The notes under the pieces were generated by a model. The model saw only the letters and a program-made list of their open reading frames with translations, ran no database searches and had not been told where the DNA came from. The position numbers and the translations under genes were made by a program. A DNA stretch of 64,000 nucleotides. It comes from Citrifermentans bremense (GTDB taxonomy: Bacteria; Desulfobacterota; Desulfuromonadia; Geobacterales; Geobacteraceae). Position 1 is the stretch's first letter, and each line of letters begins with the position of its first letter. The stretch lies in NCBI RefSeq assembly GCF_014218275.1, contig NZ_AP023213.1, forward strand, positions 3,016,001 to 3,080,000, written 5' to 3'. Shown here piece after piece: positions 1 through 64,000 of this stretch.

Positions 1-407
1 CTCGCCACGTCCTCCAGGGTGCCCCGGTCGAGCCCGTCCACCAGGGGCTGGATCCCCTTGCGGAAACGGTCCATGGGGAGTTGCTGCCCGATGACGCCGG
101 TGGAGGCGATGAGCAGTTCCTCGTCGGCAAGCCCCAGGGCCTCGGCCGTCCTCCTGCCGCATTCCAGCGCATCCTGCATCCCCTGCTCGCCGGTGCAGGC
201 GTTAGCGTTGCCGCTGTTGACCAGGAGGGCGCGGCAGGAGCCGTTTGCTGAGCGCTCGCGCGATAGGATGACCGGTGCAGCCTGCACCTTGTTGGTGGTG
301 TAGACCGCGGCGACCTTGGCCGGCAGGTCGGAGAAGATGAGCGCCAGGTCCAGACGACCCGGCTTCTTTATGGCCGCCTCGACGGCGGAAAAGCGAAAAC
401 CTTTCAT
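1..407 (-). CDS. argJ: ArgJ, bifunctional ornithine acetyltransferase/N-acetylglutamate synthase (N-terminal part, cut by window edge)
   Basis: The minus strand reads from ATG at 407 into the window edge, giving about 135 residues that begin MKGFRFSAVEAAIKKPG. The segments VYTTNKVQAAPV, LLVNSGNANACTG and STGVIGQQLPMD match the conserved N-terminal half of ArgJ. ArgJ recycles the acetyl group between N-acetylornithine and glutamate in arginine biosynthesis. The Thr that undergoes self-cleavage and the C-terminal half lie outside the window. It is downstream of secA on the same strand, separated by a 174-bp gap that holds an inverted repeat, so co-transcription is uncertain. Confidence 0.9.
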   Translation of the reverse strand, partial: MKGFRFSAVEAAIKKPGRLDLALIFSDLPAKVAAVYTTNKVQAAPVILSRERSANGSCRALLVNSGNANACTGEQGMQDALECGRRTAEALGLADEELLIASTGVIGQQLPMDRFRKGIQPLVDGLDRGTLEDVA

Positions 408-430
408 AGAACCTCCAAAAGCCCAAAACC

Positions 431-560
431 GTTCAACGTTCAATGTTCAACAGAGCTGGTCACCTGTAGTCGCCAAACCCTTACTGGCACCGTATCGGCA
501 GGAGCAAGTCGCCAGCATGTTCATTACGTTCTACTGCCTGTCGAACGTTGAACGCTGAAC
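431..560. repeat. Imperfect 21-bp inverted repeat of a TTGAACG-like heptamer
   Basis: Positions 431-451 hold three tandem GTTCAAC-type heptamers, and 540-560 hold the reverse-complement version (GAACGTTGAAC core). An exact 11-bp match pairs 431-441 with 543-553. The repeats bracket about 88 bp in the secA-argJ gap. It may be a small dispersed intergenic repeat or a structured spacer. No function can be assigned from the sequence. Confidence 0.5.
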
Positions 561-581
561 CGCCTCTCAACGGTTTCTAGC

Positions 582-3455
<2,874 letters not shown>

Positions 3456-3659
3456 CTATCTATTCTCCTTGGCCGTAGAAACAGGGATAAAAAAAACAGT
3501 GTACGCTACCATAAAAGTGAGAAAGCCTCAACTGAAAAGGCTTCAACGGCGGGCTCTAACGCTGCCCCTTCCGAAGCCTCCTCCGACGGTGCGCCCCTAT
3601 CTCCCGCCCCGGTGCAACCGGCGCCGATCTCGCCCCACTTTCTTCAGGCAACCTCCTCC

Positions 3660-3688
3660 TTGCAATCCGCCGGGGCTCTCTTTATAAT
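3660..3688 (+). promoter_or_regulatory. Sigma70-type promoter of mnmH
   Basis: TTGCAA at 3660-3665, a 17-bp spacer, and a perfect TATAAT at 3683-3688 place the transcript start near 3695. That is about 20 nt before the mnmH start codon, with AAGGAG (3701-3706) in between. It lies in the 260-bp divergent gap with secA. Confidence 0.7.
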
Positions 3689-3715
3689 GAGCCCGCCAAA
3701 AAGGAGCCCAGCAAC

Positions 3716-4756
3716 TTGGAAACAGCACCGTTTAACGAAGAACTCATCGACACCCACCTCTTAGTCGACGTACGCACCCCACTCGAATACGAGGAGGACC
3801 ACCTCCCCGGCGCCATCAACGTCCCGCTTTTGACCAACGAAGAGCGGGTGGAGATCGGCATCCTGCACAAGGAGACCGGCCCGCACGCGGCAAGGAGAAG
3901 GGGGCTCGAGCTGACCGCGCACCGCTTTCCGCAGATGGTAGAGGAGATCGCGCTCGCCGCTGCGGGAAGGCCCATCCTGGTCTACTGCTGGCGGGGGGGG
4001 CTTAGGAGCAAGACCGTCACCATGATCCTTGATCTGGCCGGCTTCAAGGCGGTGCAGTTGCAGGGGGGATACAAGAGCTTCCGGCACGAAGTAAGCGGGT
4101 ACTTCAATCCCTTTACCCCCAAGGTGCCGCTCGTCGTTTTGCACGGCATGACCGGCATCGGCAAGACCACGCTCCTGCAGCGCCTGAAGGAGCGCGGCAA
4201 CTCGGTGCTCGACCTCGAGGGGCTCGCCTGCCACCGCGGTTCCGCCTTCGGCCAACTGGGGCTGAACCAGACCCTCACCCAGAAACGCTTCGAGACCCTT
4301 TTGTGGGACGAGATCAGGAAAGCCCCGGCGGGGCGCCCTCTCATCCTCGAGGGGGAGAGCGAGCGCATAGGCCGGGTGTCGCTTCCCGGCGACTTCTACC
4401 AGAAGATGGCCGCCGGCGTCAGGGTCTGGTGCCACGCCTCGCTTGAGACCCGAGTGCAAAGGCTCATCGACGAGTACGGCCTCCCCACCTACAAGGAGGA
4501 GATGGCGACAGCACTGCAGAGGATCAGGAAGAAGCTCGGCGGGAAAAGGTGCGACGAACTCGCGGAAAACCTGGAGAGATGGGAGATGGAGCCGTTCATG
4601 GCGGGCCTGGTGAACGACTACTACGACAAGGTCTACTATAAAAACCGCACCTGGGTGGCGGACAGCGAGCTCAGCATGGAGGATTTCGACCAGGCCGCGG
4701 CCGAGCTTGAGCGCTACCTCTCCCTGCGCTTCAAAACGGGTGGCGCGAGCGCCTGA
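3716..4756 (+). CDS. mnmH: tRNA 2-selenouridine synthase MnmH (SelU)
   Basis: The 346-aa enzyme replaces sulfur with selenium at the wobble uridine of certain tRNAs, using selenophosphate. The start is TTG at 3716, nine bases after AAGGAG. Residues 1-125 form a rhodanese domain with the catalytic Cys in VYCWRGGLRSKT (C91). A P-loop, GMTGIGKTTLL (about 144-154), opens the second domain. It stands alone on the plus strand and its 3' end overlaps the convergent DUF2156 gene by 26 bp. Its presence fits the selC tRNA found 36 kb away and an organism that uses selenium. Confidence 0.95.
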   Translation: METAPFNEELIDTHLLVDVRTPLEYEEDHLPGAINVPLLTNEERVEIGILHKETGPHAARRRGLELTAHRFPQMVEEIALAAAGRPILVYCWRGGLRSKTVTMILDLAGFKAVQLQGGYKSFRHEVSGYFNPFTPKVPLVVLHGMTGIGKTTLLQRLKERGNSVLDLEGLACHRGSAFGQLGLNQTLTQKRFETLLWDEIRKAPAGRPLILEGESERIGRVSLPGDFYQKMAAGVRVWCHASLETRVQRLIDEYGLPTYKEEMATALQRIRKKLGGKRCDELAENLERWEMEPFMAGLVNDYYDKVYYKNRTWVADSELSMEDFDQAAAELERYLSLRFKTGGASA

Positions 4757-5624
4757 CCCGGTACTTCGCCACCAGCTCCACCGGATGGTAGGAGAGCTTC
4801 GCCTGCCTCAAGGCCGGCTCCCCCAGGTCCTGCTCCCGGTTCAGGTACCTGCACTCGGGGAAAAGAAGCCGGGAGAACTCGCGGTCCAGCAGCTGGTACA
4901 GCCCCTCCAGGAACAGGTCCCCTTTCTCGAAATGGCAGACCGCCGTCTCCCGGTTCAGCCGCTCCCCGAGCGCAAACCCCTTCACCGCACCATCCACCAG
5001 CACCACCACCCCGGAAAGCCCCAGCGCCTCCCGAAGCTTCAGCGCCTCGCTCGCCCCCTCCACCTCCTTGGCCAGCGAAGCCCCCTCCCCGAACTCGGCG
5101 CGCACCCGGCGCCACTGCTCCAAAAGCTCCAAAGCCCCCTCGAGGTGCCCCTCATTGAAGAGCTCCACCTGGTGGCGGTGCCGCAAAAGGAAGTAGTTCA
5201 CCCGGTTCTTTTTCTTGTGGTACTGCTTGCCGGAAAGCTCAGCCATCTCCTTTTTCAGGTGCAGGTAGTCGAAGTTGTCGCGGTCAGGGATCACCTCGAG
5301 CCCGGAGCTCGGGAGAAAGCCCGAGAGGAAGCCGTCGTCGGCGCCGTACAGGGTGAGCCCTTCTTCCAGGAGCCTTTTCGCCGCGGCCGCGATATCACCG
5401 CCGAAGGGGGGAAGGAAATAGGGGGAACCGTCGTAGCCGCGGCCAAGCGCCACCACCGCGTCCCCCACCTGGGAAAGTCTGTAGTCGTGCGCCTTCCTGA
5501 ATAGGTAGAGGTTGGCGAAGGTGAGCTCGGAGACCCGCGGCTGCAGCGCGTTAAAAAGCGGGTCCAACTGCGCCTTGTCCTCGAGGGTGATCACCCGGGA
5601 GTTGGGGTACTGCGGTATTTCCAT
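4731..5624 (-). CDS. DUF2156 (phosphatidylglycerol lysyltransferase C-terminal-like) protein
   Basis: The product is about 297 aa if it starts at ATG 5624 (MEIPQYPNSRVITLED); an upstream ATG at 5672 would add 16 residues of poor quality. Segments such as ELTFANLYLFRK and EMAELSGKQYHKKKNRVNYF, and the ending RYLNREQDLGEPALRQAKLSYHP, match the DUF2156 family, which has a double GNAT-like fold related to the MprF catalytic domain. No membrane segments are visible, so it is a soluble member with unknown substrate. Its 3' end overlaps mnmH, and its 5' end is divergent from the sensor kinase gene. Confidence 0.8.
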   Translation of the reverse strand: MEIPQYPNSRVITLEDKAQLDPLFNALQPRVSELTFANLYLFRKAHDYRLSQVGDAVVALGRGYDGSPYFLPPFGGDIAAAAKRLLEEGLTLYGADDGFLSGFLPSSGLEVIPDRDNFDYLHLKKEMAELSGKQYHKKKNRVNYFLLRHRHQVELFNEGHLEGALELLEQWRRVRAEFGEGASLAKEVEGASEALKLREALGLSGVVVLVDGAVKGFALGERLNRETAVCHFEKGDLFLEGLYQLLDREFSRLLFPECRYLNREQDLGEPALRQAKLSYHPVELVAKYRVRRSRHPF

Positions 5625-5665
5625 GGCGGCTCCGGAAAAAAAATTTTCAACAGTATACCTGCATA

Positions 5666-5681
5666 TTTGCAAAAATGCGAA
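5666..5681. promoter_or_regulatory. Palindromic activator-type site upstream of the kinase gene (fourth copy of the motif)
   Basis: TTTGCA-AAAA-TGCGAA shares the 6-4-6 dyad layout of the three sites at 9265, 9297 and 9436, with one mismatch in the right arm. It sits in the 180-bp divergent gap. A weak -24/-12-like string with TGGCA follows at 5689-5704. Control of the kinase/regulator operon by its own regulator is inferred. Confidence 0.45.
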
Positions 5682-5736
5682 AAAACGCTGGCAATTGACT
5701 CGCCGTATACGATAGTATTGCGAACGTTGTTTTACA

Positions 5737-5763
5737 GTGGCCGGAAAGTATCCATCCGGCCAC
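5737..5763 (+). other. 9-bp perfect inverted repeat in the leader of the kinase gene
   Basis: GTGGCCGGA (5737-5745) pairs with TCCGGCCAC (5755-5763) across a 9-base loop, 41 bases before the GTG start. It could form an RNA hairpin or bind a dimeric protein. No T-tract follows, so it is not a normal terminator. Confidence 0.4.
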
Positions 5764-5804
5764 AGCGACAGGGCCTACGCCTAACCGAGTCATCCGGGGG
5801 AGCC

Positions 5805-7775
5805 GTGCAGAAGTACCTCTTCGCCTTCATAAACAAACTGAAGCTGCGCTGGAAGATGGTGGTCTTGGTGTTGCCGCTCGTGATCATCCCCATTTTCCTC
5901 GTGGGAGGGGTCATCGGCTACATCTCCACCAAGCAGGCCTACCTGGGGATCACCCAGACCAGCAAGGACGACCTGCAGCACATGGCCGGCTTCACCGTCG
6001 ACATGTTGAACTCCCACTACCAGCAATTCCAGGTCTACAAGCAGGACAAGGAGAAGACCTTCCACGAAGAGCTGAGGACGGTGAGCGAGCTCGCCTACAA
6101 CGTGGTGCAGTCGCAGCAGAGACTGCAGCAAAAAGGGAGGATGGATCTCGCGGCGGCGCAGCGCGAGGCGCGCAATGCCCTCTCCAAGGTGAACGTCGGC
6201 AAGACCGGCTACATCTACGCCATGAACAGCCGCGGCGAGCTGAAGGTCCACGTGGCGCAGGAAGGGGTCAACGTCTTTGACAGCCGGGACGAGACCGGGC
6301 GCTACTTCATCCGCGAGATGATCGAGAAAGCGCGCCGCTCCAAGCCCGGTGAGGTGCTCTACATCGTCTACCCCTGGCGCAACGCGGCGCTCGGCGACAA
6401 GTCGCTCAGGAAGAAGGTGGTGGCCTACCGCTACTTCAAGGAGTGGGACTGGATCATCGCCGCGGGGGGCTACCTGGAGGAGACCTACGAGGACGTGGCT
6501 TTCGAGCGCCGCTCCTTCCAGGAACTGAAGGAGAAGATCAAGGCGAAGAAGGTCGGCAAGACCGGCTACATCTTCGCCATGGATACCTCGGGGAACTTCA
6601 TGATCCACCCGACCGGCGAGGGGAAAAACTTCCTGAACGCGGTCGACTTCAGCGGGCAGCATTTCATCAAGGAGATGTGCGAGCGGAAAAACGGCTGGAT
6701 CCGCTACCCCTGGAAGAACCAGGGGGACAAGGGCCCCAGGATGAAGATCGTGCGCTACGAGTACTTCCAACCCTGGAACTGGATCGTCGCGGTCGGCTCC
6801 TACGAGGAGGAGTTCTACCAGGAGGCGAACGTGATCAAGGGGCGCATCATGGAGAGCATGGTGGTGCTTACCATCCTGGTGAGCGTGATGGCCGTGTTCC
6901 TGGTGCTTCTGGCGTCCCGGGTGATGACCGAGCCGATCTCCAGGATGATCGAGGTGATCAGGAAGGTGAAATCGGGGCGCCTGGACGAGACCATGAAGGT
7001 GGAGACCCAGGACGAGCTGGGCGAGCTCGCCACCGCCTTCAACCGGATGACCAAGATCATCAAGCACAACAAGGAGCTGGAGGCGAACCTGGCCCAGCAG
7101 GGGAAGATGGCCTCCTTGGGCGTCCTCTCCTCCGGGGTCGCCCACGAGATCAACAACCCGCTCGGGGTTATCCTGGGGTACGCCGCCTACATCGAGAAGA
7201 AGCTCTCCCCGGACGACCCCAACTACCGGTTCATCCACGAGATCAAGCGCGAGAGCAAGCGCTGCAAGAAGATCGTGCAGGACCTCCTCTCCTATGCGCG
7301 CACGCCGCAGCCGGTGCTGGAACCGACCGACCTCAACGCGCTTTTGGAGCAGATCGTAGACTTCGCGGCGAACCACACCGACATGCACCACGTCTCGGTG
7401 GAAAAAAGCTTCGACCCTTCGCTGCCTGAGATCATGGTGGATGGCGACCAGTTGCGCCAGGTGGCGATCAACCTGATCCTCAACGCCGGCGCCGCCATGC
7501 AGAGGGGGGGCAAACTCGTGGTCAGCACCCAGAACGGGGAAGACAACTGCGTGAGCCTCAAGTTCTCCGACAACGGCGCCGGGATCGCCGCCGAGCACAT
7601 GGAGCGGATCTTCGAACCCTTCTTCACCACCAAGGTGAAGGGGACGGGCCTGGGGCTTGCCATAACGAGGCAGATCGTGGAGCAGCACCACGGCAAGATC
7701 GGTATCGAGAGCGAGATCGGCGTCGGGACCACGGTCGAGGTGCGGCTCCCCATCAACCGGGACGACTACTGTTAA
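5805..7775 (+). CDS. Membrane sensor histidine kinase with two Cache domains
   Basis: The 656-aa protein starts at GTG 5805 after GGGGGAG; an upstream ATG at 5667 has no such site. Its order is an N-terminal membrane helix (about 15-35), two consecutive Cache-like periplasmic domains each marked by VGKTGYIYAM/VGKTGYIFAM, a second helix near 350, and a HAMP linker. HisKA follows with SSGVAHEINNPLG (phosphoacceptor His about 447), then a HATPase domain with N, G1 and G2 boxes (DNGAGI, GTGLGLAI). Tandem Cache domains usually bind small organic ligands such as carboxylates, but the ligand is unknown here. The adjacent NtrC-type regulator is its evident partner. Confidence 0.92.
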   Translation: MQKYLFAFINKLKLRWKMVVLVLPLVIIPIFLVGGVIGYISTKQAYLGITQTSKDDLQHMAGFTVDMLNSHYQQFQVYKQDKEKTFHEELRTVSELAYNVVQSQQRLQQKGRMDLAAAQREARNALSKVNVGKTGYIYAMNSRGELKVHVAQEGVNVFDSRDETGRYFIREMIEKARRSKPGEVLYIVYPWRNAALGDKSLRKKVVAYRYFKEWDWIIAAGGYLEETYEDVAFERRSFQELKEKIKAKKVGKTGYIFAMDTSGNFMIHPTGEGKNFLNAVDFSGQHFIKEMCERKNGWIRYPWKNQGDKGPRMKIVRYEYFQPWNWIVAVGSYEEEFYQEANVIKGRIMESMVVLTILVSVMAVFLVLLASRVMTEPISRMIEVIRKVKSGRLDETMKVETQDELGELATAFNRMTKIIKHNKELEANLAQQGKMASLGVLSSGVAHEINNPLGVILGYAAYIEKKLSPDDPNYRFIHEIKRESKRCKKIVQDLLSYARTPQPVLEPTDLNALLEQIVDFAANHTDMHHVSVEKSFDPSLPEIMVDGDQLRQVAINLILNAGAAMQRGGKLVVSTQNGEDNCVSLKFSDNGAGIAAEHMERIFEPFFTTKVKGTGLGLAITRQIVEQHHGKIGIESEIGVGTTVEVRLPINRDDYC

Positions 7776-7821
7776 GATCACTGTCCGCCCCGGCTCGGGG
7801 GACGGTTGGGAGGTAGCAAGC

Positions 7822-9207
7822 GTGACTGTGAAGAAAAGGATCATGCTGGTCGACAACGAGGAAGGGCTCTGCCGCATGATGGAGGCGGTGCTTTCCGACA
7901 ACGGCTATGCGGTCACCGCGTACACCAGGAGCTTCGAGGCTGCCGAAAGCTTCCAGGCGGGGCAGTGGGACCTCCTGGTGACCGACATCAAGATGCCGGG
8001 GATGGACGGGCTGGAGCTTTTGCAGAAGGTGAAGCAGAAGGACCCGGCCCTCCCGGTGATCATGGTTACCGCCTACGCCACGGTGGAGATGTCGATCCAG
8101 GCGCTCAGAAAGGGTGCCTACGACATGCTCACCAAGCCCTTCGAGCCCGAGGAGCTTCTGTACCGGGTGAAGAACGCCCTGCAGCACACCCGCCTCATGG
8201 AGGAGAACCGGGAGCTCAGAGAAGAGCTCGTCGGGAGGTTCAACTTCGGCAACATCATCGGCGCCTCGAAGGCGCTCAAGGAGGTCCTGGAGCGGGTGGA
8301 GAAGCTCGCCGTGCGCGACACCTCGGTGCTGATCACCGGGGAGTCCGGCACCGGCAAGGAGCTGATAGCGCAGGCGATCCACTACAACTCCCCCAGAAAG
8401 GAGAAGAAGTTCGTCGCCATCAACTGCGGCGCCCTCCCCGCCTCCCTTTTGGAGAGCGAGCTCTTCGGCTACCGCAAGGGTGCCTTCACCGGGGCGGCCG
8501 AGAACCGCCGCGGCCTTTTGGAGACCGCCGACGGCGGCACCCTCTTTCTCGACGAGGTGGGGAACCTCCCCATGACGGTGCAAAAGACCCTCTTGCGCTT
8601 TCTGCAGGAACAGGAGTTCAACCGGCTGGGTGACCCTACCCCCACCAAGGTGGACGTCCGGGTGCTCTCGGCCACCAACGCCGACATGAAGCAGGCTGTC
8701 AAGGCGGGGGAATTCCGCGAGGACCTCTACTATCGCCTTAACGTGGTCAACATCCACCTCCCCCCCTTGAGGGAGAGAAAGGACGACATAGCGCTTTTGG
8801 CCGCGCATTTCATCTCGCTGCAAAACTCCAAGTTCGGCACCCAGATCAAGGGGCTCGACCACGAGGCACTGGAGGCCGCGGTGGAATTCCCTTGGCCCGG
8901 CAACATCCGGCAGCTCAGAAACGTGATCGAGGCGTGCATCGCCATGGAGAACAACGACTACATCACCTTCCCGGTACTTTCCCAGTTCATCGAGGTGGCC
9001 CCGCTGGAGGCGGGGGGAGAGGCTACGGCCGACGAGGGGGAGTACGCCAAGGCGCTGATGCGCTTCGAAACGGAGTACCTGCGGGGGCTTTTGCGCAAGA
9101 ACCAGGGGAACGTCGAGGCCGCCGCGAAAGAGGCCGGCACCAACATGGCAACCATCTACCGCAAGATCAAGAAGTACGGCATCAGGAAGGAAGAGTACAA
9201 CATGTAG
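7822..9207 (+). CDS. NtrC-family sigma54-dependent response regulator
   Basis: The 461-aa protein starts at GTG 7822 after GGGAGG. The receiver domain has acidic residues DNEE and the phosphoacceptor Asp55 in VTDIKMPG. The AAA+ domain has Walker A GESGTGKE (173-180), an intact sigma54 contact loop GAFTGA (220-225) and FLDEVGNLP. A Fis-type HTH (NVEAAAKEAGTNMATIYRKI) ends the protein. It lies 46 bp after the kinase gene, so the pair forms one operon. Three dyad sites and a sigma54 promoter directly downstream point to the next operon as its target; this is inference from position. Confidence 0.95.
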   Translation: MTVKKRIMLVDNEEGLCRMMEAVLSDNGYAVTAYTRSFEAAESFQAGQWDLLVTDIKMPGMDGLELLQKVKQKDPALPVIMVTAYATVEMSIQALRKGAYDMLTKPFEPEELLYRVKNALQHTRLMEENRELREELVGRFNFGNIIGASKALKEVLERVEKLAVRDTSVLITGESGTGKELIAQAIHYNSPRKEKKFVAINCGALPASLLESELFGYRKGAFTGAAENRRGLLETADGGTLFLDEVGNLPMTVQKTLLRFLQEQEFNRLGDPTPTKVDVRVLSATNADMKQAVKAGEFREDLYYRLNVVNIHLPPLRERKDDIALLAAHFISLQNSKFGTQIKGLDHEALEAAVEFPWPGNIRQLRNVIEACIAMENNDYITFPVLSQFIEVAPLEAGGEATADEGEYAKALMRFETEYLRGLLRKNQGNVEAAAKEAGTNMATIYRKIKKYGIRKEEYNM

Positions 9208-9264
9208 CATAAAGGCTTCCCCTTCCTCCTTCGTTTTCGCCTTTGCCGCAAGTCGACGGAACTA

Positions 9265-9280
9265 TTTGCAGCATTGCAAA
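9265..9280. promoter_or_regulatory. Enhancer-type dyad site 1
   Basis: TTTGCA-GCAT-TGCAAA is a perfect 6-4-6 palindrome 58 bp after the regulator stop codon. Its form suits a dimeric Fis-type HTH. Binding by the adjacent NtrC-type protein is inferred. Confidence 0.65.
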
Positions 9281-9296
9281 AACCCTGTTTCCGGCA

Positions 9297-9312
9297 GTTG
9301 CAACGCTGCAAA
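9297..9312. promoter_or_regulatory. Enhancer-type dyad site 2
   Basis: GTTGCA-ACGC-TGCAAA has the same layout as site 1 with one outer base changed. The centre-to-centre spacing of 32 bp puts both sites on the same helix face. Confidence 0.65.
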
Positions 9313-9435
9313 GACCCAACTCCCGCACCCTTCAAGCGGGCTAACCCGCCTGAATTCAGTCACTTTCCAGCTCCCCCCCACCTTTCTCCGGCAAAACCTG
9401 ACGTGAGGCTGCGGCAACCGCCTCTCTAATCTCGA

Positions 9436-9451
9436 TTTGCGTTTATGCAAA
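9436..9451. promoter_or_regulatory. Enhancer-type dyad site 3
   Basis: TTTGCG-TTTA-TGCAAA repeats the dyad with one changed base in the left arm. It lies 98 bp before the -24 element of the sigma54 promoter. Confidence 0.6.
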
Positions 9452-9549
9452 AACCCCCCTCAAGTCCCCCTCCCCGGCAGAACCGTTACCACGCCCTAAG
9501 CCTTCGACATCAATCATGTTTTCACAGGAGAAGGTTGTAAACTCCGGAT

Positions 9550-9565
9550 TGGTACGGTGGTTGCT
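9550..9565 (+). promoter_or_regulatory. Sigma54 (-24/-12) promoter
   Basis: TGGTACG-GTGG-TTGCT matches the consensus TGGCACG-N4-TTGCW at all but one position, with the invariant GG and GC exactly ten bases apart. It would start transcription near 9576, about 63 nt upstream of the first gene of the unknown operon. Confidence 0.75.
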
Positions 9566-9638
9566 AATGATGTAGACGTCACTCTTTGGATCTCTTGCTT
9601 GAGTATCGTCTGCTTTTTCAAAAAGGTATTGGGGTCTT

Positions 9639-9836
9639 ATGCGGGAAGCTACGGTCTGCCCTTTCTACGGCAAAAACGATGATTACTGCGACGTCGGCTG
9701 CGGCTACATCTCGCCGCACGACGTGAAGCAGATCATAAGTTTCTGCAGCTGCCGTTACAGGGAATGCCTCAAGTACCAGGAGCTTTCCGACCGCGTCCCT
9801 CTGGGGGCGCTCGATCACAAGCTTTGCCCGGCATGA
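9639..9836 (+). CDS. Small cysteine-rich protein of unknown function
   Basis: The 65-aa product begins MREATVCPFYGKNDDYCDVGCGYISPHD and has seven cysteines, including CPFY, CDVGC, the pair FCSC and a C-terminal CPA. The pattern suggests metal or iron-sulfur binding, though no named family is recognised. It is the first gene after the sigma54 promoter and the three dyad sites. Two membrane-protein genes follow in the same direction. No membrane segment or signal peptide is visible, so it is probably cytoplasmic. Confidence 0.7.
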   Translation: MREATVCPFYGKNDDYCDVGCGYISPHDVKQIISFCSCRYRECLKYQELSDRVPLGALDHKLCPA

Positions 9837-9915
9837 GCCGACGGGCCTCCGGGCGAAGCGACGGTATTAAGGCAAGCAGCAAACTGTATTTTGTTATGGC
9901 AAAAGGAGAACGGCG

Positions 9916-10167
9916 ATGAGTGAAAAAGAACTTGAACTGCTCTCAAGACTCGAGGAACTCGAGCGGCATACCTGGCGCAACAGCGCCATCCTGCGCGCAG
10001 TCGCCATGGTAGCTTTCACCGCGATGATCGGCATCGTCATCGCCTCAGGCGTCGTGGGAGGCGGACGCGGCAGCCACTGGTCGGGGCCTGCTTGGAACAC
10101 CATGTGGCTCTACGGCCTCTTCGCCGCCAACGCGGTGTCCATGTTCTGGACCACCCACAAGGAGTAG
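9916..10167 (+). CDS. Small membrane protein with two transmembrane segments
   Basis: The 83-aa product follows a clear AAAAGGAG site. It begins with a charged, heptad-like helix (EKELELLSRLEELERHTW, possible coiled coil). Two hydrophobic segments follow, about 25-45 and 58-77, linked by a glycine-rich loop. No family is recognised. It is 12 bp upstream of the next membrane-protein gene, so the two are co-transcribed and may form one complex. Confidence 0.7.
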   Translation: MSEKELELLSRLEELERHTWRNSAILRAVAMVAFTAMIGIVIASGVVGGGRGSHWSGPAWNTMWLYGLFAANAVSMFWTTHKE

Positions 10168-10179
10168 GAGGACGCCGTC

Positions 10180-11229
10180 ATGCCCATGAAAATGTCCAAC
10201 ATCTTGCTGCTCCTCGTTGCAGTCGTGATCTGCGCGACCTTTTCCCTGCGCATCTTCCAGGGACTGGACGAGATGATGGGTGAGCAGTACTGGGTAATCG
10301 ACACGGCCCAGGGGGACCACGGCTGGTACGGCATGGGGCTTCTCCCCCACGTGAAGAAGGTCGCCAAGGAAGTGGTCCAGGCGGCGAACACCGACGCGGA
10401 CGAGAAGAACAACTACATCATCTACGCCCAGAACGGCGATTTCGCCGGGAACTCCGTCTATGGCATCTGCCTCGGCATCCCCCTCATCATGTACCTGATC
10501 TGGCTCGCCTTCATCCTCGGCTTCCCGGACCGCATCGACCCGTACCTTTTGCCGCGGCGCATCTTCACCCTGACCGTGATCATCATGTGCTCCATCATCG
10601 TGAACCTGTTCCTGATGAGGATCGCCGCCGACTTCGCCCGCGACCCCATGTCGCGCATCGCCAACGTCGCGGGGAACCACGCCTCGCTTTTGTTCCACAA
10701 CGCCGGCATCTGGTTCGCGATCCTGTTCTCGGCCCTTGGAACCCCGAACCACTCCGCCCGCGAGACGGCGGCCCCGGACAGCCGCAACTGGCAGACCCAG
10801 GCAAACGAGAAGTTCAACTGGATGTTCGTGCTCCTCTTCGCCGTCACGGTGCTAGAGGTTGCGCTCGTGAAAAACAAGCTGGCGCTCCCGGACGCGGCGG
10901 TGGATTACTCGGTCTGGATCATACTGGTGGTCATCTTCATGCGCATGTTCGGCTTCTCCCCCAGATACTGGGTGAAGCGCGGACGCGGCATCGGCATCAT
11001 GATAGCCGGTACCCTGGTGACCCTCCCCATCTTCTACCTCCTGGAGCGCGCCACCGGCACCCTGGGGGCCGGGTTCGCCTCGCCGATCCTGTCCAAGGCG
11101 CTCGGACCCGAGAACGCGAACATAGGCTTGTCGCTCATGGTTTCGATCTATCTAATCTTCTGGATGGAGTTTGCCGCAGCGATACGAATGAACGGACCGT
11201 CCAAATCACTGTCTCTCGGAAAGCAGTGA
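10180..11229 (+). CDS. Polytopic membrane protein of unknown function
   Basis: The 349-aa protein begins with an uncleaved-looking hydrophobic helix (SNILLLLVAVVICATFSL). A roughly 70-residue extracytoplasmic stretch follows, containing HGWYGMGLLPHVKK. At least six further transmembrane segments follow (about 95-120, 130-150, 170-190, 215-235, 245-265, 275-295, 325-345). No transporter or enzyme signature is recognised. It closes the operon started at 9639. Possible roles are membrane redox or a transport-associated complex, but the sequence does not decide this. Confidence 0.7.
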   Translation: MPMKMSNILLLLVAVVICATFSLRIFQGLDEMMGEQYWVIDTAQGDHGWYGMGLLPHVKKVAKEVVQAANTDADEKNNYIIYAQNGDFAGNSVYGICLGIPLIMYLIWLAFILGFPDRIDPYLLPRRIFTLTVIIMCSIIVNLFLMRIAADFARDPMSRIANVAGNHASLLFHNAGIWFAILFSALGTPNHSARETAAPDSRNWQTQANEKFNWMFVLLFAVTVLEVALVKNKLALPDAAVDYSVWIILVVIFMRMFGFSPRYWVKRGRGIGIMIAGTLVTLPIFYLLERATGTLGAGFASPILSKALGPENANIGLSLMVSIYLIFWMEFAAAIRMNGPSKSLSLGKQ

Positions 11230-12072
11230 CTTGACCTTCTGCTGCAAGATCCGAAGATCAAAGGTAAAGCCAGAAACGGCCTTCCCTTTTTCTTTTCCGC
11301 CAACGTCAATTATTCAGTCATAATAAAACAATGTAACATCAATTTTTCAAATTGGAAGCAAACCTCACCTGCAGCTGTTCTGCTACGGCAAAAGCCGCCT
11401 CCTATATCGTTCACACACCCGCCTCCCCTCTCTCTAGCTCATGCGTCGCCAGGGTCAGAAGCGAACAGACTAGATAATAAAACCAGCTGCGTCGACGGCG
11501 TTTTTTGCCCAAAAGTTCTAAATTTACCTGCAGCCCCGACGATAAATAACAGTACCGGCAACCCCTCACCCATCAATGCGACAGCGTTTGAGTCAACCGT
11601 AAACCGACACCCCAAAAAACACAGCGACGACCCCGCGCACCCCGGCACCCCCAGAATAATAAAAAATAATTTAGTCGCAACTTTCTGGTTTTTACTTGTA
11701 ATTTCTATATCTTGCAGCTTACCAGATAAGACAGTTTTCGGGTTCTTGATATTTTTTTGCTTTAGAACGCTGTTTATTTTTATTGTACATTTGGAAATCA
11801 TGTGGTAAAACAATTTTACGTATACGCTGACACGCTCCTAAAAACCCGGGGCACAGAGAAGGGGAACAGCAGACCTCCCCTCCCAAAAGGCCATAAAAAA
11901 AACCAGTTACGGCCGCAGCGAAGGACAGGGCCGTTCAACAAACCCAGTTTCAGAAGTTGCAGATCGGCATCGAAATCTAAAGAAATCGGAAAGGGGGATT
12001 TATCGGGACTTGACCACGGGGACGGGACGCCGTCGCCACAACAGCGCAGCTTACAAGAAAGGAGTGACTACC
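11230..12072. other. 843-bp non-coding stretch upstream of the DUF485/ActP-like operon
   Basis: No convincing gene is present. A 124-codon minus-strand reading frame at 11439-11813 lacks a good start and family features. The middle (about 11,640-11,830) is strikingly AT-rich compared with the GC-rich surroundings, with runs such as AATAATAAAAAATAATTTAG. The last 70 bases are GC-rich and lead to AAAGGAG before the next gene. It probably holds the operon's control region and a long leader, but no promoter could be fixed with confidence. Confidence 0.5.
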
Positions 12073-12384
12073 ATGGCAGAAAGACAGTACGACTGGAAAG
12101 CAATCGCAAAAAATCCAAAATTCGTGGAACTGCACCACAAGAAGACGGCCTTCCTTTTCGGATGGTGGATCTTCTCCTGCGTGTACTACTTCCTGCTCCC
12201 CATCGGGGCGGCGTACACACCGGGGATCTTCAAGGTCAAGATGATCGGCGTCGTCAACTTCGGGTACGTATTCGCCCTCTCCCAGTTCTTCGTCTCCTGG
12301 GGAATCGCGCTTTACTATTCGCATGTCGCCAACAAGGACTTTGACCGGTTGACCAGGGAACTGATCGACGAACTGCATCTCTAG
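12073..12384 (+). CDS. DUF485 small membrane protein (symporter partner)
   Basis: The 103-aa product starts at ATG 12073 after AAAGGAG; an in-frame ATG at 12010 lacks a site. It has two transmembrane helices (about 30-50 and 63-85) and motifs such as FVELHHKKTAFLFGWW and SWGIALYYSHVANKDFDRL typical of DUF485 proteins. These are encoded next to acetate/cation symporters of the ActP group, in the manner of yjcH-actP. The symporter gene begins 16 bp downstream. A role as a small accessory subunit is family inference. Confidence 0.9.
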   Translation: MAERQYDWKAIAKNPKFVELHHKKTAFLFGWWIFSCVYYFLLPIGAAYTPGIFKVKMIGVVNFGYVFALSQFFVSWGIALYYSHVANKDFDRLTRELIDELHL

Positions 12385-12400
12385 GAAAGGAGGAACGACA

Positions 12401-14395
12401 ATGACGATGAAAAAGATATTTATAGCAGCCACGCTGGCCCTCTCCGTTGCCGCGGCCGCCTTTGCCGAAGAGCAAAAGGCAGCCCCCGCCGCCGCACCCG
12501 CGGTGAGCGCACCCGCAGCACAGGGCGCCGCTCCCGCCGTCGCAGCCCCGGCCGCCCAGCTTAACCAGGCCCAGGCGGTCGCGACGCCGGCCCCGGCCAA
12601 GCCCGCTCCGGTCAAAAGGGAGCTCAAAACCAACAGGACCATCACCATCGGCATGTTCATGGTCATCATCGCTATCACCATGGGGGTCGTTGTCTGGGCC
12701 GCCAAACAGACCAAGACTGCTTCCGACTTCTACGCCGCAGGCGGCGGCATCACGGGGACCCAGAACGGCTGGGCTATCGCCGGCGACTACATGTCGGCAG
12801 CCTCCTTCCTGGGGATTTCCGGCCTGATCTCGCTCTACGGCTACGACGGGTTCATGTACTCGGTCGGCTGGCTGGTCGCCTACATCACGGTCCTTTTGAT
12901 CGTCGCCGAGCCGTGCCGCAACGCGGGCAAGTACACCCTGGGGGACATCCTCTCCTTCCGTACCTCCCCTAAACCGGTGCGCGCCTTCGCCGCCATCTCC
13001 ACCGTCGCGGTCTCCACCTTCTACCTCACCGCCCAGATGGTCGGTGCAGGCAAACTGATGGCCCTTCTGGTCGGCATCCCCTACAAGATGTCCATCATCG
13101 GCGTCGGCGTCCTCATGGTCGGCTACGTAGTCTTCGGCGGCATGGTCGCTACCACCTGGGTACAGATCATCAAGGCGGGCCTCCTCATGTCGGGCGCCTT
13201 CCTGCTCTCCTTCCTGGTCATGCTGAAGGCCGGCTTCAACCCGATCGGCTTCTTCTCGACCATCGTCAGCAGCCCTGACATCCAGGACCACGTCTCCAAA
13301 CTGGTGTTGAAAGACGGCGTCATCCTCGCCGGCGCCGACGCGGGGCAGCGCTTCCTCGAGCCTGGCCTCTACCTGAAGAACCCGCTGGACCAGATCTCCC
13401 TGGGCATGGCCCTTGTGCTCGGCACCGCCGGCATGCCGCACATCCTGATGCGCTTCTTCACCGTCCCGACCGCGCAGGCGGCACGTAAATCCGTCATCAT
13501 CGCGATGTTCATCATCGGCGGCTTCTACATCCTGACTACCCTCCTCGGCTTCGGCGCGGCGATCCACCTCACCCCGCAGGGGATCACCCAGGTCGACCCG
13601 GGCGGCAACATGGCTACCCTGATGCTGGCACAGCAGATGGGCGCCGACATCGCACCCGTCATCGGCGACCTCTTCCTCGCCTTCCTGTGCGCCGTAGCCT
13701 TCGCCACCATCCTCGCCGTTGTTTCCGGCCTGGTGCTCGCGGCCTCCGCGGCCATCGCACACGACATCTACGTCAACGTGATCAAAGACGGTCACGCCGA
13801 CCAGCATGAGCAGGTCTTCGCAGCACGCGCCACCTCCTTCGTGGTAGGCGCCTGCGGCATCATGATCGGCCTCGCGGCCGAGAAGCAGAACGTCGCCCAC
13901 CTCGTGGCACTCGCCTTCGCGGTCGCCGCTTCCGGCAACCTGCCGGTCGTCATCCTCTCGCTCTTCTGGAGGAAGTTCAACACCGCTGGCGTCATCTCGG
14001 GCCTCTTGGTAGGCACCATCGCCTCCATCGGCTTGGTGATGGTCTCCCCCAACATGACCTACCCGAAAGTGGTTGCCGCAGGCGCCAAGAAGGTGGTCGC
14101 CGCTATGGAGAAGAAGCAGGCGGCTCTCCCTGCCGGCGAGACCCTCTCCGAAAACGACGCCAAGGCGCTTGCCAAGGCGAAGGTAGACGCACAGAAAGAC
14201 GGCACCTCCATGATGGGACTCGACAAACCGCTCTTCACCCTGAAGAACCCCGGCATCGTCTCCATCCCGCTGGGCTTCATGGCCGCCATTCTGGGCGCCC
14301 TCGCCTTCCCGAACAGGCGTTCCGAGGAGATGTTCGACGAGGTCTACGTTCGCCAGAACACCGGTTTGGGCATGGCCAAGGCAGTCGAGCACTAG
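12401..14395 (+). CDS. ActP-like sodium:solute symporter with Ala/Pro-rich N-terminal extension
   Basis: The 664-aa protein opens with a signal peptide (MKKIFIAATLALSVAAAAFA). About 45 residues rich in Ala and Pro follow before the first core helix (TITIGMFMVIIAITMGVVVW, about 83-102). The rest is an SSS-family transporter: DFYAAGGGITGTQNGWAIAGDYMSAASFLG and later helices resemble acetate permease ActP. A soluble insert of about 60 residues lies before the last helix. Uptake of acetate or a related monocarboxylate is likely. The operon ends in a strong terminator at 14420. Confidence 0.9.
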   Translation: MTMKKIFIAATLALSVAAAAFAEEQKAAPAAAPAVSAPAAQGAAPAVAAPAAQLNQAQAVATPAPAKPAPVKRELKTNRTITIGMFMVIIAITMGVVVWAAKQTKTASDFYAAGGGITGTQNGWAIAGDYMSAASFLGISGLISLYGYDGFMYSVGWLVAYITVLLIVAEPCRNAGKYTLGDILSFRTSPKPVRAFAAISTVAVSTFYLTAQMVGAGKLMALLVGIPYKMSIIGVGVLMVGYVVFGGMVATTWVQIIKAGLLMSGAFLLSFLVMLKAGFNPIGFFSTIVSSPDIQDHVSKLVLKDGVILAGADAGQRFLEPGLYLKNPLDQISLGMALVLGTAGMPHILMRFFTVPTAQAARKSVIIAMFIIGGFYILTTLLGFGAAIHLTPQGITQVDPGGNMATLMLAQQMGADIAPVIGDLFLAFLCAVAFATILAVVSGLVLAASAAIAHDIYVNVIKDGHADQHEQVFAARATSFVVGACGIMIGLAAEKQNVAHLVALAFAVAASGNLPVVILSLFWRKFNTAGVISGLLVGTIASIGLVMVSPNMTYPKVVAAGAKKVVAAMEKKQAALPAGETLSENDAKALAKAKVDAQKDGTSMMGLDKPLFTLKNPGIVSIPLGFMAAILGALAFPNRRSEEMFDEVYVRQNTGLGMAKAVEH

Positions 14396-14419
14396 CAGCA
14401 AACGCATAACGCTGAAAGG

Positions 14420-14451
14420 ACTGGGGAAGGGAAACCTTCCCCAGTTTTTTT
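14420..14451 (+). terminator. Rho-independent terminator after the ActP-like gene
   Basis: ACTGGGGAAGG pairs with CCTTCCCCAGT around a GAAA loop (11-bp stem), followed by seven T residues, 25 bp after the stop codon. Confidence 0.95.
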
Positions 14452-14537
14452 GTCTTCTGCACACGATAAAGGGGACGCAAGCGGGGCGGAAAAACGATTT
14501 TTTTTGCCCCTCCCCCTCCCATCTCCCGCAAAACAGT

Positions 14538-14565
14538 TTTACATCATGGTATTTTTCTGTAGAAT
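14538..14565 (+). promoter_or_regulatory. Sigma70-type promoter of the DUF294 gene
   Basis: TTTACA (14538-14543), a 16-bp spacer and TAGAAT (14560-14565) predict a start near 14572. This fits the ATG at 14599 and starts a new unit after the terminator at 14420. Confidence 0.55.
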
Positions 14566-14598
14566 CAACGCCACACTCATTTGCATCGGGCGGAGAGC

Positions 14599-15816
14599 AT
14601 GCCACACCGGGTATACCTACCAGAGCCAAGCGACGCGGAACTCCTAGAGGAGCTTTTGGGGGAGGTGCACGCCTACCTGCCGCTTCTGGACCGGGACGAG
14701 ATGCGCCGCTTCCTACAGGGGCTGAAGTTCGAGATCGAGGACGAGCTGACCGGGTTGCGCAGCTCCTCCGGAGAGGAGGACCAGCTGCTGGAACGGGTGC
14801 GCGCGGAACGCGACTACGGCGCATTATTCCGGATTCACGAGAAGTTGAACCGGATCGAGATGGAGCGCTTCCTCTCTTTCTATTCGGTCACCGCCCTGCA
14901 CGAGAACTGCACCCGGTACCGCGACGCTTTGGCCGGCCGCGCCCTGCAACTGGTGCTGGAGGAGATGAGCTCCCCCCCGCCGGTCCCCTTCGCCCTGATC
15001 AGCATGGGAAGCGACGGGCGCGAAGAGCAGACCCTCATCACCGACCAGGACTACCTGATCGTCTACGGCGACGACGGCGGCGAGGAGGCCGACGCCTGGT
15101 TCAGGCAGTATTCAGAGATCCTGGTTGAGCGGCTGGCCGAGATAGGGTTCAAGAAATGCACCGGGGGCATCATGCCCTGCAACGACAACTGGCGCGGATC
15201 GCTGTCGCAGTGGCAGCGCCGGCTCCTGGGGATCGTGCGCTACGAGACCGAGGACTACGGCAAGAACCTGATGGACCTGATCGTCCTTTCCGACGCCCGC
15301 TTCGTGGCCGGCGACGCGGAGCTTGCCGGCGTACTGGTTACGCGGATCCGCTCCCTTTTGCAGGACTACTTCATGGCGCTTTGGGGGATGGCCAAGGCCG
15401 CGACCGAGATGCGGCTCGCGCTCGGCTTTTTGAAGCGCTTCTGGACCGAGGGAAGCGGCGAGCACAAGGGGTGCTTCAACCTGAAGCTTTTGGCCTGGGC
15501 GCCTCTGGTGATGAACGTGAGGATCCTCGCCATCAACCAGGCGATCCCCGCCACCTCCACGGTGCGCCGCATCGAACTTTTGGAGCGCGAGCACAGCTTC
15601 TCCGCGGAGACTGCGCACGGGCTCGTCGAGGCGTACCGGATCCTCACCAAGCACCGCATCCTGCTCCAGGTCAAGGTGATCAAGGGGATCCAGGACGACG
15701 CCTACTACCTGAACCCCTACTCGCTGCCGGCCGACGAAAGGGAGCGGATCAGGCAGGCGCTCCTTTTGATCGAGGACCTGCAGAAGATAATTCACACCAA
15801 TTTTTCCATAGTCTAG
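14599..15816 (+). CDS. DUF294 putative nucleotidyltransferase (GlnD-like fold)
   Basis: The 405-aa product starts at ATG 14599 (MPHRVYLPEPSD); TTG at 14581 is an alternative. An N-terminal helical region precedes the nucleotidyltransferase segment SMGSDGREEQTLITDQDYLI, with the metal-binding DxD-type acidic residues present. A C-terminal substrate-binding DUF294_C-like helical domain (GEHKGCFNLKLLAWAPLV) follows. The usual CBS or cyclic-nucleotide domains are absent. Such proteins often sit beside ActP/DUF4212 symporters and may modify or regulate them. The target is unknown. Confidence 0.85.
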   Translation: MPHRVYLPEPSDAELLEELLGEVHAYLPLLDRDEMRRFLQGLKFEIEDELTGLRSSSGEEDQLLERVRAERDYGALFRIHEKLNRIEMERFLSFYSVTALHENCTRYRDALAGRALQLVLEEMSSPPPVPFALISMGSDGREEQTLITDQDYLIVYGDDGGEEADAWFRQYSEILVERLAEIGFKKCTGGIMPCNDNWRGSLSQWQRRLLGIVRYETEDYGKNLMDLIVLSDARFVAGDAELAGVLVTRIRSLLQDYFMALWGMAKAATEMRLALGFLKRFWTEGSGEHKGCFNLKLLAWAPLVMNVRILAINQAIPATSTVRRIELLEREHSFSAETAHGLVEAYRILTKHRILLQVKVIKGIQDDAYYLNPYSLPADERERIRQALLLIEDLQKIIHTNFSIV

Positions 15817-15844
15817 ATCCTCGCGAAAAAGGGACGGAGGCGCC

Positions 15845-16168
15845 ATGAGCCAGCCGGAAAAAAGCTACCAGGTCAACCTGTTGCGCCCCAAAAAAGGGCA
15901 CATGCGGGATGAGGTGCTCATCATCCTCGCCATCCTCTTCGGCTGGGGGGTCTGCACCTTCGGTTTTCAGCTTTTGGTCTACCTCTGCCAGGGAAGCGGC
16001 GCGGGGAGCCTTCTGACCCGCCTCACCCTTTTCAACCTCCCGCTGCATTTCTGGTTCACGGGGCAGTTCCTGCCGCTTTGGTTCATCGTCCTTTGCGTCC
16101 TCTTCAACCTGTACGTGGACCGCATCACCGAATATCACAGCCGCAGGCGGGACAAAAGCTATGAATGA
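15845..16168 (+). CDS. DUF4212 small subunit of a sodium:substrate symporter
   Basis: The 107-aa protein has two transmembrane helices (about 24-47 and 75-93) and the ending LPLWFIVLCVLFNLYVDRITEYHSRR, characteristic of DUF4212. It overlaps the start of the large symporter gene by 8 bp. This coupling is the standard arrangement for the two-subunit symporter family. Confidence 0.9.
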   Translation: MSQPEKSYQVNLLRPKKGHMRDEVLIILAILFGWGVCTFGFQLLVYLCQGSGAGSLLTRLTLFNLPLHFWFTGQFLPLWFIVLCVLFNLYVDRITEYHSRRRDKSYE

Positions 16169-17681
16169 TTCCTCCTGGTCCATATTCGTGGTCCTTTTGG
16201 TGCTGGCTTCCTTCATCGTAGTCGGGCTCAGGCAGAAGTCGCGCGAGAGCCAGGAGTACGGCTTCGGCGGCCGCTACACCGGGAGGATCGGGGGGGGGGC
16301 CGCCATCGCCAGCAACTGGATGAGCGCCGCAAGCCTAATGGGGCTTGCCGGGATCATCTACCTGCAGGGGTACCAGGGACTTGCCTACGTGATCGGCTGG
16401 ACCGGGGGCTACGTGCTGCTCCTCGTGCTCCTGGCGAGCCAGATCCGACGCTTCGGCAAGTTCACCGCCCCCGAGTTCGTGGGGGAGCGCTACGGCTCCC
16501 AAGCCGCCCGGGCCATCGCCGCCGCCATCTCCATCGCCATCTCCATCATCTACTGCGTGGCCCAGTTCAAGGGGATCGGGCTCATCTTCTCCTTCATGTT
16601 CGGCATCGAGTACCAGCAGGGGGTGACCTTCGGGGCGCTGGCCGTGGTCTCCTACCTGGTCATCTCCGGGATGCTCGGGGTTCCCAGGAACCAGCAGCTG
16701 CAGTACCTGGTAATCAGCGTTTCCTTCATCGTGCCGCTCATGTGGCTTGCCCGGAAGCTCGGCTACTTCTGGCTCCTGCCCCAGTTCGGCTACGGCCGCG
16801 CGCTCACCGACCTGTCGCGCCAGTTCAACATCGACTTCACCCTCCCCTTCGCCAGCGGCTCCCTGTTTCAGTGGTGCGCTCTCTGCTTCACCCTCATGGT
16901 CGGCACCGCCGGCCTTCCCCACGTGCTGTCGCGCTTCTATACGGTCCCCAACGTGCGCGACGCACGCTGGAGCGTGGTCTGGGGGCTCTTCTTCATCGCC
17001 CTGATCTACTGGTCCGCCCCAGCCTTCTCGGTCTTCGGGAGGCTTTTGGAGGCTAAAAACGGCCTCATCCCCGACCCCGCCTCGGCACGCGCCGCGGCCG
17101 ACGTGATCGTCCTGAAGACCGCACTCCAGGGAGGGCTTCCCGGCTGGCTCGTGGGGGTCCTTGCCGCCGGCGCGCTCTCTGCCGCCTTCTTCACGGTGGC
17201 GGGGTTGCTCATGACCGGCGCGGCCTCGATCTCCCACGACATCTACTATTCCATGGTCAACCCCCGCGCCAGCGAATCGGCGCGCATGCAGGTGGCCAAG
17301 GGAGGGACCCTGGTGCTTGCCGCCATCGTGCTCCTTCTGGCGCTCGACCCGCCGGGGCTGATCGCCGAGATCACCGCGGTCGCCTTCGCGCTCGCCGGCA
17401 ACACAATCTTCCCTCTCTTCCTTTTGGGGATCTGGTGGGGGCGCGCCAACCGCTACGGGGCCATCGCGGGGATGCTCACCGGCATCGTCTGCACCGCTCT
17501 CGCGCCCCTTTGCGGCGGCGTGTTCCCTGAGCTGGCGCTTCTCTTCCCGGTCACCTCGTCGGCGCTTCTGGGCGCCCCCCTTGTGATAGCGGTGATGATA
17601 GCGGTTTCGCTTCTGACCCCCGCCCCCCCGGAGGAGATGGGGCGCTTCCTGGAAAAAGAGGTGCACGGGCACCTCGACTGA
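16161..17681 (+). CDS. Sodium:solute symporter (SSS family, DUF4212-associated large subunit)
   Basis: The 506-aa protein has about 13 transmembrane helices. The segment YGFGGRYTGRIGGGAAIASNWMSAASLMG matches the sodium-binding core of the SSS family, and SRFYTVPNVRDAR is shared with ActP-type carriers. Acetate or another short organic acid is the likely substrate by family. It forms an operon with the DUF4212 gene before it and the degenerate DUF294 gene after it. Confidence 0.92.
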   Translation: MNDSSWSIFVVLLVLASFIVVGLRQKSRESQEYGFGGRYTGRIGGGAAIASNWMSAASLMGLAGIIYLQGYQGLAYVIGWTGGYVLLLVLLASQIRRFGKFTAPEFVGERYGSQAARAIAAAISIAISIIYCVAQFKGIGLIFSFMFGIEYQQGVTFGALAVVSYLVISGMLGVPRNQQLQYLVISVSFIVPLMWLARKLGYFWLLPQFGYGRALTDLSRQFNIDFTLPFASGSLFQWCALCFTLMVGTAGLPHVLSRFYTVPNVRDARWSVVWGLFFIALIYWSAPAFSVFGRLLEAKNGLIPDPASARAAADVIVLKTALQGGLPGWLVGVLAAGALSAAFFTVAGLLMTGAASISHDIYYSMVNPRASESARMQVAKGGTLVLAAIVLLLALDPPGLIAEITAVAFALAGNTIFPLFLLGIWWGRANRYGAIAGMLTGIVCTALAPLCGGVFPELALLFPVTSSALLGAPLVIAVMIAVSLLTPAPPEEMGRFLEKEVHGHLD

Positions 17682-17708
17682 CAACGTCTTTTTTAGTGGG
17701 AGCCGTAC

Positions 17709-18983
17709 ATGGCGATGCTCTTGGGAACCAAGGGAGACGACATCCTCAAGTGGCGCGAGAGCGCGCGGCTGGTGGAGGGGCTGAAAACGCGGCTCACCCG
17801 CAAGTGGGGGCGCAGCTCCGCCGATGAGGCGCAGTCGTTCCTGGAGGGGATGGCCGAGGCGCTGGAGGCGGAGCTGGAGTACGAGTCGCAGCTGGACACG
17901 GGGCTCGAGGCCCTGCGGCGGGCGCTTGGGGAGACTGTTGCCCCGGCCGAGCTGAAGGGGCTCACGGCGCGCCACGGCGAACTCCTCGCCGCCCACTTCA
18001 GCAGGCGCGGCTCGGTTCTCGCCCTCACCGGCGCAGCCAACGCCTGGCACGACCTCCTGGTGGCACGGGCGGCACTTCTGGCCGAGGAGCGGATGCTTTC
18101 CCTCGGTCAGGGGAGCGCGCCTGTGTACGCTCTGCTGGTGACGGGGGACCGGGGGCGGGAGGAGCAGACCCTCTACGGCAAAAACCGCTATCTCCTTTTG
18201 CACCAGCTCGATTCCGAAAGGTTCTTCCTATTCACCCGGCAGCTCGCCGGGGCCCTCAAGGAGGCGGGGATGGTACCCGGGGAGGAGGCGCTATGGCACG
18301 GTTCGCTGGCAGAATGGCGGGCCCTTCTGAAAGGGGGGAACACGACCCGGAAGAGGGACCTGCGCGAGGAGCTGGAAAACCCGCTCCCCGCCTTCGCCCC
18401 CCCGATGAAGGGAGGGAACACGGCCATGCCCGACGGACAGTGGCGCCTGGAGGCGATGGCGGACCTCGGCTTCGTCACCGGCTACGAGCCCCTGGCGGAC
18501 GAGGCGTTAAGCGCCGCGGCGTCGGCGCTCAAGGAGCAGAGAAGCACGGAGGCGTTCTTCCAGCTCGCGCGCAAGGCGATCCACCTCCCGCTGGCACTCG
18601 GGCACTTCGGACGCTGGAGGCTTGAGAAAAGCGGAGAGCACAAGGGAGAGATCGACGTGGAAGGGCTGGGGCTCTCGCCGCTGGTGGGCGCGGTGCGGGT
18701 TTTGGCCGTGCACCTTGGGGTGCAGGGGGGGGGGACGCTGCACCGGGTGAGGGAGCTCCTCTACCGCGGCGCGTTCAGCGTGGAGCTGGCCCAGAGGGTG
18801 CTTGAGGCCCTGCAGTGCCTGATGCAGCTGCGGATCATGAGCGAGACCCGCGGTGATGAGACAGGGTCTCACGCGAACCCCGAGGAGTTCACCCAGGAGC
18901 AGGACGAGAGGATCAGGAATGCCTTCGTCGCGGTGCTCGACCTGCAGAAGATGGCCTACCAGCGCATGGTGGGACAGGGATAG
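17709..18983 (+). CDS. DUF294-type nucleotidyltransferase paralogue with lost catalytic motif
   Basis: The 424-aa protein aligns in layout with the DUF294 protein at 14599 (N-terminal helices, NTase core, GEHKGEID...LSPLVGAVRVLAV C-terminal segment). The catalytic stretch reads VTGDRGREEQTLYGKNRYLL. GSDGREEQ is altered to GDRGREEQ and the acidic TDQD is replaced by GKNR, so metal-dependent nucleotidyl transfer is unlikely. It may be a regulatory pseudo-enzyme serving the neighbouring symporter. Confidence 0.8.
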   Translation: MAMLLGTKGDDILKWRESARLVEGLKTRLTRKWGRSSADEAQSFLEGMAEALEAELEYESQLDTGLEALRRALGETVAPAELKGLTARHGELLAAHFSRRGSVLALTGAANAWHDLLVARAALLAEERMLSLGQGSAPVYALLVTGDRGREEQTLYGKNRYLLLHQLDSERFFLFTRQLAGALKEAGMVPGEEALWHGSLAEWRALLKGGNTTRKRDLREELENPLPAFAPPMKGGNTAMPDGQWRLEAMADLGFVTGYEPLADEALSAAASALKEQRSTEAFFQLARKAIHLPLALGHFGRWRLEKSGEHKGEIDVEGLGLSPLVGAVRVLAVHLGVQGGGTLHRVRELLYRGAFSVELAQRVLEALQCLMQLRIMSETRGDETGSHANPEEFTQEQDERIRNAFVAVLDLQKMAYQRMVGQG

Positions 18984-18991
18984 GCGGACCT

Positions 18992-19783
18992 ATGCGAATC
19001 TCCATTTCGGCAGGAACGCTCTTCACCTTCCCGCTCCCCAAGGCGTTCGCCATGGCGGCCGAAGCAGGTTTCGACGGCGTGGAGCTGGTGATAAACCAGG
19101 AGTTCCAGAAAGTGAGCTCGCGCCGCCTGATCAAGGAACTCTCCCAGGAGATCCCGATCCTCTCCATACACGCCCCCTTCATGGCGCTGGACGGCTGGGG
19201 GGGACCGGTCGACGCGCTCAAGCGCTGCGTGGAGATCGCCGCGGACTGCGGCATCGGCCTGGTCAACTTCCACCCACCCTCATGGATCGGGCTGGAGTTC
19301 GCCTACTGGCGCTGGCTGTACCGGATGCAGGATTTTCAGAAGGAGATGGGGGGGGAGGTGGCTCTGACTTTGGAGAACATGCCCTGGACCGGCAAGTACC
19401 GGATCAACGGCTACATACTCTCCGACACGCAGAAGATGATCGAGTTTCTCCACGAGAAGAACCTCTACCTCACCTTCGACTGCACCCACATGGGTAGCGG
19501 GCGGGCCAACTTCATCAACGACTTCTACCTCTGCTACAACTCCGGGCGCATCAGGAACATCCACTTCTCCGACTACGGCCACGGACGTCAACACCTTTTG
19601 CCCGGCCACGGCATCCTGCCGCTAACCCGCTTTTTGAACCACCTGAGAAACACAGCCTACAACGACATACTAACCCTAGAGCTGTCGCCCCACGAGTTCC
19701 CCAAGGGTGAGCAGATCATCGTAGAAAGCCTGAAAGAGATCCTGGCCTACCTGCGGCGGGAGACCCAGAAGGCTATCCCCTGA
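18992..19783 (+). CDS. Sugar phosphate isomerase/epimerase-type TIM barrel
   Basis: The 263-aa protein (MRISISAGTLFTFPLPKAFAMA) has the AP-endonuclease-2/xylose-isomerase-like barrel pattern. Visible marks are GFDGVELVIN, SIHAPFMAL, LENMPWTGKYRI, FDCTHMGSG, IHFSDYGHGR and ILTLELSP, with Glu, Asp and His residues placed as in metal-binding barrels. It starts 8 bp after the previous gene. Its 3' end overlaps the convergent stress-protein gene by 11 bp. The substrate is unknown. Confidence 0.8.
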   Translation: MRISISAGTLFTFPLPKAFAMAAEAGFDGVELVINQEFQKVSSRRLIKELSQEIPILSIHAPFMALDGWGGPVDALKRCVEIAADCGIGLVNFHPPSWIGLEFAYWRWLYRMQDFQKEMGGEVALTLENMPWTGKYRINGYILSDTQKMIEFLHEKNLYLTFDCTHMGSGRANFINDFYLCYNSGRIRNIHFSDYGHGRQHLLPGHGILPLTRFLNHLRNTAYNDILTLELSPHEFPKGEQIIVESLKEILAYLRRETQKAIP

Positions 19784-20228
19784 CCACGTAGACCGAGCAC
19801 TTCGCGTCCTTGACCACCTTGTGGGATACGCTCCCCAGAAGCTTCCGCTTCAAAAACCCCTTTCCCGTCGAACCGATCACGATCACGTCGATCTCCTCCT
19901 TCTGGGCGAAGCGGAGCAGCTCGTCGGCAGGGTCGCCGTAGACCACCGCGGTCTCCAGGGGGACGTCGAGCTCGGCGGCGTTTTTTTCCACGACGTAGAA
20001 GATCCGCTCCTTGAGCTCCGCCCACTGGGCCTGCTCCGTTATGGGGCGCGCCGGGACGAAGTCGGTGAAGGTGTTGCGCGGGGCGTTGGGGAGGACCAAA
20101 AGGCCGTAGACCTTGCTCTTGAACTGGCTGGGGTTCCCGGCGGCCATGCGCACCGCCTCTTCCGCCGCCTTGTCGGAAAGGGGCGAACCGTCGATGGCGA
20201 CCAGGATCTTCTTGCGCAGGTTGAGCAT
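19773..20228 (-). CDS. Universal stress protein (UspA family)
   Basis: The 151-aa protein begins with the typical strand KKILVAIDGSPLSDKAAEEA. It ends with the ATP-binding signature IVIGSTGKGFLKRKLLGSVSHKVV and SVYVVRG. It is a single-domain soluble protein. UspA members bind ATP and respond to stress or starvation; its exact role is unknown. It is transcribed alone on the minus strand. Confidence 0.95.
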   Translation of the reverse strand: MLNLRKKILVAIDGSPLSDKAAEEAVRMAAGNPSQFKSKVYGLLVLPNAPRNTFTDFVPARPITEQAQWAELKERIFYVVEKNAAELDVPLETAVVYGDPADELLRFAQKEEIDVIVIGSTGKGFLKRKLLGSVSHKVVKDAKCSVYVVRG

Positions 20229-20545
20229 CGGCTTCCTCCGGTGACTGGGATGAACAAAAGGAAGTTGGATTATAAAACAATGTCACGTGTAATGAAACAA
20301 CTTTGACGCGGGGCGCCATCCTGGGGCGAACCCTCGCTCACCTCACCCTCTCTACTCGCGCAAATTCCCTCACCCGCCCTTCGGGCACCCTCTCCCAGAG
20401 GGAGAGGGTATGCATCAGCCGCCCTCTCCGCTCAAATTCCCCTCTCCCTTTGGGAGAGGGCCAGGGTGAGGGGATTCTTCATTGCTGGAAGAATCAAAAA
20501 AGGCGCCCCTGAGGACGCCTTGGTAAAAGCGTTGCCGCCATGCCG
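20229..20545. repeat. Intergenic region with two palindromic CCCTCTCCC/GGGAGAGGG repeats
   Basis: Two 9-bp inverted repeats with 3-base loops (20388-20408 and 20440-20460) lie in a pyrimidine-rich tract (about 20330-20475) with flanking copies of a CTCACCCT-like word. This is the look of a dispersed intergenic palindromic repeat family seen in many bacteria. No gene is present in the 317-bp gap. Confidence 0.75.
20496..20520 (-). terminator. Rho-independent terminator of the inositol monophosphatase gene
   Basis: On the minus strand AGGCGTCC pairs imperfectly with GGGCGCCT around a short loop and six T residues follow, 25 bp after the stop codon. Confidence 0.75.
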
Positions 20546-21346
20546 CTATCGCGCAGCGCACCGCTCCAATATCCGCAGCATCTCGTCGTGGATCGCGCCG
20601 TTGGAGGCTAGGATGCGATGGTCGTAGACCGAGTAGGGCTCTCCCGCGTGGTTGGTCACCCTTCCCCCCGCCTCCTGCACCAGCAGAGTCCCTGCCGCAA
20701 CATCCCATGGTTTCAGCTTCAGCTCCCAGAAGCCGTCCAGCCTGCCGGCCGCAACGCAGGCGAGATCGAGCGCGGCGGCACCAGCACGGCGCACCCCGCG
20801 GGCGGCAAGCTGCAGTTCTATGAAATTGTCGAAGTTGTTCTCGTTGTCGCGGGCCACGTCGTAGGGAAAGCCTGTGGCGATCAGCGACTTTCGAAGCGGC
20901 GCACGCTGCGAAACCTTCATCCTGCGCCCGTTCAAAAAGGCCCCCTCCCCCTTCACCGCACTGAAAAGCTCGTCCATCATGCAGTGGTAGACCACCCCCG
21001 CCAGGATCTCTCCCCCCCGCTCAAAGGCGATGGAGACGCAGAACCAGGGGAAGCCGTGGGCGTAATTGGTGGTGCCGTCAAGGGGATCGACGACCCAGCG
21101 CAGCGCCGGGTCCCCTTCCGGGTACTGGTTTTCTTCGGCGAGGAAGCTGTGGTCCGGGAACACCTCCCGGATCCGCCGCACGATGAGATCCTCGCAAGCA
21201 CGGTCCACCTCGGTCACGAGGTCCACCTCCCCCTTGTAGCTCAGGGTATGCTCGCTCCCAAGCCTCTCCTTCTGCAAAAGGCCCGCCTCGCGCGCTGCTG
21301 CCGCCGCCGTCTCAAGCACCTGCCTCAAATCGAGCTCAACCGGCAT
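20546..21346 (-). CDS. suhB: Inositol monophosphatase family protein (SuhB-like)
   Basis: The 266-aa protein carries the two family signatures: WVVDPLDGTTNYAHGFP (metal and substrate site) and LKPWDVAAGTLLVQEAGG near the C-terminus. EVDRACEDLI and LAEENQYP provide the other metal ligands. It hydrolyses inositol monophosphate or similar phosphate esters with magnesium. It overlaps the upstream ferritin-like gene by 11 bp, so the two are translationally coupled. Confidence 0.92.
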   Translation of the reverse strand: MPVELDLRQVLETAAAAAREAGLLQKERLGSEHTLSYKGEVDLVTEVDRACEDLIVRRIREVFPDHSFLAEENQYPEGDPALRWVVDPLDGTTNYAHGFPWFCVSIAFERGGEILAGVVYHCMMDELFSAVKGEGAFLNGRRMKVSQRAPLRKSLIATGFPYDVARDNENNFDNFIELQLAARGVRRAGAAALDLACVAAGRLDGFWELKLKPWDVAAGTLLVQEAGGRVTNHAGEPYSVYDHRILASNGAIHDEMLRILERCAAR

Positions 21347-21806
21347 CGCTCATGCCTCCGGGTTCCTCGCCGTTTACCTGCAAAAGCTCACGCATCTCCT
21401 CCAGCAGGGTGAAGTGGATCTCGTCGTCGGCCGCTATCCGTAAAAAGAGCTCACGCTCCCAGCCGCTCGGGGCCTCCTGGGCCAGCTTCCCGCAGGCGCG
21501 CGCGCTGACCGCCTCGAACTGCATGGCGCTTTGGTAGGACGCGAGATCCCCGGTGAAGCTGAGGGAGCCTTGCTGCACGGCGAGCCGTCGCAGTATCGTC
21601 CTCGCCCCGGCCAGGGTCTTTGAGACCGGCAGCTCCACCCGCGCACCGTTCAAAAGAGCGCGCAGGGCATCGGCGTGCCTCGTCTCGTCCTCGGTGAACA
21701 TCCTGAAGATCGTGGTGAATCCGGCGATCCCGGCCTCGGCGCCGCAGCGCTCGTAGTATCCCCTTGCGTCACCTTCCTTTCTGAGTGCCATGTCCCGCGA
21801 GTCCAT
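21336..21806 (-). CDS. Ferritin-like (rubrerythrin-type) diiron protein
   Basis: The 156-aa product starts at ATG 21806 after GGGGGAGGGG, and a longer frame from 21869 lacks a site. The helices ARGYYERCGAEAGIAGF, FTEDETRHADAL and AADDEIHFTLLEEM carry Glu residues and two ExxH-like motifs arranged as in ferritin-like four-helix bundles. No rubredoxin-type C-terminal zinc/iron ribbon is present. A role in iron or oxidative stress is plausible but not shown. Confidence 0.75.
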   Translation of the reverse strand: MDSRDMALRKEGDARGYYERCGAEAGIAGFTTIFRMFTEDETRHADALRALLNGARVELPVSKTLAGARTILRRLAVQQGSLSFTGDLASYQSAMQFEAVSARACGKLAQEAPSGWERELFLRIAADDEIHFTLLEEMRELLQVNGEEPGGMSDAG

Positions 21807-21891
21807 ATACCCCTCCCCCAAAGAGATTTTCCGGCTGGAAAACAGTATCAGGAAAAAACGGCATTTCAAAAAGATAGCGATTTTTTTGCCG

Positions 21892-21921
21892 AAAAAAACG
21901 GGGGGATCTGAAGATCCCCCC
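21892..21921 (-). terminator. Strong rho-independent terminator of amtB
   Basis: GGGGGGATCT (21900-21909) pairs with AGATCCCCCC (21912-21921), a 10-bp perfect stem. Seven T residues follow on the minus strand. It lies 28 bp after the amtB stop codon and insulates the ferritin-like gene. Confidence 0.9.
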
Positions 21922-21948
21922 GCCTTTACTGCCCTCGCGAACCGAGTC

Positions 21949-23490
21949 CTAGTTGTAGGCGCTCTCGGAGTGCTGCGTCTGGTCGAGCCCCATGATCTCG
22001 TCTTCCTTTTCCACCCTGAAGCCGATGGTCTTGTCCAGGACGAAGGAGATGACGAAGGTGACGGCTACCGCGTAGAGGGCGGCGGCGCCGACGGCGACAA
22101 GCTGGGTCACGAACTGCTTCAGGTTGCCGGAGGCAAGGCCTGTGGCGCCGACGGTGGCGAAGACGCCGGTCAGGATGGCACCGGTGGTGCCGCCGATGCC
22201 ATGCACGCCGAAGGCGTCGAGAGAATCGTCATACTTGAGCTTGGCCTTGAGGAGTACCCCGCCGTAGCAGACCAGGCCGCCCGCAACCCCCATCAAGAGG
22301 GCCGCGCCCGGCTGCACGAAGCCGGCGGCGGGGGTGATCACCACGAGCCCGGCGACCACGCCCGAGCCAAAGCCCAGGGCCGAAGGCTTCCCGGCGTGGA
22401 TCCACTCGGCGATCATCCAGGTAAGACCAGCAGCGGCAGGAGCGATGGTGGTGGTCATGAAGGCGAGGCCGGCTAGCCCCCCAGCGGCATCCGAGCAGTT
22501 GACGCCGACCACGGCGGAGCCGGCGTTGAAGCCGAACCAGCCGAACCAGAGCACCCCCACGCCCAGAAGGGTCAGCGGCAGGCTGTGCGGAGCCATACGC
22601 TCGGTAGGGAAGCCGTGGCGCCTGCCTAGGAAGTAGAGCACCACCAGGGACGAGATACCCGAGGAGAGGTGCACCACGGTCCCACCTGCGAAGTCGAGCG
22701 CGCCCAGCTTGAAGAGCCATCCGTCGACCATCCAGACCCAATGGGCCAGCGGGTCATACACCAGTGTGGTCCAAAGGAGCACGAAGAGGCAGTAAGCGGA
22801 GAACTTTATCCTTTCCGCCAGGGCGCCCGAGATGAGGGCCACGGTGATCATGGCGAACATCCCCTGGAACATGGCGAAGACGTACTCGGGGATGGCGCCG
22901 GGCTCGGTGGCGACGTTCTGGAACAGGGTATAGACGGGGGCGCCGTCCTTGAAGCTGATCAGGCCGTTCAAGAGCGCCTTGGAGAAGTCGCCGACGAGGC
23001 CATGCCCCAGGTCGGGCCCAAAGGAGAGGGAGTAGCCGATGAGGGCCCACTGCACCCCGACGATCCCCATTGCCACGAGCGAATGCATCATCGTGGAGAG
23101 GACGTTCTTGGAGCGGACCATGCCGCCGTAGAAAAGCGCGAGGCCCGGGATCATGAAGAGAACCAGTGCCGCGGAGATGAGCATCCAGGCGGTATCGCCG
23201 GTGTTCAGCACCGGGTCGACGTTCTTCGGGGCGGCGGCCGCAACGGCAGGGGCTGCTGGGGCGGCCGCGGGAGTCGCGGCCACGGCAGGGGCGGCGGGAG
23301 CGGCTGCGCTGGCGGCAGCTGCGGTCACGGCCGGCTCAGCAGCCTTCTCCTCGGCGCCGGCCGCTATAGGGAGGAGCAGCAGCGAGGTCAGCAGCATGAG
23401 CTTGGTGAATTTGACGGTGAGGCAGCTGGAAGCGATGGGGAGATCCGCCTTGCAAGCTGCGTCCTTTGCCTTCTTATCGTCACGTATCAT
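21949..23490 (-). CDS. amtB: Ammonium transporter AmtB with Ala/Pro-rich N-terminal extension
   Basis: The 513-aa protein starts at ATG 23490 after GGAGAG; ATG 23502 is possible. After a signal-like segment (LMLLTSLLLLPIAAGA) there is an Ala/Pro-rich stretch of about 45 residues. The Amt core then begins with DTAWMLISAALVLFMIPGLALFYGGMVRSKN. Family marks include GGTVVHLSSG, FNAGSA and DAFGVHGIGGTTG (pore His pair region). It imports ammonium. The glnK gene lies 38 bp upstream, the classic partner arrangement. Confidence 0.97.
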   Translation of the reverse strand: MIRDDKKAKDAACKADLPIASSCLTVKFTKLMLLTSLLLLPIAAGAEEKAAEPAVTAAAASAAAPAAPAVAATPAAAPAAPAVAAAAPKNVDPVLNTGDTAWMLISAALVLFMIPGLALFYGGMVRSKNVLSTMMHSLVAMGIVGVQWALIGYSLSFGPDLGHGLVGDFSKALLNGLISFKDGAPVYTLFQNVATEPGAIPEYVFAMFQGMFAMITVALISGALAERIKFSAYCLFVLLWTTLVYDPLAHWVWMVDGWLFKLGALDFAGGTVVHLSSGISSLVVLYFLGRRHGFPTERMAPHSLPLTLLGVGVLWFGWFGFNAGSAVVGVNCSDAAGGLAGLAFMTTTIAPAAAGLTWMIAEWIHAGKPSALGFGSGVVAGLVVITPAAGFVQPGAALLMGVAGGLVCYGGVLLKAKLKYDDSLDAFGVHGIGGTTGAILTGVFATVGATGLASGNLKQFVTQLVAVGAAALYAVAVTFVISFVLDKTIGFRVEKEDEIMGLDQTQHSESAYN

Positions 23491-23528
23491 AACACTCTCC
23501 ATTGATAGGTATGGTTGTCGGTGAGGGC

Positions 23529-24301
<773 letters not shown>

Positions 24302-26416
24302 CTAGCGCCGGGAGTTCAAGAGACGGGGAAGCTCACTTGGGGGAACCGGCTTGCTGAAGAGGTAACCCTGATACATGTCGCAGCCGTTTTTGCTGAGGAA
24401 ATCTAGTTGGGGTTTAGACTCGACCCCCTCCGCGATCACCTTAAGCTTCAGCGTGTGCGCCATCTCGATGGTGGCGACGGTGATGGCGGCGTCGTCGGGG
24501 TCGGTGGTGATGTCGTTTATGAAGGTGCGGTCGATCTTCAAGACGTCCAGCGGGAAGCGCTTTAGATAGGAGAGCGAGGAGAAGCCGGTCCCGAAGTCGT
24601 CGATGGCGAGTCTCACCCCCATCCCTTTGAGTGCCTGCAGCGTCTTCACGGTCCTCTCGGTGTGCGCCATGAGCACCCCTTCGGTGAGTTCCAGCTCCAA
24701 TAGCCCGGGGTCGAGCCCGCTTTCCTTCAAAACCGCCGTCACCGTCTCCAGGAGCTCGTTCTTCATGAACTGCTGCCCCGAGATGTTGATGGCGAGCGTC
24801 ACCGGCGGAAGCCCCGAATCCAGCCAGAGCTTGTGCTGCCGGCATGCCTCGCGCATCACCAACTGGTCGATCTGGATCACGAGCCCTATTTCCTCGGCCA
24901 GCGGCAGGAAGCGTCCCGGCTCTACCAGTCCGAGTTCCTTGGAGTTCCACCGTACCAGTGCCTCGATCCCCACCACGCATCCGCTCAGGGTGGAGACCTG
25001 CGGCTGGTAGTAGACGGCGAATTCCTCCTCCTTGAGCGCCTTGTGCAGCTGGCTCTCCAGGATGATGCGCTCCAGAGCCTTGGCGTTCATGGACTCGTCG
25101 TAGATCTGGTAGCCGTTTCTGCCCTGCTCCTTGGCCTGGTACATGGCGCCGTCGGCGTTGCGGATCAGGTCGCTCGCCGTGGTGGCGTCGAAGGGGTAGA
25201 GGCTGATGCCGATGCTGGTGGAGACGAAGACCTCCTGCCCCTCCAGCGCATAGGGGACCGAGACCGCCTCCAGGATGCGCCGGGCGATCTTGGCCACGTC
25301 CTGGAAGTGTTCGATGTCGGAGAGCATGATGGTGAACTCGTCCCCCCCAAGTCGCGAGACCAGGGACGGCGGGCACTCCTCGTCGGCGCGGGCCAGGCAG
25401 TCCCCCCTGCGGACGCAGCGCAGCAGCCGGTCGGCCACGTCCTGCAGCAGGCGGTCCCCCACCCCGTGCCCCAGCGTGTCGTTCACCAGCTTGAAGCGGT
25501 CCAGATCGAGGAAGAGGACGGCCAGCATCCGGTCATGCCGGTTGGCGAAGACAAGCGCCTGCTCCAGCTGCTGCAGGAAGAAGCGGCGGTTGGGCAGGCC
25601 GGTCAGCGCGTCGTAGTAAGCCAGGAGCCTGATCTGCTCCTCGGCGTGCTTTCTCTCCGTGATGTCCTGAATGGTCCCGGTGAGGCAGATCGGCTCGCCC
25701 TGCTCGTCCAGCACCGTCACCAGCTCCGCGTGCAGGGTCCGCTCTCCCCCCCCCAGGAGGATGCGGTAATCGAAGGAAAGAGGCGCCCGTTTCTCTATGG
25801 CCTCCTCGATGGCCCCCTTTACGAAGGCCAGGTCCTGGGGGTGCACCGGGTCAAGGATGGGGTTTCCCCGGTGCAGGCAGCGGTCGATGCAGCAGATGCT
25901 GTAGATCTCCTCGGAGCAGCGGATCTCCCCGGTGGCCAGGTCCCACTCCCAGCTCCCGATGTGGGCGAGGCTCTGGGCGTGGGCAAGGCCGGCCTTGCTC
26001 TCCCTCAACTGTTCGAGTGCGCTGCTTGCCCTGAGCATGTAGCTCACCCGGTAACCCAGCACGTGCCAGTTGATAGGCTTGGTGATGAAATCTGTGGCTC
26101 CCGCCTCGTAGGCGCAGTCGATCGACTCCAGGTCGTCCAGACCGGTCATCATCAGGACCGGTGTATCCCGCCCCGAGGCGGTGCGCCGGATGGCGCTGCA
26201 GACGAAGAAGCCGTCGATGCCGGGCATCATCACGTCCAGGAGCACGATGTCTGGCGCGTGCGCATCGAATTCCTCCAGCGCCAGCTCCCCGTTTTCCACG
26301 TCGCGCACCGTGAACCCCGAATTCTCCAGGGTTTCCCGGGCGAGAAGACGCACCGCCTGGTCGTCGTCCACGACCATGACCAGCGGGGTGCTGCGTTTGG
26401 CTTTCCTCGTCAGCAT
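24302..26416 (-). CDS. Response regulator with PAS, GGDEF and EAL domains
   Basis: The 704-aa protein has an N-terminal receiver (phosphoacceptor Asp in VLLDVMMPGIDG) and a PAS domain (SWEWDLATGEIRCSEEIY, then GTIQDITERKHAEE). A GGDEF domain (RLGGDEFTIM, intact) is followed by an EAL domain (GIEALVRW, DDFGTGFSSLSYL, intact). Both c-di-GMP synthesis and breakdown motifs look complete. The GGDEF domain has an unusual insert (ARADEECPPSLV) just before its signature. Its start overlaps the end of the hybrid kinase gene by 7 bp, so the two are a sensor-output pair. Confidence 0.93.
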   Translation of the reverse strand: MLTRKAKRSTPLVMVVDDDQAVRLLARETLENSGFTVRDVENGELALEEFDAHAPDIVLLDVMMPGIDGFFVCSAIRRTASGRDTPVLMMTGLDDLESIDCAYEAGATDFITKPINWHVLGYRVSYMLRASSALEQLRESKAGLAHAQSLAHIGSWEWDLATGEIRCSEEIYSICCIDRCLHRGNPILDPVHPQDLAFVKGAIEEAIEKRAPLSFDYRILLGGGERTLHAELVTVLDEQGEPICLTGTIQDITERKHAEEQIRLLAYYDALTGLPNRRFFLQQLEQALVFANRHDRMLAVLFLDLDRFKLVNDTLGHGVGDRLLQDVADRLLRCVRRGDCLARADEECPPSLVSRLGGDEFTIMLSDIEHFQDVAKIARRILEAVSVPYALEGQEVFVSTSIGISLYPFDATTASDLIRNADGAMYQAKEQGRNGYQIYDESMNAKALERIILESQLHKALKEEEFAVYYQPQVSTLSGCVVGIEALVRWNSKELGLVEPGRFLPLAEEIGLVIQIDQLVMREACRQHKLWLDSGLPPVTLAINISGQQFMKNELLETVTAVLKESGLDPGLLELELTEGVLMAHTERTVKTLQALKGMGVRLAIDDFGTGFSSLSYLKRFPLDVLKIDRTFINDITTDPDDAAITVATIEMAHTLKLKVIAEGVESKPQLDFLSKNGCDMYQGYLFSKPVPPSELPRLLNSRR

Positions 26417-28866
26417 AGCGGTCCTCCCAAAAGGGCGTCCCTGACCAGCCGGTATTCCTCCTCGACCTGCACGAGCAGCTCCCCCGCCCCCTTGGTGGAG
26501 CCGGCGCGCCCCAGGCTCTCCAGTTCCAGGCAGACCCCGGCGAGCCGGACGGCCCCGAGGTTCGCGCTGCTCGACTTGAAGCTGTGCGCGGCTGCCTTCA
26601 GCTTCTCTGCATCGCCGCCCGACTCGGCCTCGTGCATGGTCTGCAAAAGCGTCGGCGTGCTCGCGAGGTAGAGGTCCACCACCTTGCGCAGTATCTCCAC
26701 GCCCCGATTTCCCGGCAGGGTGCGTATCATCTCGAGGGCGCCACCGGCCCTTCCCGGGCAGATCGATTCGGGAGCTATCCCGGTCTGCGGCGCATCACCC
26801 GCGCTTTGCCCGGCGCACCCAAGCCGCCTGTCGATCAACTTGGAGAGCTGCTCCCGGCTGAAGGGCTTGGAGAGGTAATCGTCGGCGCCTGCTGCTATGC
26901 ACGCCTCGCGGTCGCCTTTCATGGCGTAGGCGGTGAGGGCGATGATGGGGACGCGGGAGGAGGAACCCTGTTCCCACTCCCGGATGCGCCGTGTCGCCTC
27001 CAGGCCGTCCAAAACCGGCATCTGGCAATCCATGAAGACCAGATCGAATTCCCCCCGCTGCACCTCCTCCAAAGCCGCGAGCCCGTTCTCAGCCACCTTC
27101 ACGCGGCAACCCAGGCTCTCCAGCATCCCTTTCCCCACCTCCTGGTTCACCACGTTGTCCTCGACCAGAAGCACCTGGCGCAGCCGGCTCAAGGACGGCG
27201 TTTGCTCCCCTGCCCCCTGCTCCTCTTCCATCCCGAGCGCCGACACGAGCCCGGCGTATAACCCTTCCTGGGTGAGTTTCCCCTTCGGGTAAAGCGCCAC
27301 CTCGATCTCGCGCACCCGCTCTGCCTGCACCGTTTCCGGCTTCTCGGCCAAAAGCACGAGCCGCACGGAGTGCCCAACGGGAACGCTGCGGATGGTGGCG
27401 GCGAGCGCCAGGCCGTCGGTTCCTGCCACACAGTGGTCCATGAGGACCAGGTCGAAGGGGGCCGCCACCAGCTTGCAGAGCGCGCCTGGTCCGTCGCCTG
27501 CGCAGTCGAGGTCCATCCCCAGCCCTCCCAGGAGCTCCATGAGTGTCTCCTGCAGCTCAGGGTCGTCGGAGGTGACGAGAGCGCGCTTGCAGCGCAGCGC
27601 GCCGTAAGTGCGCTCGGGGCGCGGCGCCTTCTGGTGTGGCTCCAAGGCGACCGTGAAGCTGAAGCGGGAGCCTTTTCCCGGCTCGCTGGAGAGCTCCATC
27701 GCCCCGCCCATGAGCTCGGTGAGCTGCTTGGCGATGGCGAGCCCCAAGCCGGTGCCGCCGTACTTGCGGGTCATCGACTCGTCCCCCTGGGCGAAGTGGT
27801 CGAATATACGCTGCTGCGCCTCGGCGGAGATGCCGATGCCGGTATCCTCAACGGTCACCCGCACCAGGGCAGGTGACCGCTCCAGCGACACCGAGAGGGT
27901 GACGGCGCCCTCTGGGGTGAACTTCACCGCGTTTCCCAGAAGGTTCACCATCACCTGGCGCAGGCGTCCGGGATCCCCCTGAAACATCTCGGGGAGCCCT
28001 GGGTCGATGCGACAGCTAACCTCTATACCCTTCTTAGCAGCGTCCTCGGCGAAGAGTGCCACGGCATCCGCCGTCAGCTGGTGCAGGTCGAATGGGATCA
28101 GCTCCAGCTCCATGCGCCCGGCCTCGATCTTGGAGAAGTCGAGGATGTTGTTGATGATCCCCAAAAGCGCCTCGCCCGAGCGGCGTACGGACTCCACGAA
28201 ACGCGCCTGTTCCTTGGAGAGGTCGGTGTTCAGGAGGAGCTCGGTCATCCCCAGCACGCCGTACATCGGGGTCCTGATCTCGTGGCTCATCTGCGCCAGG
28301 AAGTCGGACTTGGCGCGGTTGGCGGATTGGGCCGACTGCATGGCGCGCCGCACCCCTTCAAGGCTCTCCTCCAGCTGACGGTTTACGCTGGAGAGCTCGG
28401 CGGTTCGCTCGGCCACCTCCAGCTTCAGTTCCTCCGAGTGGAGCGCGAGACGCTCGTCGCGGATCGAGATCTCCTCCAGCATCTCGTTGAAGCAATTGAA
28501 GAGAAGCCCCAGCTCGTCGTTGCTGCCGCTTTCCACCCGAACCTGGTAGTCCTTGCTGTGGGAGACGATTTCCATTTTCCTGGTGAGCCGGTGGATGGGA
28601 TCCGAGATGAGCCTTTTTATGCGCAAGGATAGGAGTTGAGCCAAAACGCCCAGCCCCAGCGAGGCGAGCGCCGCACCGCCGCAGAGAAAGAGCAGGAGCG
28701 AGCGGGACGAGCCCTGCGGCGCACCCTGCCACAGAGGCGCCGGGAAGCGTAGCTGATAGCAGGCGAACCCCGTCAGGAGCACCAGCAGCAACAGCGCGTT
28801 GCAGGCGACCAGCGGCGCCATCAGCTTCGCCTTCAGGCAGCTTTTTGCTGACCAGTTAGCGTCCAC
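26410..28866 (-). CDS. Hybrid sensor histidine kinase with two receivers and an HPt domain
   Basis: The 818-aa protein starts at GTG 28866 after GGGGGA. It has two membrane helices (about 17-38 and 55-80) with only a very short periplasmic loop, then HAMP and a coiled coil. HisKA (QMSHEIRTPMYG) and HATPase (DTGIGI, GTGLGLAIAK) follow. The first receiver (VLMDHCVAGTDG) looks degenerate; the second is canonical (FMDCQMPVLDG). A C-terminal HPt ends the protein (AAHSFKSSSANLGA). The next gene is its likely c-di-GMP output regulator. The signal is unknown. Confidence 0.93.
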   Translation of the reverse strand: MDANWSAKSCLKAKLMAPLVACNALLLLVLLTGFACYQLRFPAPLWQGAPQGSSRSLLLFLCGGAALASLGLGVLAQLLSLRIKRLISDPIHRLTRKMEIVSHSKDYQVRVESGSNDELGLLFNCFNEMLEEISIRDERLALHSEELKLEVAERTAELSSVNRQLEESLEGVRRAMQSAQSANRAKSDFLAQMSHEIRTPMYGVLGMTELLLNTDLSKEQARFVESVRRSGEALLGIINNILDFSKIEAGRMELELIPFDLHQLTADAVALFAEDAAKKGIEVSCRIDPGLPEMFQGDPGRLRQVMVNLLGNAVKFTPEGAVTLSVSLERSPALVRVTVEDTGIGISAEAQQRIFDHFAQGDESMTRKYGGTGLGLAIAKQLTELMGGAMELSSEPGKGSRFSFTVALEPHQKAPRPERTYGALRCKRALVTSDDPELQETLMELLGGLGMDLDCAGDGPGALCKLVAAPFDLVLMDHCVAGTDGLALAATIRSVPVGHSVRLVLLAEKPETVQAERVREIEVALYPKGKLTQEGLYAGLVSALGMEEEQGAGEQTPSLSRLRQVLLVEDNVVNQEVGKGMLESLGCRVKVAENGLAALEEVQRGEFDLVFMDCQMPVLDGLEATRRIREWEQGSSSRVPIIALTAYAMKGDREACIAAGADDYLSKPFSREQLSKLIDRRLGCAGQSAGDAPQTGIAPESICPGRAGGALEMIRTLPGNRGVEILRKVVDLYLASTPTLLQTMHEAESGGDAEKLKAAAHSFKSSSANLGAVRLAGVCLELESLGRAGSTKGAGELLVQVEEEYRLVRDALLGGPLC

Positions 28867-28959
28867 GTATCCCCCACGTCGTGCACCCAGCTGGGATCGA
28901 GCTCTTTGCCAGGCGTGGAGGGCGTCAAGGGCGCGCCCCCCGGAGCACAAAACGTTAAA

Positions 28960-28987
28960 ACTTTACAATAATGTTTTTTTATTTCAA
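28960..28987 (-). promoter_or_regulatory. Candidate sigma70 promoter of the hybrid kinase gene
   Basis: Reading the minus strand, TTGAAA (28987-28982), a 16-bp AT-rich spacer and TAAAGT (28965-28960) lie about 95 bp before the GTG start. The -35 part overlaps the end of the upstream gene. Confidence 0.4.
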
Positions 28988-29670
28988 GAAAGGCGGGGGG
29001 TTGCGGCGAGGGAGATGAAATTTCCGATCAGCTGTTGCGAAACCTTGTTGAAAGCGGCTTCGGCGGCGAGGAATGAGCTCAGGTGGTCCGTCTTGGGGGT
29101 GGAGAGGAGGTCCCAGGCGGCGACTATGGAGGGATCGACCTCCGGGTGGAACTGCACGCCGTAGGTCGCCTGCCCCAGCCTGAAGGCCTGGTACGGGCAG
29201 GCGTGCGAGGAGGCGAGGAGCGTGGCGCCGGGGGGGAGGGTGAAGCTGTCGTTGTGCAGCTGGAAGGTGAGGAAGGGGTCGGGGAGGCCGCGGAACAGGG
29301 GGTCCCTGGCCCCCTCGCCGGTGAGCTCAACCTGGCACACGCCCTGCTCGCCATACGGGGAGCGGGAGATGACCTCCCCCCCCGCCGCGTAGGACAGAAG
29401 CTGTCCCCCTAGGCAGATTCCCAGGAGCGGCGTGCCGGCCTGAAGTGCCTGCCTCAGGAATGAGATGACCCGAGCGAGGTAGGGATGCTCGACCGTATCG
29501 TGCACCCCCATCTCCCCTCCCAGCACGATTATGCCTGAGGCGCTGGCGGGGTCGGGGAGCGCCGCGCCGTCATAGGGGGCGATGGTGCTGAAGGGGTGCC
29601 CCTTGTCGGCGAGAAGCCGGCTGCAGCTTCCGGCCGGGCAACGCGGGTCGTTCTGTACGATCAGGAACAT
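28984..29670 (-). CDS. Class I glutamine amidotransferase-like protein (GMP synthase-type GATase)
   Basis: The 228-aa protein starts at ATG 29670 after GAAGGAG. It contains the nucleophile elbow GICLGGQLL (Cys) and the His-Glu pair in VQFHPEVD, with LGGEMGVHD upstream. This is the full triad of class I GATases. No synthetase domain is attached. Stand-alone members act on gamma-glutamyl compounds or are of unknown substrate. It is 60 bp downstream of the CapA-like gene. Confidence 0.87.
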   Translation of the reverse strand: MFLIVQNDPRCPAGSCSRLLADKGHPFSTIAPYDGAALPDPASASGIIVLGGEMGVHDTVEHPYLARVISFLRQALQAGTPLLGICLGGQLLSYAAGGEVISRSPYGEQGVCQVELTGEGARDPLFRGLPDPFLTFQLHNDSFTLPPGATLLASSHACPYQAFRLGQATYGVQFHPEVDPSIVAAWDLLSTPKTDHLSSFLAAEAAFNKVSQQLIGNFISLAATPRLS

Positions 29671-29730
29671 GTCGTCTCCTTCAAAAATTGGCAATGAGGA
29701 AACTGTTCATGCTCAGATTCCCTCAGAAGT

Positions 29731-30717
29731 TCACTTGTTAAGTGTTTTGAGCTCCCCCCGGCTGCCGAAGCTCAACGGGGAGTCCGGGAAGTCCTCGGCG
29801 GAGAGCCTGCGCATCAGGGAAAGCGCGCGCCGCTTGGGATCGGGAGCGGGTGCAGCTAGATAGCTTTGCCGGAAGGAGTCGAGCGTCCCCTCCAGGAAGG
29901 AGCCATCTTTATCCAGGCGTACCGTGAGCAGCGGCGCGTAGCCGCTTTCGCCTACAACGCTCACCCCGCCATAGGTGGCGAAGTTCCCCAGGCTGTAGGC
30001 GATCAGCCGGCCGTGGTAAACTTCGAGCGCCCGCGGCACGTGGGGGCCATGGGCCACCACCAGGTCCGCCCCCGCCTCCACCGCCTGGTGCGCGAAGCTA
30101 AGGAGGTCTCCGCGCGGCTCTTCCAGATAGCGCTCCATCCCCGGGGCCACGTGCAGCGCGTCGCGCCCCTCCGCTCCGGCATGGATCGATAGGATCAGGA
30201 TGTCGTAGTTCCCGGCTTCCCGGGCGATCTCCCGCAGGGCCTGCGCCGGGAAGGTAATCGAGCGGGGTGGTGGACCGAAGGAGAGGGAGATGATGCCGAC
30301 CCGGACGCCGCGCACGAGGAACTCGGCGACCTCCCCCTTCTTGCTCGAGTAGAGGACCCCGGCCCGGGCCAGCGCCTGCCTCGTGGAGGCGAGCCCTTCC
30401 CTGCCGAAGTCGCGGGCGTGGTTGTTGGCGAGCGAGACCATGGAGATCCCGGCGTCGCCCAGGGTCTGCGCGAAAGCCGGAGGGGTGCGGAAGATATAGC
30501 GCCTGCCTGAAATTGGCTCCTTAAGGGGGGTTCCCCCCTCGCAAAGGGGGCCTTCGAGGTTCGCCATGGCGATGTCGGCGCGCCTGAAAATGGGTGCGGC
30601 GGCGGCGAAAAGCGAGCGCCCGCCGTCTCTTGGGAGTCTCGGCGCGGGGAAGTCGCTCCCCATCATGACGTCGCCTACGGCGGCCACGGTGACGCCGCGC
30701 TCGGCGCTGGAGGCCAT
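29731..30717 (-). CDS. CapA-like metallophosphoesterase (poly-gamma-glutamate capsule family)
   Basis: From ATG 30717 the product is 328 aa, with VAAVGDVMMGSDFP, ANLEGPL, SLANNHARDFG, LSIHAGAE and VVAHGPHVPRALEVY, the metal-site pattern of the CapA/PgsA family. The frame stays open upstream and encodes a signal-peptide-like stretch (ARLFLLLIFFPLLLPPMASSA) with no ATG, GTG or TTG. An ATC at 30786, eight bases after AGGAAAGG, may be the true start. The enzyme is then extracytoplasmic, as usual for the family. Confidence 0.85.
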   Translation of the reverse strand: MASSAERGVTVAAVGDVMMGSDFPAPRLPRDGGRSLFAAAAPIFRRADIAMANLEGPLCEGGTPLKEPISGRRYIFRTPPAFAQTLGDAGISMVSLANNHARDFGREGLASTRQALARAGVLYSSKKGEVAEFLVRGVRVGIISLSFGPPPRSITFPAQALREIAREAGNYDILILSIHAGAEGRDALHVAPGMERYLEEPRGDLLSFAHQAVEAGADLVVAHGPHVPRALEVYHGRLIAYSLGNFATYGGVSVVGESGYAPLLTVRLDKDGSFLEGTLDSFRQSYLAAPAPDPKRRALSLMRRLSAEDFPDSPLSFGSRGELKTLNK

Positions 30718-30815
30718 GGGGGGAAGGAGGAGGGGAAAAAATATCAGCAGCAGGAAAAGCCGTGCCGTTTTGGGGGTCGCTTCGATCGGATGATCCTTTC
30801 CTGTGCCTGTCGAAA

Positions 30816-30869
30816 AAGCAGATCTCCCGCCGGCAGCCTATTTTTCAGGCAAGGTGCAGGCGGGAGATC
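30816..30869 (-). terminator. Probable terminator of the Etf operon
   Basis: GATCTCCCGCC (30821-30831) and GGCGGGAGATC (30859-30869) form an 11-bp perfect stem enclosing a smaller GCCT/AGGC hairpin. Five T residues follow shortly on the minus strand. It lies 22 bp after the oxidoreductase stop codon. Confidence 0.65.
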
Positions 30870-30890
30870 GATGCATGTATTATGTGCAGT

Positions 30891-32885
30891 CTAGGCTTTG
30901 CGGTGCAGAAGCCCCTCGGCCACCACTTCGACCACGTCCTTCACCCGCACCTGGGCCGCGCCCTTGTCCTTCAGGCCGTCCTCGATCATGGTCATGCAGT
31001 AGGGGCAGGCGACGCAGATGGTGTCGGGGGAGCCTTCAAGCGCCTCGGCCACGCGGTTGTGGTTAACCCTCTCGCCGGTGAACTCCTCCATCCACATGCG
31101 CCCGCCGCCTGCGCCGCAGCAAAAAGAGTTCCTGCCGTGGCGCTCCATCTCCTGCGGCGCGCTTCCGGTCGCCGCCTGGATCACGCCGCGCGGCGCGTCG
31201 AACACGCCGTTGTGGCGCCCGAGGTAGCAGGGGTCGTGGTAGGTGATCTTGCCTAGGCTCTTTTCCGAGCCGTCCAGCTTGATGCGCCCGGAGGCGATCA
31301 GCTCCGCGATCAGCTGGGACTGGTGCAGCACCTCAAGCTCCAGGCCGTACTGGCGGTAGTCGTTTTTCAGCGTGGTCAGGCAGTGCGGGCAGAGGGTGAT
31401 CACCTTGGTGACCCCCTTCTCGCGGAAGAGCTCCACGTTCTCCAGGGCCATCTTCTCGAAGACGTACTCGTTGCCGAGCCTTCTCAGCGAATCGCCGCAG
31501 CACTTCTCCTCTTTCCCGAGGATGCCGTAGGAAACACCGGCCGCGTTCAAGACGCTGGCAAGGGCCACGGTCACCTGCTTCGCGCGGGAGTCGAAGGAGC
31601 CGGCGCAGCCGACGTAGAGCAGGTACTCGGTCTCGCCCGCGACAAAGGGCTTCACGTCGAGCGTGGAGACCCACTTGCTCCGCTCGCTGGGGGCGATCCC
31701 CCAGGGGTTGGAGCGCTGCTCCATGTTCTCGAAAAGGTTCAAAAGCTCCTCGGGGAAGCGGGACTCGTCCTGCACCAGGTGCCTTCTCATCTTGATGATC
31801 TTGGGCATCTGCTCGATCAGGACCGGGCAGACCTCCATGCAGGCGCCGCAGGTGGTGCAGTCCCAGATCGCCTCCTCGGTGTTGGTCCCCTCCCCTTCGT
31901 TGCCGATCAGCGGGAGCGTCCCCTTCCTCCCCTCCCTGAGCGCGTGGCTGTTCTCAAGGAGGTTGGTCTTGATGGCGTGCACGATCTGGCGCGGGTTCAA
32001 GGCTTTCCCGGTGTTGGCGGCCGGGCAGGCGGCCTGGCAGCGGCCGCACTCGGTGCAGGAAAAGGAGTCGAAGAGGTCCTTCCAGGTAAAGCGCTCCACG
32101 CTCCCGGCGCCGTACTGGGCCCCCTTCTCGAACTTCTCGCGCGGCTGGGTGGCCGGCCAGTCGAGGCTACCCAGGTAGCAGTTGGGGATGGCGGTCAAGA
32201 TGTGCATGTGCTTTGAATGCGGAAGGAAGCAGATGAAGGCCAGAAGCACCAGGGCGTGCACCCACCACGACACCGCCTCGACCGTCCCCAAAAGCCCCGG
32301 GTAGGGGAAAAGGAGCGAGGCCACGAAGCTCGATACCGGCATGGCGGCAGCAGCCGCCTCCTTCCCCTGCGCGATCTGCGCGCCGTGCATCCCGAAGTAG
32401 GCCAGCATGAGAAGCGCGATGAAGGAAAGGATGACGAAGGCCTCGGGGCTTCTCCCCTTGACGTAGAGGGAGTCGAGGTACGGCGGCTTGACGATCAGGC
32501 GCCTGCCGAAGGAAAGCGCGATCGCCACTAGGGTCAAGAGCGAGACCAGGTCGAAGAGAAAGAGCAGTGCATGGTGCAGCCCCTGCGGCAGCGCAGCGAG
32601 GGAAGCGTTCGGGAACACCCCGTTCAAAAGGAACTCGCCGTTGGCGATGGCAAGGATCAGGAAGGACCAGAAGATGACAAAGTGGTTCAGGCCGAACGGC
32701 TTTTTCACCACGCGCAGCTGGCCGAAGGCGTACAAAAGCATCTCCTGCAGGCGGCGCCCCGGTTGGTCGAGCCTTTCCTCGGGCTGCCCGAAGCAGACCA
32801 GCGAAAAGCGGCGGTACACGCTCCAGCAGAAAAAGGCGAGCGAGGCGACCAGTAGCGTCGTGAAGAGTGCGGTTTGCGGCATCAT
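30891..32885 (-). CDS. Membrane-bound (Fe-S) oxidoreductase linked to Etf (EtfAB:quinone oxidoreductase type)
   Basis: The 664-aa protein has about six N-terminal transmembrane helices (nitrate-reductase-gamma-like, with His residues for heme). Two 4Fe-4S motifs follow, CTECGRCQAACPA and CTTCGACMEVCP. Two CCG domains come last, marked by GKEEKCCGDSLRR and NSFCCGAGGGRMW. This is the layout proposed to pass electrons from electron-transfer flavoprotein to menaquinone. It ends the etfB-etfA operon, supporting that role. Substrate dehydrogenases are not in the window. Confidence 0.92.
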   Translation of the reverse strand: MMPQTALFTTLLVASLAFFCWSVYRRFSLVCFGQPEERLDQPGRRLQEMLLYAFGQLRVVKKPFGLNHFVIFWSFLILAIANGEFLLNGVFPNASLAALPQGLHHALLFLFDLVSLLTLVAIALSFGRRLIVKPPYLDSLYVKGRSPEAFVILSFIALLMLAYFGMHGAQIAQGKEAAAAAMPVSSFVASLLFPYPGLLGTVEAVSWWVHALVLLAFICFLPHSKHMHILTAIPNCYLGSLDWPATQPREKFEKGAQYGAGSVERFTWKDLFDSFSCTECGRCQAACPAANTGKALNPRQIVHAIKTNLLENSHALREGRKGTLPLIGNEGEGTNTEEAIWDCTTCGACMEVCPVLIEQMPKIIKMRRHLVQDESRFPEELLNLFENMEQRSNPWGIAPSERSKWVSTLDVKPFVAGETEYLLYVGCAGSFDSRAKQVTVALASVLNAAGVSYGILGKEEKCCGDSLRRLGNEYVFEKMALENVELFREKGVTKVITLCPHCLTTLKNDYRQYGLELEVLHQSQLIAELIASGRIKLDGSEKSLGKITYHDPCYLGRHNGVFDAPRGVIQAATGSAPQEMERHGRNSFCCGAGGGRMWMEEFTGERVNHNRVAEALEGSPDTICVACPYCMTMIEDGLKDKGAAQVRVKDVVEVVAEGLLHRKA

Positions 32886-32946
32886 GGATGTTTCCTCTTT
32901 GAAAATGCGGCTTTCAGCCGCGGAAAGTATGATGGATCAGGCCTGA

Positions 32947-34275
32947 TCAGGCCCCTGACCTTGCAGTTTTCAGCGCCTTAAGCTTCGCGGTCAGCGCAGG
33001 TATCACCTGGAACAGGTCGCCGACGATCCCGTAGCTAGCCACCTCGAAGATCGGGGCCTCCGGGTCGCGGTTGATGGCGATCACCACGTCGGAATCCTGC
33101 ATCCCCACCAGGTGCTGGATGGCGCCGGAGATGCCGCAGGCGATGTAGACCTTCGGGCGCACCGTCTTTCCGGTCTGCCCGACCTGGCGGTCCTGGGGCA
33201 TCCAGCCGGCGTCTACCGCGCTTCTGGAGGCGCCGACCACCCCGCCCAATACGTCGGCGAGCTCCTGCAGCAGGGCGAAGTTCTCCTTGGCCATCATCCC
33301 CCTCCCGCCGGAGATGATGAACTCGGCGCCGGCGATGTCCACCTTGGAGCCACCTTTGTCCATGAGTATGTCGAGCACCTTCACCTGGACTTCGTCCTCG
33401 GCGACCGGGACCGGCTCGCGGACGATCTCACCCTTGAGGCTCGCGTCGAACTCCGGCATCGGCATCACGTGCGGCCTTACCGTGGACATCTGGGGGCGGA
33501 ACTTGTCGCAGACGATGGTGGCCATGATGTTGCCGCCGAAAGCGGGGCGGGTCTGCATCAGGTTCCCCTTGTCAATGGAGAGGCCGGTGCAGTCCGCGGT
33601 GAGCCCCGTGGCGAGTACCGTGGCGACCACGCCAGCGAGATCGCGCCCAAGGCCGGTGGCGCCCATCAGGATCACCTCCGGCTTGTACTTCTCGACCAGC
33701 GCGCAGAGGCTCTTCTGGTACGCCTCGGTGCGGTAGTGGCGCAGGACCGGCGCGTCCATGAGGTAGACCGTCTCGGCCCCGTACCCCATCGCCTGCTTGC
33801 ACAGGTGCTCCACCTGGTCCCCCATGACCACCGCGGAAAGCGGGCAGTTGCGGGCGGCGGCGAGCTCCTTACCCTTCCCCAGGAGCTCCCAGGAGACCTT
33901 GGCGGCCTCCCCTTCGGTCTGCTCCACGAAGACCCAGACGCCGCGGTAGGCGGCGAGCTTCTCCCTGAGAGCGGCCTCCTCCGGGTCTAGCTCCTCCTCG
34001 GCGGGGGCTCCGGCGGCGGCCGCGGCCAGCTCGTCCAGGATCCGCTTCTCCTCCGGGGTGAAGGCCATCTCTATGGCCTGCGCCGGGCAGACCTTGACAC
34101 ACTTGACGCAGCCGATGCACTTGGAGGCGTCTATGACCGGCTCGCCCGCCTCGTTCATCTGGATGGCGTCGACCGGGCAGGCGCTCTGGCAGCGGGCGCC
34201 GCAGGCGATGCAGCGCCCTTCCAGCACTGCCGCTTTGCCGCGCGGCTTCTTCGGTTTCTTCACAGCTTCAGTCAT
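32947..34275 (-). CDS. etfA: Electron transfer flavoprotein alpha subunit with N-terminal ferredoxin domain
   Basis: The 442-aa protein starts at ATG 34275 after AGGA; a GTG at 34305 has no site. Residues 10-70 hold two 4Fe-4S motifs, [13 protein letters not shown] and [12 protein letters not shown]. The Etf alpha domain follows, ending in the FAD-binding signature [14 protein letters not shown] and [17 protein letters not shown]. It pairs with EtfB and feeds the membrane oxidoreductase encoded next. Ferredoxin-fused EtfA suggests electron exchange with ferredoxin-like carriers. Confidence 0.95.
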
Positions 34276-34343
34276 GAACAGTTCCTGTTTAGGTATTTGT
34301 TCCACGGCGCGGGGCCCTGGGGGACCCGGCCGCGGTTATCAAG

Positions 34344-35156
34344 CTATAGCGCGAGGAGGTCCTTCTCCAGCATCTTGTCGACAAGAAGCTGCGCCGCGCC
34401 TTCCGGGTCGCGGGCGCCGTCACCCAGCATCTCCCCCTTGGCGCGCTCCGGAGAGAAGATCCGGCTCACCCAGGTGGGCGAACCCTTGAGGCCGATGGTG
34501 TTGACGTCGAGGCCGAGCACCGAGTTGTCCCAGAGCTCCACCTTGGCGTCCGCCGAGTCCAGGCGCATGGCGACGGTTGGGTAGCGCGGGCGGTTCAGCT
34601 CGCGCACAACGGTGAGGAGCACCGGAAGCGGCGCCTCGACATGCTCGTGCCTTCCCTCGAGCTTACGGGAGACCTTGATCTTCTTCGCGGCGGGTTCCAG
34701 CTCGTCGACCCGGTCCACCAGGGTGAGCTGGGCCAGGTTGAGCCTCGTGGCGATGCCGGGGCCAACCTGGGCGGTGTCGCCGTCGATGGTCTGCTTGCCG
34801 CAGATGACCACGCCGACCTCTTCCTCCTCGCCGAGCTTCTTGATGGCGGCCGCCAGGACGTTGCTGGTCGCGAGCGTGTCGGCGCCGCCGAAGACCCGGT
34901 CGGAGAGGAGCACGGCGCGGTCAACGCCAAGGGCCAGCGCCTTTCGCAGGGTCGCCTCGGCGTTCGGCGGGCCCATCGAGATGGCCACAACCTTGAAGCC
35001 GAAGCGGTCCTTGAAGCGCAGACCTTCTTCCACTGCATGGGTATCGTAGGGATTGACGATGAAGGGAACACCCTCGCGGATCAGGGTGTTGGTGACGGGG
35101 TCGATCTGTACCTGCGTTGTATCGGGGACTTGCTTCACACAGACAACTACCAGCAT
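34344..35156 (-). CDS. etfB: Electron transfer flavoprotein beta subunit
   Basis: The 270-aa protein (MLVVVCVKQVPDTTQVQID) starts at ATG 35156 after GAGG; GTG 35162 is an alternative. The segments FIVNPYDTHAVEEGLR, ISMGPPNAEATLRKALALGVDRAVLLSD and GKQTIDGDTAQVGPG are the AMP-binding and core marks of EtfB. It is the first gene of the three-gene Etf operon. Confidence 0.96.
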   Translation of the reverse strand: MLVVVCVKQVPDTTQVQIDPVTNTLIREGVPFIVNPYDTHAVEEGLRFKDRFGFKVVAISMGPPNAEATLRKALALGVDRAVLLSDRVFGGADTLATSNVLAAAIKKLGEEEEVGVVICGKQTIDGDTAQVGPGIATRLNLAQLTLVDRVDELEPAAKKIKVSRKLEGRHEHVEAPLPVLLTVVRELNRPRYPTVAMRLDSADAKVELWDNSVLGLDVNTIGLKGSPTWVSRIFSPERAKGEMLGDGARDPEGAAQLLVDKMLEKDLLAL

Positions 35157-35214
35157 GGACACCTCGGGTTCTATTTTGATGCCTTAAGGCTACAACACGT
35201 GCTCAATAAAAAAT

Positions 35215-35228
35215 TTGATCCAGGTCAA
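35215..35228. promoter_or_regulatory. FNR/CRP-family-like operator upstream of etfB
   Basis: TTGAT-CCAG-GTCAA differs by one base from the FNR dyad TTGAT-N4-ATCAA. It lies about 59 bp upstream of etfB in the gap divergent from the TonB-like gene. It could serve either direction. Confidence 0.4.
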
Positions 35229-35414
35229 GCGCGCGGGAAAATGCTCAAGGGTTCAACCACCTTACGGAGCACAGGCAGGAACTGCAGCCCCGATTCCCCT
35301 TGCATTTTACCGGGCTATCTTCTACCATCACAAAGCCTGCAGGGCGCTCCCCGCAAGGGACGGACCAGCCGCCGGCTGCATAAAAAATAAACACCCGGTC
35401 TTGGGTGGAGCTAC

Positions 35415-36260
35415 ATGTCAGATAGATACGTCGAGAAAAATTTCCTCTATTTGCTGCTTTTTTCAGCACTGCTCCACGCAGGTGCCTTTTTAATTATCAC
35501 GTCACTGCCCCAAGGACAACCCAAAACCGCTCCAGAGCCAACTTTCGTTGACCTTACCGACCTCCCGGAGTTGAAACCCCAGCCGAAACTGCAGAAAAAA
35601 GAGGCACCAAAGCCGGAGATCAAGCGGTATTCGGAGACCCCGCAGCGGGTGGCGAAGGAAATGGCCCCCAAAGGTAGAGGTGCCTTCGAGCGCCTGGTGC
35701 CGACTCTCCCCAGCTTGCAACAACCGCGCCAGGCTCAGCCGCACTCCGCAGCTCCCGCGCCGCCACAGCCTGAGGATACGGCAAAGGCGCCGGTTCCCCG
35801 CGGCGAGGGGATACTGAAGCCGCGCGCGCAGCAGTTGGACCGCTCCCGACTCTTCCCCAGCGCCAGCCGTCTCGCGCGCCTGGAGGAGAGCTACCGGGAG
35901 AAGTACCGAAGCGAGGTCGAGGAGGGAGAGACCCGCTTCCTCAACACCGAGGACATCCAGTTTGGCTCGTTCCTGCGCCGCCTGGAGACAGCTGTCTACG
36001 GCGTCTGGCACTACCCGCAGGCGGCGCTTTTGCGCGGCATCGAGGGAACCACCCCGGTCAGGATCACCTTCAACAGGAAAGGTGAGATCATGAAGGTCGA
36101 CCTCCTGGAGAGCTCAGGGAGCAAGATCCTCGACGACGAGGTGTTCAGGACCCTGAACGCGCTCGGCCCCATCGGCTCCTTCCCCAAGGGGTACAGCGGC
36201 GAAACCTTCAAGCTGATCGCCTTCTTCCACTATGGCAACGGCGGCGGCAGGCTCCGCTAG
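35415..36260 (+). CDS. TonB-like energy transducer
   Basis: The 281-aa protein has one N-terminal membrane anchor (LYLLLFSALLHAGAFLIITSL). A proline- and charge-rich periplasmic linker (residues about 35-150) follows, then a C-terminal TonB-type domain (VYGVWHYPQAALLRGIEGTTPVR, FNRKGEIMKVDLLESSG). ExbB/ExbD genes are not visible. It probably couples the proton gradient to an outer-membrane transporter or secretin. Its stop codon overlaps the convergent galU stop within CTAG. Confidence 0.85.
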   Translation: MSDRYVEKNFLYLLLFSALLHAGAFLIITSLPQGQPKTAPEPTFVDLTDLPELKPQPKLQKKEAPKPEIKRYSETPQRVAKEMAPKGRGAFERLVPTLPSLQQPRQAQPHSAAPAPPQPEDTAKAPVPRGEGILKPRAQQLDRSRLFPSASRLARLEESYREKYRSEVEEGETRFLNTEDIQFGSFLRRLETAVYGVWHYPQAALLRGIEGTTPVRITFNRKGEIMKVDLLESSGSKILDDEVFRTLNALGPIGSFPKGYSGETFKLIAFFHYGNGGGRLR

Positions 36261-37123
36261 CAGCCAAGCCTCTTCCTCAAAAATGCCACGAACTCCCCGT
36301 TGAACTCGTCCCTTTTCAGCGCCATATCCACAGTCGCCTTCAAAAAGCCCAGCTTGTCGCCGCAGTCGTGACGCTTGCCGTCGAAACGGCAGCCGTAGAT
36401 CGGCTCCTCGCGCGAGAGCGTCTTGATGGCGTCGGTCAACTGGATCTCCCCCCCCTTCCCCGGCTCCTGGTTCTCCAGAATCGGGAAGATACCGGGGGTG
36501 AGGATGTAGCGGCCGATGATGGCGAGATCCGACGGTGCCTCGGCGACCGGCGGCTTCTCCACAAGGTCGAGCACCTCGTAGGCGCGGTTGGAAAGTTGGT
36601 TCGCGCGCACGCAGCCGTAGGAGGAGATGGTTTCGATGGGGACCTTCTCCAGGGCCAGCACCGGCGAGCGGTAGCTCTCGTAGGTCTCCAGGAGCTGGGA
36701 CAGGCAGGGCTGTTGCGCGTCGATTATGTCGTCGCCAAGAAGGACTGCAAAAGGCTCGTCGCCGATGAACTCCTTGGCGCAGAGGATGGCGTGGCCAAGC
36801 CCCAGCGCCTCCTTCTGGCGCACGAAGAAGATGTTCGCCATCTCCGCGATCTGGCGCACCTGCTGCAGTTCGTGGTCCTTCCCCTTATCGTAGAGAAGCG
36901 ATTCCAGCTCGAAGGAGATGTCGAAGTGGTCCTCGATCGCCCTCTTGCCGCGCCCGGTGACGAAGAGGATCTGCTCGATCCCGGAAGCGACCGCCTCCTC
37001 CACGACGTACTGGACCAGCGGCTTGTCGATGAGGGGCAGCATCTCCTTAGGAGTCGATTTGGTCGCGGGCAAAAACCTGGTGCCGAGACCGGCAACGGGG
37101 AAAACAGCCTTCTTAACGCGCAT
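36257..37123 (-). CDS. galU: UTP-glucose-1-phosphate uridylyltransferase GalU
   Basis: The 288-aa enzyme makes UDP-glucose. It begins MRVKKAVFPVAGLGTRFLPATKSTPKEML (nucleotide-binding signature) after AAAGGAG. It contains FAVLLGDDI, GRYILTPGIF and FDGKRHDCGDKLGFL, all standard for GalU. Confidence 0.96.
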   Translation of the reverse strand: MRVKKAVFPVAGLGTRFLPATKSTPKEMLPLIDKPLVQYVVEEAVASGIEQILFVTGRGKRAIEDHFDISFELESLLYDKGKDHELQQVRQIAEMANIFFVRQKEALGLGHAILCAKEFIGDEPFAVLLGDDIIDAQQPCLSQLLETYESYRSPVLALEKVPIETISSYGCVRANQLSNRAYEVLDLVEKPPVAEAPSDLAIIGRYILTPGIFPILENQEPGKGGEIQLTDAIKTLSREEPIYGCRFDGKRHDCGDKLGFLKATVDMALKRDEFNGEFVAFLRKRLGC

Positions 37124-37160
37124 GGCCTACTCCTTTGACTAAATTGCTCGGAAAGGAACG

Positions 37161-37189
37161 CTCCCCCCACCTGGTTCCGGTGGGGGGAG
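37161..37189 (-). terminator. Stable GC hairpin after folD
   Basis: CTCCCCCCACC (37161-37171) pairs perfectly with GGTGGGGGGAG (37179-37189) around a 7-base loop, directly after the folD stop and before galU. The following minus-strand bases have only a short T-rich stretch, so termination may be partial. Confidence 0.55.
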
Positions 37190-37196
37190 GATACTG

Positions 37197-38042
37197 CTAG
37201 AGCCCCCTCTTGGCAGACTCAAGCGTGTTCTGCAGCAGCATAGTGATGGTCATGGGGCCGACGCCGCCGGGGACCGGGGTGATGGCCGAGGCACGCTCGC
37301 TGGCCGCGGCGTATTCCACGTCCCCCACGAGCTTCTTCTCACCCACCCGGTTCACGCCGACGTCGATCACGACGGCCCCTTCCTTGATCCAGGCGCCCTT
37401 GATCATCTCCGGCACCCCGACCGCGGCGATGACCACGTCGGCCTGGGACACCTTTGCCGCGAGATCGCGGGTCTTGGAATGGCACAGGGTCACGGTGGCG
37501 TTTTGCTGCAGGCACATGAAGGCGACGGGCTTTCCGACGATGTTTGAGCGGCCCACCACGACCACCTCCTTGCCGGAAAGCTCGACCCCCGCCTCCTTCA
37601 GCATCACCATCACGCCGTAGGGGGTGCAGGGCTGGAAGAGCGGCTTGCCGATCACCAGGCGACCCACGTTGTAGGGATGGAAGCCGTCGGCGTCCTTCTC
37701 CGGCGAGATCGCCTCCAGGATGCGCTCGGTGTTGATCTGCTTGGGAAGCGGGAGCTGCACCAGTATGCCGTGGATCTTAGGGTCGTGGTTCAGTTTGTCG
37801 ATCAGCGCCAGAAGCTCCGCCTCGCCGGTGTCGGCGGGAAGCTTGTACTCGTCCGAGAAGATCCCCACGTCGGCGCACGCCTTCTCTTTCATCGAAACGT
37901 AGACCTTGCTCGCGGGATCCTCTCCGACCAGCACCACGGCAAGACCCGGAACGATCCCCTTTTCTTTGAGTTGAGCTGCTTCCGCGCTGATTTCCGCACG
38001 GATCTTCGCCGCGATGGCCTTGCCGTCGATGATTTTTGCCAT
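37197..38042 (-). CDS. folD: FolD, methylenetetrahydrofolate dehydrogenase/cyclohydrolase
   Basis: The 281-aa bifunctional one-carbon enzyme starts at ATG 38042 after AAAGGGG; GTG 38051 is an alternative. The visible signatures are [23 protein letters not shown], the dinucleotide-binding [12 protein letters not shown], and the end motif [12 protein letters not shown]. It follows the FmdB terminator, so it is probably a separate unit. Confidence 0.96.
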
Positions 38043-38176
38043 TATTCCCACCCCTTTGTTCCATTAATAATATGAGGCGCACAGCGAATCGAGACTGGCG
38101 CCTGAGACAGTTTTTTAAAAGGGAGATAATAAGTAACCGCGAGGAATTTGTAAAGCAGTTTGGAGGGATTAGGGAC

Positions 38177-38201
38177 AAAAAAAACCCCCGTGGAACGGGG
38201 G
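38177..38201 (-). terminator. Rho-independent terminator after the FmdB gene
   Basis: CCCCCGT pairs with ACGGGGG around a 3-base loop, with eight T residues on the minus strand, 14 bp after the stop codon. Confidence 0.9.
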
Positions 38202-38214
38202 CGTTTCAGGTTTT

Positions 38215-38454
38215 TTAGGAAGCCGAAGGGCAGCCGGCGCAGCTCCCGCCGGAGGGACAGGCCGGGGCGGCTTTGGAACCGCCGTAGCCGTCGCCGTACC
38301 ACCCTCCCCCCTTGAGGGAGAACCCGGACTGGGAGATGAGCTTTTCCACCGGGCCGCCGCAAGTGGGGCACTCGGAAGCGGGCGCGTCGGAGAACTTCTG
38401 GCGCAACTCAAAGGTGTTATCGCAGCTTTTGCAGTGATACTCGTAAAGTGGCAT
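38215..38454 (-). CDS. FmdB-type zinc ribbon protein
   Basis: The 79-aa protein begins MPLYEYHCKSCDNTFEL and has a second pair in CPTCGGPVEKL, forming a CxxC...CxxC zinc ribbon of the FmdB/CxxC_CXXC_SSSS family. A glycine-rich tail ends with further cysteines (CPSGGSCAGCP). The family is proposed to be regulatory; the target is unknown. It is the last gene before the terminator. Confidence 0.88.
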   Translation of the reverse strand: MPLYEYHCKSCDNTFELRQKFSDAPASECPTCGGPVEKLISQSGFSLKGGGWYGDGYGGSKAAPACPSGGSCAGCPSAS

Positions 38455-38538
38455 CGCTTTTACTACCTCCTCTTTAACTAAACGCTACCGTAAGACGGCA
38501 ACCGGCAGACCTAATATAAGTATCTGCATTCCTCTTTG

Positions 38539-39000
38539 TCAAGGGGCATCCGACTCGAGGCTCCCGGTCATGGCGAAGAGCAGGCGCGAGCGGTAGATGA
38601 TTCCCACCACCTTTTTGCCGTCCACAACCGGAACCCTCTGGAAGCGGTGTGTGAGGAAGAGGTGCGCCACGTCGCTCACCCGGGCGTCCTGGGTCACCGA
38701 GATCGGCTGGTGCTCCATGATGTCCGAGATGGGGAGGCCCTTGATCCTGTCGCACAGGGAGGCGAAGAAGGCGGGATCGGATTTGTCGTCGGAGGCGCCG
38801 TCCATAAGCGCCGTGATGATGCTGAGCGGTGTGAGGATGCCAGCCAGCCCCCCGCGGTCGTTCAGCACGATCAGCCCGGGCGCGGCGTTCATGAAGCTCT
38901 CGTCTCCGAAGTTGCTTTTCATGATCCGGACCGCCTCGGCCACCGTCGTCCTGACCGAGATCGACGGTACGTCCGTCACCATAATGTCTCTTGCCTTCAT
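38539..39000 (-). CDS. Tandem CBS-domain protein
   Basis: The 153-aa protein is made of two CBS motifs: KARDIMVTDVPSISVRTTVAEAVRIM with GLIVLNDRGGLAGIL, and PISDIMEHQPISVTQDARVSDVA with VPVVDGKKVVGIIYRSRL. CBS pairs usually bind adenine nucleotides and act as sensors. It has no attached enzymatic domain. It lies 9 bp after the DUF167 gene in the yggT-divIVA cluster. Confidence 0.9.
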   Translation of the reverse strand: MKARDIMVTDVPSISVRTTVAEAVRIMKSNFGDESFMNAAPGLIVLNDRGGLAGILTPLSIITALMDGASDDKSDPAFFASLCDRIKGLPISDIMEHQPISVTQDARVSDVAHLFLTHRFQRVPVVDGKKVVGIIYRSRLLFAMTGSLESDAP

Positions 39001-39009
39001 CGCTGCTCC

Positions 39010-39309
39010 TTACTTTATCTTAAGTAGTGAGAGGAGCGCATCGGTGTCGACCCCTTCCACCTTTACCACCTTGTGCCTGGACTTGGCCCCCGACTTGATG
39101 CTCACCTTCGACTTCGCCACCCCGAGGGTCTTGGCGATCAGCTCGACGCACTGCTTGTTGGCGGCGTCCTCGACCGGCGGCGAGGTGAGCCTGAGCCTCA
39201 GTTCCCCTTCCTTGGCGCCGCAGATCTCGCTGCGCGAGGCCCTGGGTTGCACGTGCACCGTGAAGAGAAGCCCCTCCGGCGTCGCGGTGACCTTCAGATC
39301 CTCGCTCAT
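39010..39309 (-). CDS. DUF167 (YggU family) protein
   Basis: The 99-aa protein contains FTVHVQPRASRSEICG, LRLTSPPVEDAANKQCVELIAKTLGV and VSIKSGAKSRHKVV, the conserved pattern of the YggU/DUF167 family of unknown function. Its ATG overlaps the divIVA stop as ATGA. The yggT-divIVA-yggU order is common in Geobacter relatives and other bacteria. Confidence 0.92.
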   Translation of the reverse strand: MSEDLKVTATPEGLLFTVHVQPRASRSEICGAKEGELRLRLTSPPVEDAANKQCVELIAKTLGVAKSKVSIKSGAKSRHKVVKVEGVDTDALLSLLKIK

Positions 39310-39752
39310 TTATCCAGGGTGAGGAGCTTGTAGTAGTTGTCCAAAAGTGACTTGAAGCCGCTTTCGAACTGCACCTTTTCCCTTCTGAGCTCCTGGATCT
39401 GGTTGTTCAGCTGCAGCAGCCTGTTTTCCGCGTCCGCCACGATCCGCTCCCCCTTCAGTTCCGCCTCCGAAACGATCAGGTGCGCCTCCTTCTGGGCGTT
39501 CGCCTTCATCTCCTCGGTGATGCGCTGGGCCGCCAGCATGGTCTCGCGCAGCTGCACCTCGCGCGCCTCCATGTCGGCCATCGCCTGGGCGTTGCGGTTC
39601 AGGCGCTCCTTCAGGTCGTTGTTCTCCCTGATGAGCTCCTCCATTTCGCCTGCGACCGACTGCAGGAAAGCATCCACGTCCTCCGGGTCGAGCCCCCCCA
39701 GCATCTTTCCCTTGAACTGCTGCTGCTGGATGTCCATGGGCGATATTTTCAT
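39306..39752 (-). CDS. divIVA: DivIVA-domain protein
   Basis: The 148-aa protein begins with the DivIVA membrane-binding motif (SPMDIQQQQFKGKMLGGLDPEDVDAFLQ), followed by a long coiled coil to the C-terminus. Such proteins sense membrane curvature and mark division sites or poles. It overlaps both neighbours as ATGA, so translation is coupled to yggT and DUF167. Confidence 0.9.
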   Translation of the reverse strand: MKISPMDIQQQQFKGKMLGGLDPEDVDAFLQSVAGEMEELIRENNDLKERLNRNAQAMADMEAREVQLRETMLAAQRITEEMKANAQKEAHLIVSEAELKGERIVADAENRLLQLNNQIQELRREKVQFESGFKSLLDNYYKLLTLDK

Positions 39753-40078
39753 AGCGCCTGTCCCTTGAGTTGGTTGCTGAAGAGCATGAGGTAGGTGTAA
39801 GCCGTGTCGAAGACCACGATCTGCGCCAGGTAGATGAGGACGAAGAGCACCAGCGGTGACAGGTCGAGCATCCCGGTGTTGGGCATGTAGCGGCGGATCC
39901 GTTGCAGGGCCGGCTCCGTGACGCGGTAGATGAAGTTGACAATGGGGTTGTAGGGGTCCGCGTTGATCCAGGAGATGATGACGCTGGCGAGCAGAATGTA
40001 TTTATAGATGGTGAGAACACCGCTTGCCAGCTCTACTATCTTTGCAAGGGCCAAGAGAATGTTGGCTAGCAGTATCAT
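39749..40078 (-). CDS. YggT family membrane protein
   Basis: The 109-aa protein has two hydrophobic segments (1-45 and 72-100) and the family stretch SWINADPYNPIVNFIYRVTEPALQRIRR with LDLSPLVLFVLI. YggT proteins are small inner-membrane proteins of unclear role, often next to divIVA-like genes. It is the first gene of the cluster. Confidence 0.93.
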   Translation of the reverse strand: MILLANILLALAKIVELASGVLTIYKYILLASVIISWINADPYNPIVNFIYRVTEPALQRIRRYMPNTGMLDLSPLVLFVLIYLAQIVVFDTAYTYLMLFSNQLKGQAL

Positions 40079-40266
40079 TTATCCCCCTCTATGCTTGGTT
40101 TTCGGCTTGCAAAGCTATACAGAAATTGGCTTTGTTTGTCAAGGCCGGGTGCCCTGTCGAGTCGCTGCTACTGTGGCGAGATCACGCAGTACTTTGGCGA
40201 CGGGAGAAGATCTGAGAGCGCCGAAGTTTTAGCAGCGGACTATTGACAGAGGCGGACATTTATATA

Positions 40267-40295
40267 TTGACATGCAAATGGAGATGATTTAAAAA
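40267..40295 (+). promoter_or_regulatory. Candidate promoter of selC
   Basis: A perfect TTGACA (40267-40272), a 17-bp spacer and TAAAAA (40290-40295) would start transcription about 8 bp before the mature tRNA. Another TTGACA occurs at 40243. Confidence 0.5.
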
Positions 40296-40310
40296 CTCTT
40301 AGGCAAATGA

Positions 40311-40408
40311 GGAAGCACCACCGTCGCTGGTGGGCGGCCCGGTCTTCAAAACCGGTGTGGGGGGTGAGAAACTTCCCAGGTGGGTTCGATTCCCATGTGC
40401 TTCCGCCA
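40311..40408 (+). tRNA. selC: tRNA-Sec (anticodon TCA)
   Basis: The 98-nt gene has the 8-bp acceptor stem GGAAGCAC/GTGCTTCC, then GCCA, and a long variable arm. The anticodon stem CCGGT/ACCGG has loop bases with TCA at 40346-40348, and the T-loop is GGTTCGATTCC. These features are diagnostic of selenocysteine tRNA. It reads UGA as selenocysteine with SelB. Its 3' end is the evident integration site of the adjacent island. Confidence 0.97.
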
Positions 40409-40422
40409 TAAAAACCTAGCAG

Positions 40423-41751
40423 TTACGACTGGTTACGCAAACCAACGTGCTGACTTTCACCATAACTTTCACCATCGAGAAGGGAGAGGGCGAACAGCTC
40501 TCTCCTTTTTTGCGCCACGAAATCCTTCCCGAAGTACGACAAGATGGACATCAGATCATCCTCGAGCCCCTCGACGTAATCACCATACACCTCATAAATC
40601 ATTTTTTTCGTGTTGTGCCCCATGAGCTTGACCAGGCGCCCCGGGTCCATGCGTAAGGTAAGAGACCATGCAGCAAATGTATGACGAGTGGTATACGGGT
40701 GCCTCTGTGGCATGCTGGCCCTTCGAAACGCGGTCTCCCAAGCACCTTGCCGGAACCGGTTCTGGCAAAACCTGGACCCATCTTTCATGGTGAAGACGTA
40801 GTCTCCATCGTGCCTCGCCAGCACATCATCGAGTCGGCTACGGAGCGCGGACGTGATTGGAATGCAACGGCCAGTCCGATAATCATTCTTCAGCTCTTCC
40901 TTCTCAAGCTTCTCCTTCTTTTTACGTCGTGGGACCACCGAATTGATGACCGTGATGCTCTGGTCGCCGATATCCTGCCGACGCAGACCAGCCATTTCGC
41001 TCCCGATCATGCCAGTCATCACCATAATTTCAGCCATCGGCCGGTAGAAGGAATCCATGTGCACGAGTACGTTTTGCCACTCGTGAAACCTAAAAACCAG
41101 AGGTTTTTTGGCCTTTTTACGGGGGACCGCTTTTTCGTCCTTAACGAACTCGAACGGGTCCTCCAGATGATGCCAACGATACTTACTACGGGCACTGCGC
41201 CAGATAGCCCGAAGCGGAATTAGGATGTTCCGGACCCTCGAACCTGAAAGAGGCTTGCCTTTATTTTTCCCACTACGCCAACGCAGCTGGCCGATAAAAA
41301 TTTGCAGTTCAGTGCCGGTTAGGTCTTCAAATGTCTTATCACCGAAGTATGGCACCAGCCAGTCATCCAGGGCTTGCTCGTAATCGTCCTTTTTGGTCTC
41401 GGACCTGAAAGATGTCCAGACTGTATCTTTCCATTCCCCAACATATGTCTCAAACGTGATGTCTGATGGTTCAGGGCGATAAGTCCATCCCTCGAATTTT
41501 GCATGGTAGGCCTTTTCCCGTTCAGATGCGCCAGGGAAAGCCTTGGCGAAAACGAACTTTCCTTCGGCTATTTTCTGGATTATGCCATCCAGTATCTTCT
41601 GGGCCTGCTCCCTGTTTTCGGGGGTATCGTCAAACCCCGTCGTTTTAACGACTCTCCTTTTGTTGTAATAGAAATCCAGGTACAGCTTGGCCGATCCACG
41701 CTTCCTGCAGACACAGCCGTCATTCCTCTTGTTTTCCATCTTATTTTTCAT
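40423..41751 (-). CDS. Tyrosine recombinase/integrase of the selC island
   Basis: The 442-aa integrase has an N-terminal arm-type DNA-binding region (DUF3596-like, GSAKLYLDFYYNKRRV) and a core-binding domain. Its catalytic domain carries YTTRHTFAAWSL, MGHNTKKMI and the nucleophile Tyr near VYGDYV. The usual first catalytic Arg position reads TGMIGSEM, with Ile in place of Arg. The gene ends 15 bp after selC, the classic layout of an element inserted in a tRNA 3' end. Activity cannot be judged from the sequence. Confidence 0.92.
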   Translation of the reverse strand: MKNKMENKRNDGCVCRKRGSAKLYLDFYYNKRRVVKTTGFDDTPENREQAQKILDGIIQKIAEGKFVFAKAFPGASEREKAYHAKFEGWTYRPEPSDITFETYVGEWKDTVWTSFRSETKKDDYEQALDDWLVPYFGDKTFEDLTGTELQIFIGQLRWRSGKNKGKPLSGSRVRNILIPLRAIWRSARSKYRWHHLEDPFEFVKDEKAVPRKKAKKPLVFRFHEWQNVLVHMDSFYRPMAEIMVMTGMIGSEMAGLRRQDIGDQSITVINSVVPRRKKKEKLEKEELKNDYRTGRCIPITSALRSRLDDVLARHDGDYVFTMKDGSRFCQNRFRQGAWETAFRRASMPQRHPYTTRHTFAAWSLTLRMDPGRLVKLMGHNTKKMIYEVYGDYVEGLEDDLMSILSYFGKDFVAQKRRELFALSLLDGESYGESQHVGLRNQS

Positions 41752-41817
41752 TTTTCACGACTCCATAGCACCATCCTCCTTTCTGTTAGAGTCCGCAGAA
41801 TGGCACGATACCTTATT

Positions 41818-42150
41818 TCACCCACCAAGACAATAATCGGCGTTGATTTTGGACTGTCTTTTCCCACATGCCGTTTTTGCCCTATTATTCCCTTCATCTT
41901 GATCAGCAAAGCGGGGCGCGGGGGACGCCACGACCATGCAGTCCGACAGCAATCTCTGCAGGAACTCAGGTCCCCACGGGAACAGAACTTTTCTACCAAA
42001 CTGCATGTAGTGCCGCCCTCTAACGAGGGTGCCGGCTTTTTTCATCTCAAAAAGCTTGGTCCTCCCAATCCCAAAGCGCTTGCAGAACTCTTCCGTCGTC
42101 AAAAGCTGAAAATCGGAGCGCTCACTATCCCCTATATGTTCATCACTCAT
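41818..42150 (-). CDS. Excisionase-like (AlpA/MerR-type HTH) protein
   Basis: The 110-aa product starts at ATG 42150 after GGAGGG. The segment LLTTEEFCKRFGIGRTKLFEMKKAGTLVRGRHYMQ matches the short HTH proteins that act as excisionase or phage-type regulators. It lies 66 bp upstream of the integrase gene on the same strand, fitting a recombination directionality factor. The C-terminal 35 residues are polar and unremarkable. Confidence 0.75.
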   Translation of the reverse strand: MSDEHIGDSERSDFQLLTTEEFCKRFGIGRTKLFEMKKAGTLVRGRHYMQFGRKVLFPWGPEFLQRLLSDCMVVASPAPRFADQDEGNNRAKTACGKRQSKINADYCLGG

Positions 42151-42314
42151 TTTTGCCCTCCACACGTGGATGCGCGAACGGATCTGGTAGCGCGCAGGAG
42201 ATTTCTACCTCCTGCCCATAATTGCTTCACGTAGCAACGGTTTTTACGTCACATATTGTCCCATTTTGTGGTAAGGTTGTGAAGATTAGAGAACGTGAGC
42301 AGGGAGAGACCAGC

Positions 42315-43394
42315 GTGGCGCCTTCTAAGGATGTGAAACAAGAGGCATGGATTGCAGCTTTTCAGGAGTATTCGATGACGGGGAACATCGCAAAGGTCTG
42401 CCAAAAACACGGAGTCAACAGGCGAAGGTTTCGGGAAAAACTAGTGCGTTTTCAGGAGAATGGAGTGGCAGGCTTAGCGGATCAAAGACATTCACAAAAC
42501 GCCAGGATCGCAGGACCAGCCTACGACAAGGTAGTTGCAGTAGCTTTGAGAAATGAGGGAGCCTCCTCGAAAATGATTTCTTATACGATGCGCCTAAATG
42601 GCGTGAAAATTAGCCCATCATCGATACAACGCATACTCCGAAAGGAAGGGCTCACATCTAAAAAGGCTAGACTAGAGCGGCTTGAGGAAATCTGGAAAAA
42701 GCGCGAGGACCCGCGATACGCCGAGATCATTGGAGATCGCGCCTCGGTTCAAAAAGTTGTCGAGAGAATAGCCACAATCAATCCTAGGGTGAGGATGTAC
42801 AAAAGCAGGTCAACTACCCCAGGGGCAAGAGTTGTCCATGATGTTCATTTCGTAGGAGTTTATTGTGGTCAGAAATATTTTTGTAACATGGTGATTGATA
42901 CTTGTAGTTCATATGCCATTGCCACCCTTCAGACCACCGACAGAGCCAAAGAGGATTACGACTTCCTTCTGGAAACTCTGCCGACTTTTGCAGAACTTGG
43001 AGCACCAATTCAAGAAATAAATACGGATCTTAACCCTAGATATGACAGATTACTAAATAGCCTAATAGACAGAATAGCAGATAAACTGAAGGACGGGTTG
43101 AAGGGCAAGTCGATGGACAAGCTGAAGGCTGAAATAAACTTCGAGCATCGTCGGGAAAGGTGTACTCCTGGAAGACATCTTGGGTATATCGACCACTTCG
43201 TCAGAAGGGTGCGCACCGATTTTTTCAATACACCCAACCTGCAGGACATTTCCAGTTCATTTGAACAGATCAACACGCAGTTCCAGCATTGGCTCCACCA
43301 ATACAACAGTAGCAGCAGTGAAGGCTTCCCCAATTTCGGGCAGTCTCCTTTGCAGTCCATCCTTGACAGCAAAGGGCAGCAAGCCGAAAATTAA
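42315..43394 (+). CDS. Divergent transposase/integrase-fold protein (HTH + rve-like)
   Basis: From GTG 42315 (after AGGGAGAG) the product is 359 aa. An N-terminal helix-turn-helix of IS481/IS3 type (GNIAKVCQKHGVNRRRFREKL, ISPSSIQRILRKEGL) precedes an rve-like core with VVHDVHFVGVY, VIDTCSSYAIA and TDLNPRYDRLL. The usual catalytic Glu region reads LGYIDHF, so the third acid may be Asp or lost. No terminal inverted repeats were found. It is either a diverged transposase or a domesticated DNA-binding protein. Confidence 0.6.
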   Translation: MAPSKDVKQEAWIAAFQEYSMTGNIAKVCQKHGVNRRRFREKLVRFQENGVAGLADQRHSQNARIAGPAYDKVVAVALRNEGASSKMISYTMRLNGVKISPSSIQRILRKEGLTSKKARLERLEEIWKKREDPRYAEIIGDRASVQKVVERIATINPRVRMYKSRSTTPGARVVHDVHFVGVYCGQKYFCNMVIDTCSSYAIATLQTTDRAKEDYDFLLETLPTFAELGAPIQEINTDLNPRYDRLLNSLIDRIADKLKDGLKGKSMDKLKAEINFEHRRERCTPGRHLGYIDHFVRRVRTDFFNTPNLQDISSSFEQINTQFQHWLHQYNSSSSEGFPNFGQSPLQSILDSKGQQAEN

Positions 43395-43564
43395 TAGATC
43401 TTGCTGGCACGCATCCAGAGGATGCACCAGATTGCTGCCATGCCTCCCATCTCCATCCTCCACACCACTTCTTGTGAATGGAAAGGAAACATTCCAACTC
43501 CTTCATTACAGCGTCTCTGATAGATATGAGCAAATCAATGCGAACCGCTGCAAAAAGATTCATA

Positions 43565-45598
43565 TCACAGGTAAAGCCTAGCCATCCTCTTAGCCCGTGT
43601 CATCCCGACATACACAAGCTTCCGCATATCCTGGTTCATTTCTTTATTAACGGCAATCACCACCGCGTCAAACTCGAGCCCCTTGGCCCGGTGCAACGTC
43701 ATTGCGAATATTTGCGCATCCTTCCTGCTGAGCCGCTCCCGGTGGTTCACCGTCGCCACTTTATAACCTGCTTCGCGGATATGGGTTGCTAGTTGGTCAC
43801 GCAGTCGGGTTGTGTTAGCCATAACGCCTATTTTAGTGTCCTGGTTATCCTTCAGAGCTTCTCGAATGAACTCTTCCACCCCCTCATGTATCGATTCCAT
43901 GGAAGCCCCTTGGATACGGTCGGGCTTGGGCCCGTGAAGGAGAGACTTGTACCGAACGATTTCGTCACAGCCTCCATCGAGATCATCAACCTCAACGCCT
44001 TCGAGGAGCGAAATGGCTTCGAGCCGAATTTCCTCAGTCGTACGATAATTCAGGTAAAGTTTTCGGGCGCGGCCCCTAATATCGATCCCGCAACTACTCA
44101 TGGTCGCACGGTTCTTTGCATAGATACGTTGGTGCCCATCACCAACGAACAACAGATCGTTCGCCCCCGGTTGAACCAGTGCTCGTATCAGCCGTAAGGC
44201 CTGTGGGCCAAAATCCTGGGTTTCGTCGATGACTGCATGTGCATAAGGGGCACTCTCTTCATCGGACAACAGTGTGCACGCATCGCGATAGGCGTCGTCT
44301 GGTTCCTTAAGCCCCTTCGTACTCAGCTGGAGACGGTAGTTTTCGAAGATCTCCCAAAGTGCATCGCGTTTTTGGCGAGACAGTATAGATCCGCGCCCTT
44401 TACGCGGTGCTTCTCGATAGGCGTCCCGAGTCGTTAACCCCTGAGCCAGAACAACCTGTTCAAACTCTTCACGGACGTAGTTGCTACTCACCCCCAGTGA
44501 TGGATCAAAATCCACCATCACGGCCTCCCACAGCGGCTGGCACTTGGCCTCAAAATCAAAGGCAATCTCGTGTTCGTAACGTTTTGCTTTAAGCAGACGA
44601 TAAACAAGTGCATCCAGATTGATGATTTCGATATGACGCAATTGCTCATCGGTACATATCGACTTCAGACCGTCTTCGATGTCGAGAGCGAGGTTCGTGG
44701 TGAAGGTCGTGAATAAAAGTTTCTTCTCTGTGCCGACCAACGTTCCCGCCAGATGTTTCGCTCTGTGCATCGCCAGCACCGTCTTTCCGGTACCGGCTCC
44801 TCCTAGTATTCGACTTGGTCCGTTAAAATTTCGCGTAGCAAGGCGGCGTTGCGTGGGATGCAGGAACACCCGCCATTGCTCAAGCGGCGCGGAGAGGATT
44901 TCCTGCAGATCGTTCTCGCCCTCAACTACATAGAAGCGTGACCGGCTCTCGTCGCGTTCTGCTGCCGCAGCGTAGTCTTCGGTATCAATATCCCGATCAA
45001 CACGGGTCTCTCTTGAAGCCAGAATAGAGGAAACCGTATCTCCAGCCAGGACCAGAAAGAGTCCCTCGTAGGCTTCGACAGGCAGCTCCGGTTGCAAGGC
45101 GTCAAGATCGCCTTCCGAACGTAATGTCCGTACCGCCGGCAGCATTTCCTCCGGGACCCCTAGAGCCATGAGATCACGGTCCGACAAATCTTCAAAGAGT
45201 GGGTTCGGCTGAGTCGGTGCGGGTGCAACAGACCTTTTCACCGTTTCCTCAACAAACGTCAGGTTGGTCAACGTCAGGGCCCCATTGACAGGGTTGATGC
45301 TCATTTTATGTTTTTCCGCCCAAGCATAAGCATCATCATGCTTGTCGACATGCAACCAGATAAAAACATTATCTCTAGGAGCCTGAAAGATGATCCCGCG
45401 GTACGCCTGGTCAATACGGACAGACCGCAAATTCTTGTCACGGGCGGCATTGATTCTCTCATAATTGATGCCTGGACTACGAGGATCCGTCTGGAACTTC
45501 AGCATGAACTCCAGCGCCTTGGTCTGTACTGAATTGGGGAGTCGGGTCATGCCCTTAATGACATCATTACTGACAATGATTTTTATGTCTTCTGTCAC
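43565..45598 (-). CDS. UvrD-like SF1 helicase with RelE/ParE-like N-terminal domain
   Basis: The 677-aa protein starts at GTG 45598, which overlaps the upstream stop codon as GTGA. Residues 1-105 resemble a RelE/ParE toxin fold (LPNSVQTKALEFMLKF, LRSVRIDQAYRGIIF, FIWLHVDKHDDAYAWA). The helicase has Walker A ILGGAGTGKTVLA (near 265), VIDETQDFG, TLHRAKGLEFDAVV and YVGMTRAKR, all SF1A motifs. It is the last gene of the defence-type operon. The N-terminal domain could bind ribosomes or RNA, or be a nuclease; this is not proven. Confidence 0.85.
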   Translation of the reverse strand: MTEDIKIIVSNDVIKGMTRLPNSVQTKALEFMLKFQTDPRSPGINYERINAARDKNLRSVRIDQAYRGIIFQAPRDNVFIWLHVDKHDDAYAWAEKHKMSINPVNGALTLTNLTFVEETVKRSVAPAPTQPNPLFEDLSDRDLMALGVPEEMLPAVRTLRSEGDLDALQPELPVEAYEGLFLVLAGDTVSSILASRETRVDRDIDTEDYAAAAERDESRSRFYVVEGENDLQEILSAPLEQWRVFLHPTQRRLATRNFNGPSRILGGAGTGKTVLAMHRAKHLAGTLVGTEKKLLFTTFTTNLALDIEDGLKSICTDEQLRHIEIINLDALVYRLLKAKRYEHEIAFDFEAKCQPLWEAVMVDFDPSLGVSSNYVREEFEQVVLAQGLTTRDAYREAPRKGRGSILSRQKRDALWEIFENYRLQLSTKGLKEPDDAYRDACTLLSDEESAPYAHAVIDETQDFGPQALRLIRALVQPGANDLLFVGDGHQRIYAKNRATMSSCGIDIRGRARKLYLNYRTTEEIRLEAISLLEGVEVDDLDGGCDEIVRYKSLLHGPKPDRIQGASMESIHEGVEEFIREALKDNQDTKIGVMANTTRLRDQLATHIREAGYKVATVNHRERLSRKDAQIFAMTLHRAKGLEFDAVVIAVNKEMNQDMRKLVYVGMTRAKRMARLYL

Positions 45599-48500
45599 GA
45601 TACGCGCTCCTTGATCGTTTCTGCTACAATCTTCCACCAGGTTTCGTTTTCCTCAATCACTGCATAACCGGCAGTCTGCCAACTTTCGGTGCAATCTGCT
45701 TGAGCAACCGTAAGCAAGACCACCTTGGCAGATTCCCATACGGCTTCAGCAATCCGGTAATCATCGCCCTCCTCGATCTCTACTCCAATTATGGGAGGTG
45801 GTACATCAAGTCCGGCAAGCTGGGCAAATCCGTTTTTCAACCGCTCAACGAATTCACCACCATCAAGCAGACGGCTCCAGGTCGCATCGACCGAGGTAGC
45901 CTCTTCACTCGTTGGGGCAGGCACTGACAATGCGTGACCAGCGGCCAACATACTGTCTGTCAACATGGCAACCCCTGGCGTTCCCTGCAGCAGATTGGAG
46001 ACTCGCAACCACTGTCGCCATGCAGAACGGGCAGCCTTGGCATTCGTATCTACTATAGAGTCATCGATCACCAGTCCGCCAGCTAGAGGAAAAGAACTAT
46101 TGCTTGCTCCTGTCAGGTACTTAGGCTCTGCTTTACCGACCCATTGTAATGGTGCCTTCCCCATGGCCCCCTCGCGACCGGGACTCTGCAAGTGGACCTG
46201 GTGTGAAGGGTCAACTAACCAGGCTGGCAGCACTGTCATAACCTTCGTACAACGTGCTTCGATATCTGTTGATACTTCAGCAGACCGCCGCACGGAGCGA
46301 CACAGCAGGTGCTGACCGACAGGCCCAATGCTTGCCAGAGGATCGTAATCCTCAGGATCCGTTTGCCCCAGGAGCCATAGCAGCCAAGCTATGGCGTTGA
46401 AAGGCAAGGTTCCGGCAGGGATATTTGGGAGCCTGTCCTGTGGAATCGCCTGACCTGAGCTGGTCATCAAAAAACTCAGCGGACTGTCAAGATCGGTTCC
46501 CCCTTTATGCTTGAGCGCCGCCTCGATGTCTTCGTAGGTCGCTGACCAAACCCGGTATTTCCCCTGAAGCATCAGGGACGAGCGCTTACGGGCATCATCG
46601 GACATGATTTTACCGTGCCACTCCCAGCCATCCACGAAAACGGCAATCGGCCGCATAGGGCTGGCCGTTTTCGTTGCTGATATCACGAAATCGGGTCGGC
46701 ATAGCTCTTGACCGGTGACCAGATCTTCCACCGGCACTTGGGTATCGACCCAGTATCGATTTTTCCCAACCATCAGCAGATAGGCTGTTTTTCCGGCCTT
46801 GATGTCCTGACTGATCTGCACCGCCGGGAAGCGTTCATTATTGGGGTTAAGCTGGCCTCCCAGCGCTTTTAAAGCCGGCAGAAAGCGCCGCTCCAGCTCT
46901 GAACCGAAATCCGGGTTGATATAAATTTCCGACAAACCGGCGACCTTTTTACGGGTGAAGTTTCCTTCGACCAGCTCCTGGAGCATCTCCAATGCGGTCA
47001 TACGCGAAATGTTGCGACGATGACGACCTTGCCGGTAATGGAAAACGCACTGATAGCAGCCATCCAGGTCCGGCCGGGTCTGGCAGCTGCAGTCACGAAT
47101 GATTTTGTAGGCGGCAGTTAGCACCTCAATCAAGGTATCCGCCTCTCCCGATAGCATCTGCTGCAGGTAACCGGTCCCCCCAGGCACGGAATCGTAAATC
47201 AGGATGTAGGTCTTGCCTGCTGCATCTTCATTGCCGGCCTCGTGCATGACCTCAAAACGCAGATGGTCGACCTTTCCTCCAAATCGCTTTCGCAACCCAA
47301 GCTGCAGGGCAGACATGAAGGAATAGGTCGTCTGATCTCCCGAGCCGAACCCTTTCGGGACTAGGATACGCAGACACTCCGACTCGAACTCACGGAACAG
47401 AAATAGCTCATCAAGCAGGTGCTCCGTATCCGTCGCATTACGGTAACGACAATCTGGGGTATGCACCTGGGTACGTTCACCATTGTCATTCGGCCGGGCA
47501 GCCGGCTGAACCTTCCCGCAACCGGAGCATAAGGAAAAACCAGTCTTGGGGCTGTCGTCCCCCGCAATATAGATTCCTTGCCCATTGCTTGCAGCAGGTT
47601 GGCCTAGATTTAAATCATGAAACTGTGCCTTGGAAAGATATTCAAAACCGTAAAGAGCTACGTCGGATTCGAGGGCCCAGGCAGTGCGGACATCCTCTGG
47701 GTCGAAATTCATCAACAGCCGCCGCATGTAGAAGCGTGGACTGCGCGCCTCGTCCTGCTCAGTAATGCGCGTTTTATCCGCACGGTCTATGTTGGCAACC
47801 GCCCGCCGCAAACGCAGCATGGGACGTGACTGACTCTGCTCCTCCCATAGGGCGTCGTTACACTTGGGACATGCCGCCGCATGGGCCATCGGGTCACTGA
47901 GCGGTGCCAGATGGTTGCAGCGGGCGCAAAAACGGTAGGCGACCGATGGCTCCACGCTCATATCGATCTGATCAACCTCCACTTTGCTTTTGTGGGCAAA
48001 GAAGGTGTTTCGAGGGGCAAACTCAGCCAAAGCGGCATGGGCAGGCCGACTGTAACGATGCAGTGGCATCGAGTATTCCTCGCCACCCGCAGACCGGGTG
48101 CCGTGGATAATGGTCGTCAGCGATACCCCTTCTTCCGGAAACGCGTAATTGGGTAGCAGCCCGGCATTGGTCATCGCCTCAAGCAGATGTTCGCTATTCA
48201 ACTGCTGGATCCGCTGTCCAAGCGCGGCCCGCTCCTTTTCGAGAATCTCGATCTCTTTCTGGACCTGCTCATCCTGCGGTTGTTTGCGCAACCGGCCTAG
48301 CTCGGCATTCAGTCTCTTCCGACGCGCTTTCCAGGACTCGCGTTCAGCCAGCATCTCCTCGAAAAAAGCCAAAAAGCGGGTGCGCAGGTTTTTCTGCTGT
48401 TCGTTGCCCGCGACGAAGCTCTCCAGCTTCTCCCGCGTAACCTCCGTGAGGTTTTCGCCCAACATGCGACAGAAGGCGTCGAATAATTCTGGCTCCTTGC

Positions 48501-51500
48501 GATTAACAAAATCCAGATAGTTGAATGGGAATTGCCGGGGTTCGCTTTCCCCCACCGCGACCTGGTCCAGCGCTTCACTCAGCTTATCCGGCATAGTGGG
48601 CGACTCTTCCGCAACCCAATGATCGAAGAAAAAGGCATAAATCTGCCGCCGCAACACCTCCGCCGCGCCAAGATAAATAGCCGGGGCTTCCACCGCTCCC
48701 TGCAGCATCTCAAGGGGGTTGCTGAAAAAATACTGGTCATGACCATCGGGCGAGGCATCGGCGATGGTAAACACGGCCGCGTTGCCATCAAGACGACCGG
48801 CCCGACCAATACGCTGGATAAAGCTTGCTTGGTTGGGTGGCACACCGCCGAGCATAACACTGGACAGCGCACCAATATTGATCCCCATCTCAAGGGTCGG
48901 CGTGGCGGAGAGCAGGTTCTCGAACCAAGGCTCAGACTCTTCGGGTTTGGCCATGAAACGATTCTGCAGCTCTACCCGCTCATCACGTTCAAGCAGCCCG
49001 GTGTGCTCATGGGCGATGACGCGGTGCACCTCCCCACCCAACAGCCGCTCCCGCCACCAGCTTGCCCCGCCAGCGGCATCAACCTGCAAACACTCAGCGG
49101 GACTATTCCAGGCGGGCAATCCGACCACGGCCTCAACAAACTCCTTTGGTACCCAGAGCGATTGAGATCCCGATGGCGTCACCAGTCGCTGCAGATCCTG
49201 GCACAACATCAAGCACTCCGGGTTGAGCCCAAAGACGCTATCAGTACCGAACCTACCCTCCATGCGGACATAGTGCCCTATCCCAGCTTTTTCCAGAACA
49301 CCCAGCAGTTCTTCGCAGGCCAGCGTCAGTATCCCCGGTGAATAGATCTCCAAACCAAGCGCCAGTCGCGCCCAGCTTAATAGCTGATTGCCATCGCGCT
49401 CCTGCAGATCTAGGAAGCGATGTCTCCCAACCTCTCGGGCCACGAAACGTGGGGGGCGTCCTTTACCACGATGCAGAATCCATTTTTTCCGTTGCGGGGC
49501 AAATTCGAAGGCACTGAAATCACCGGTCTCCGCCACCCGTTCTAGCCCCATGTGGAATACGGCACCCGCCCGGATCAAGATCAACACCGTGCCCAGGGCC
49601 CAGTGAAACACCTTTCCTTCATTGATCCTTTCCAGACCACCGTTCAGTGATTGGAGCTGGGAAGTCAGTCCCTCGCATAATTGACCTACTCCCCCGACAT
49701 CAGGGAACAGAACCGCCACCCCCATCTTGCTCAAGGTTCTGCCGATATCGGAGCGATGGGTCAGTTCTTCGATGGCCCGCCACTGCATACGCTGTGAAAT
49801 CAGCTGCGGTAAGTCTGAACCTTCGGGCAAGCGACCGCTGGCTGTCAGTTCTTTCCAGTCACGCAACCACTCCATGGTCGGAGCGATGAACTGCGCCACG
49901 AAACCTTCAGGCGCCTGGTATAGCGGGCTGGCCTCATCCAGGTAGCAACGACCAAGTGTATCCAGAGCCAGGCTCCAGGGCTGCGTGGCTGGCTGGATCG
50001 CCAGTCCACGGGCAATTCCGGCTCGCATCAAGTGACTTTCGGTCTTCGACTCGATATAACCAGCCCGGTGCGCGGCATCCTGCACCGAATCGGAAAACAG
50101 AATCAGCTTCTTGTGCTGGTTCAAAGGTGCCGACCACAAGCGCTCTACGGCATGTGCGGCAATACTGGTTGTTTGGGCACCGATAATCAGCTGCTCACCC
50201 TGCTCACCGCAGACTGGGCAAACATCATCGTGCACGACAATTTCATGTCTTTCCGTCTTGCCTTCGCCTGCGTGGGAAATGTTTTTTGTTCGAGTCTGGT
50301 TGAGCAAGTGCACCGGCAGCAGGTTTTCACTCTGGCAATGAGAGCATTGTTGGACCGGTTGGCTTGCCAGATGACCGCATTTGCAGCACAGGTATTTTTC
50401 CTGCACCTGGGCCATCAGGCGATGGCCATTCCCCAGTCGTGGATACAGCCGGGCCAGGAAGGTATCGGGATTACGGCTGAAGAAACCGGCATAAATCTTT
50501 TCCAGCGATGACTGAACCCGGCTCTCCTGCGGCGCTTTCAGGGTCAGCCACCCGGTTGTACGGCACTGACGGCACTGAACGATCGGCAGGCGCAGGCGTT
50601 CCTGCTGGCTTAAAACCGAAGCTTCCGAAGCCAGCTCGATATCCGAAGCATCAGCACTGACTGTCGAGACAATACGACGCAGCTCCTGCAACCAGATCTG
50701 CAGCCGCAAACTCACTAAGGAGTTCAGGTTACCTACCTTGGTACCTTCTTCAATCTTCTGGCCGCTATGCGGTGCACGAGCCCAGGCTACTAGGGTCAGG
50801 AGCGCGGAAAGTATGTCCGGAGCATGTTCACGCAGCTTGGCGCTGAGTGTCCGTTGCATACGGTCGGTGATCGCCTCAACCGTAACTGCCGATTGGGCGG
50901 CAGTGCGCAACAGGGTCTGGAACAGCAGGTGCTTTTTCAGTTCTTCACCCAGACGGATGCGCCCTGCTACCGTGTCTGTGCCGTCTACCAACGTCGCCAA
51001 TGTTTCTGAATGTGGGAAAAAGGCTGGCAGATAAGTCCTGACCGCTTCTTGAGGGGAGGTAAAATTCTGCCGGGCGATCGCATCCAACACCGTCTGATCA
51101 TCGGCCAGCAGGTGTTCGATTACCGCGTCGCCGATGAAGTCATCGAAACCCTTACGACTTTCAGTCACCACGGCGTCAGCATCGAATTGGGCGGCAAACA
51201 CCTGCCCAGCATATTCGCGCAACGGCAGGGTGTCGCCTGCATCCCCTAGAGTCGCAGAGGTCCCGACACAAACCAGTCCACCATCCTCACAGCCGAGTCG
51301 GCGGCGAAGGCGGCGGATCAGCATGGCCAGATCGGTGCCCTGCGCCCCATCGAAGGTGTGCAACTCGTCCACCACCAGGTAACGCAGGGTGTCTGGGCTG
51401 TTGTACTTCCATACTCCCTGGTCGCCGGGACGGATCATCAGGAAATCCAGCATCTTGTAGTTGGTGAGAAGGATATCGGGCGGGTTATGGCGCTGGACAT

Positions 51501-52083
51501 CTTTGTCGGTGATGACGTGGTCCGGCCCCATGACTTCAAAGTCCTGCTCCGGCTGCTGCCCATTTTTGCCCGGTTTCCATTTGCCCTTACCGGATCCAAC
51601 GAACAGGCCGGCACGGATTCCAGCAAAAGCCGGGGTCTTATGCACTAACTCGGCAATGCGTCCAGCCTGGTCATCGGCCAGTGCGTTCATCGGATAGATG
51701 ATGATCGCCTTGATTCCTTTGACGCCCGCCTTACGTGCCTTGGCGACATGGTCGAGCACTGGATAAAGAAAACATTCTGTCTTACCTGAACCGGTTCCGG
51801 TGGCGACCAGGGTAGAACGCCCCAGCTTACCGCACAGTTGCCACGCCAGCTCCTGGTGGCGGTGGGCGGGGAATTCGGTCTGGAAATCAGCGAAGTAATT
51901 TTTGCCACTCGATCCTTCAACAAAGGGCAAGCCGAGCTGCACGTAAGGCCCTTGGACCCACGGTGGTGTTTCGATCAGGCGACGGACGGCATCCTTGAAC
52001 AGCTCGGTGGAGGGCTCAAACTGAGCACGCAGAGTCTCGGCAACACCACGACGGACTTCTTCGACGACCAGTGACGGCAGCAT
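45595..52083 (-). CDS. Giant DEAD/DEAH helicase with DUF1998 and Vsr-like nuclease motif (DrmA/DrmB-like)
   Basis: The 2162-aa protein has Walker A VATGTGSGKTECF (94-103), motif II VVDELHTFDG (237-246) and motif VI QRIGRAGRLDG. Several zinc knuckles are present (CRQCRTTGW, CCKCGHLA/CSHCQSE, CPVCGEQG, CARCNH/CPKCND, CSGCGK). A DUF1998 region (about 1500-1700) has YDSVPGGTGYLQQM and DGCYQCVFHYRQG. Near 1794-1825, RPDFVI followed by AVFVDGWEWHGK resembles a Vsr-type PD-(D/E)XK nuclease. It matches DISARM DrmA plus DrmB in one chain. It lies 3 bp after the methylase gene. Confidence 0.8.
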   Translation of the reverse strand: MLPSLVVEEVRRGVAETLRAQFEPSTELFKDAVRRLIETPPWVQGPYVQLGLPFVEGSSGKNYFADFQTEFPAHRHQELAWQLCGKLGRSTLVATGTGSGKTECFLYPVLDHVAKARKAGVKGIKAIIIYPMNALADDQAGRIAELVHKTPAFAGIRAGLFVGSGKGKWKPGKNGQQPEQDFEVMGPDHVITDKDVQRHNPPDILLTNYKMLDFLMIRPGDQGVWKYNSPDTLRYLVVDELHTFDGAQGTDLAMLIRRLRRRLGCEDGGLVCVGTSATLGDAGDTLPLREYAGQVFAAQFDADAVVTESRKGFDDFIGDAVIEHLLADDQTVLDAIARQNFTSPQEAVRTYLPAFFPHSETLATLVDGTDTVAGRIRLGEELKKHLLFQTLLRTAAQSAVTVEAITDRMQRTLSAKLREHAPDILSALLTLVAWARAPHSGQKIEEGTKVGNLNSLVSLRLQIWLQELRRIVSTVSADASDIELASEASVLSQQERLRLPIVQCRQCRTTGWLTLKAPQESRVQSSLEKIYAGFFSRNPDTFLARLYPRLGNGHRLMAQVQEKYLCCKCGHLASQPVQQCSHCQSENLLPVHLLNQTRTKNISHAGEGKTERHEIVVHDDVCPVCGEQGEQLIIGAQTTSIAAHAVERLWSAPLNQHKKLILFSDSVQDAAHRAGYIESKTESHLMRAGIARGLAIQPATQPWSLALDTLGRCYLDEASPLYQAPEGFVAQFIAPTMEWLRDWKELTASGRLPEGSDLPQLISQRMQWRAIEELTHRSDIGRTLSKMGVAVLFPDVGGVGQLCEGLTSQLQSLNGGLERINEGKVFHWALGTVLILIRAGAVFHMGLERVAETGDFSAFEFAPQRKKWILHRGKGRPPRFVAREVGRHRFLDLQERDGNQLLSWARLALGLEIYSPGILTLACEELLGVLEKAGIGHYVRMEGRFGTDSVFGLNPECLMLCQDLQRLVTPSGSQSLWVPKEFVEAVVGLPAWNSPAECLQVDAAGGASWWRERLLGGEVHRVIAHEHTGLLERDERVELQNRFMAKPEESEPWFENLLSATPTLEMGINIGALSSVMLGGVPPNQASFIQRIGRAGRLDGNAAVFTIADASPDGHDQYFFSNPLEMLQGAVEAPAIYLGAAEVLRRQIYAFFFDHWVAEESPTMPDKLSEALDQVAVGESEPRQFPFNYLDFVNRKEPELFDAFCRMLGENLTEVTREKLESFVAGNEQQKNLRTRFLAFFEEMLAERESWKARRKRLNAELGRLRKQPQDEQVQKEIEILEKERAALGQRIQQLNSEHLLEAMTNAGLLPNYAFPEEGVSLTTIIHGTRSAGGEEYSMPLHRYSRPAHAALAEFAPRNTFFAHKSKVEVDQIDMSVEPSVAYRFCARCNHLAPLSDPMAHAAACPKCNDALWEEQSQSRPMLRLRRAVANIDRADKTRITEQDEARSPRFYMRRLLMNFDPEDVRTAWALESDVALYGFEYLSKAQFHDLNLGQPAASNGQGIYIAGDDSPKTGFSLCSGCGKVQPAARPNDNGERTQVHTPDCRYRNATDTEHLLDELFLFREFESECLRILVPKGFGSGDQTTYSFMSALQLGLRKRFGGKVDHLRFEVMHEAGNEDAAGKTYILIYDSVPGGTGYLQQMLSGEADTLIEVLTAAYKIIRDCSCQTRPDLDGCYQCVFHYRQGRHRRNISRMTALEMLQELVEGNFTRKKVAGLSEIYINPDFGSELERRFLPALKALGGQLNPNNERFPAVQISQDIKAGKTAYLLMVGKNRYWVDTQVPVEDLVTGQELCRPDFVISATKTASPMRPIAVFVDGWEWHGKIMSDDARKRSSLMLQGKYRVWSATYEDIEAALKHKGGTDLDSPLSFLMTSSGQAIPQDRLPNIPAGTLPFNAIAWLLWLLGQTDPEDYDPLASIGPVGQHLLCRSVRRSAEVSTDIEARCTKVMTVLPAWLVDPSHQVHLQSPGREGAMGKAPLQWVGKAEPKYLTGASNSSFPLAGGLVIDDSIVDTNAKAARSAWRQWLRVSNLLQGTPGVAMLTDSMLAAGHALSVPAPTSEEATSVDATWSRLLDGGEFVERLKNGFAQLAGLDVPPPIIGVEIEEGDDYRIAEAVWESAKVVLLTVAQADCTESWQTAGYAVIEENETWWKIVAETIKERVS

Positions 52084-52086
52084 GGC

Positions 52087-55000
52087 TTACTTTCCCTCCG
52101 TTTTGAAAAAGTCCCAAGCGCGACGATAGTCATCTTCGCGGTCTGTACGTACGAAGGGGGCATGGTATTCGATGGTGCGTTGCACCGGGCCATCAGGTAG
52201 GGTGTCATCAGGGAAAGTCTTACGCACAATGCATCCGGCGGGAAGGTCACGGATGTCTTCCCAGCCGAGGGCGATACCCTGCTCGGAGCGAATAGGAGAC
52301 TCAATGCCGTAAGAAATACCTGCCTTAAGATCATTTTTCTGCGCTTTGCGCGGCAAGCCCATCCCCTTGCTCGGGGTAAAGACAATCCGGCCTGTCTGGT
52401 CATACCAAGTGTCTGCCTCATACTGGCGCATCACCGGGAACTGCACGCGGTAGATAGTCAGAAGCTCTTCCAAGGTCAGGCCAAGCACTTGAGACACTAG
52501 CACGTCGATCTCAACCAGCGCCTGGCGGCGGGCGTAATCGCTGCGCAAAGCACAGTGGCGTTGCCATTCTGCAGTTAGGTTGGAAAAGAAATCGGAGTTT
52601 AGAAGTGGTGAGTCGCTAGACCATCGTTGTCGTTTGAAACTTTCTCTCCAGTTATCTTGCCAAAGATTCTTAAAATACTTAGCAAGACAATTCAATGCCA
52701 ACAAACGGACGATCGTGCCTGCTGGTAGTTTATTAGGCCACCGCAAGCTTTTTGACAAGCTCCTAAAAGTTGGCAGACCGCAAGCTTTCGAAAAAAAATG
52801 ATATGGCAAACTGACACTACAACAAGTAAAGGCCAACAGCGCTTCTTTTTCTTTAAAAACTAAAGAAACAAGTGTCTGCAAATGACTAAATTTTTCTGGA
52901 ATTAACGCCCCTATAAATCCTCTCTCCATAGAAGAACTGATTTGGTACTTAGTTATAAATCTTGGATGATCTGTACAATTGCTTTCATCCCATTCCACAA
53001 GCCCTACAAATGGATCATCAGCAACTTTTATTCTATTGAACTTAGTTCTTGGAAGATAATCATCTGAAATATCACACAGATCAATAACGTCAAATGCCAT
53101 CTTTGATCCACCAGTTGATCTAGAAGTCTGATAATATGGATTCGCTATTCCAATATGGCTACCAGAAAAGATCACGTCACTGGCTTCATGGGGCGTAGAA
53201 ATATGTGACTTTATAATATTCTTTTTTCCAGCATTAGTTTCATGATACATTTCAAAAATTTGAAATTTACCTTCAAGGGTATCCACATGCCCTGGTTGAC
53301 TAATAAATTTTCCCAGAGTAGTGCTAAAGGAATCCCAATAGACTGATGGCAAACGATAGGAGTCTAAGGTAGAAGTCGTGTCGCCAAAAATTTCTCCAAA
53401 ACTTCTTAATTTATGTCGATCTACATTGATGATTCGTCCTTTTGCTCCCTTTAAGTTCCATTTCCCATTTTCATCCCTAACCGCCACCAGTTCATCTGTT
53501 AAGCACGAGTAACAGTCGTCAATGGTCTTTGGATGAACAAGGAAAGAGATCGAATCAAAACACAAATCTGACTTAATTGCGCCATACACATTTAAACTAT
53601 ACCTCTTGTGTGAATCAACATCACTAAACAGCTTTACCTCATTCAAGAATTGAAAGTGATATCTCAGCCTTTTATATAACTTGCTTCTTAGCAAGTATGC
53701 TGCAGGATCATCATAAACGCTTTCTTCATGAATCAGGCCTGTAACCCCACTTGCGTTGGACAGCATCCAAGCCTGAGGCACAAAGCACTTGTAGAGATTG
53801 GTCTGCACTCCCTTGAGAAGCGGGTAGTTCTGAATGGCATTGAGAAAGGTCTGAATCCCCCCCTGCTCGCAGAACTCCGCCAACCAAGGCGCGAGCATTT
53901 CGGGACGACGTTCGAACAGGGCGTTACGGCTTTTCGCCAGGTCAGAGGCACTCATTTTGCGAATTGCGATCTTGGGATCCGCTTCGCCAAGAATACCTTT
54001 CTCCTCCCACTCCACCTTAAGCCAGGGCGGATTTCCGAGGATCAGGTCGAAGCCGCCGTACTTGTAGAAAATGTCGGCGAAGGCGAGTTCCCAGTGAAAA
54101 TACTTATGGCGGCTGGCCAATGCCTCCACCGCCCTGATGCGAGGAAAGTGTTCACGCAACCGCTTAATACGCAGCTCACCGTAGCGGTCGTGCAGGGTCT
54201 TCTGCGGATTTTCGACCGACAGCGCCATCTGCTCACCTGGCAGAGCACCGAACAAGGACCCCTGCTTTTCTGGTATCAGGAATTGTTTTTCAACACGGGC
54301 CGGTGTTGAGGAAAAATCCATTTCCCTTTGTTGCTCGACCTCAAGAATATTGCCTTCGAGAATAGCTCCGATCTCCATCAACCACTGGGCACGGCTGGGC
54401 AGGCTGCTGACCTGATCCAACGGCCAGAACCAGAGTGCACACCAGTAGTCCATCACCAGTTTGAGGCGTCGATAAGGTGTGGCGATGTCACCATCTTCGT
54501 TGAGCATCCCGGCCTTGCGGGTTTCTTCTTTTGCTGAACGGCTGGTGACCGCACCTTCTGTCTGGTCAGGCCATACCGGCAGCAGATCCTCGGTTGTATC
54601 GCGGTCCTTCGCCAATTGCGTGCTGTGCTGTTTCCAGAGAGCATCTATTTTACTGCTTAGCTGATGCAGGCGTTTGCGCTCTGTCTCGTTCAGGGGCTTG
54701 ATGAAGTCCTTTTTCCAGCTTTTAAGCTGCTGCAGTTCGGCCTCATAGTATTCCTTCACCGCTTTGTTGCTGTAGTCGCACATTCCCTCGTCGGGCAGCA
54801 GGAAGTGATAGATCTCGTTCGGCTGTCGTGGTTCTCCAGGTGTGACGCGCCGAGGGACGGCATCAGGAGCCTTGACCTTGTTTCTTTCCTGCAACTGCGC
54901 CGGGGCGAATACCTGAGAGCGTGCACCAACCAGACTATTCCCGTTGAACAGCTGATAACCGAACCAGGGGACATAGGCCGGTTTGGGGCGGCCCTGGGCG

Positions 55001-57045
55001 TCGGTTTCACCGTAAATGGCATTCAGCCAGAGACTGACCTCGGCAAGTTCGGTGGCAATGGGGTTGAGGTCAACGCCGAATACATTGGCGTCCGCGATCC
55101 GCATGCGCACCTTTTGTAGTTCCTGGGCATACTGGTCGTGAGGGATGCGCCGCTTGAGCTCTTCCTGCTTGCGGGTGAGGTAGGCCTCGGCGAGCTGGTT
55201 GACGGCTTCGTTCAAGAAGGCGGCGCTGCCCATGGCTGGCTCGAGAACCCGAAGTTTCAAAATGTCGTCGGCTGACTTGTCGACCAACAGTTCTTTAAGC
55301 GCGTACTTGACCAGACTCTGGGTGAGGACTTGCGGGGTGTAATAGCTGGCGCTTTTCTGCCGATCGCGTCCGGCCAGGCGATAGATAAAGGTCCCCTTGG
55401 GGTAGACGCGCAGCTGCTGGCGTCCTTCACTGTTGGTGAAGGTAACCTTCTCGTTGTTCTGGTAATCACCGATCTCATTCTTGGTGACAAACCAACCGTT
55501 GGCCAGCAAGTCGGTAGTCCCGCCGAACTCCTCCTGAGTTTCCTCTTCCCCGTCAGCATCTTCATCGTCCTCGGTTGCCGCCTTCTCCTTCTTGGGAGCA
55601 GGCATGACCTCGTACAGATCCTCAGCGGCAAAAAACCCCCGGTATGAAAGCAGTGACTCGTAGACGGCACCCAGCTGGTTAATGGAGAGCGCCTGGTAGC
55701 TGACCCGGCGAGTGCGCTTGGTCTTGGGGTCTTTGGCGAAAGAGAGGCCACGCAGAACCGACTGCCAGAGATAGTTGGGAAAGACGACCCTGTTCAGCAG
55801 CGGTGTACTGGTTGGGTCAAACAGCTTGCTGTCGAGAGGGGCCAGTTCGAAGGCGTTGACAGTGGCATGTAACTCACCGTGGTCGTTGGTCGTACCCTGA
55901 GCAACCAGAGTGAAGAGCTTCCTCAGGGATTTATCAAAAAAGCCGCCATTTTGTGCCTCGGTGGTGTGCAAATCGACCAGAGTGAGGTCACGCAAAGACT
56001 CAAGGCTGTACCCCTGGGCGTAAACATCACTTTTGTTGATCGGCACATAGCCGAGCTCCGGACGAGCCTCGATGTAGAACATGAAGATCAGCCGGTAGAC
56101 CAGACGCACACACTCGGTGCTGAGCTGACCGGCGTCCAGCGGCTTGACCGTACCGCTGTAGCTGAAGCCGTGTTGTTCAATGAGCTGACGCGCGGCCTCG
56201 TTGCCGAGCTGTTCGATAGCCTCGCGCAGGGCATACTTAAGGTTTTCACTGACCCCGGCATCGTGCTTGTGGGACTCGGCATCCAGGGTATCGAGCAGCC
56301 CCTCCCCCTCGTCCGGGCACAGCGCCTGTCGGTGCAGCAGCGAGTAGCAGGCGTTGAGGGTGCCTGGTTGTTTCTGACCGAGGATCTCGTCGAGATTAAA
56401 CCGCAAGAAGCGATTCGCCGGCCACTTGAAGCGGTCTATCAACAACCACTCTTGCTGGCCGATCATAAATACAAAACGCGGCGGCTGAGCAGCGGCGAAG
56501 ATGCTGTCGGAGAGCAGATCAGCCCAGCTCTTTAGTCCCTTGGCCTTCTTGCTTGCGTAGGCTACCGGCAGCTCGGCAATACGGAAATGCTGCGGTGCGA
56601 GGGTCACATCCAAGATGTCGACTGCCCGATCCTCCTGGTCTGTCCATTGGTCCGGATTGAACACCGGGACCACCACCAGGTCAGGCACGATCTGGTTGCG
56701 CCCTACCCGACACCAGAGAGGAATCGGCTCGTCGTCGCGCCATTCGTACTCAATAGGGTCGATAGTAAATCCCAGCGCCTTAAGTAACGGCTGATGCAGA
56801 TCACGATGCCATTGCAGTTGCTCTGTGAAGGTCCCCCCGGCAGGATAATCAACACGCTGGCGGAAGAAGCCAGCAGCGCAGCTACTCAGCTGCTGCGCTG
56901 GGGTTTGCTCCTCCCCACGGCTGTCCAGCCAATCCTTAATACGGGACTGGAACACATGGGCCAGGAAGTGGTGGCTGTAGAACTCGTTTTCATTGACGAT
57001 ACCGGCGAAAACATCGAACTTTTCGTTGCTATCTTGACTGGCCAT
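52087..57045 (-). CDS. Large N6-adenine DNA methylase (DrmMI/Eco57I type)
   Basis: The 1652-aa protein has motif I VLEPAMGSAAFLNEAVN (about 598), FGVDLNPIATELAEVSLWL, and the catalytic NPPW in LILGNPPWLKVEW (about 1005). These are the gamma-type N6-adenine methylase motifs. The N-terminal 450 residues include a possible nuclease-like part (NQIVPDLVVVPVF). The segment from about 1100 to 1490, expected to recognise DNA, is encoded by unusually AT-rich DNA. In DISARM the methylase marks host DNA. The gene is flanked at 3-bp spacings by two helicase genes. Confidence 0.87.
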   Translation of the reverse strand: MASQDSNEKFDVFAGIVNENEFYSHHFLAHVFQSRIKDWLDSRGEEQTPAQQLSSCAAGFFRQRVDYPAGGTFTEQLQWHRDLHQPLLKALGFTIDPIEYEWRDDEPIPLWCRVGRNQIVPDLVVVPVFNPDQWTDQEDRAVDILDVTLAPQHFRIAELPVAYASKKAKGLKSWADLLSDSIFAAAQPPRFVFMIGQQEWLLIDRFKWPANRFLRFNLDEILGQKQPGTLNACYSLLHRQALCPDEGEGLLDTLDAESHKHDAGVSENLKYALREAIEQLGNEAARQLIEQHGFSYSGTVKPLDAGQLSTECVRLVYRLIFMFYIEARPELGYVPINKSDVYAQGYSLESLRDLTLVDLHTTEAQNGGFFDKSLRKLFTLVAQGTTNDHGELHATVNAFELAPLDSKLFDPTSTPLLNRVVFPNYLWQSVLRGLSFAKDPKTKRTRRVSYQALSINQLGAVYESLLSYRGFFAAEDLYEVMPAPKKEKAATEDDEDADGEEETQEEFGGTTDLLANGWFVTKNEIGDYQNNEKVTFTNSEGRQQLRVYPKGTFIYRLAGRDRQKSASYYTPQVLTQSLVKYALKELLVDKSADDILKLRVLEPAMGSAAFLNEAVNQLAEAYLTRKQEELKRRIPHDQYAQELQKVRMRIADANVFGVDLNPIATELAEVSLWLNAIYGETDAQGRPKPAYVPWFGYQLFNGNSLVGARSQVFAPAQLQERNKVKAPDAVPRRVTPGEPRQPNEIYHFLLPDEGMCDYSNKAVKEYYEAELQQLKSWKKDFIKPLNETERKRLHQLSSKIDALWKQHSTQLAKDRDTTEDLLPVWPDQTEGAVTSRSAKEETRKAGMLNEDGDIATPYRRLKLVMDYWCALWFWPLDQVSSLPSRAQWLMEIGAILEGNILEVEQQREMDFSSTPARVEKQFLIPEKQGSLFGALPGEQMALSVENPQKTLHDRYGELRIKRLREHFPRIRAVEALASRHKYFHWELAFADIFYKYGGFDLILGNPPWLKVEWEEKGILGEADPKIAIRKMSASDLAKSRNALFERRPEMLAPWLAEFCEQGGIQTFLNAIQNYPLLKGVQTNLYKCFVPQAWMLSNASGVTGLIHEESVYDDPAAYLLRSKLYKRLRYHFQFLNEVKLFSDVDSHKRYSLNVYGAIKSDLCFDSISFLVHPKTIDDCYSCLTDELVAVRDENGKWNLKGAKGRIINVDRHKLRSFGEIFGDTTSTLDSYRLPSVYWDSFSTTLGKFISQPGHVDTLEGKFQIFEMYHETNAGKKNIIKSHISTPHEASDVIFSGSHIGIANPYYQTSRSTGGSKMAFDVIDLCDISDDYLPRTKFNRIKVADDPFVGLVEWDESNCTDHPRFITKYQISSSMERGFIGALIPEKFSHLQTLVSLVFKEKEALLAFTCCSVSLPYHFFSKACGLPTFRSLSKSLRWPNKLPAGTIVRLLALNCLAKYFKNLWQDNWRESFKRQRWSSDSPLLNSDFFSNLTAEWQRHCALRSDYARRQALVEIDVLVSQVLGLTLEELLTIYRVQFPVMRQYEADTWYDQTGRIVFTPSKGMGLPRKAQKNDLKAGISYGIESPIRSEQGIALGWEDIRDLPAGCIVRKTFPDDTLPDGPVQRTIEYHAPFVRTDREDDYRRAWDFFKTEGK

Positions 57046-57048
57046 GGC

Positions 57049-59931
57049 CTACTCCTGTCCCAACACTGCGACCAGCACCTGCACGAAGGGCACCGGCTCT
57101 ATTTCCAGACTGTCCTTGATCCACTGGCCATATTCCTCAAAGACATCTTCGATATCTTTGATCCGGCGAGCCTTACGTGACTCCCGAACTGTGGTCAGCA
57201 AATTTTCCAACCGAAGCTCCAACTGACGCTCCTGGGCACCACGTAACTCGTCGAGCTGGGCCAGCTTGTCTTTCACCTCCTGCTGGCGCACTCCCCTAAA
57301 ATTGCGCACCTGCTCCTCAACGAACCGTTGCATGGTCGACACGGCATCGCCAAGGGAACGCTGTAAGGCTACAAGGTCAACCATTTTATTCGCATTGGGC
57401 AGTTTTCGTATCTGTAGACCGGCACGACGGCAAAAGACGTCGAAATCTTCGAGACCGAAATTCTCATTACCCTTACGGACCACCGCCTTCCATTCCGAGA
57501 TCAACGGTTGCCCCTTGCGGTTAGGAATTAGGCCGAGCATCAGGAAAGCCTGTTCCCCCTTAGCCAGGTGAGGACTGATCATCACCGGTGCCCGTCGCCG
57601 GCCAACACTGCCAATGACCCGGTCGATGAGCCACTGGCTGATCGGATGCTGCGGCCAGAGGTATTGGATATCTGGCCATGCCGCACCTTGTTGATCTTCT
57701 TCACGGGCGCGCTGGATCGATTCCTCGACTAGACCAGAATGAGCTGAGAGCACATATTCATCGGTTTCACGCAAGACTTCTGCAGGTAGCTGCCGACGCA
57801 GACGGCGTTGCAGATCGGGTGGCGGAGTGAAACGTAGCATAAGGGCCCGGTCATCTTTCTGATAACCCCGTGCCTCAGGAATGGTCTCTATGGCCTGCTG
57901 AGCGAAACTGTAGAAATCGGGGAACAGCCGGTGGGACTCTACTGTAGCCGTCTCGGATTTTGCCACTGGACTAACCTGTTCTTCTGGCTTACCAAAAAGT
58001 GCAGCTTCCCAGTCATCTTCATCGTCCTCCGGCTTGGCCTCGTCAATGCACTGATGTTCGAACTGCTCAGCGCTCATGCCTTCAGCCAGGGCCTCTGCTA
58101 CCACCTTCTCCTCTTCTTCTACACTGTGGCGGCGCAGAATGGAGGCAGGGTCACCAATGTTTTTGCTGATCTGCTCATCCTTGCTGACCAGAACCTCGAT
58201 GACACGCATATCACCCTTAATGCGTTCCACGGCCGACTCGGTGAGCAGGTAGTCGATGCGTGGCTGGTGCTCCTGACCGAAACGATCCACCCGGCCGTTG
58301 CGCTGCTGGAAGACCATGGGCGACCAAGGCAGGTCAAAGTGGATCAAACGGTGACACTGGTAGTGGAGGTTCAGACCTTCGGAAGCCACGTCCGAGCAAA
58401 GCAACACACGCAGGGGGTCGTGCTCCTGACCAAAGCGTTCAACAATCGCCTGCTGGTCGATATCCGAGAGGCTGCCGTCGAGAATAGTAAAGGCTGTCTC
58501 TGGCAATTTCAGATCCACCGGAAGGTGCTCAAACAGCCATTTTAGGGTCTCGATGCGCTCGGAAAAGATCACCAATCGGTCGCGGCTGTTGAGGCCGGTC
58601 CAGGCGGTATCGGCATCCTTAAGAGTCTGCAGCAGTCGTTGATATTTGCTAAAGCGTTCCCGGGTAATCTGTTGCAGGTCTTGGCGCAAAGATAGCAGGG
58701 CTGCGATTTCCAACTCTTCGTCTGTAGTGATGGAAAAGCCTTTGCGCAACTTGTCGATGCGGTTGCGGGCATAAGAATCCGCTGCGGCAGGGCTTGAGAA
58801 GAGCGCCTTCTGGAGACCAACACGTTGGAGTTCTGAGGGTTTTCCGGCACAATGCTCCCCTTTCTGAGTAAAGGGTATTTCCAACACAGCGCGATAGGCG
58901 GCCTCTTCTTCAGGAGTGGCTTTTGCCGAGAGCCGACGGGTCACCGCTTCCGGAAACTGGCCTTCTGCCTGTCCCTTGATGTCCTTCTTGAATCGACGTA
59001 CGAACAGGTCCTTACGATCCAGGTCCGCACGAGTGTAATCCTCGGGATCGGAGATCGCAGTGGGGTCGAGCAACCAAATCAAGGAAGCAAAACTGTTGGC
59101 CGACCCATCATGGGGCGTAGCCGAGAGCAGGATCAGGGTGTCAGACTTGGTCGCCAGGTTCTTGGCCAGTCGTGCCCGGAGAGATGAACCTGCATCCCCC
59201 TTGCGTACAGCCACGTTGTGGCACTCGTCAATGACGATGATGTCCCAGCGGGACTTGTCGAGGTAATTTCGGTACTCGTTGTTCCCCTTCAGGGTGTCCA
59301 TCGAGATGATGGTCTTGTCGTAGTAGTTGAAGGGGTTGTGCCCGGCAGGAATGTTGTTGCGGATGCGCTGAATGCCAGCCGAATCCAGACGGACTAGCGG
59401 TATGGTGAAGCGCGACCACCACTCTTTCTGGAATTGGGTCAGCATGCTCTTTTGCGTTACTACCAAGATGCGCCGACCGCGACCACGGATATCCAGTTCG
59501 GTGGCCAGCATCGCGGCTTCCAACGTTTTTCCGAGGCCTACCCCATCAGCGATAAGAATGCGGGTTCGGACCTGTGCCAGCCCCTTTTCGGTCGGCACCC
59601 TCTGATAGGCAGCTTTTCGCATCGCCGCCTGTTCGGCGCGGTGAATCTGTTGATCATTAGCGATAGTACGCAGACGCTGGCTCTCGAGGTAAAGATGTGC
59701 CTGGGTAAAAAAGGGGCTGCTGTCCTGATACAACTCGGTACTGGCTGGGTCGTGGAGCTGGATATCATCTTCCAATCGCTCAAGAAAGGTCGCCGTGGTG
59801 CCTCGAACCAGTTCAGACAGACCATCGCAGGTCAACGCATGACCACCGTCATCGCTTAAATCGACACGGCGGACAATCCAATCTTCATCCCGAAGTGTAA
59901 TCCTCGCCCCTGGAGCCAATCGTTTTTGCAT
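57049..59931 (-). CDS. SNF2-type helicase, DrmD-like
   Basis: The 960-aa SF2 helicase has Walker A IADGVGLGKTLEAA (128-140), VVTQKSMLTQFQKEWW, motif II VIDECHNVA (about 232), LLSATPHDG, and motif VI QQRNGRVDRFGQ (about 543). A C-terminal coiled coil follows. The layout, and a position directly upstream of a large adenine methylase gene, match DrmD of class 1 DISARM. It begins after a 326-bp gap, so it may have its own promoter. Confidence 0.88.
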   Translation of the reverse strand: MQKRLAPGARITLRDEDWIVRRVDLSDDGGHALTCDGLSELVRGTTATFLERLEDDIQLHDPASTELYQDSSPFFTQAHLYLESQRLRTIANDQQIHRAEQAAMRKAAYQRVPTEKGLAQVRTRILIADGVGLGKTLEAAMLATELDIRGRGRRILVVTQKSMLTQFQKEWWSRFTIPLVRLDSAGIQRIRNNIPAGHNPFNYYDKTIISMDTLKGNNEYRNYLDKSRWDIIVIDECHNVAVRKGDAGSSLRARLAKNLATKSDTLILLSATPHDGSANSFASLIWLLDPTAISDPEDYTRADLDRKDLFVRRFKKDIKGQAEGQFPEAVTRRLSAKATPEEEAAYRAVLEIPFTQKGEHCAGKPSELQRVGLQKALFSSPAAADSYARNRIDKLRKGFSITTDEELEIAALLSLRQDLQQITRERFSKYQRLLQTLKDADTAWTGLNSRDRLVIFSERIETLKWLFEHLPVDLKLPETAFTILDGSLSDIDQQAIVERFGQEHDPLRVLLCSDVASEGLNLHYQCHRLIHFDLPWSPMVFQQRNGRVDRFGQEHQPRIDYLLTESAVERIKGDMRVIEVLVSKDEQISKNIGDPASILRRHSVEEEEKVVAEALAEGMSAEQFEHQCIDEAKPEDDEDDWEAALFGKPEEQVSPVAKSETATVESHRLFPDFYSFAQQAIETIPEARGYQKDDRALMLRFTPPPDLQRRLRRQLPAEVLRETDEYVLSAHSGLVEESIQRAREEDQQGAAWPDIQYLWPQHPISQWLIDRVIGSVGRRRAPVMISPHLAKGEQAFLMLGLIPNRKGQPLISEWKAVVRKGNENFGLEDFDVFCRRAGLQIRKLPNANKMVDLVALQRSLGDAVSTMQRFVEEQVRNFRGVRQQEVKDKLAQLDELRGAQERQLELRLENLLTTVRESRKARRIKDIEDVFEEYGQWIKDSLEIEPVPFVQVLVAVLGQE

Positions 59932-60257
59932 CTACTATTCCTTTGACGTGAATCAGATTTGTCTTTTGCTATCTTGTTACCGGAGCCCTAACAGTTGTTG
60001 ATCTCTCTACTTTTAGTTGATGCGCTCTTCGAATAGGGCTTCGTTATTAATTTTGGCTGAAGCCCCCCAAACGGTAGGAGGCTATTATTAACCGATAACC
60101 AGGAGAATTGCATTTATTTATTGTACAAACTACTGCTTAGTAACTTCTCCTCTCACCATTATTTTCAGCGCTAACACAGGTGGGTGAAATGGGGCATGCC
60201 CCTCAGTGATCATTCTTCTCTGAAACGCCATCTATATCCTGGCCTTCGCACACACGT
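59932..60257. other. 326-bp gap inside the defence operon with two dyads
   Basis: No gene is present. GGGCTTC (60036-60042) and GAAGCCC (60059-60065) form an inverted repeat with a 16-base loop, and GGGGCATGCCCC (60191-60202) is a perfect palindrome. All other junctions in the operon are 3 bp or overlapping. The gap may hold a promoter and operator for the DrmD-like gene, but no clear -10/-35 pair was found. Confidence 0.5.
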
Positions 60258-63200
60258 TTAGCTAATAGGGGCAGAAAGATCTATCTGCAAAAGCTCCGAG
60301 ACCGGTGCCACCTCAGCCTCTGACAAATGCTTCAGCAGGTATTCAACGAGATCCTCCTGCCGTGATTGTCCGAAAACCATCCGGTAGATCGCCAATGATT
60401 TCCGTAATGCAGCCAGTTTGATGTGATCCCGGCTGAAGGGTAAGGCAGGCACATAACGCTCTACTCGAGCGCCGCCTTCAACCGGGAAATTCCAGTACGG
60501 CGACATCCCGCGACTTGCCGAGCTGTGGTCCCTTACGGCCTCGGCAAACATGGCTTTCCATGGATCCGAAATAGTACGAGTGGCTACCGTATGAGAATAC
60601 GTCTGTGCCAGGTTCTTACGAACGGCGTGCCCCTTGTAGCGATGAACCCTTCCTTCTCGCTGTTCCATATCGACCGGATTACTGGGCAAATTCCAGTGCA
60701 CTATGGCGTGGCAATAGGGGTGGAAATCAAGTCCTTCCTGACCTACCGACGTTGAAGATAGAACGAAGGGCCAGAAAGGCGAGTTGAAGGCTTGCCGGAC
60801 TCGATCTTCACGTGTTGGCTCCTTACCGGTATCCTCTGAATCCTGCGTGCCGAACCTTAAGGCGAAGTGCCCGCGCATAGATTCCTTCTTTCGCACTAAG
60901 GGTTCCAGCTTATCGACATCAATTCGGGCAGTGATTAACTGCAGAGACTCAACTACTGCCGTGGCTACGGCATAGACCGTTTCAGTTTCGTCATGGTCCA
61001 TTAGGCCAAGATGTTCCTGCAAGACGTGGACGTATTCGTCCAACACGGACTGCAGCCCACCCTCTGCCGAATATTCAAGTATTCTGCGCCAGTACACTGG
61101 GTCCCGATCCAGACCACGCAACAGGCAGGTTACCTCGGGACGGTTGAAGAAACTCCTGAAGCCCCAGGCGACCTTAGCGGCTCCATTCCGATGATCGATA
61201 CCTGCGTGAAAAGATCCAGTTAGGCGGCATAAAGCACGCAAAGCGATGATAGCCGGCCCTCCAAGAGCCATAAGTGTCAGAACCTGGGTCAAGTCATGCG
61301 GCTTACGCCCCAGCACAACGGCTCCCGCCTGAAGCTCTTTAGCCCTTTTTACATGTAGGGACCAGTTACTTTCCTTACCCTTTCCCTTATCCTCATCCTC
61401 GTACTCTGCTTCGTCGGTCTCCTCCCCGCTCCACAGTTCATCAAGGTCCTCCTGGTTGAACCAGCAATCCGCAACCTTCTTATCATGCTGAAAATCGAGC
61501 AGGATGGGAGCAGCCCAATACCAATTTTCGTCTACCGCAGCGGACATATTTTCTTGGGCTGCCAGATTACCTAGAAGCGTCTCAATTTTTGCCTCAACAC
61601 ATGTCTTCACAGCGTCAAGTGATGGCATACCATTTGACAGACGTAGACTCTCAGCATAGATATCTAAGGGATCACAAAGCTGCGCAAGAGTGAAACAAGG
61701 ATAGAGAACTCCCAGAACCGGCATTCCCGTTAGCCTCTCGTTGGCAGCAAACTTGAGCAGCGTGCCCTGTTTTTTGCGCCAGTCCGGTGAATACTCGGGA
61801 TTAGTTTCAAAGAGGCCGAACATGCGCCGCTCCGCCTCATAACTAACCATGGCGGCAATCATCTTCGGCACCACATTCCACGATGAAAACACCAGGCGTT
61901 TTGTGAGTTGCGCCTCGCCAAGGTCGGCATAGGGGCCCGTCGACGGTGCATAATACGGCAATGAAGGCGGCATCCAAAGAAGTTGCCATGCCCCGCTGTC
62001 AATTATGTCGTCCAAAAGTTGCTGTAAGCGCGGGTTTGCAGGGGGGATTTCCCCATAACGTGCGACTTGCTTCCAAGGGAGAACTACGTCAGGCGCACTG
62101 CCGATGATTGCTGCAAGTTCCTGCGTTGTCCCGGAATCAACAGCGGCATGTAACCGTTCCTTGAACTTGTAACCATCCATGAAATTGAGCAAGTAGGGTG
62201 AAGATTTCCAGTACTCAATCATTTCCCCGTGCTCAAGGTGCCGTGCAATTTTCTGAAGTACGAGATAGTGTTGCACATCCTTGGAGGTCAACACCGGTAA
62301 TCTCTTCTCAGACTTATCCGTCAGCATGTCGTCGTTGGTGACAGAGCCGGCGATACGTTCCTTTCGCGAAATCACCCTGCGCAGCCTCCTTTCCAGCCGC
62401 GACTTGATGTCCACCAGTTTCCCGAACTCCCCATCATGGCAGCGGAACAATTCCTGACGGAACTCCTTCAGGATTCCCTGGATCTCCAAGGGTTCCTTCT
62501 TCTCCAGGAACCGGATGGTATCGAGAAAGTCCTGGTAATGGTCATCCTCCTGATCTCCATATTGGGTGTACATCTTGTAGGGGGTCGCCGATAGCAGCAG
62601 CGTGCGGACTTCCGAGTGCTGATCCGAGTAATTAAAAAGTTCCTGAGCGAGTTGTCCTGCTTCGTCCTCTCCCGAGAGGAGGTTCTTAAACCGCTGAAAC
62701 TCATCCATGATAACAATATCCGGCTCCAGGAACCGTAGGCAGGCCTTCGCGAGGATTCTGCGCAAGATCCCGATGACACGGTTGCGCTCGACTGCCACTT
62801 CCGTAGTGATCCGGCGGTCTGCCCTAAACAGAAACTCGCACAGAGCCTCGAACCTCTGACGAAGAGGAACTCTTCCGTCGCAGACCCCCTCGGCATCATA
62901 CTCGGTAATTGCAGCTATAAACCCCGCACACACCCCGGCATCAAAGTACGGTTTTATCTGTAAACCACTTCTCCATCCCTCCGCATTAGAGACATACCCC
63001 TGCAGGACGTTTTTAGGTCCGATCCTTTCCCCAAACTCCCAGGCCTCATGCAGCATCCAGTACAACAACCGGCGCTCCTCCGCCACCCCCATGCTCGATC
63101 GCATATCGAAGGAGGTCCCTGGAGTAAAGGAAATAAAATTGAGTTTGCGCTCCTGCAACGCATCAAGGTACATCGGTAGCAGTGTTATACGGGAAGCGAA

Positions 63201-63509
63201 TCCCGCGTCACTGCTTCCGGTCAGGTTGAGTCGTGTAATGTTCTGTCGCGCGATATCCGCGTTGGAGCAGATATACACTACATCAATCCGCTCAACCGTG
63301 CTCCAAAGGTGGTCAATGGCTTTAGCGAGGAGACCTTTGGCGACCATTGTTTTTCCAAGGCCGACCTCATCTGCAACCAGAAACCGGTTGGTAGAGTCGC
63401 TATCGAGATACATCCTCTGGAACACGTACTCAACAGTATCCCGCTGAAACGGCTTCAGTTGGGACAAAATTTTGTGAACATCAGGGCGTACACCAGCGGC
63501 AGCACTCAT
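60258..63509 (-). CDS. SF2 DEAD-like helicase/ATPase
   Basis: The 1083-aa protein has Walker A VADEVGLGKTMVAK (45-58), motif II VIMDEFQRF (about 265), motif III LLLSATPYKMYTQ and motif VI MEQREGRVHRYKGH (about 950). Helicase family II motifs are complete, with a long central insert (about 400-780). It resembles helicases found beside phospholipase-D or restriction genes in defence loci, but no specific named family is recognised. Its ATG overlaps the stop of the upstream gene as ATGA. Confidence 0.82.
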   Translation of the reverse strand: MSAAAGVRPDVHKILSQLKPFQRDTVEYVFQRMYLDSDSTNRFLVADEVGLGKTMVAKGLLAKAIDHLWSTVERIDVVYICSNADIARQNITRLNLTGSSDAGFASRITLLPMYLDALQERKLNFISFTPGTSFDMRSSMGVAEERRLLYWMLHEAWEFGERIGPKNVLQGYVSNAEGWRSGLQIKPYFDAGVCAGFIAAITEYDAEGVCDGRVPLRQRFEALCEFLFRADRRITTEVAVERNRVIGILRRILAKACLRFLEPDIVIMDEFQRFKNLLSGEDEAGQLAQELFNYSDQHSEVRTLLLSATPYKMYTQYGDQEDDHYQDFLDTIRFLEKKEPLEIQGILKEFRQELFRCHDGEFGKLVDIKSRLERRLRRVISRKERIAGSVTNDDMLTDKSEKRLPVLTSKDVQHYLVLQKIARHLEHGEMIEYWKSSPYLLNFMDGYKFKERLHAAVDSGTTQELAAIIGSAPDVVLPWKQVARYGEIPPANPRLQQLLDDIIDSGAWQLLWMPPSLPYYAPSTGPYADLGEAQLTKRLVFSSWNVVPKMIAAMVSYEAERRMFGLFETNPEYSPDWRKKQGTLLKFAANERLTGMPVLGVLYPCFTLAQLCDPLDIYAESLRLSNGMPSLDAVKTCVEAKIETLLGNLAAQENMSAAVDENWYWAAPILLDFQHDKKVADCWFNQEDLDELWSGEETDEAEYEDEDKGKGKESNWSLHVKRAKELQAGAVVLGRKPHDLTQVLTLMALGGPAIIALRALCRLTGSFHAGIDHRNGAAKVAWGFRSFFNRPEVTCLLRGLDRDPVYWRRILEYSAEGGLQSVLDEYVHVLQEHLGLMDHDETETVYAVATAVVESLQLITARIDVDKLEPLVRKKESMRGHFALRFGTQDSEDTGKEPTREDRVRQAFNSPFWPFVLSSTSVGQEGLDFHPYCHAIVHWNLPSNPVDMEQREGRVHRYKGHAVRKNLAQTYSHTVATRTISDPWKAMFAEAVRDHSSASRGMSPYWNFPVEGGARVERYVPALPFSRDHIKLAALRKSLAIYRMVFGQSRQEDLVEYLLKHLSEAEVAPVSELLQIDLSAPIS

Positions 63510-64000
63510 TGCAATTCTCCCCGAGCGGCCCAGATGGCCGGCCAGATGTCGTTGAAACCATCGGGAAGCAATTCAGCCCCCTCATCGGTCGCCATAAGAT
63601 CGGCAACCAAGTCATTAATCCGGCCCAACTTCGCCGGATCCCGGTCGAGCGCCCCAAGTAATGACTCAAGCAGGGGAATGGCCGCCGCACCACTTGATGC
63701 ACCATCTACATCAAGCTGTCCGGGGTGGATTCCTCCCTGAGAAGCGGGTGCATCCTGGTCCGCCAACAGCATGAGAAGCATTTGAAGCACCTTGTTTTTG
63801 TTATTAAGAAGGGAACGGAGCAGGGATGAGAACCGGGTTTCTGGAACACCTTCTAGGTCAGCCTTGACGACGAACCGGGTTTTCGCCTTTTTGCCTGCTC
63901 TTTCCAGTACCAATTCGAAGGCAAAAAACGCTGTAATGGCGTCCAAAGTCATCCCACCGAACACGGCCAACTCTCCGGCTTGCATCGAACAGCCAGTCGC
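63506..64000 (-). CDS. Unknown protein, C-terminal part (runs off the window)
   Basis: The frame is open from the window edge to a stop overlapping the helicase start (ATGA). The visible 164 residues include FELVLERAGKKAKTRFVVK, a leucine-rich segment (LQMLLMLLADQDAP), and the ending LLPDGFNDIWPAIWAARGELQ. No family is recognised. An in-frame ATG at 63985 could be the start, but the frame continues upstream. Tight coupling to the helicase gene suggests a joint function. Confidence 0.6.
   Translation of the reverse strand, partial: ATGCSMQAGELAVFGGMTLDAITAFFAFELVLERAGKKAKTRFVVKADLEGVPETRFSSLLRSLLNNKNKVLQMLLMLLADQDAPASQGGIHPGQLDVDGASSGAAAIPLLESLLGALDRDPAKLGRINDLVADLMATDEGAELLPDGFNDIWPAIWAARGELQ

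Follow-up and report, generated by a model that had tools for sequence, protein, structure and literature searches.

The stretch of DNA that we analysed (the window) is 64,000 nucleotides long and comprises positions 3016001-3080000 of the 4.46-Mb, one-contig genome of Citrifermentans bremense. It holds a kinase-regulator gene pair, a run of palindromic sites (dyads) with a -24/-12 promoter behind the regulator gene, and an operon of three genes, here listed in window coordinates.

5666-5681, no strand assigned: fourth dyad of the window, TTTGCAAAAATGCGAA, one mismatch, before the kinase gene
about 5805-7775, plus strand: sensor histidine kinase with dCache_2 (two modules), HAMP, HisKA and HATPase domains (Pfam); the GTG start at 5805 is our choice
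7822-9207, plus strand: NtrC-type response regulator with a receiver, a sigma54-interaction AAA+ domain with GAFTGA, and a Fis-type HTH
9265-9280, no strand assigned: distal dyad 1, TTTGCAGCATTGCAAA, exact TTTGCA-N4-TGCAAA; half-sites 0.98 identical across 19 aligned relatives
9297-9312, no strand assigned: distal dyad 2, GTTGCAACGCTGCAAA, one mismatch, 32 bp from dyad 1; half-sites 0.92
9436-9451, no strand assigned: proximal dyad 3, TTTGCGTTTATGCAAA, one mismatch; half-sites 0.95
9550-9565, plus strand: predicted -24/-12 promoter, TGGTACGGTGGTTGCT, one mismatch to TGGCAC-N5-TTGCW; 0.87 conserved
9639-9836, plus strand: Cys65, 65 aa, cysteine-rich, function unassigned (alignment made, no family match)
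9916-10167, plus strand: TM83, 83 aa, hydrophobic; mean column identity 94% in 15 sequences
10180-11229, plus strand: MP349, 349 aa, predicted membrane protein, family unassigned

An earlier, sequence-only reading of this DNA had described the regulator as orphan-looking. It is not an orphan, because the gene for a Cache histidine kinase precedes it on the same strand, with 46 bp between the two. By its domains, all above cut-off, the kinase is a dCache_2 histidine kinase (PF08269, 205.4 bits against a cut-off of 26.5; PF00512; PF02518), and the regulator, with PF00072, PF00158 and PF02954 above their cut-offs, is classed as an NtrC-type protein (bacterial enhancer-binding protein). Its gene does lie just upstream of the dyads with an intact GAFTGA loop, as that reading had it; in fact, both GAFTGA and the receiver Asp55 are unchanged in 47/47 aligned regulators. 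The best NCBIfam match is AtoC (NF008469), but the score of 455.4 bits stays below the cut-off of 714, and we do not take the regulator for an AtoC equivalog. Among 58 genomes, its own included, the kinase occurs in 48 and a regulator ortholog (at least 66% identity) in 47, the next among the matches listed standing at 47% identity or less; one genome (G022) was scored as regulator-free though its contig stops 139 bp past the kinase. The kinase, the dyad at 5666-5681 and the remote targets described below are additions to the earlier reading. A dyad with at most two mismatches precedes the kinase in all 19 loci compared (L062-L080), and the dyad at 5666-5681 likely serves autoregulation.

The three sites behind the regulator gene had been said to share the form TTTGCA-N4-TGCAAA, which is exact at 9265 and only nearly so at 9297 and 9436, whereas the spacing of exactly 32 bp between the first two and the near-consensus promoter at 9550 stand as described. 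The sigma54 -24/-12 consensus is TGGCAC-N5-TTGCW. When the 431-bp intergenic region (9208-9638) was shuffled 5000 times with its dinucleotides preserved, eight of the shuffled sequences contained one dyad with at most one mismatch and none contained two or more, against three observed. The promoter fits the GG-N10-GC frame, with GG and GC at identity 1.0 in a 20-genome alignment, and by this conserved form we predict it to be of the sigma54 type; transcription of the operon would then start near 9576. A block at this expected start (9573-9590, TAGACGTCACTC) is conserved in close relatives, not in the wider set.

Across relatives, the dyads are kept far more faithfully than their surroundings. 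In a 20-region alignment of the intergenic DNA, identity to the window is 0.92-0.98 for half-sites, 0.32-0.63 for spacers, 0.87 for the promoter and 0.41 for the other 379 positions. We then defined operon upstream regions as the 1 kb before TM83, obtaining 106 regions, 85 of them distinct. A dyad with at most one mismatch is found in 80 of these 85, at least two dyads in 72 and at least three in 46, for a total of 200, against a mean total of 0.27 and a maximum of 10 in 119 permuted half-site controls; the genomes are related, and such counts across them are non-independent and ignore kinship. The five regions without such a dyad are L165, which has a perfect promoter, L180, which has 2-mismatch dyads only, and L155, L182 and L187, which we took as the operon loci of G041, G035 and G044 because their contigs are of the same length. 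Per genome, dyads average 14.3 where the regulator is present (n=47; reversed control 4.0) versus 7.3 where it is absent (n=11; control 3.0).

In its own genome, the dyad with at most one mismatch is hardly in excess (six sites versus three for the reversed pattern). Yet all six, namely the three described here, the one before the kinase gene, 260697 and 260797, fall, given our choice of start codons, in three intergenic regions, which belong to one functional set; it is the placement of the dyads, rather than their number, that is the evidence. The small regulon that was expected to be searchable genome-wide did emerge, consisting of the operon, the kinase gene and two remote targets, with -24/-12 promoters at the targets (genome coordinates):

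dyads at 260697 and 260797, gene on the minus strand: SatP acetate transporter target, with the -24/-12 match TGGTATGCTCATTGCT (minus strand, L001:7596-7611, found by eye) between dyads and start codon
3501070-3502233, minus strand: SfMCT gene, with three 2-mismatch dyads and TGGTATGCAAGTTGCT in the same layout

At two mismatches the genome holds 100 sites, so the SfMCT target stands out only by its layout and by its relatives. The SatP protein exceeds the cut-off of AceTr_1 (NF038013, 138.7 bits, cut-off 50) and falls below that of the E. coli-type model (NF007941, 120.9 bits, cut-off 297), and the SfMCT protein scores 404.1 bits with NF049980 (SfMCT L-lactate MFS transporter, cut-off 320), its substrate thus being predicted. 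A chemoreceptor gene (L001:7823-10246, minus strand) ends just upstream of the two SatP dyads.

Both targets recur in relatives. Of 30 loci of the SatP family, 18 are close orthologs (85-100% identity), all of them in regulator genomes and all with at least two dyads with at most two mismatches, together with a promoter. No dyad with at most one mismatch was found at the SatP locus L050 of G043, or at the 11 distant SatP loci (36-49%). For SfMCT, 30 loci were taken from 52 matches and 23 have a dyad (at most two mismatches) with a promoter. As for the others, the proximal dyad has three mismatches in L210, L218 and L226, where the distal dyads are better; L203 has dyads and no promoter match; L205 sits in one gene row after MP349; L202 belongs to G043; and L208 (G057) has neither dyad nor promoter.

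Could the dyads instead bind an unrelated repressor or a global protein, the nearby -24/-12 matches being incidental? A conserved palindrome is not necessarily an activator site, and the -24/-12 motif taken alone is about as frequent in the window as chance would have it (28 matches with at most two mismatches versus 31.5 expected). Against this, dyad and promoter travel together: a -24/-12 match follows the dyad in 78/85 operon regions, in every close SatP ortholog and in the 23 SfMCT loci just mentioned, so that the dyads are tied to such promoters rather than randomly placed. Moreover, the distance from the proximal dyad centre to the -24 G clusters near 85, 95 and 106 bp, falling within 83.5-86.5, 93.5-96.5 or 103.5-109.5 bp in 67 of 78 operon regions. 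We therefore regard this alternative as very improbable, and read the dyads as activator sites.

The distal pair is similarly constrained, with a spacing of 29-33 bp in 57 of 63 measured pairs. These spacings fit looping from one DNA face, in a descriptive sense only: the operon phase vector, itself descriptive, is 0.61 over 78 loci and drops to 0.30 when each of the 24 distinct spacings is counted once. A composite of dyad and promoter (TGCANNNNTGCRAA-N72-102-TGGYAYN6TGCW) gives 31 matches in 24/58 genomes and none for the reversed control. By coordinates, 29 of the 31 precede the operon, SatP or SfMCT; one precedes a Cys65 copy adjoining the regulator of G036, and one lies behind the regulator of G025, where the contig ends and the operon opens another. 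This pattern is insensitive, leaving 34/58 genomes unmatched, its own among them, where dyad 3 reads TTTGCG.

Which protein reads the dyads? The sequence-only reading had proposed that the adjacent regulator binds them. We find support for this in the co-occurrence of sites and regulator across genomes and in the dyads before its own kinase gene, and the adjoining kinase-regulator system very probably recognises them. Where operon and regulator are apart (G038, G047, G055), the dyads and the promoter are found upstream of the operon and not behind the regulator, and where operon and kinase are divergent (G040), the dyads lie in between. Conversely, in three genomes that have TM83-MP349 (G035, G041, G044) the kinase is without a match and the regulator matches do not rise above paralog level; there, neither a dyad nor a -24/-12 match nor Cys65 precedes TM83. 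Likewise G043, which is without the pair, has SatP (87% identical) and SfMCT without a dyad at up to two mismatches. Outside the order, the association holds again. In a sample of 395 genomes of the phylum, MP349 occurs in 10, eight of its own order and two of one distant family (G083, G255), in which regulator orthologs with 78 and 77% identity lie beside MP349 in a row of kinase, regulator, dyads (with one and three mismatches), promoter, Cys65, TM83, MP349 and SfMCT (L318, L319). This suggests that the whole row may have been transferred as a cassette.

These losses and co-occurrences, like the dyads upstream of the pair's own kinase gene, speak against a regulon of the same dyads and sigma54 promoters bound by another NtrC-type regulator (a paralog), alone or besides the regulator at 7822-9207, the adjacent pair being a neighbour or one of several. 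There are exceptions that such a paralog would explain. C. bremense itself has 10 regulator-like matches (E<=1e-100). G020 has an SfMCT with three dyads and a promoter (L277, G020:C82), and no regulator above 44% identity, no kinase and no MP349 were found there, which may reflect contamination (listed at 4%), a gap or the use of another regulator. In G044, an exact dyad lies behind a paralogous kinase-regulator pair (L117, G044:C440, 559-3467; 34 and 41% identity), and 77 bp beyond it comes a -24/-12 match. Because of this last dyad, the site is perhaps not private to the regulator at 7822-9207, and paralogs may use the same site. It is also the reason why we leave the paralog a small, though real, share of probability. 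The regulator of the adjacent pair is nevertheless our favoured candidate.

A few further sites should be mentioned. On contig 16 of G026 (L310), sites with one, zero and two mismatches lack a suitably spaced promoter match; the single-site loci L115-L120, except L117, have no target class; and clusters of TTTGCACGCTTGCAA-like sites in G003 (C1:1949503-1949747 and 2736673-2736917, at about 1.95 and 2.74 Mb) look like a dispersed repeat and were rejected as regulator sites.

What might the kinase sense? Its sensor region matches four Cache structures, among them PscD (5G4Z), Adeh_3718 (4K08) and 4EXO. PscD is reported to bind glycolate, acetate, propionate and pyruvate, and acetate is present in 4K08 and pyruvate in 4EXO (PMC5062169, PMC12415202). 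The pocket Y-x-[FWY]...H...[YF]-x-W...K, the mark of C2/C3-carboxylate sensors, is kept in both Cache modules of the kinase, and the pocket histidine found here is the one that one report ties to binding of pyruvate over L-lactate (PMC12415202). Across 46 kinases, the proximal pocket shows no change other than F/Y at a single position, and the distal pocket is unchanged in 40 or 41 of the 46, those aligning there; among the other rows, L082 and L086 were truncated by the bounds of the extracted sequence. The kinases of G040, G046, G050 and G054 align only from about residue 233, so that their distal sensor module differs or is missing. Judging by these residues, the kinase would sense C2/C3 monocarboxylates.

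The same circuit could answer to another signal, such as C4 dicarboxylates, redox or starvation, with the transporters secondary. Similar kinase-regulator pairs of G. bemidjiensis adjoin dicarboxylate transporter genes (PMC2996986); moreover, the ligand proposed here is a prediction from sequence, and the distal module is the one that varies in the four kinases above. The acetate/pyruvate pocket residues, kept in both modules, point the other way, as do two targets that score above cut-off in acetate and lactate transporter families, and we hold a different signal to be unlikely, if less so than a different regulator. A monocarboxylate is thus the signal that we carry forward.

The operon itself escapes classification. 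Searches of Pfam, NCBIfam and PHROGs returned nothing above cut-off for Cys65, TM83 or MP349; weak Pfam matches of TM83 to Zip and of MP349 to MSL2_3, both below cut-off, were rejected. No relative of MP349 was found in the PDB, and its AlphaFold2 model (21 rows) has a mean pLDDT of 43.7. Still, MP349 is present in 49/58 genomes. It is followed by SfMCT in G037, G054 and G056 across a dyad-free gap, closely so in G040 by coordinates, and by SatP in G052. In our best reading, the unnamed membrane pair TM83-MP349 would be the main target of the system, with a putative role in transport. One could go further and see in TM83-MP349, together with Cys65, an undescribed system for monocarboxylate uptake or energy coupling, perhaps a partner of SatP and SfMCT, which together with a dedicated C2/C3-acid sensor and sigma54 switch would move between genomes as a "sense and import" cassette; this we put forward tentatively, as an idea that may well prove wrong. 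After the operon (12010-18983) come DUF485-SSF acetate-permease-like genes, DUF294 nucleotidyltransferase genes and a second SSF gene. The DUF485-SSF genes (12010-14395) are excluded from the regulon because they have no dyad with at most two mismatches upstream, the match at 12461 being inside the SSF gene.

We propose, with good though not full confidence, that the dyads are activating sites of the regulator at 7822-9207, through which a C2/C3-carboxylate two-component system would switch on uptake genes via sigma54. The double Cache of the kinase would read acetate, pyruvate, propionate and perhaps lactate outside the cytoplasmic membrane and pass the signal by phosphorelay to the regulator. 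Once phosphorylated, the regulator would bind the distal pair and the proximal dyad, and the DNA would loop over about 100 bp so that the regulator can open the sigma54 promoter. In its own genome, the regulon would comprise the Cys65-TM83-MP349 operon, SatP, SfMCT and, through autoregulation, the kinase-regulator genes. The system resembles a switch by which iron-reducing bacteria would control feeding, the same sites standing in front of acetate- and lactate-type uptake genes, and of the membrane pair, in the Geobacter group. For this switch we can now name a sensor, a regulator, a DNA site and a list of targets, all kept across an order of iron reducers; a very conserved, unnamed membrane pair would thereby be linked to carboxylate uptake. 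In the open-licence papers that we searched, we found no account of how these uptake genes get switched on, nor the dyad motif in any of four spellings.

Several known systems offer parallels. AtoS-AtoC of E. coli controls short-chain fatty acid catabolism via sigma54, and the AtoC sites GCTATGCAGAAATTTGCACA and GCTATGCAGAAAATTGCGCA, as given in PMC3118216, hold a half-site similar to that of the dyads, the half-sites being 6 bp apart there versus 4 here; AtoSC targets catabolic genes, whereas here the targets are transporters. In Desulfovibrio vulgaris, DVU3023 and related lactate response regulators are sigma54-dependent and are reported to act on lactate genes and lactate permeases (PMC3333781, PMC4641369). 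The D. vulgaris targets include genes of lactate-pyruvate oxidation, whereas we found only transporters and the unnamed operon. The E. coli systems YpdA-YpdB/YhjX and BtsS-BtsR/BtsT are likewise two-component systems that are reported to respond to pyruvate, BtsSR activating a pyruvate transporter, but they are of the LytS/LytTR and not of the NtrC type. Neither YpdAB nor BtsSR is known to be a sigma54 system. In our control set, E. coli has one SfMCT-family match, which we take to be YhjX. Finally, PscD, Adeh_3718 and 4EXO have pocket residues in common with both modules of the kinase; they are single Cache domains of chemoreceptors, whereas here a double Cache belongs to a kinase. By analogy, then, the system described here would work like AtoSC, the lactate regulators of D. 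vulgaris and the pyruvate systems of E. coli.
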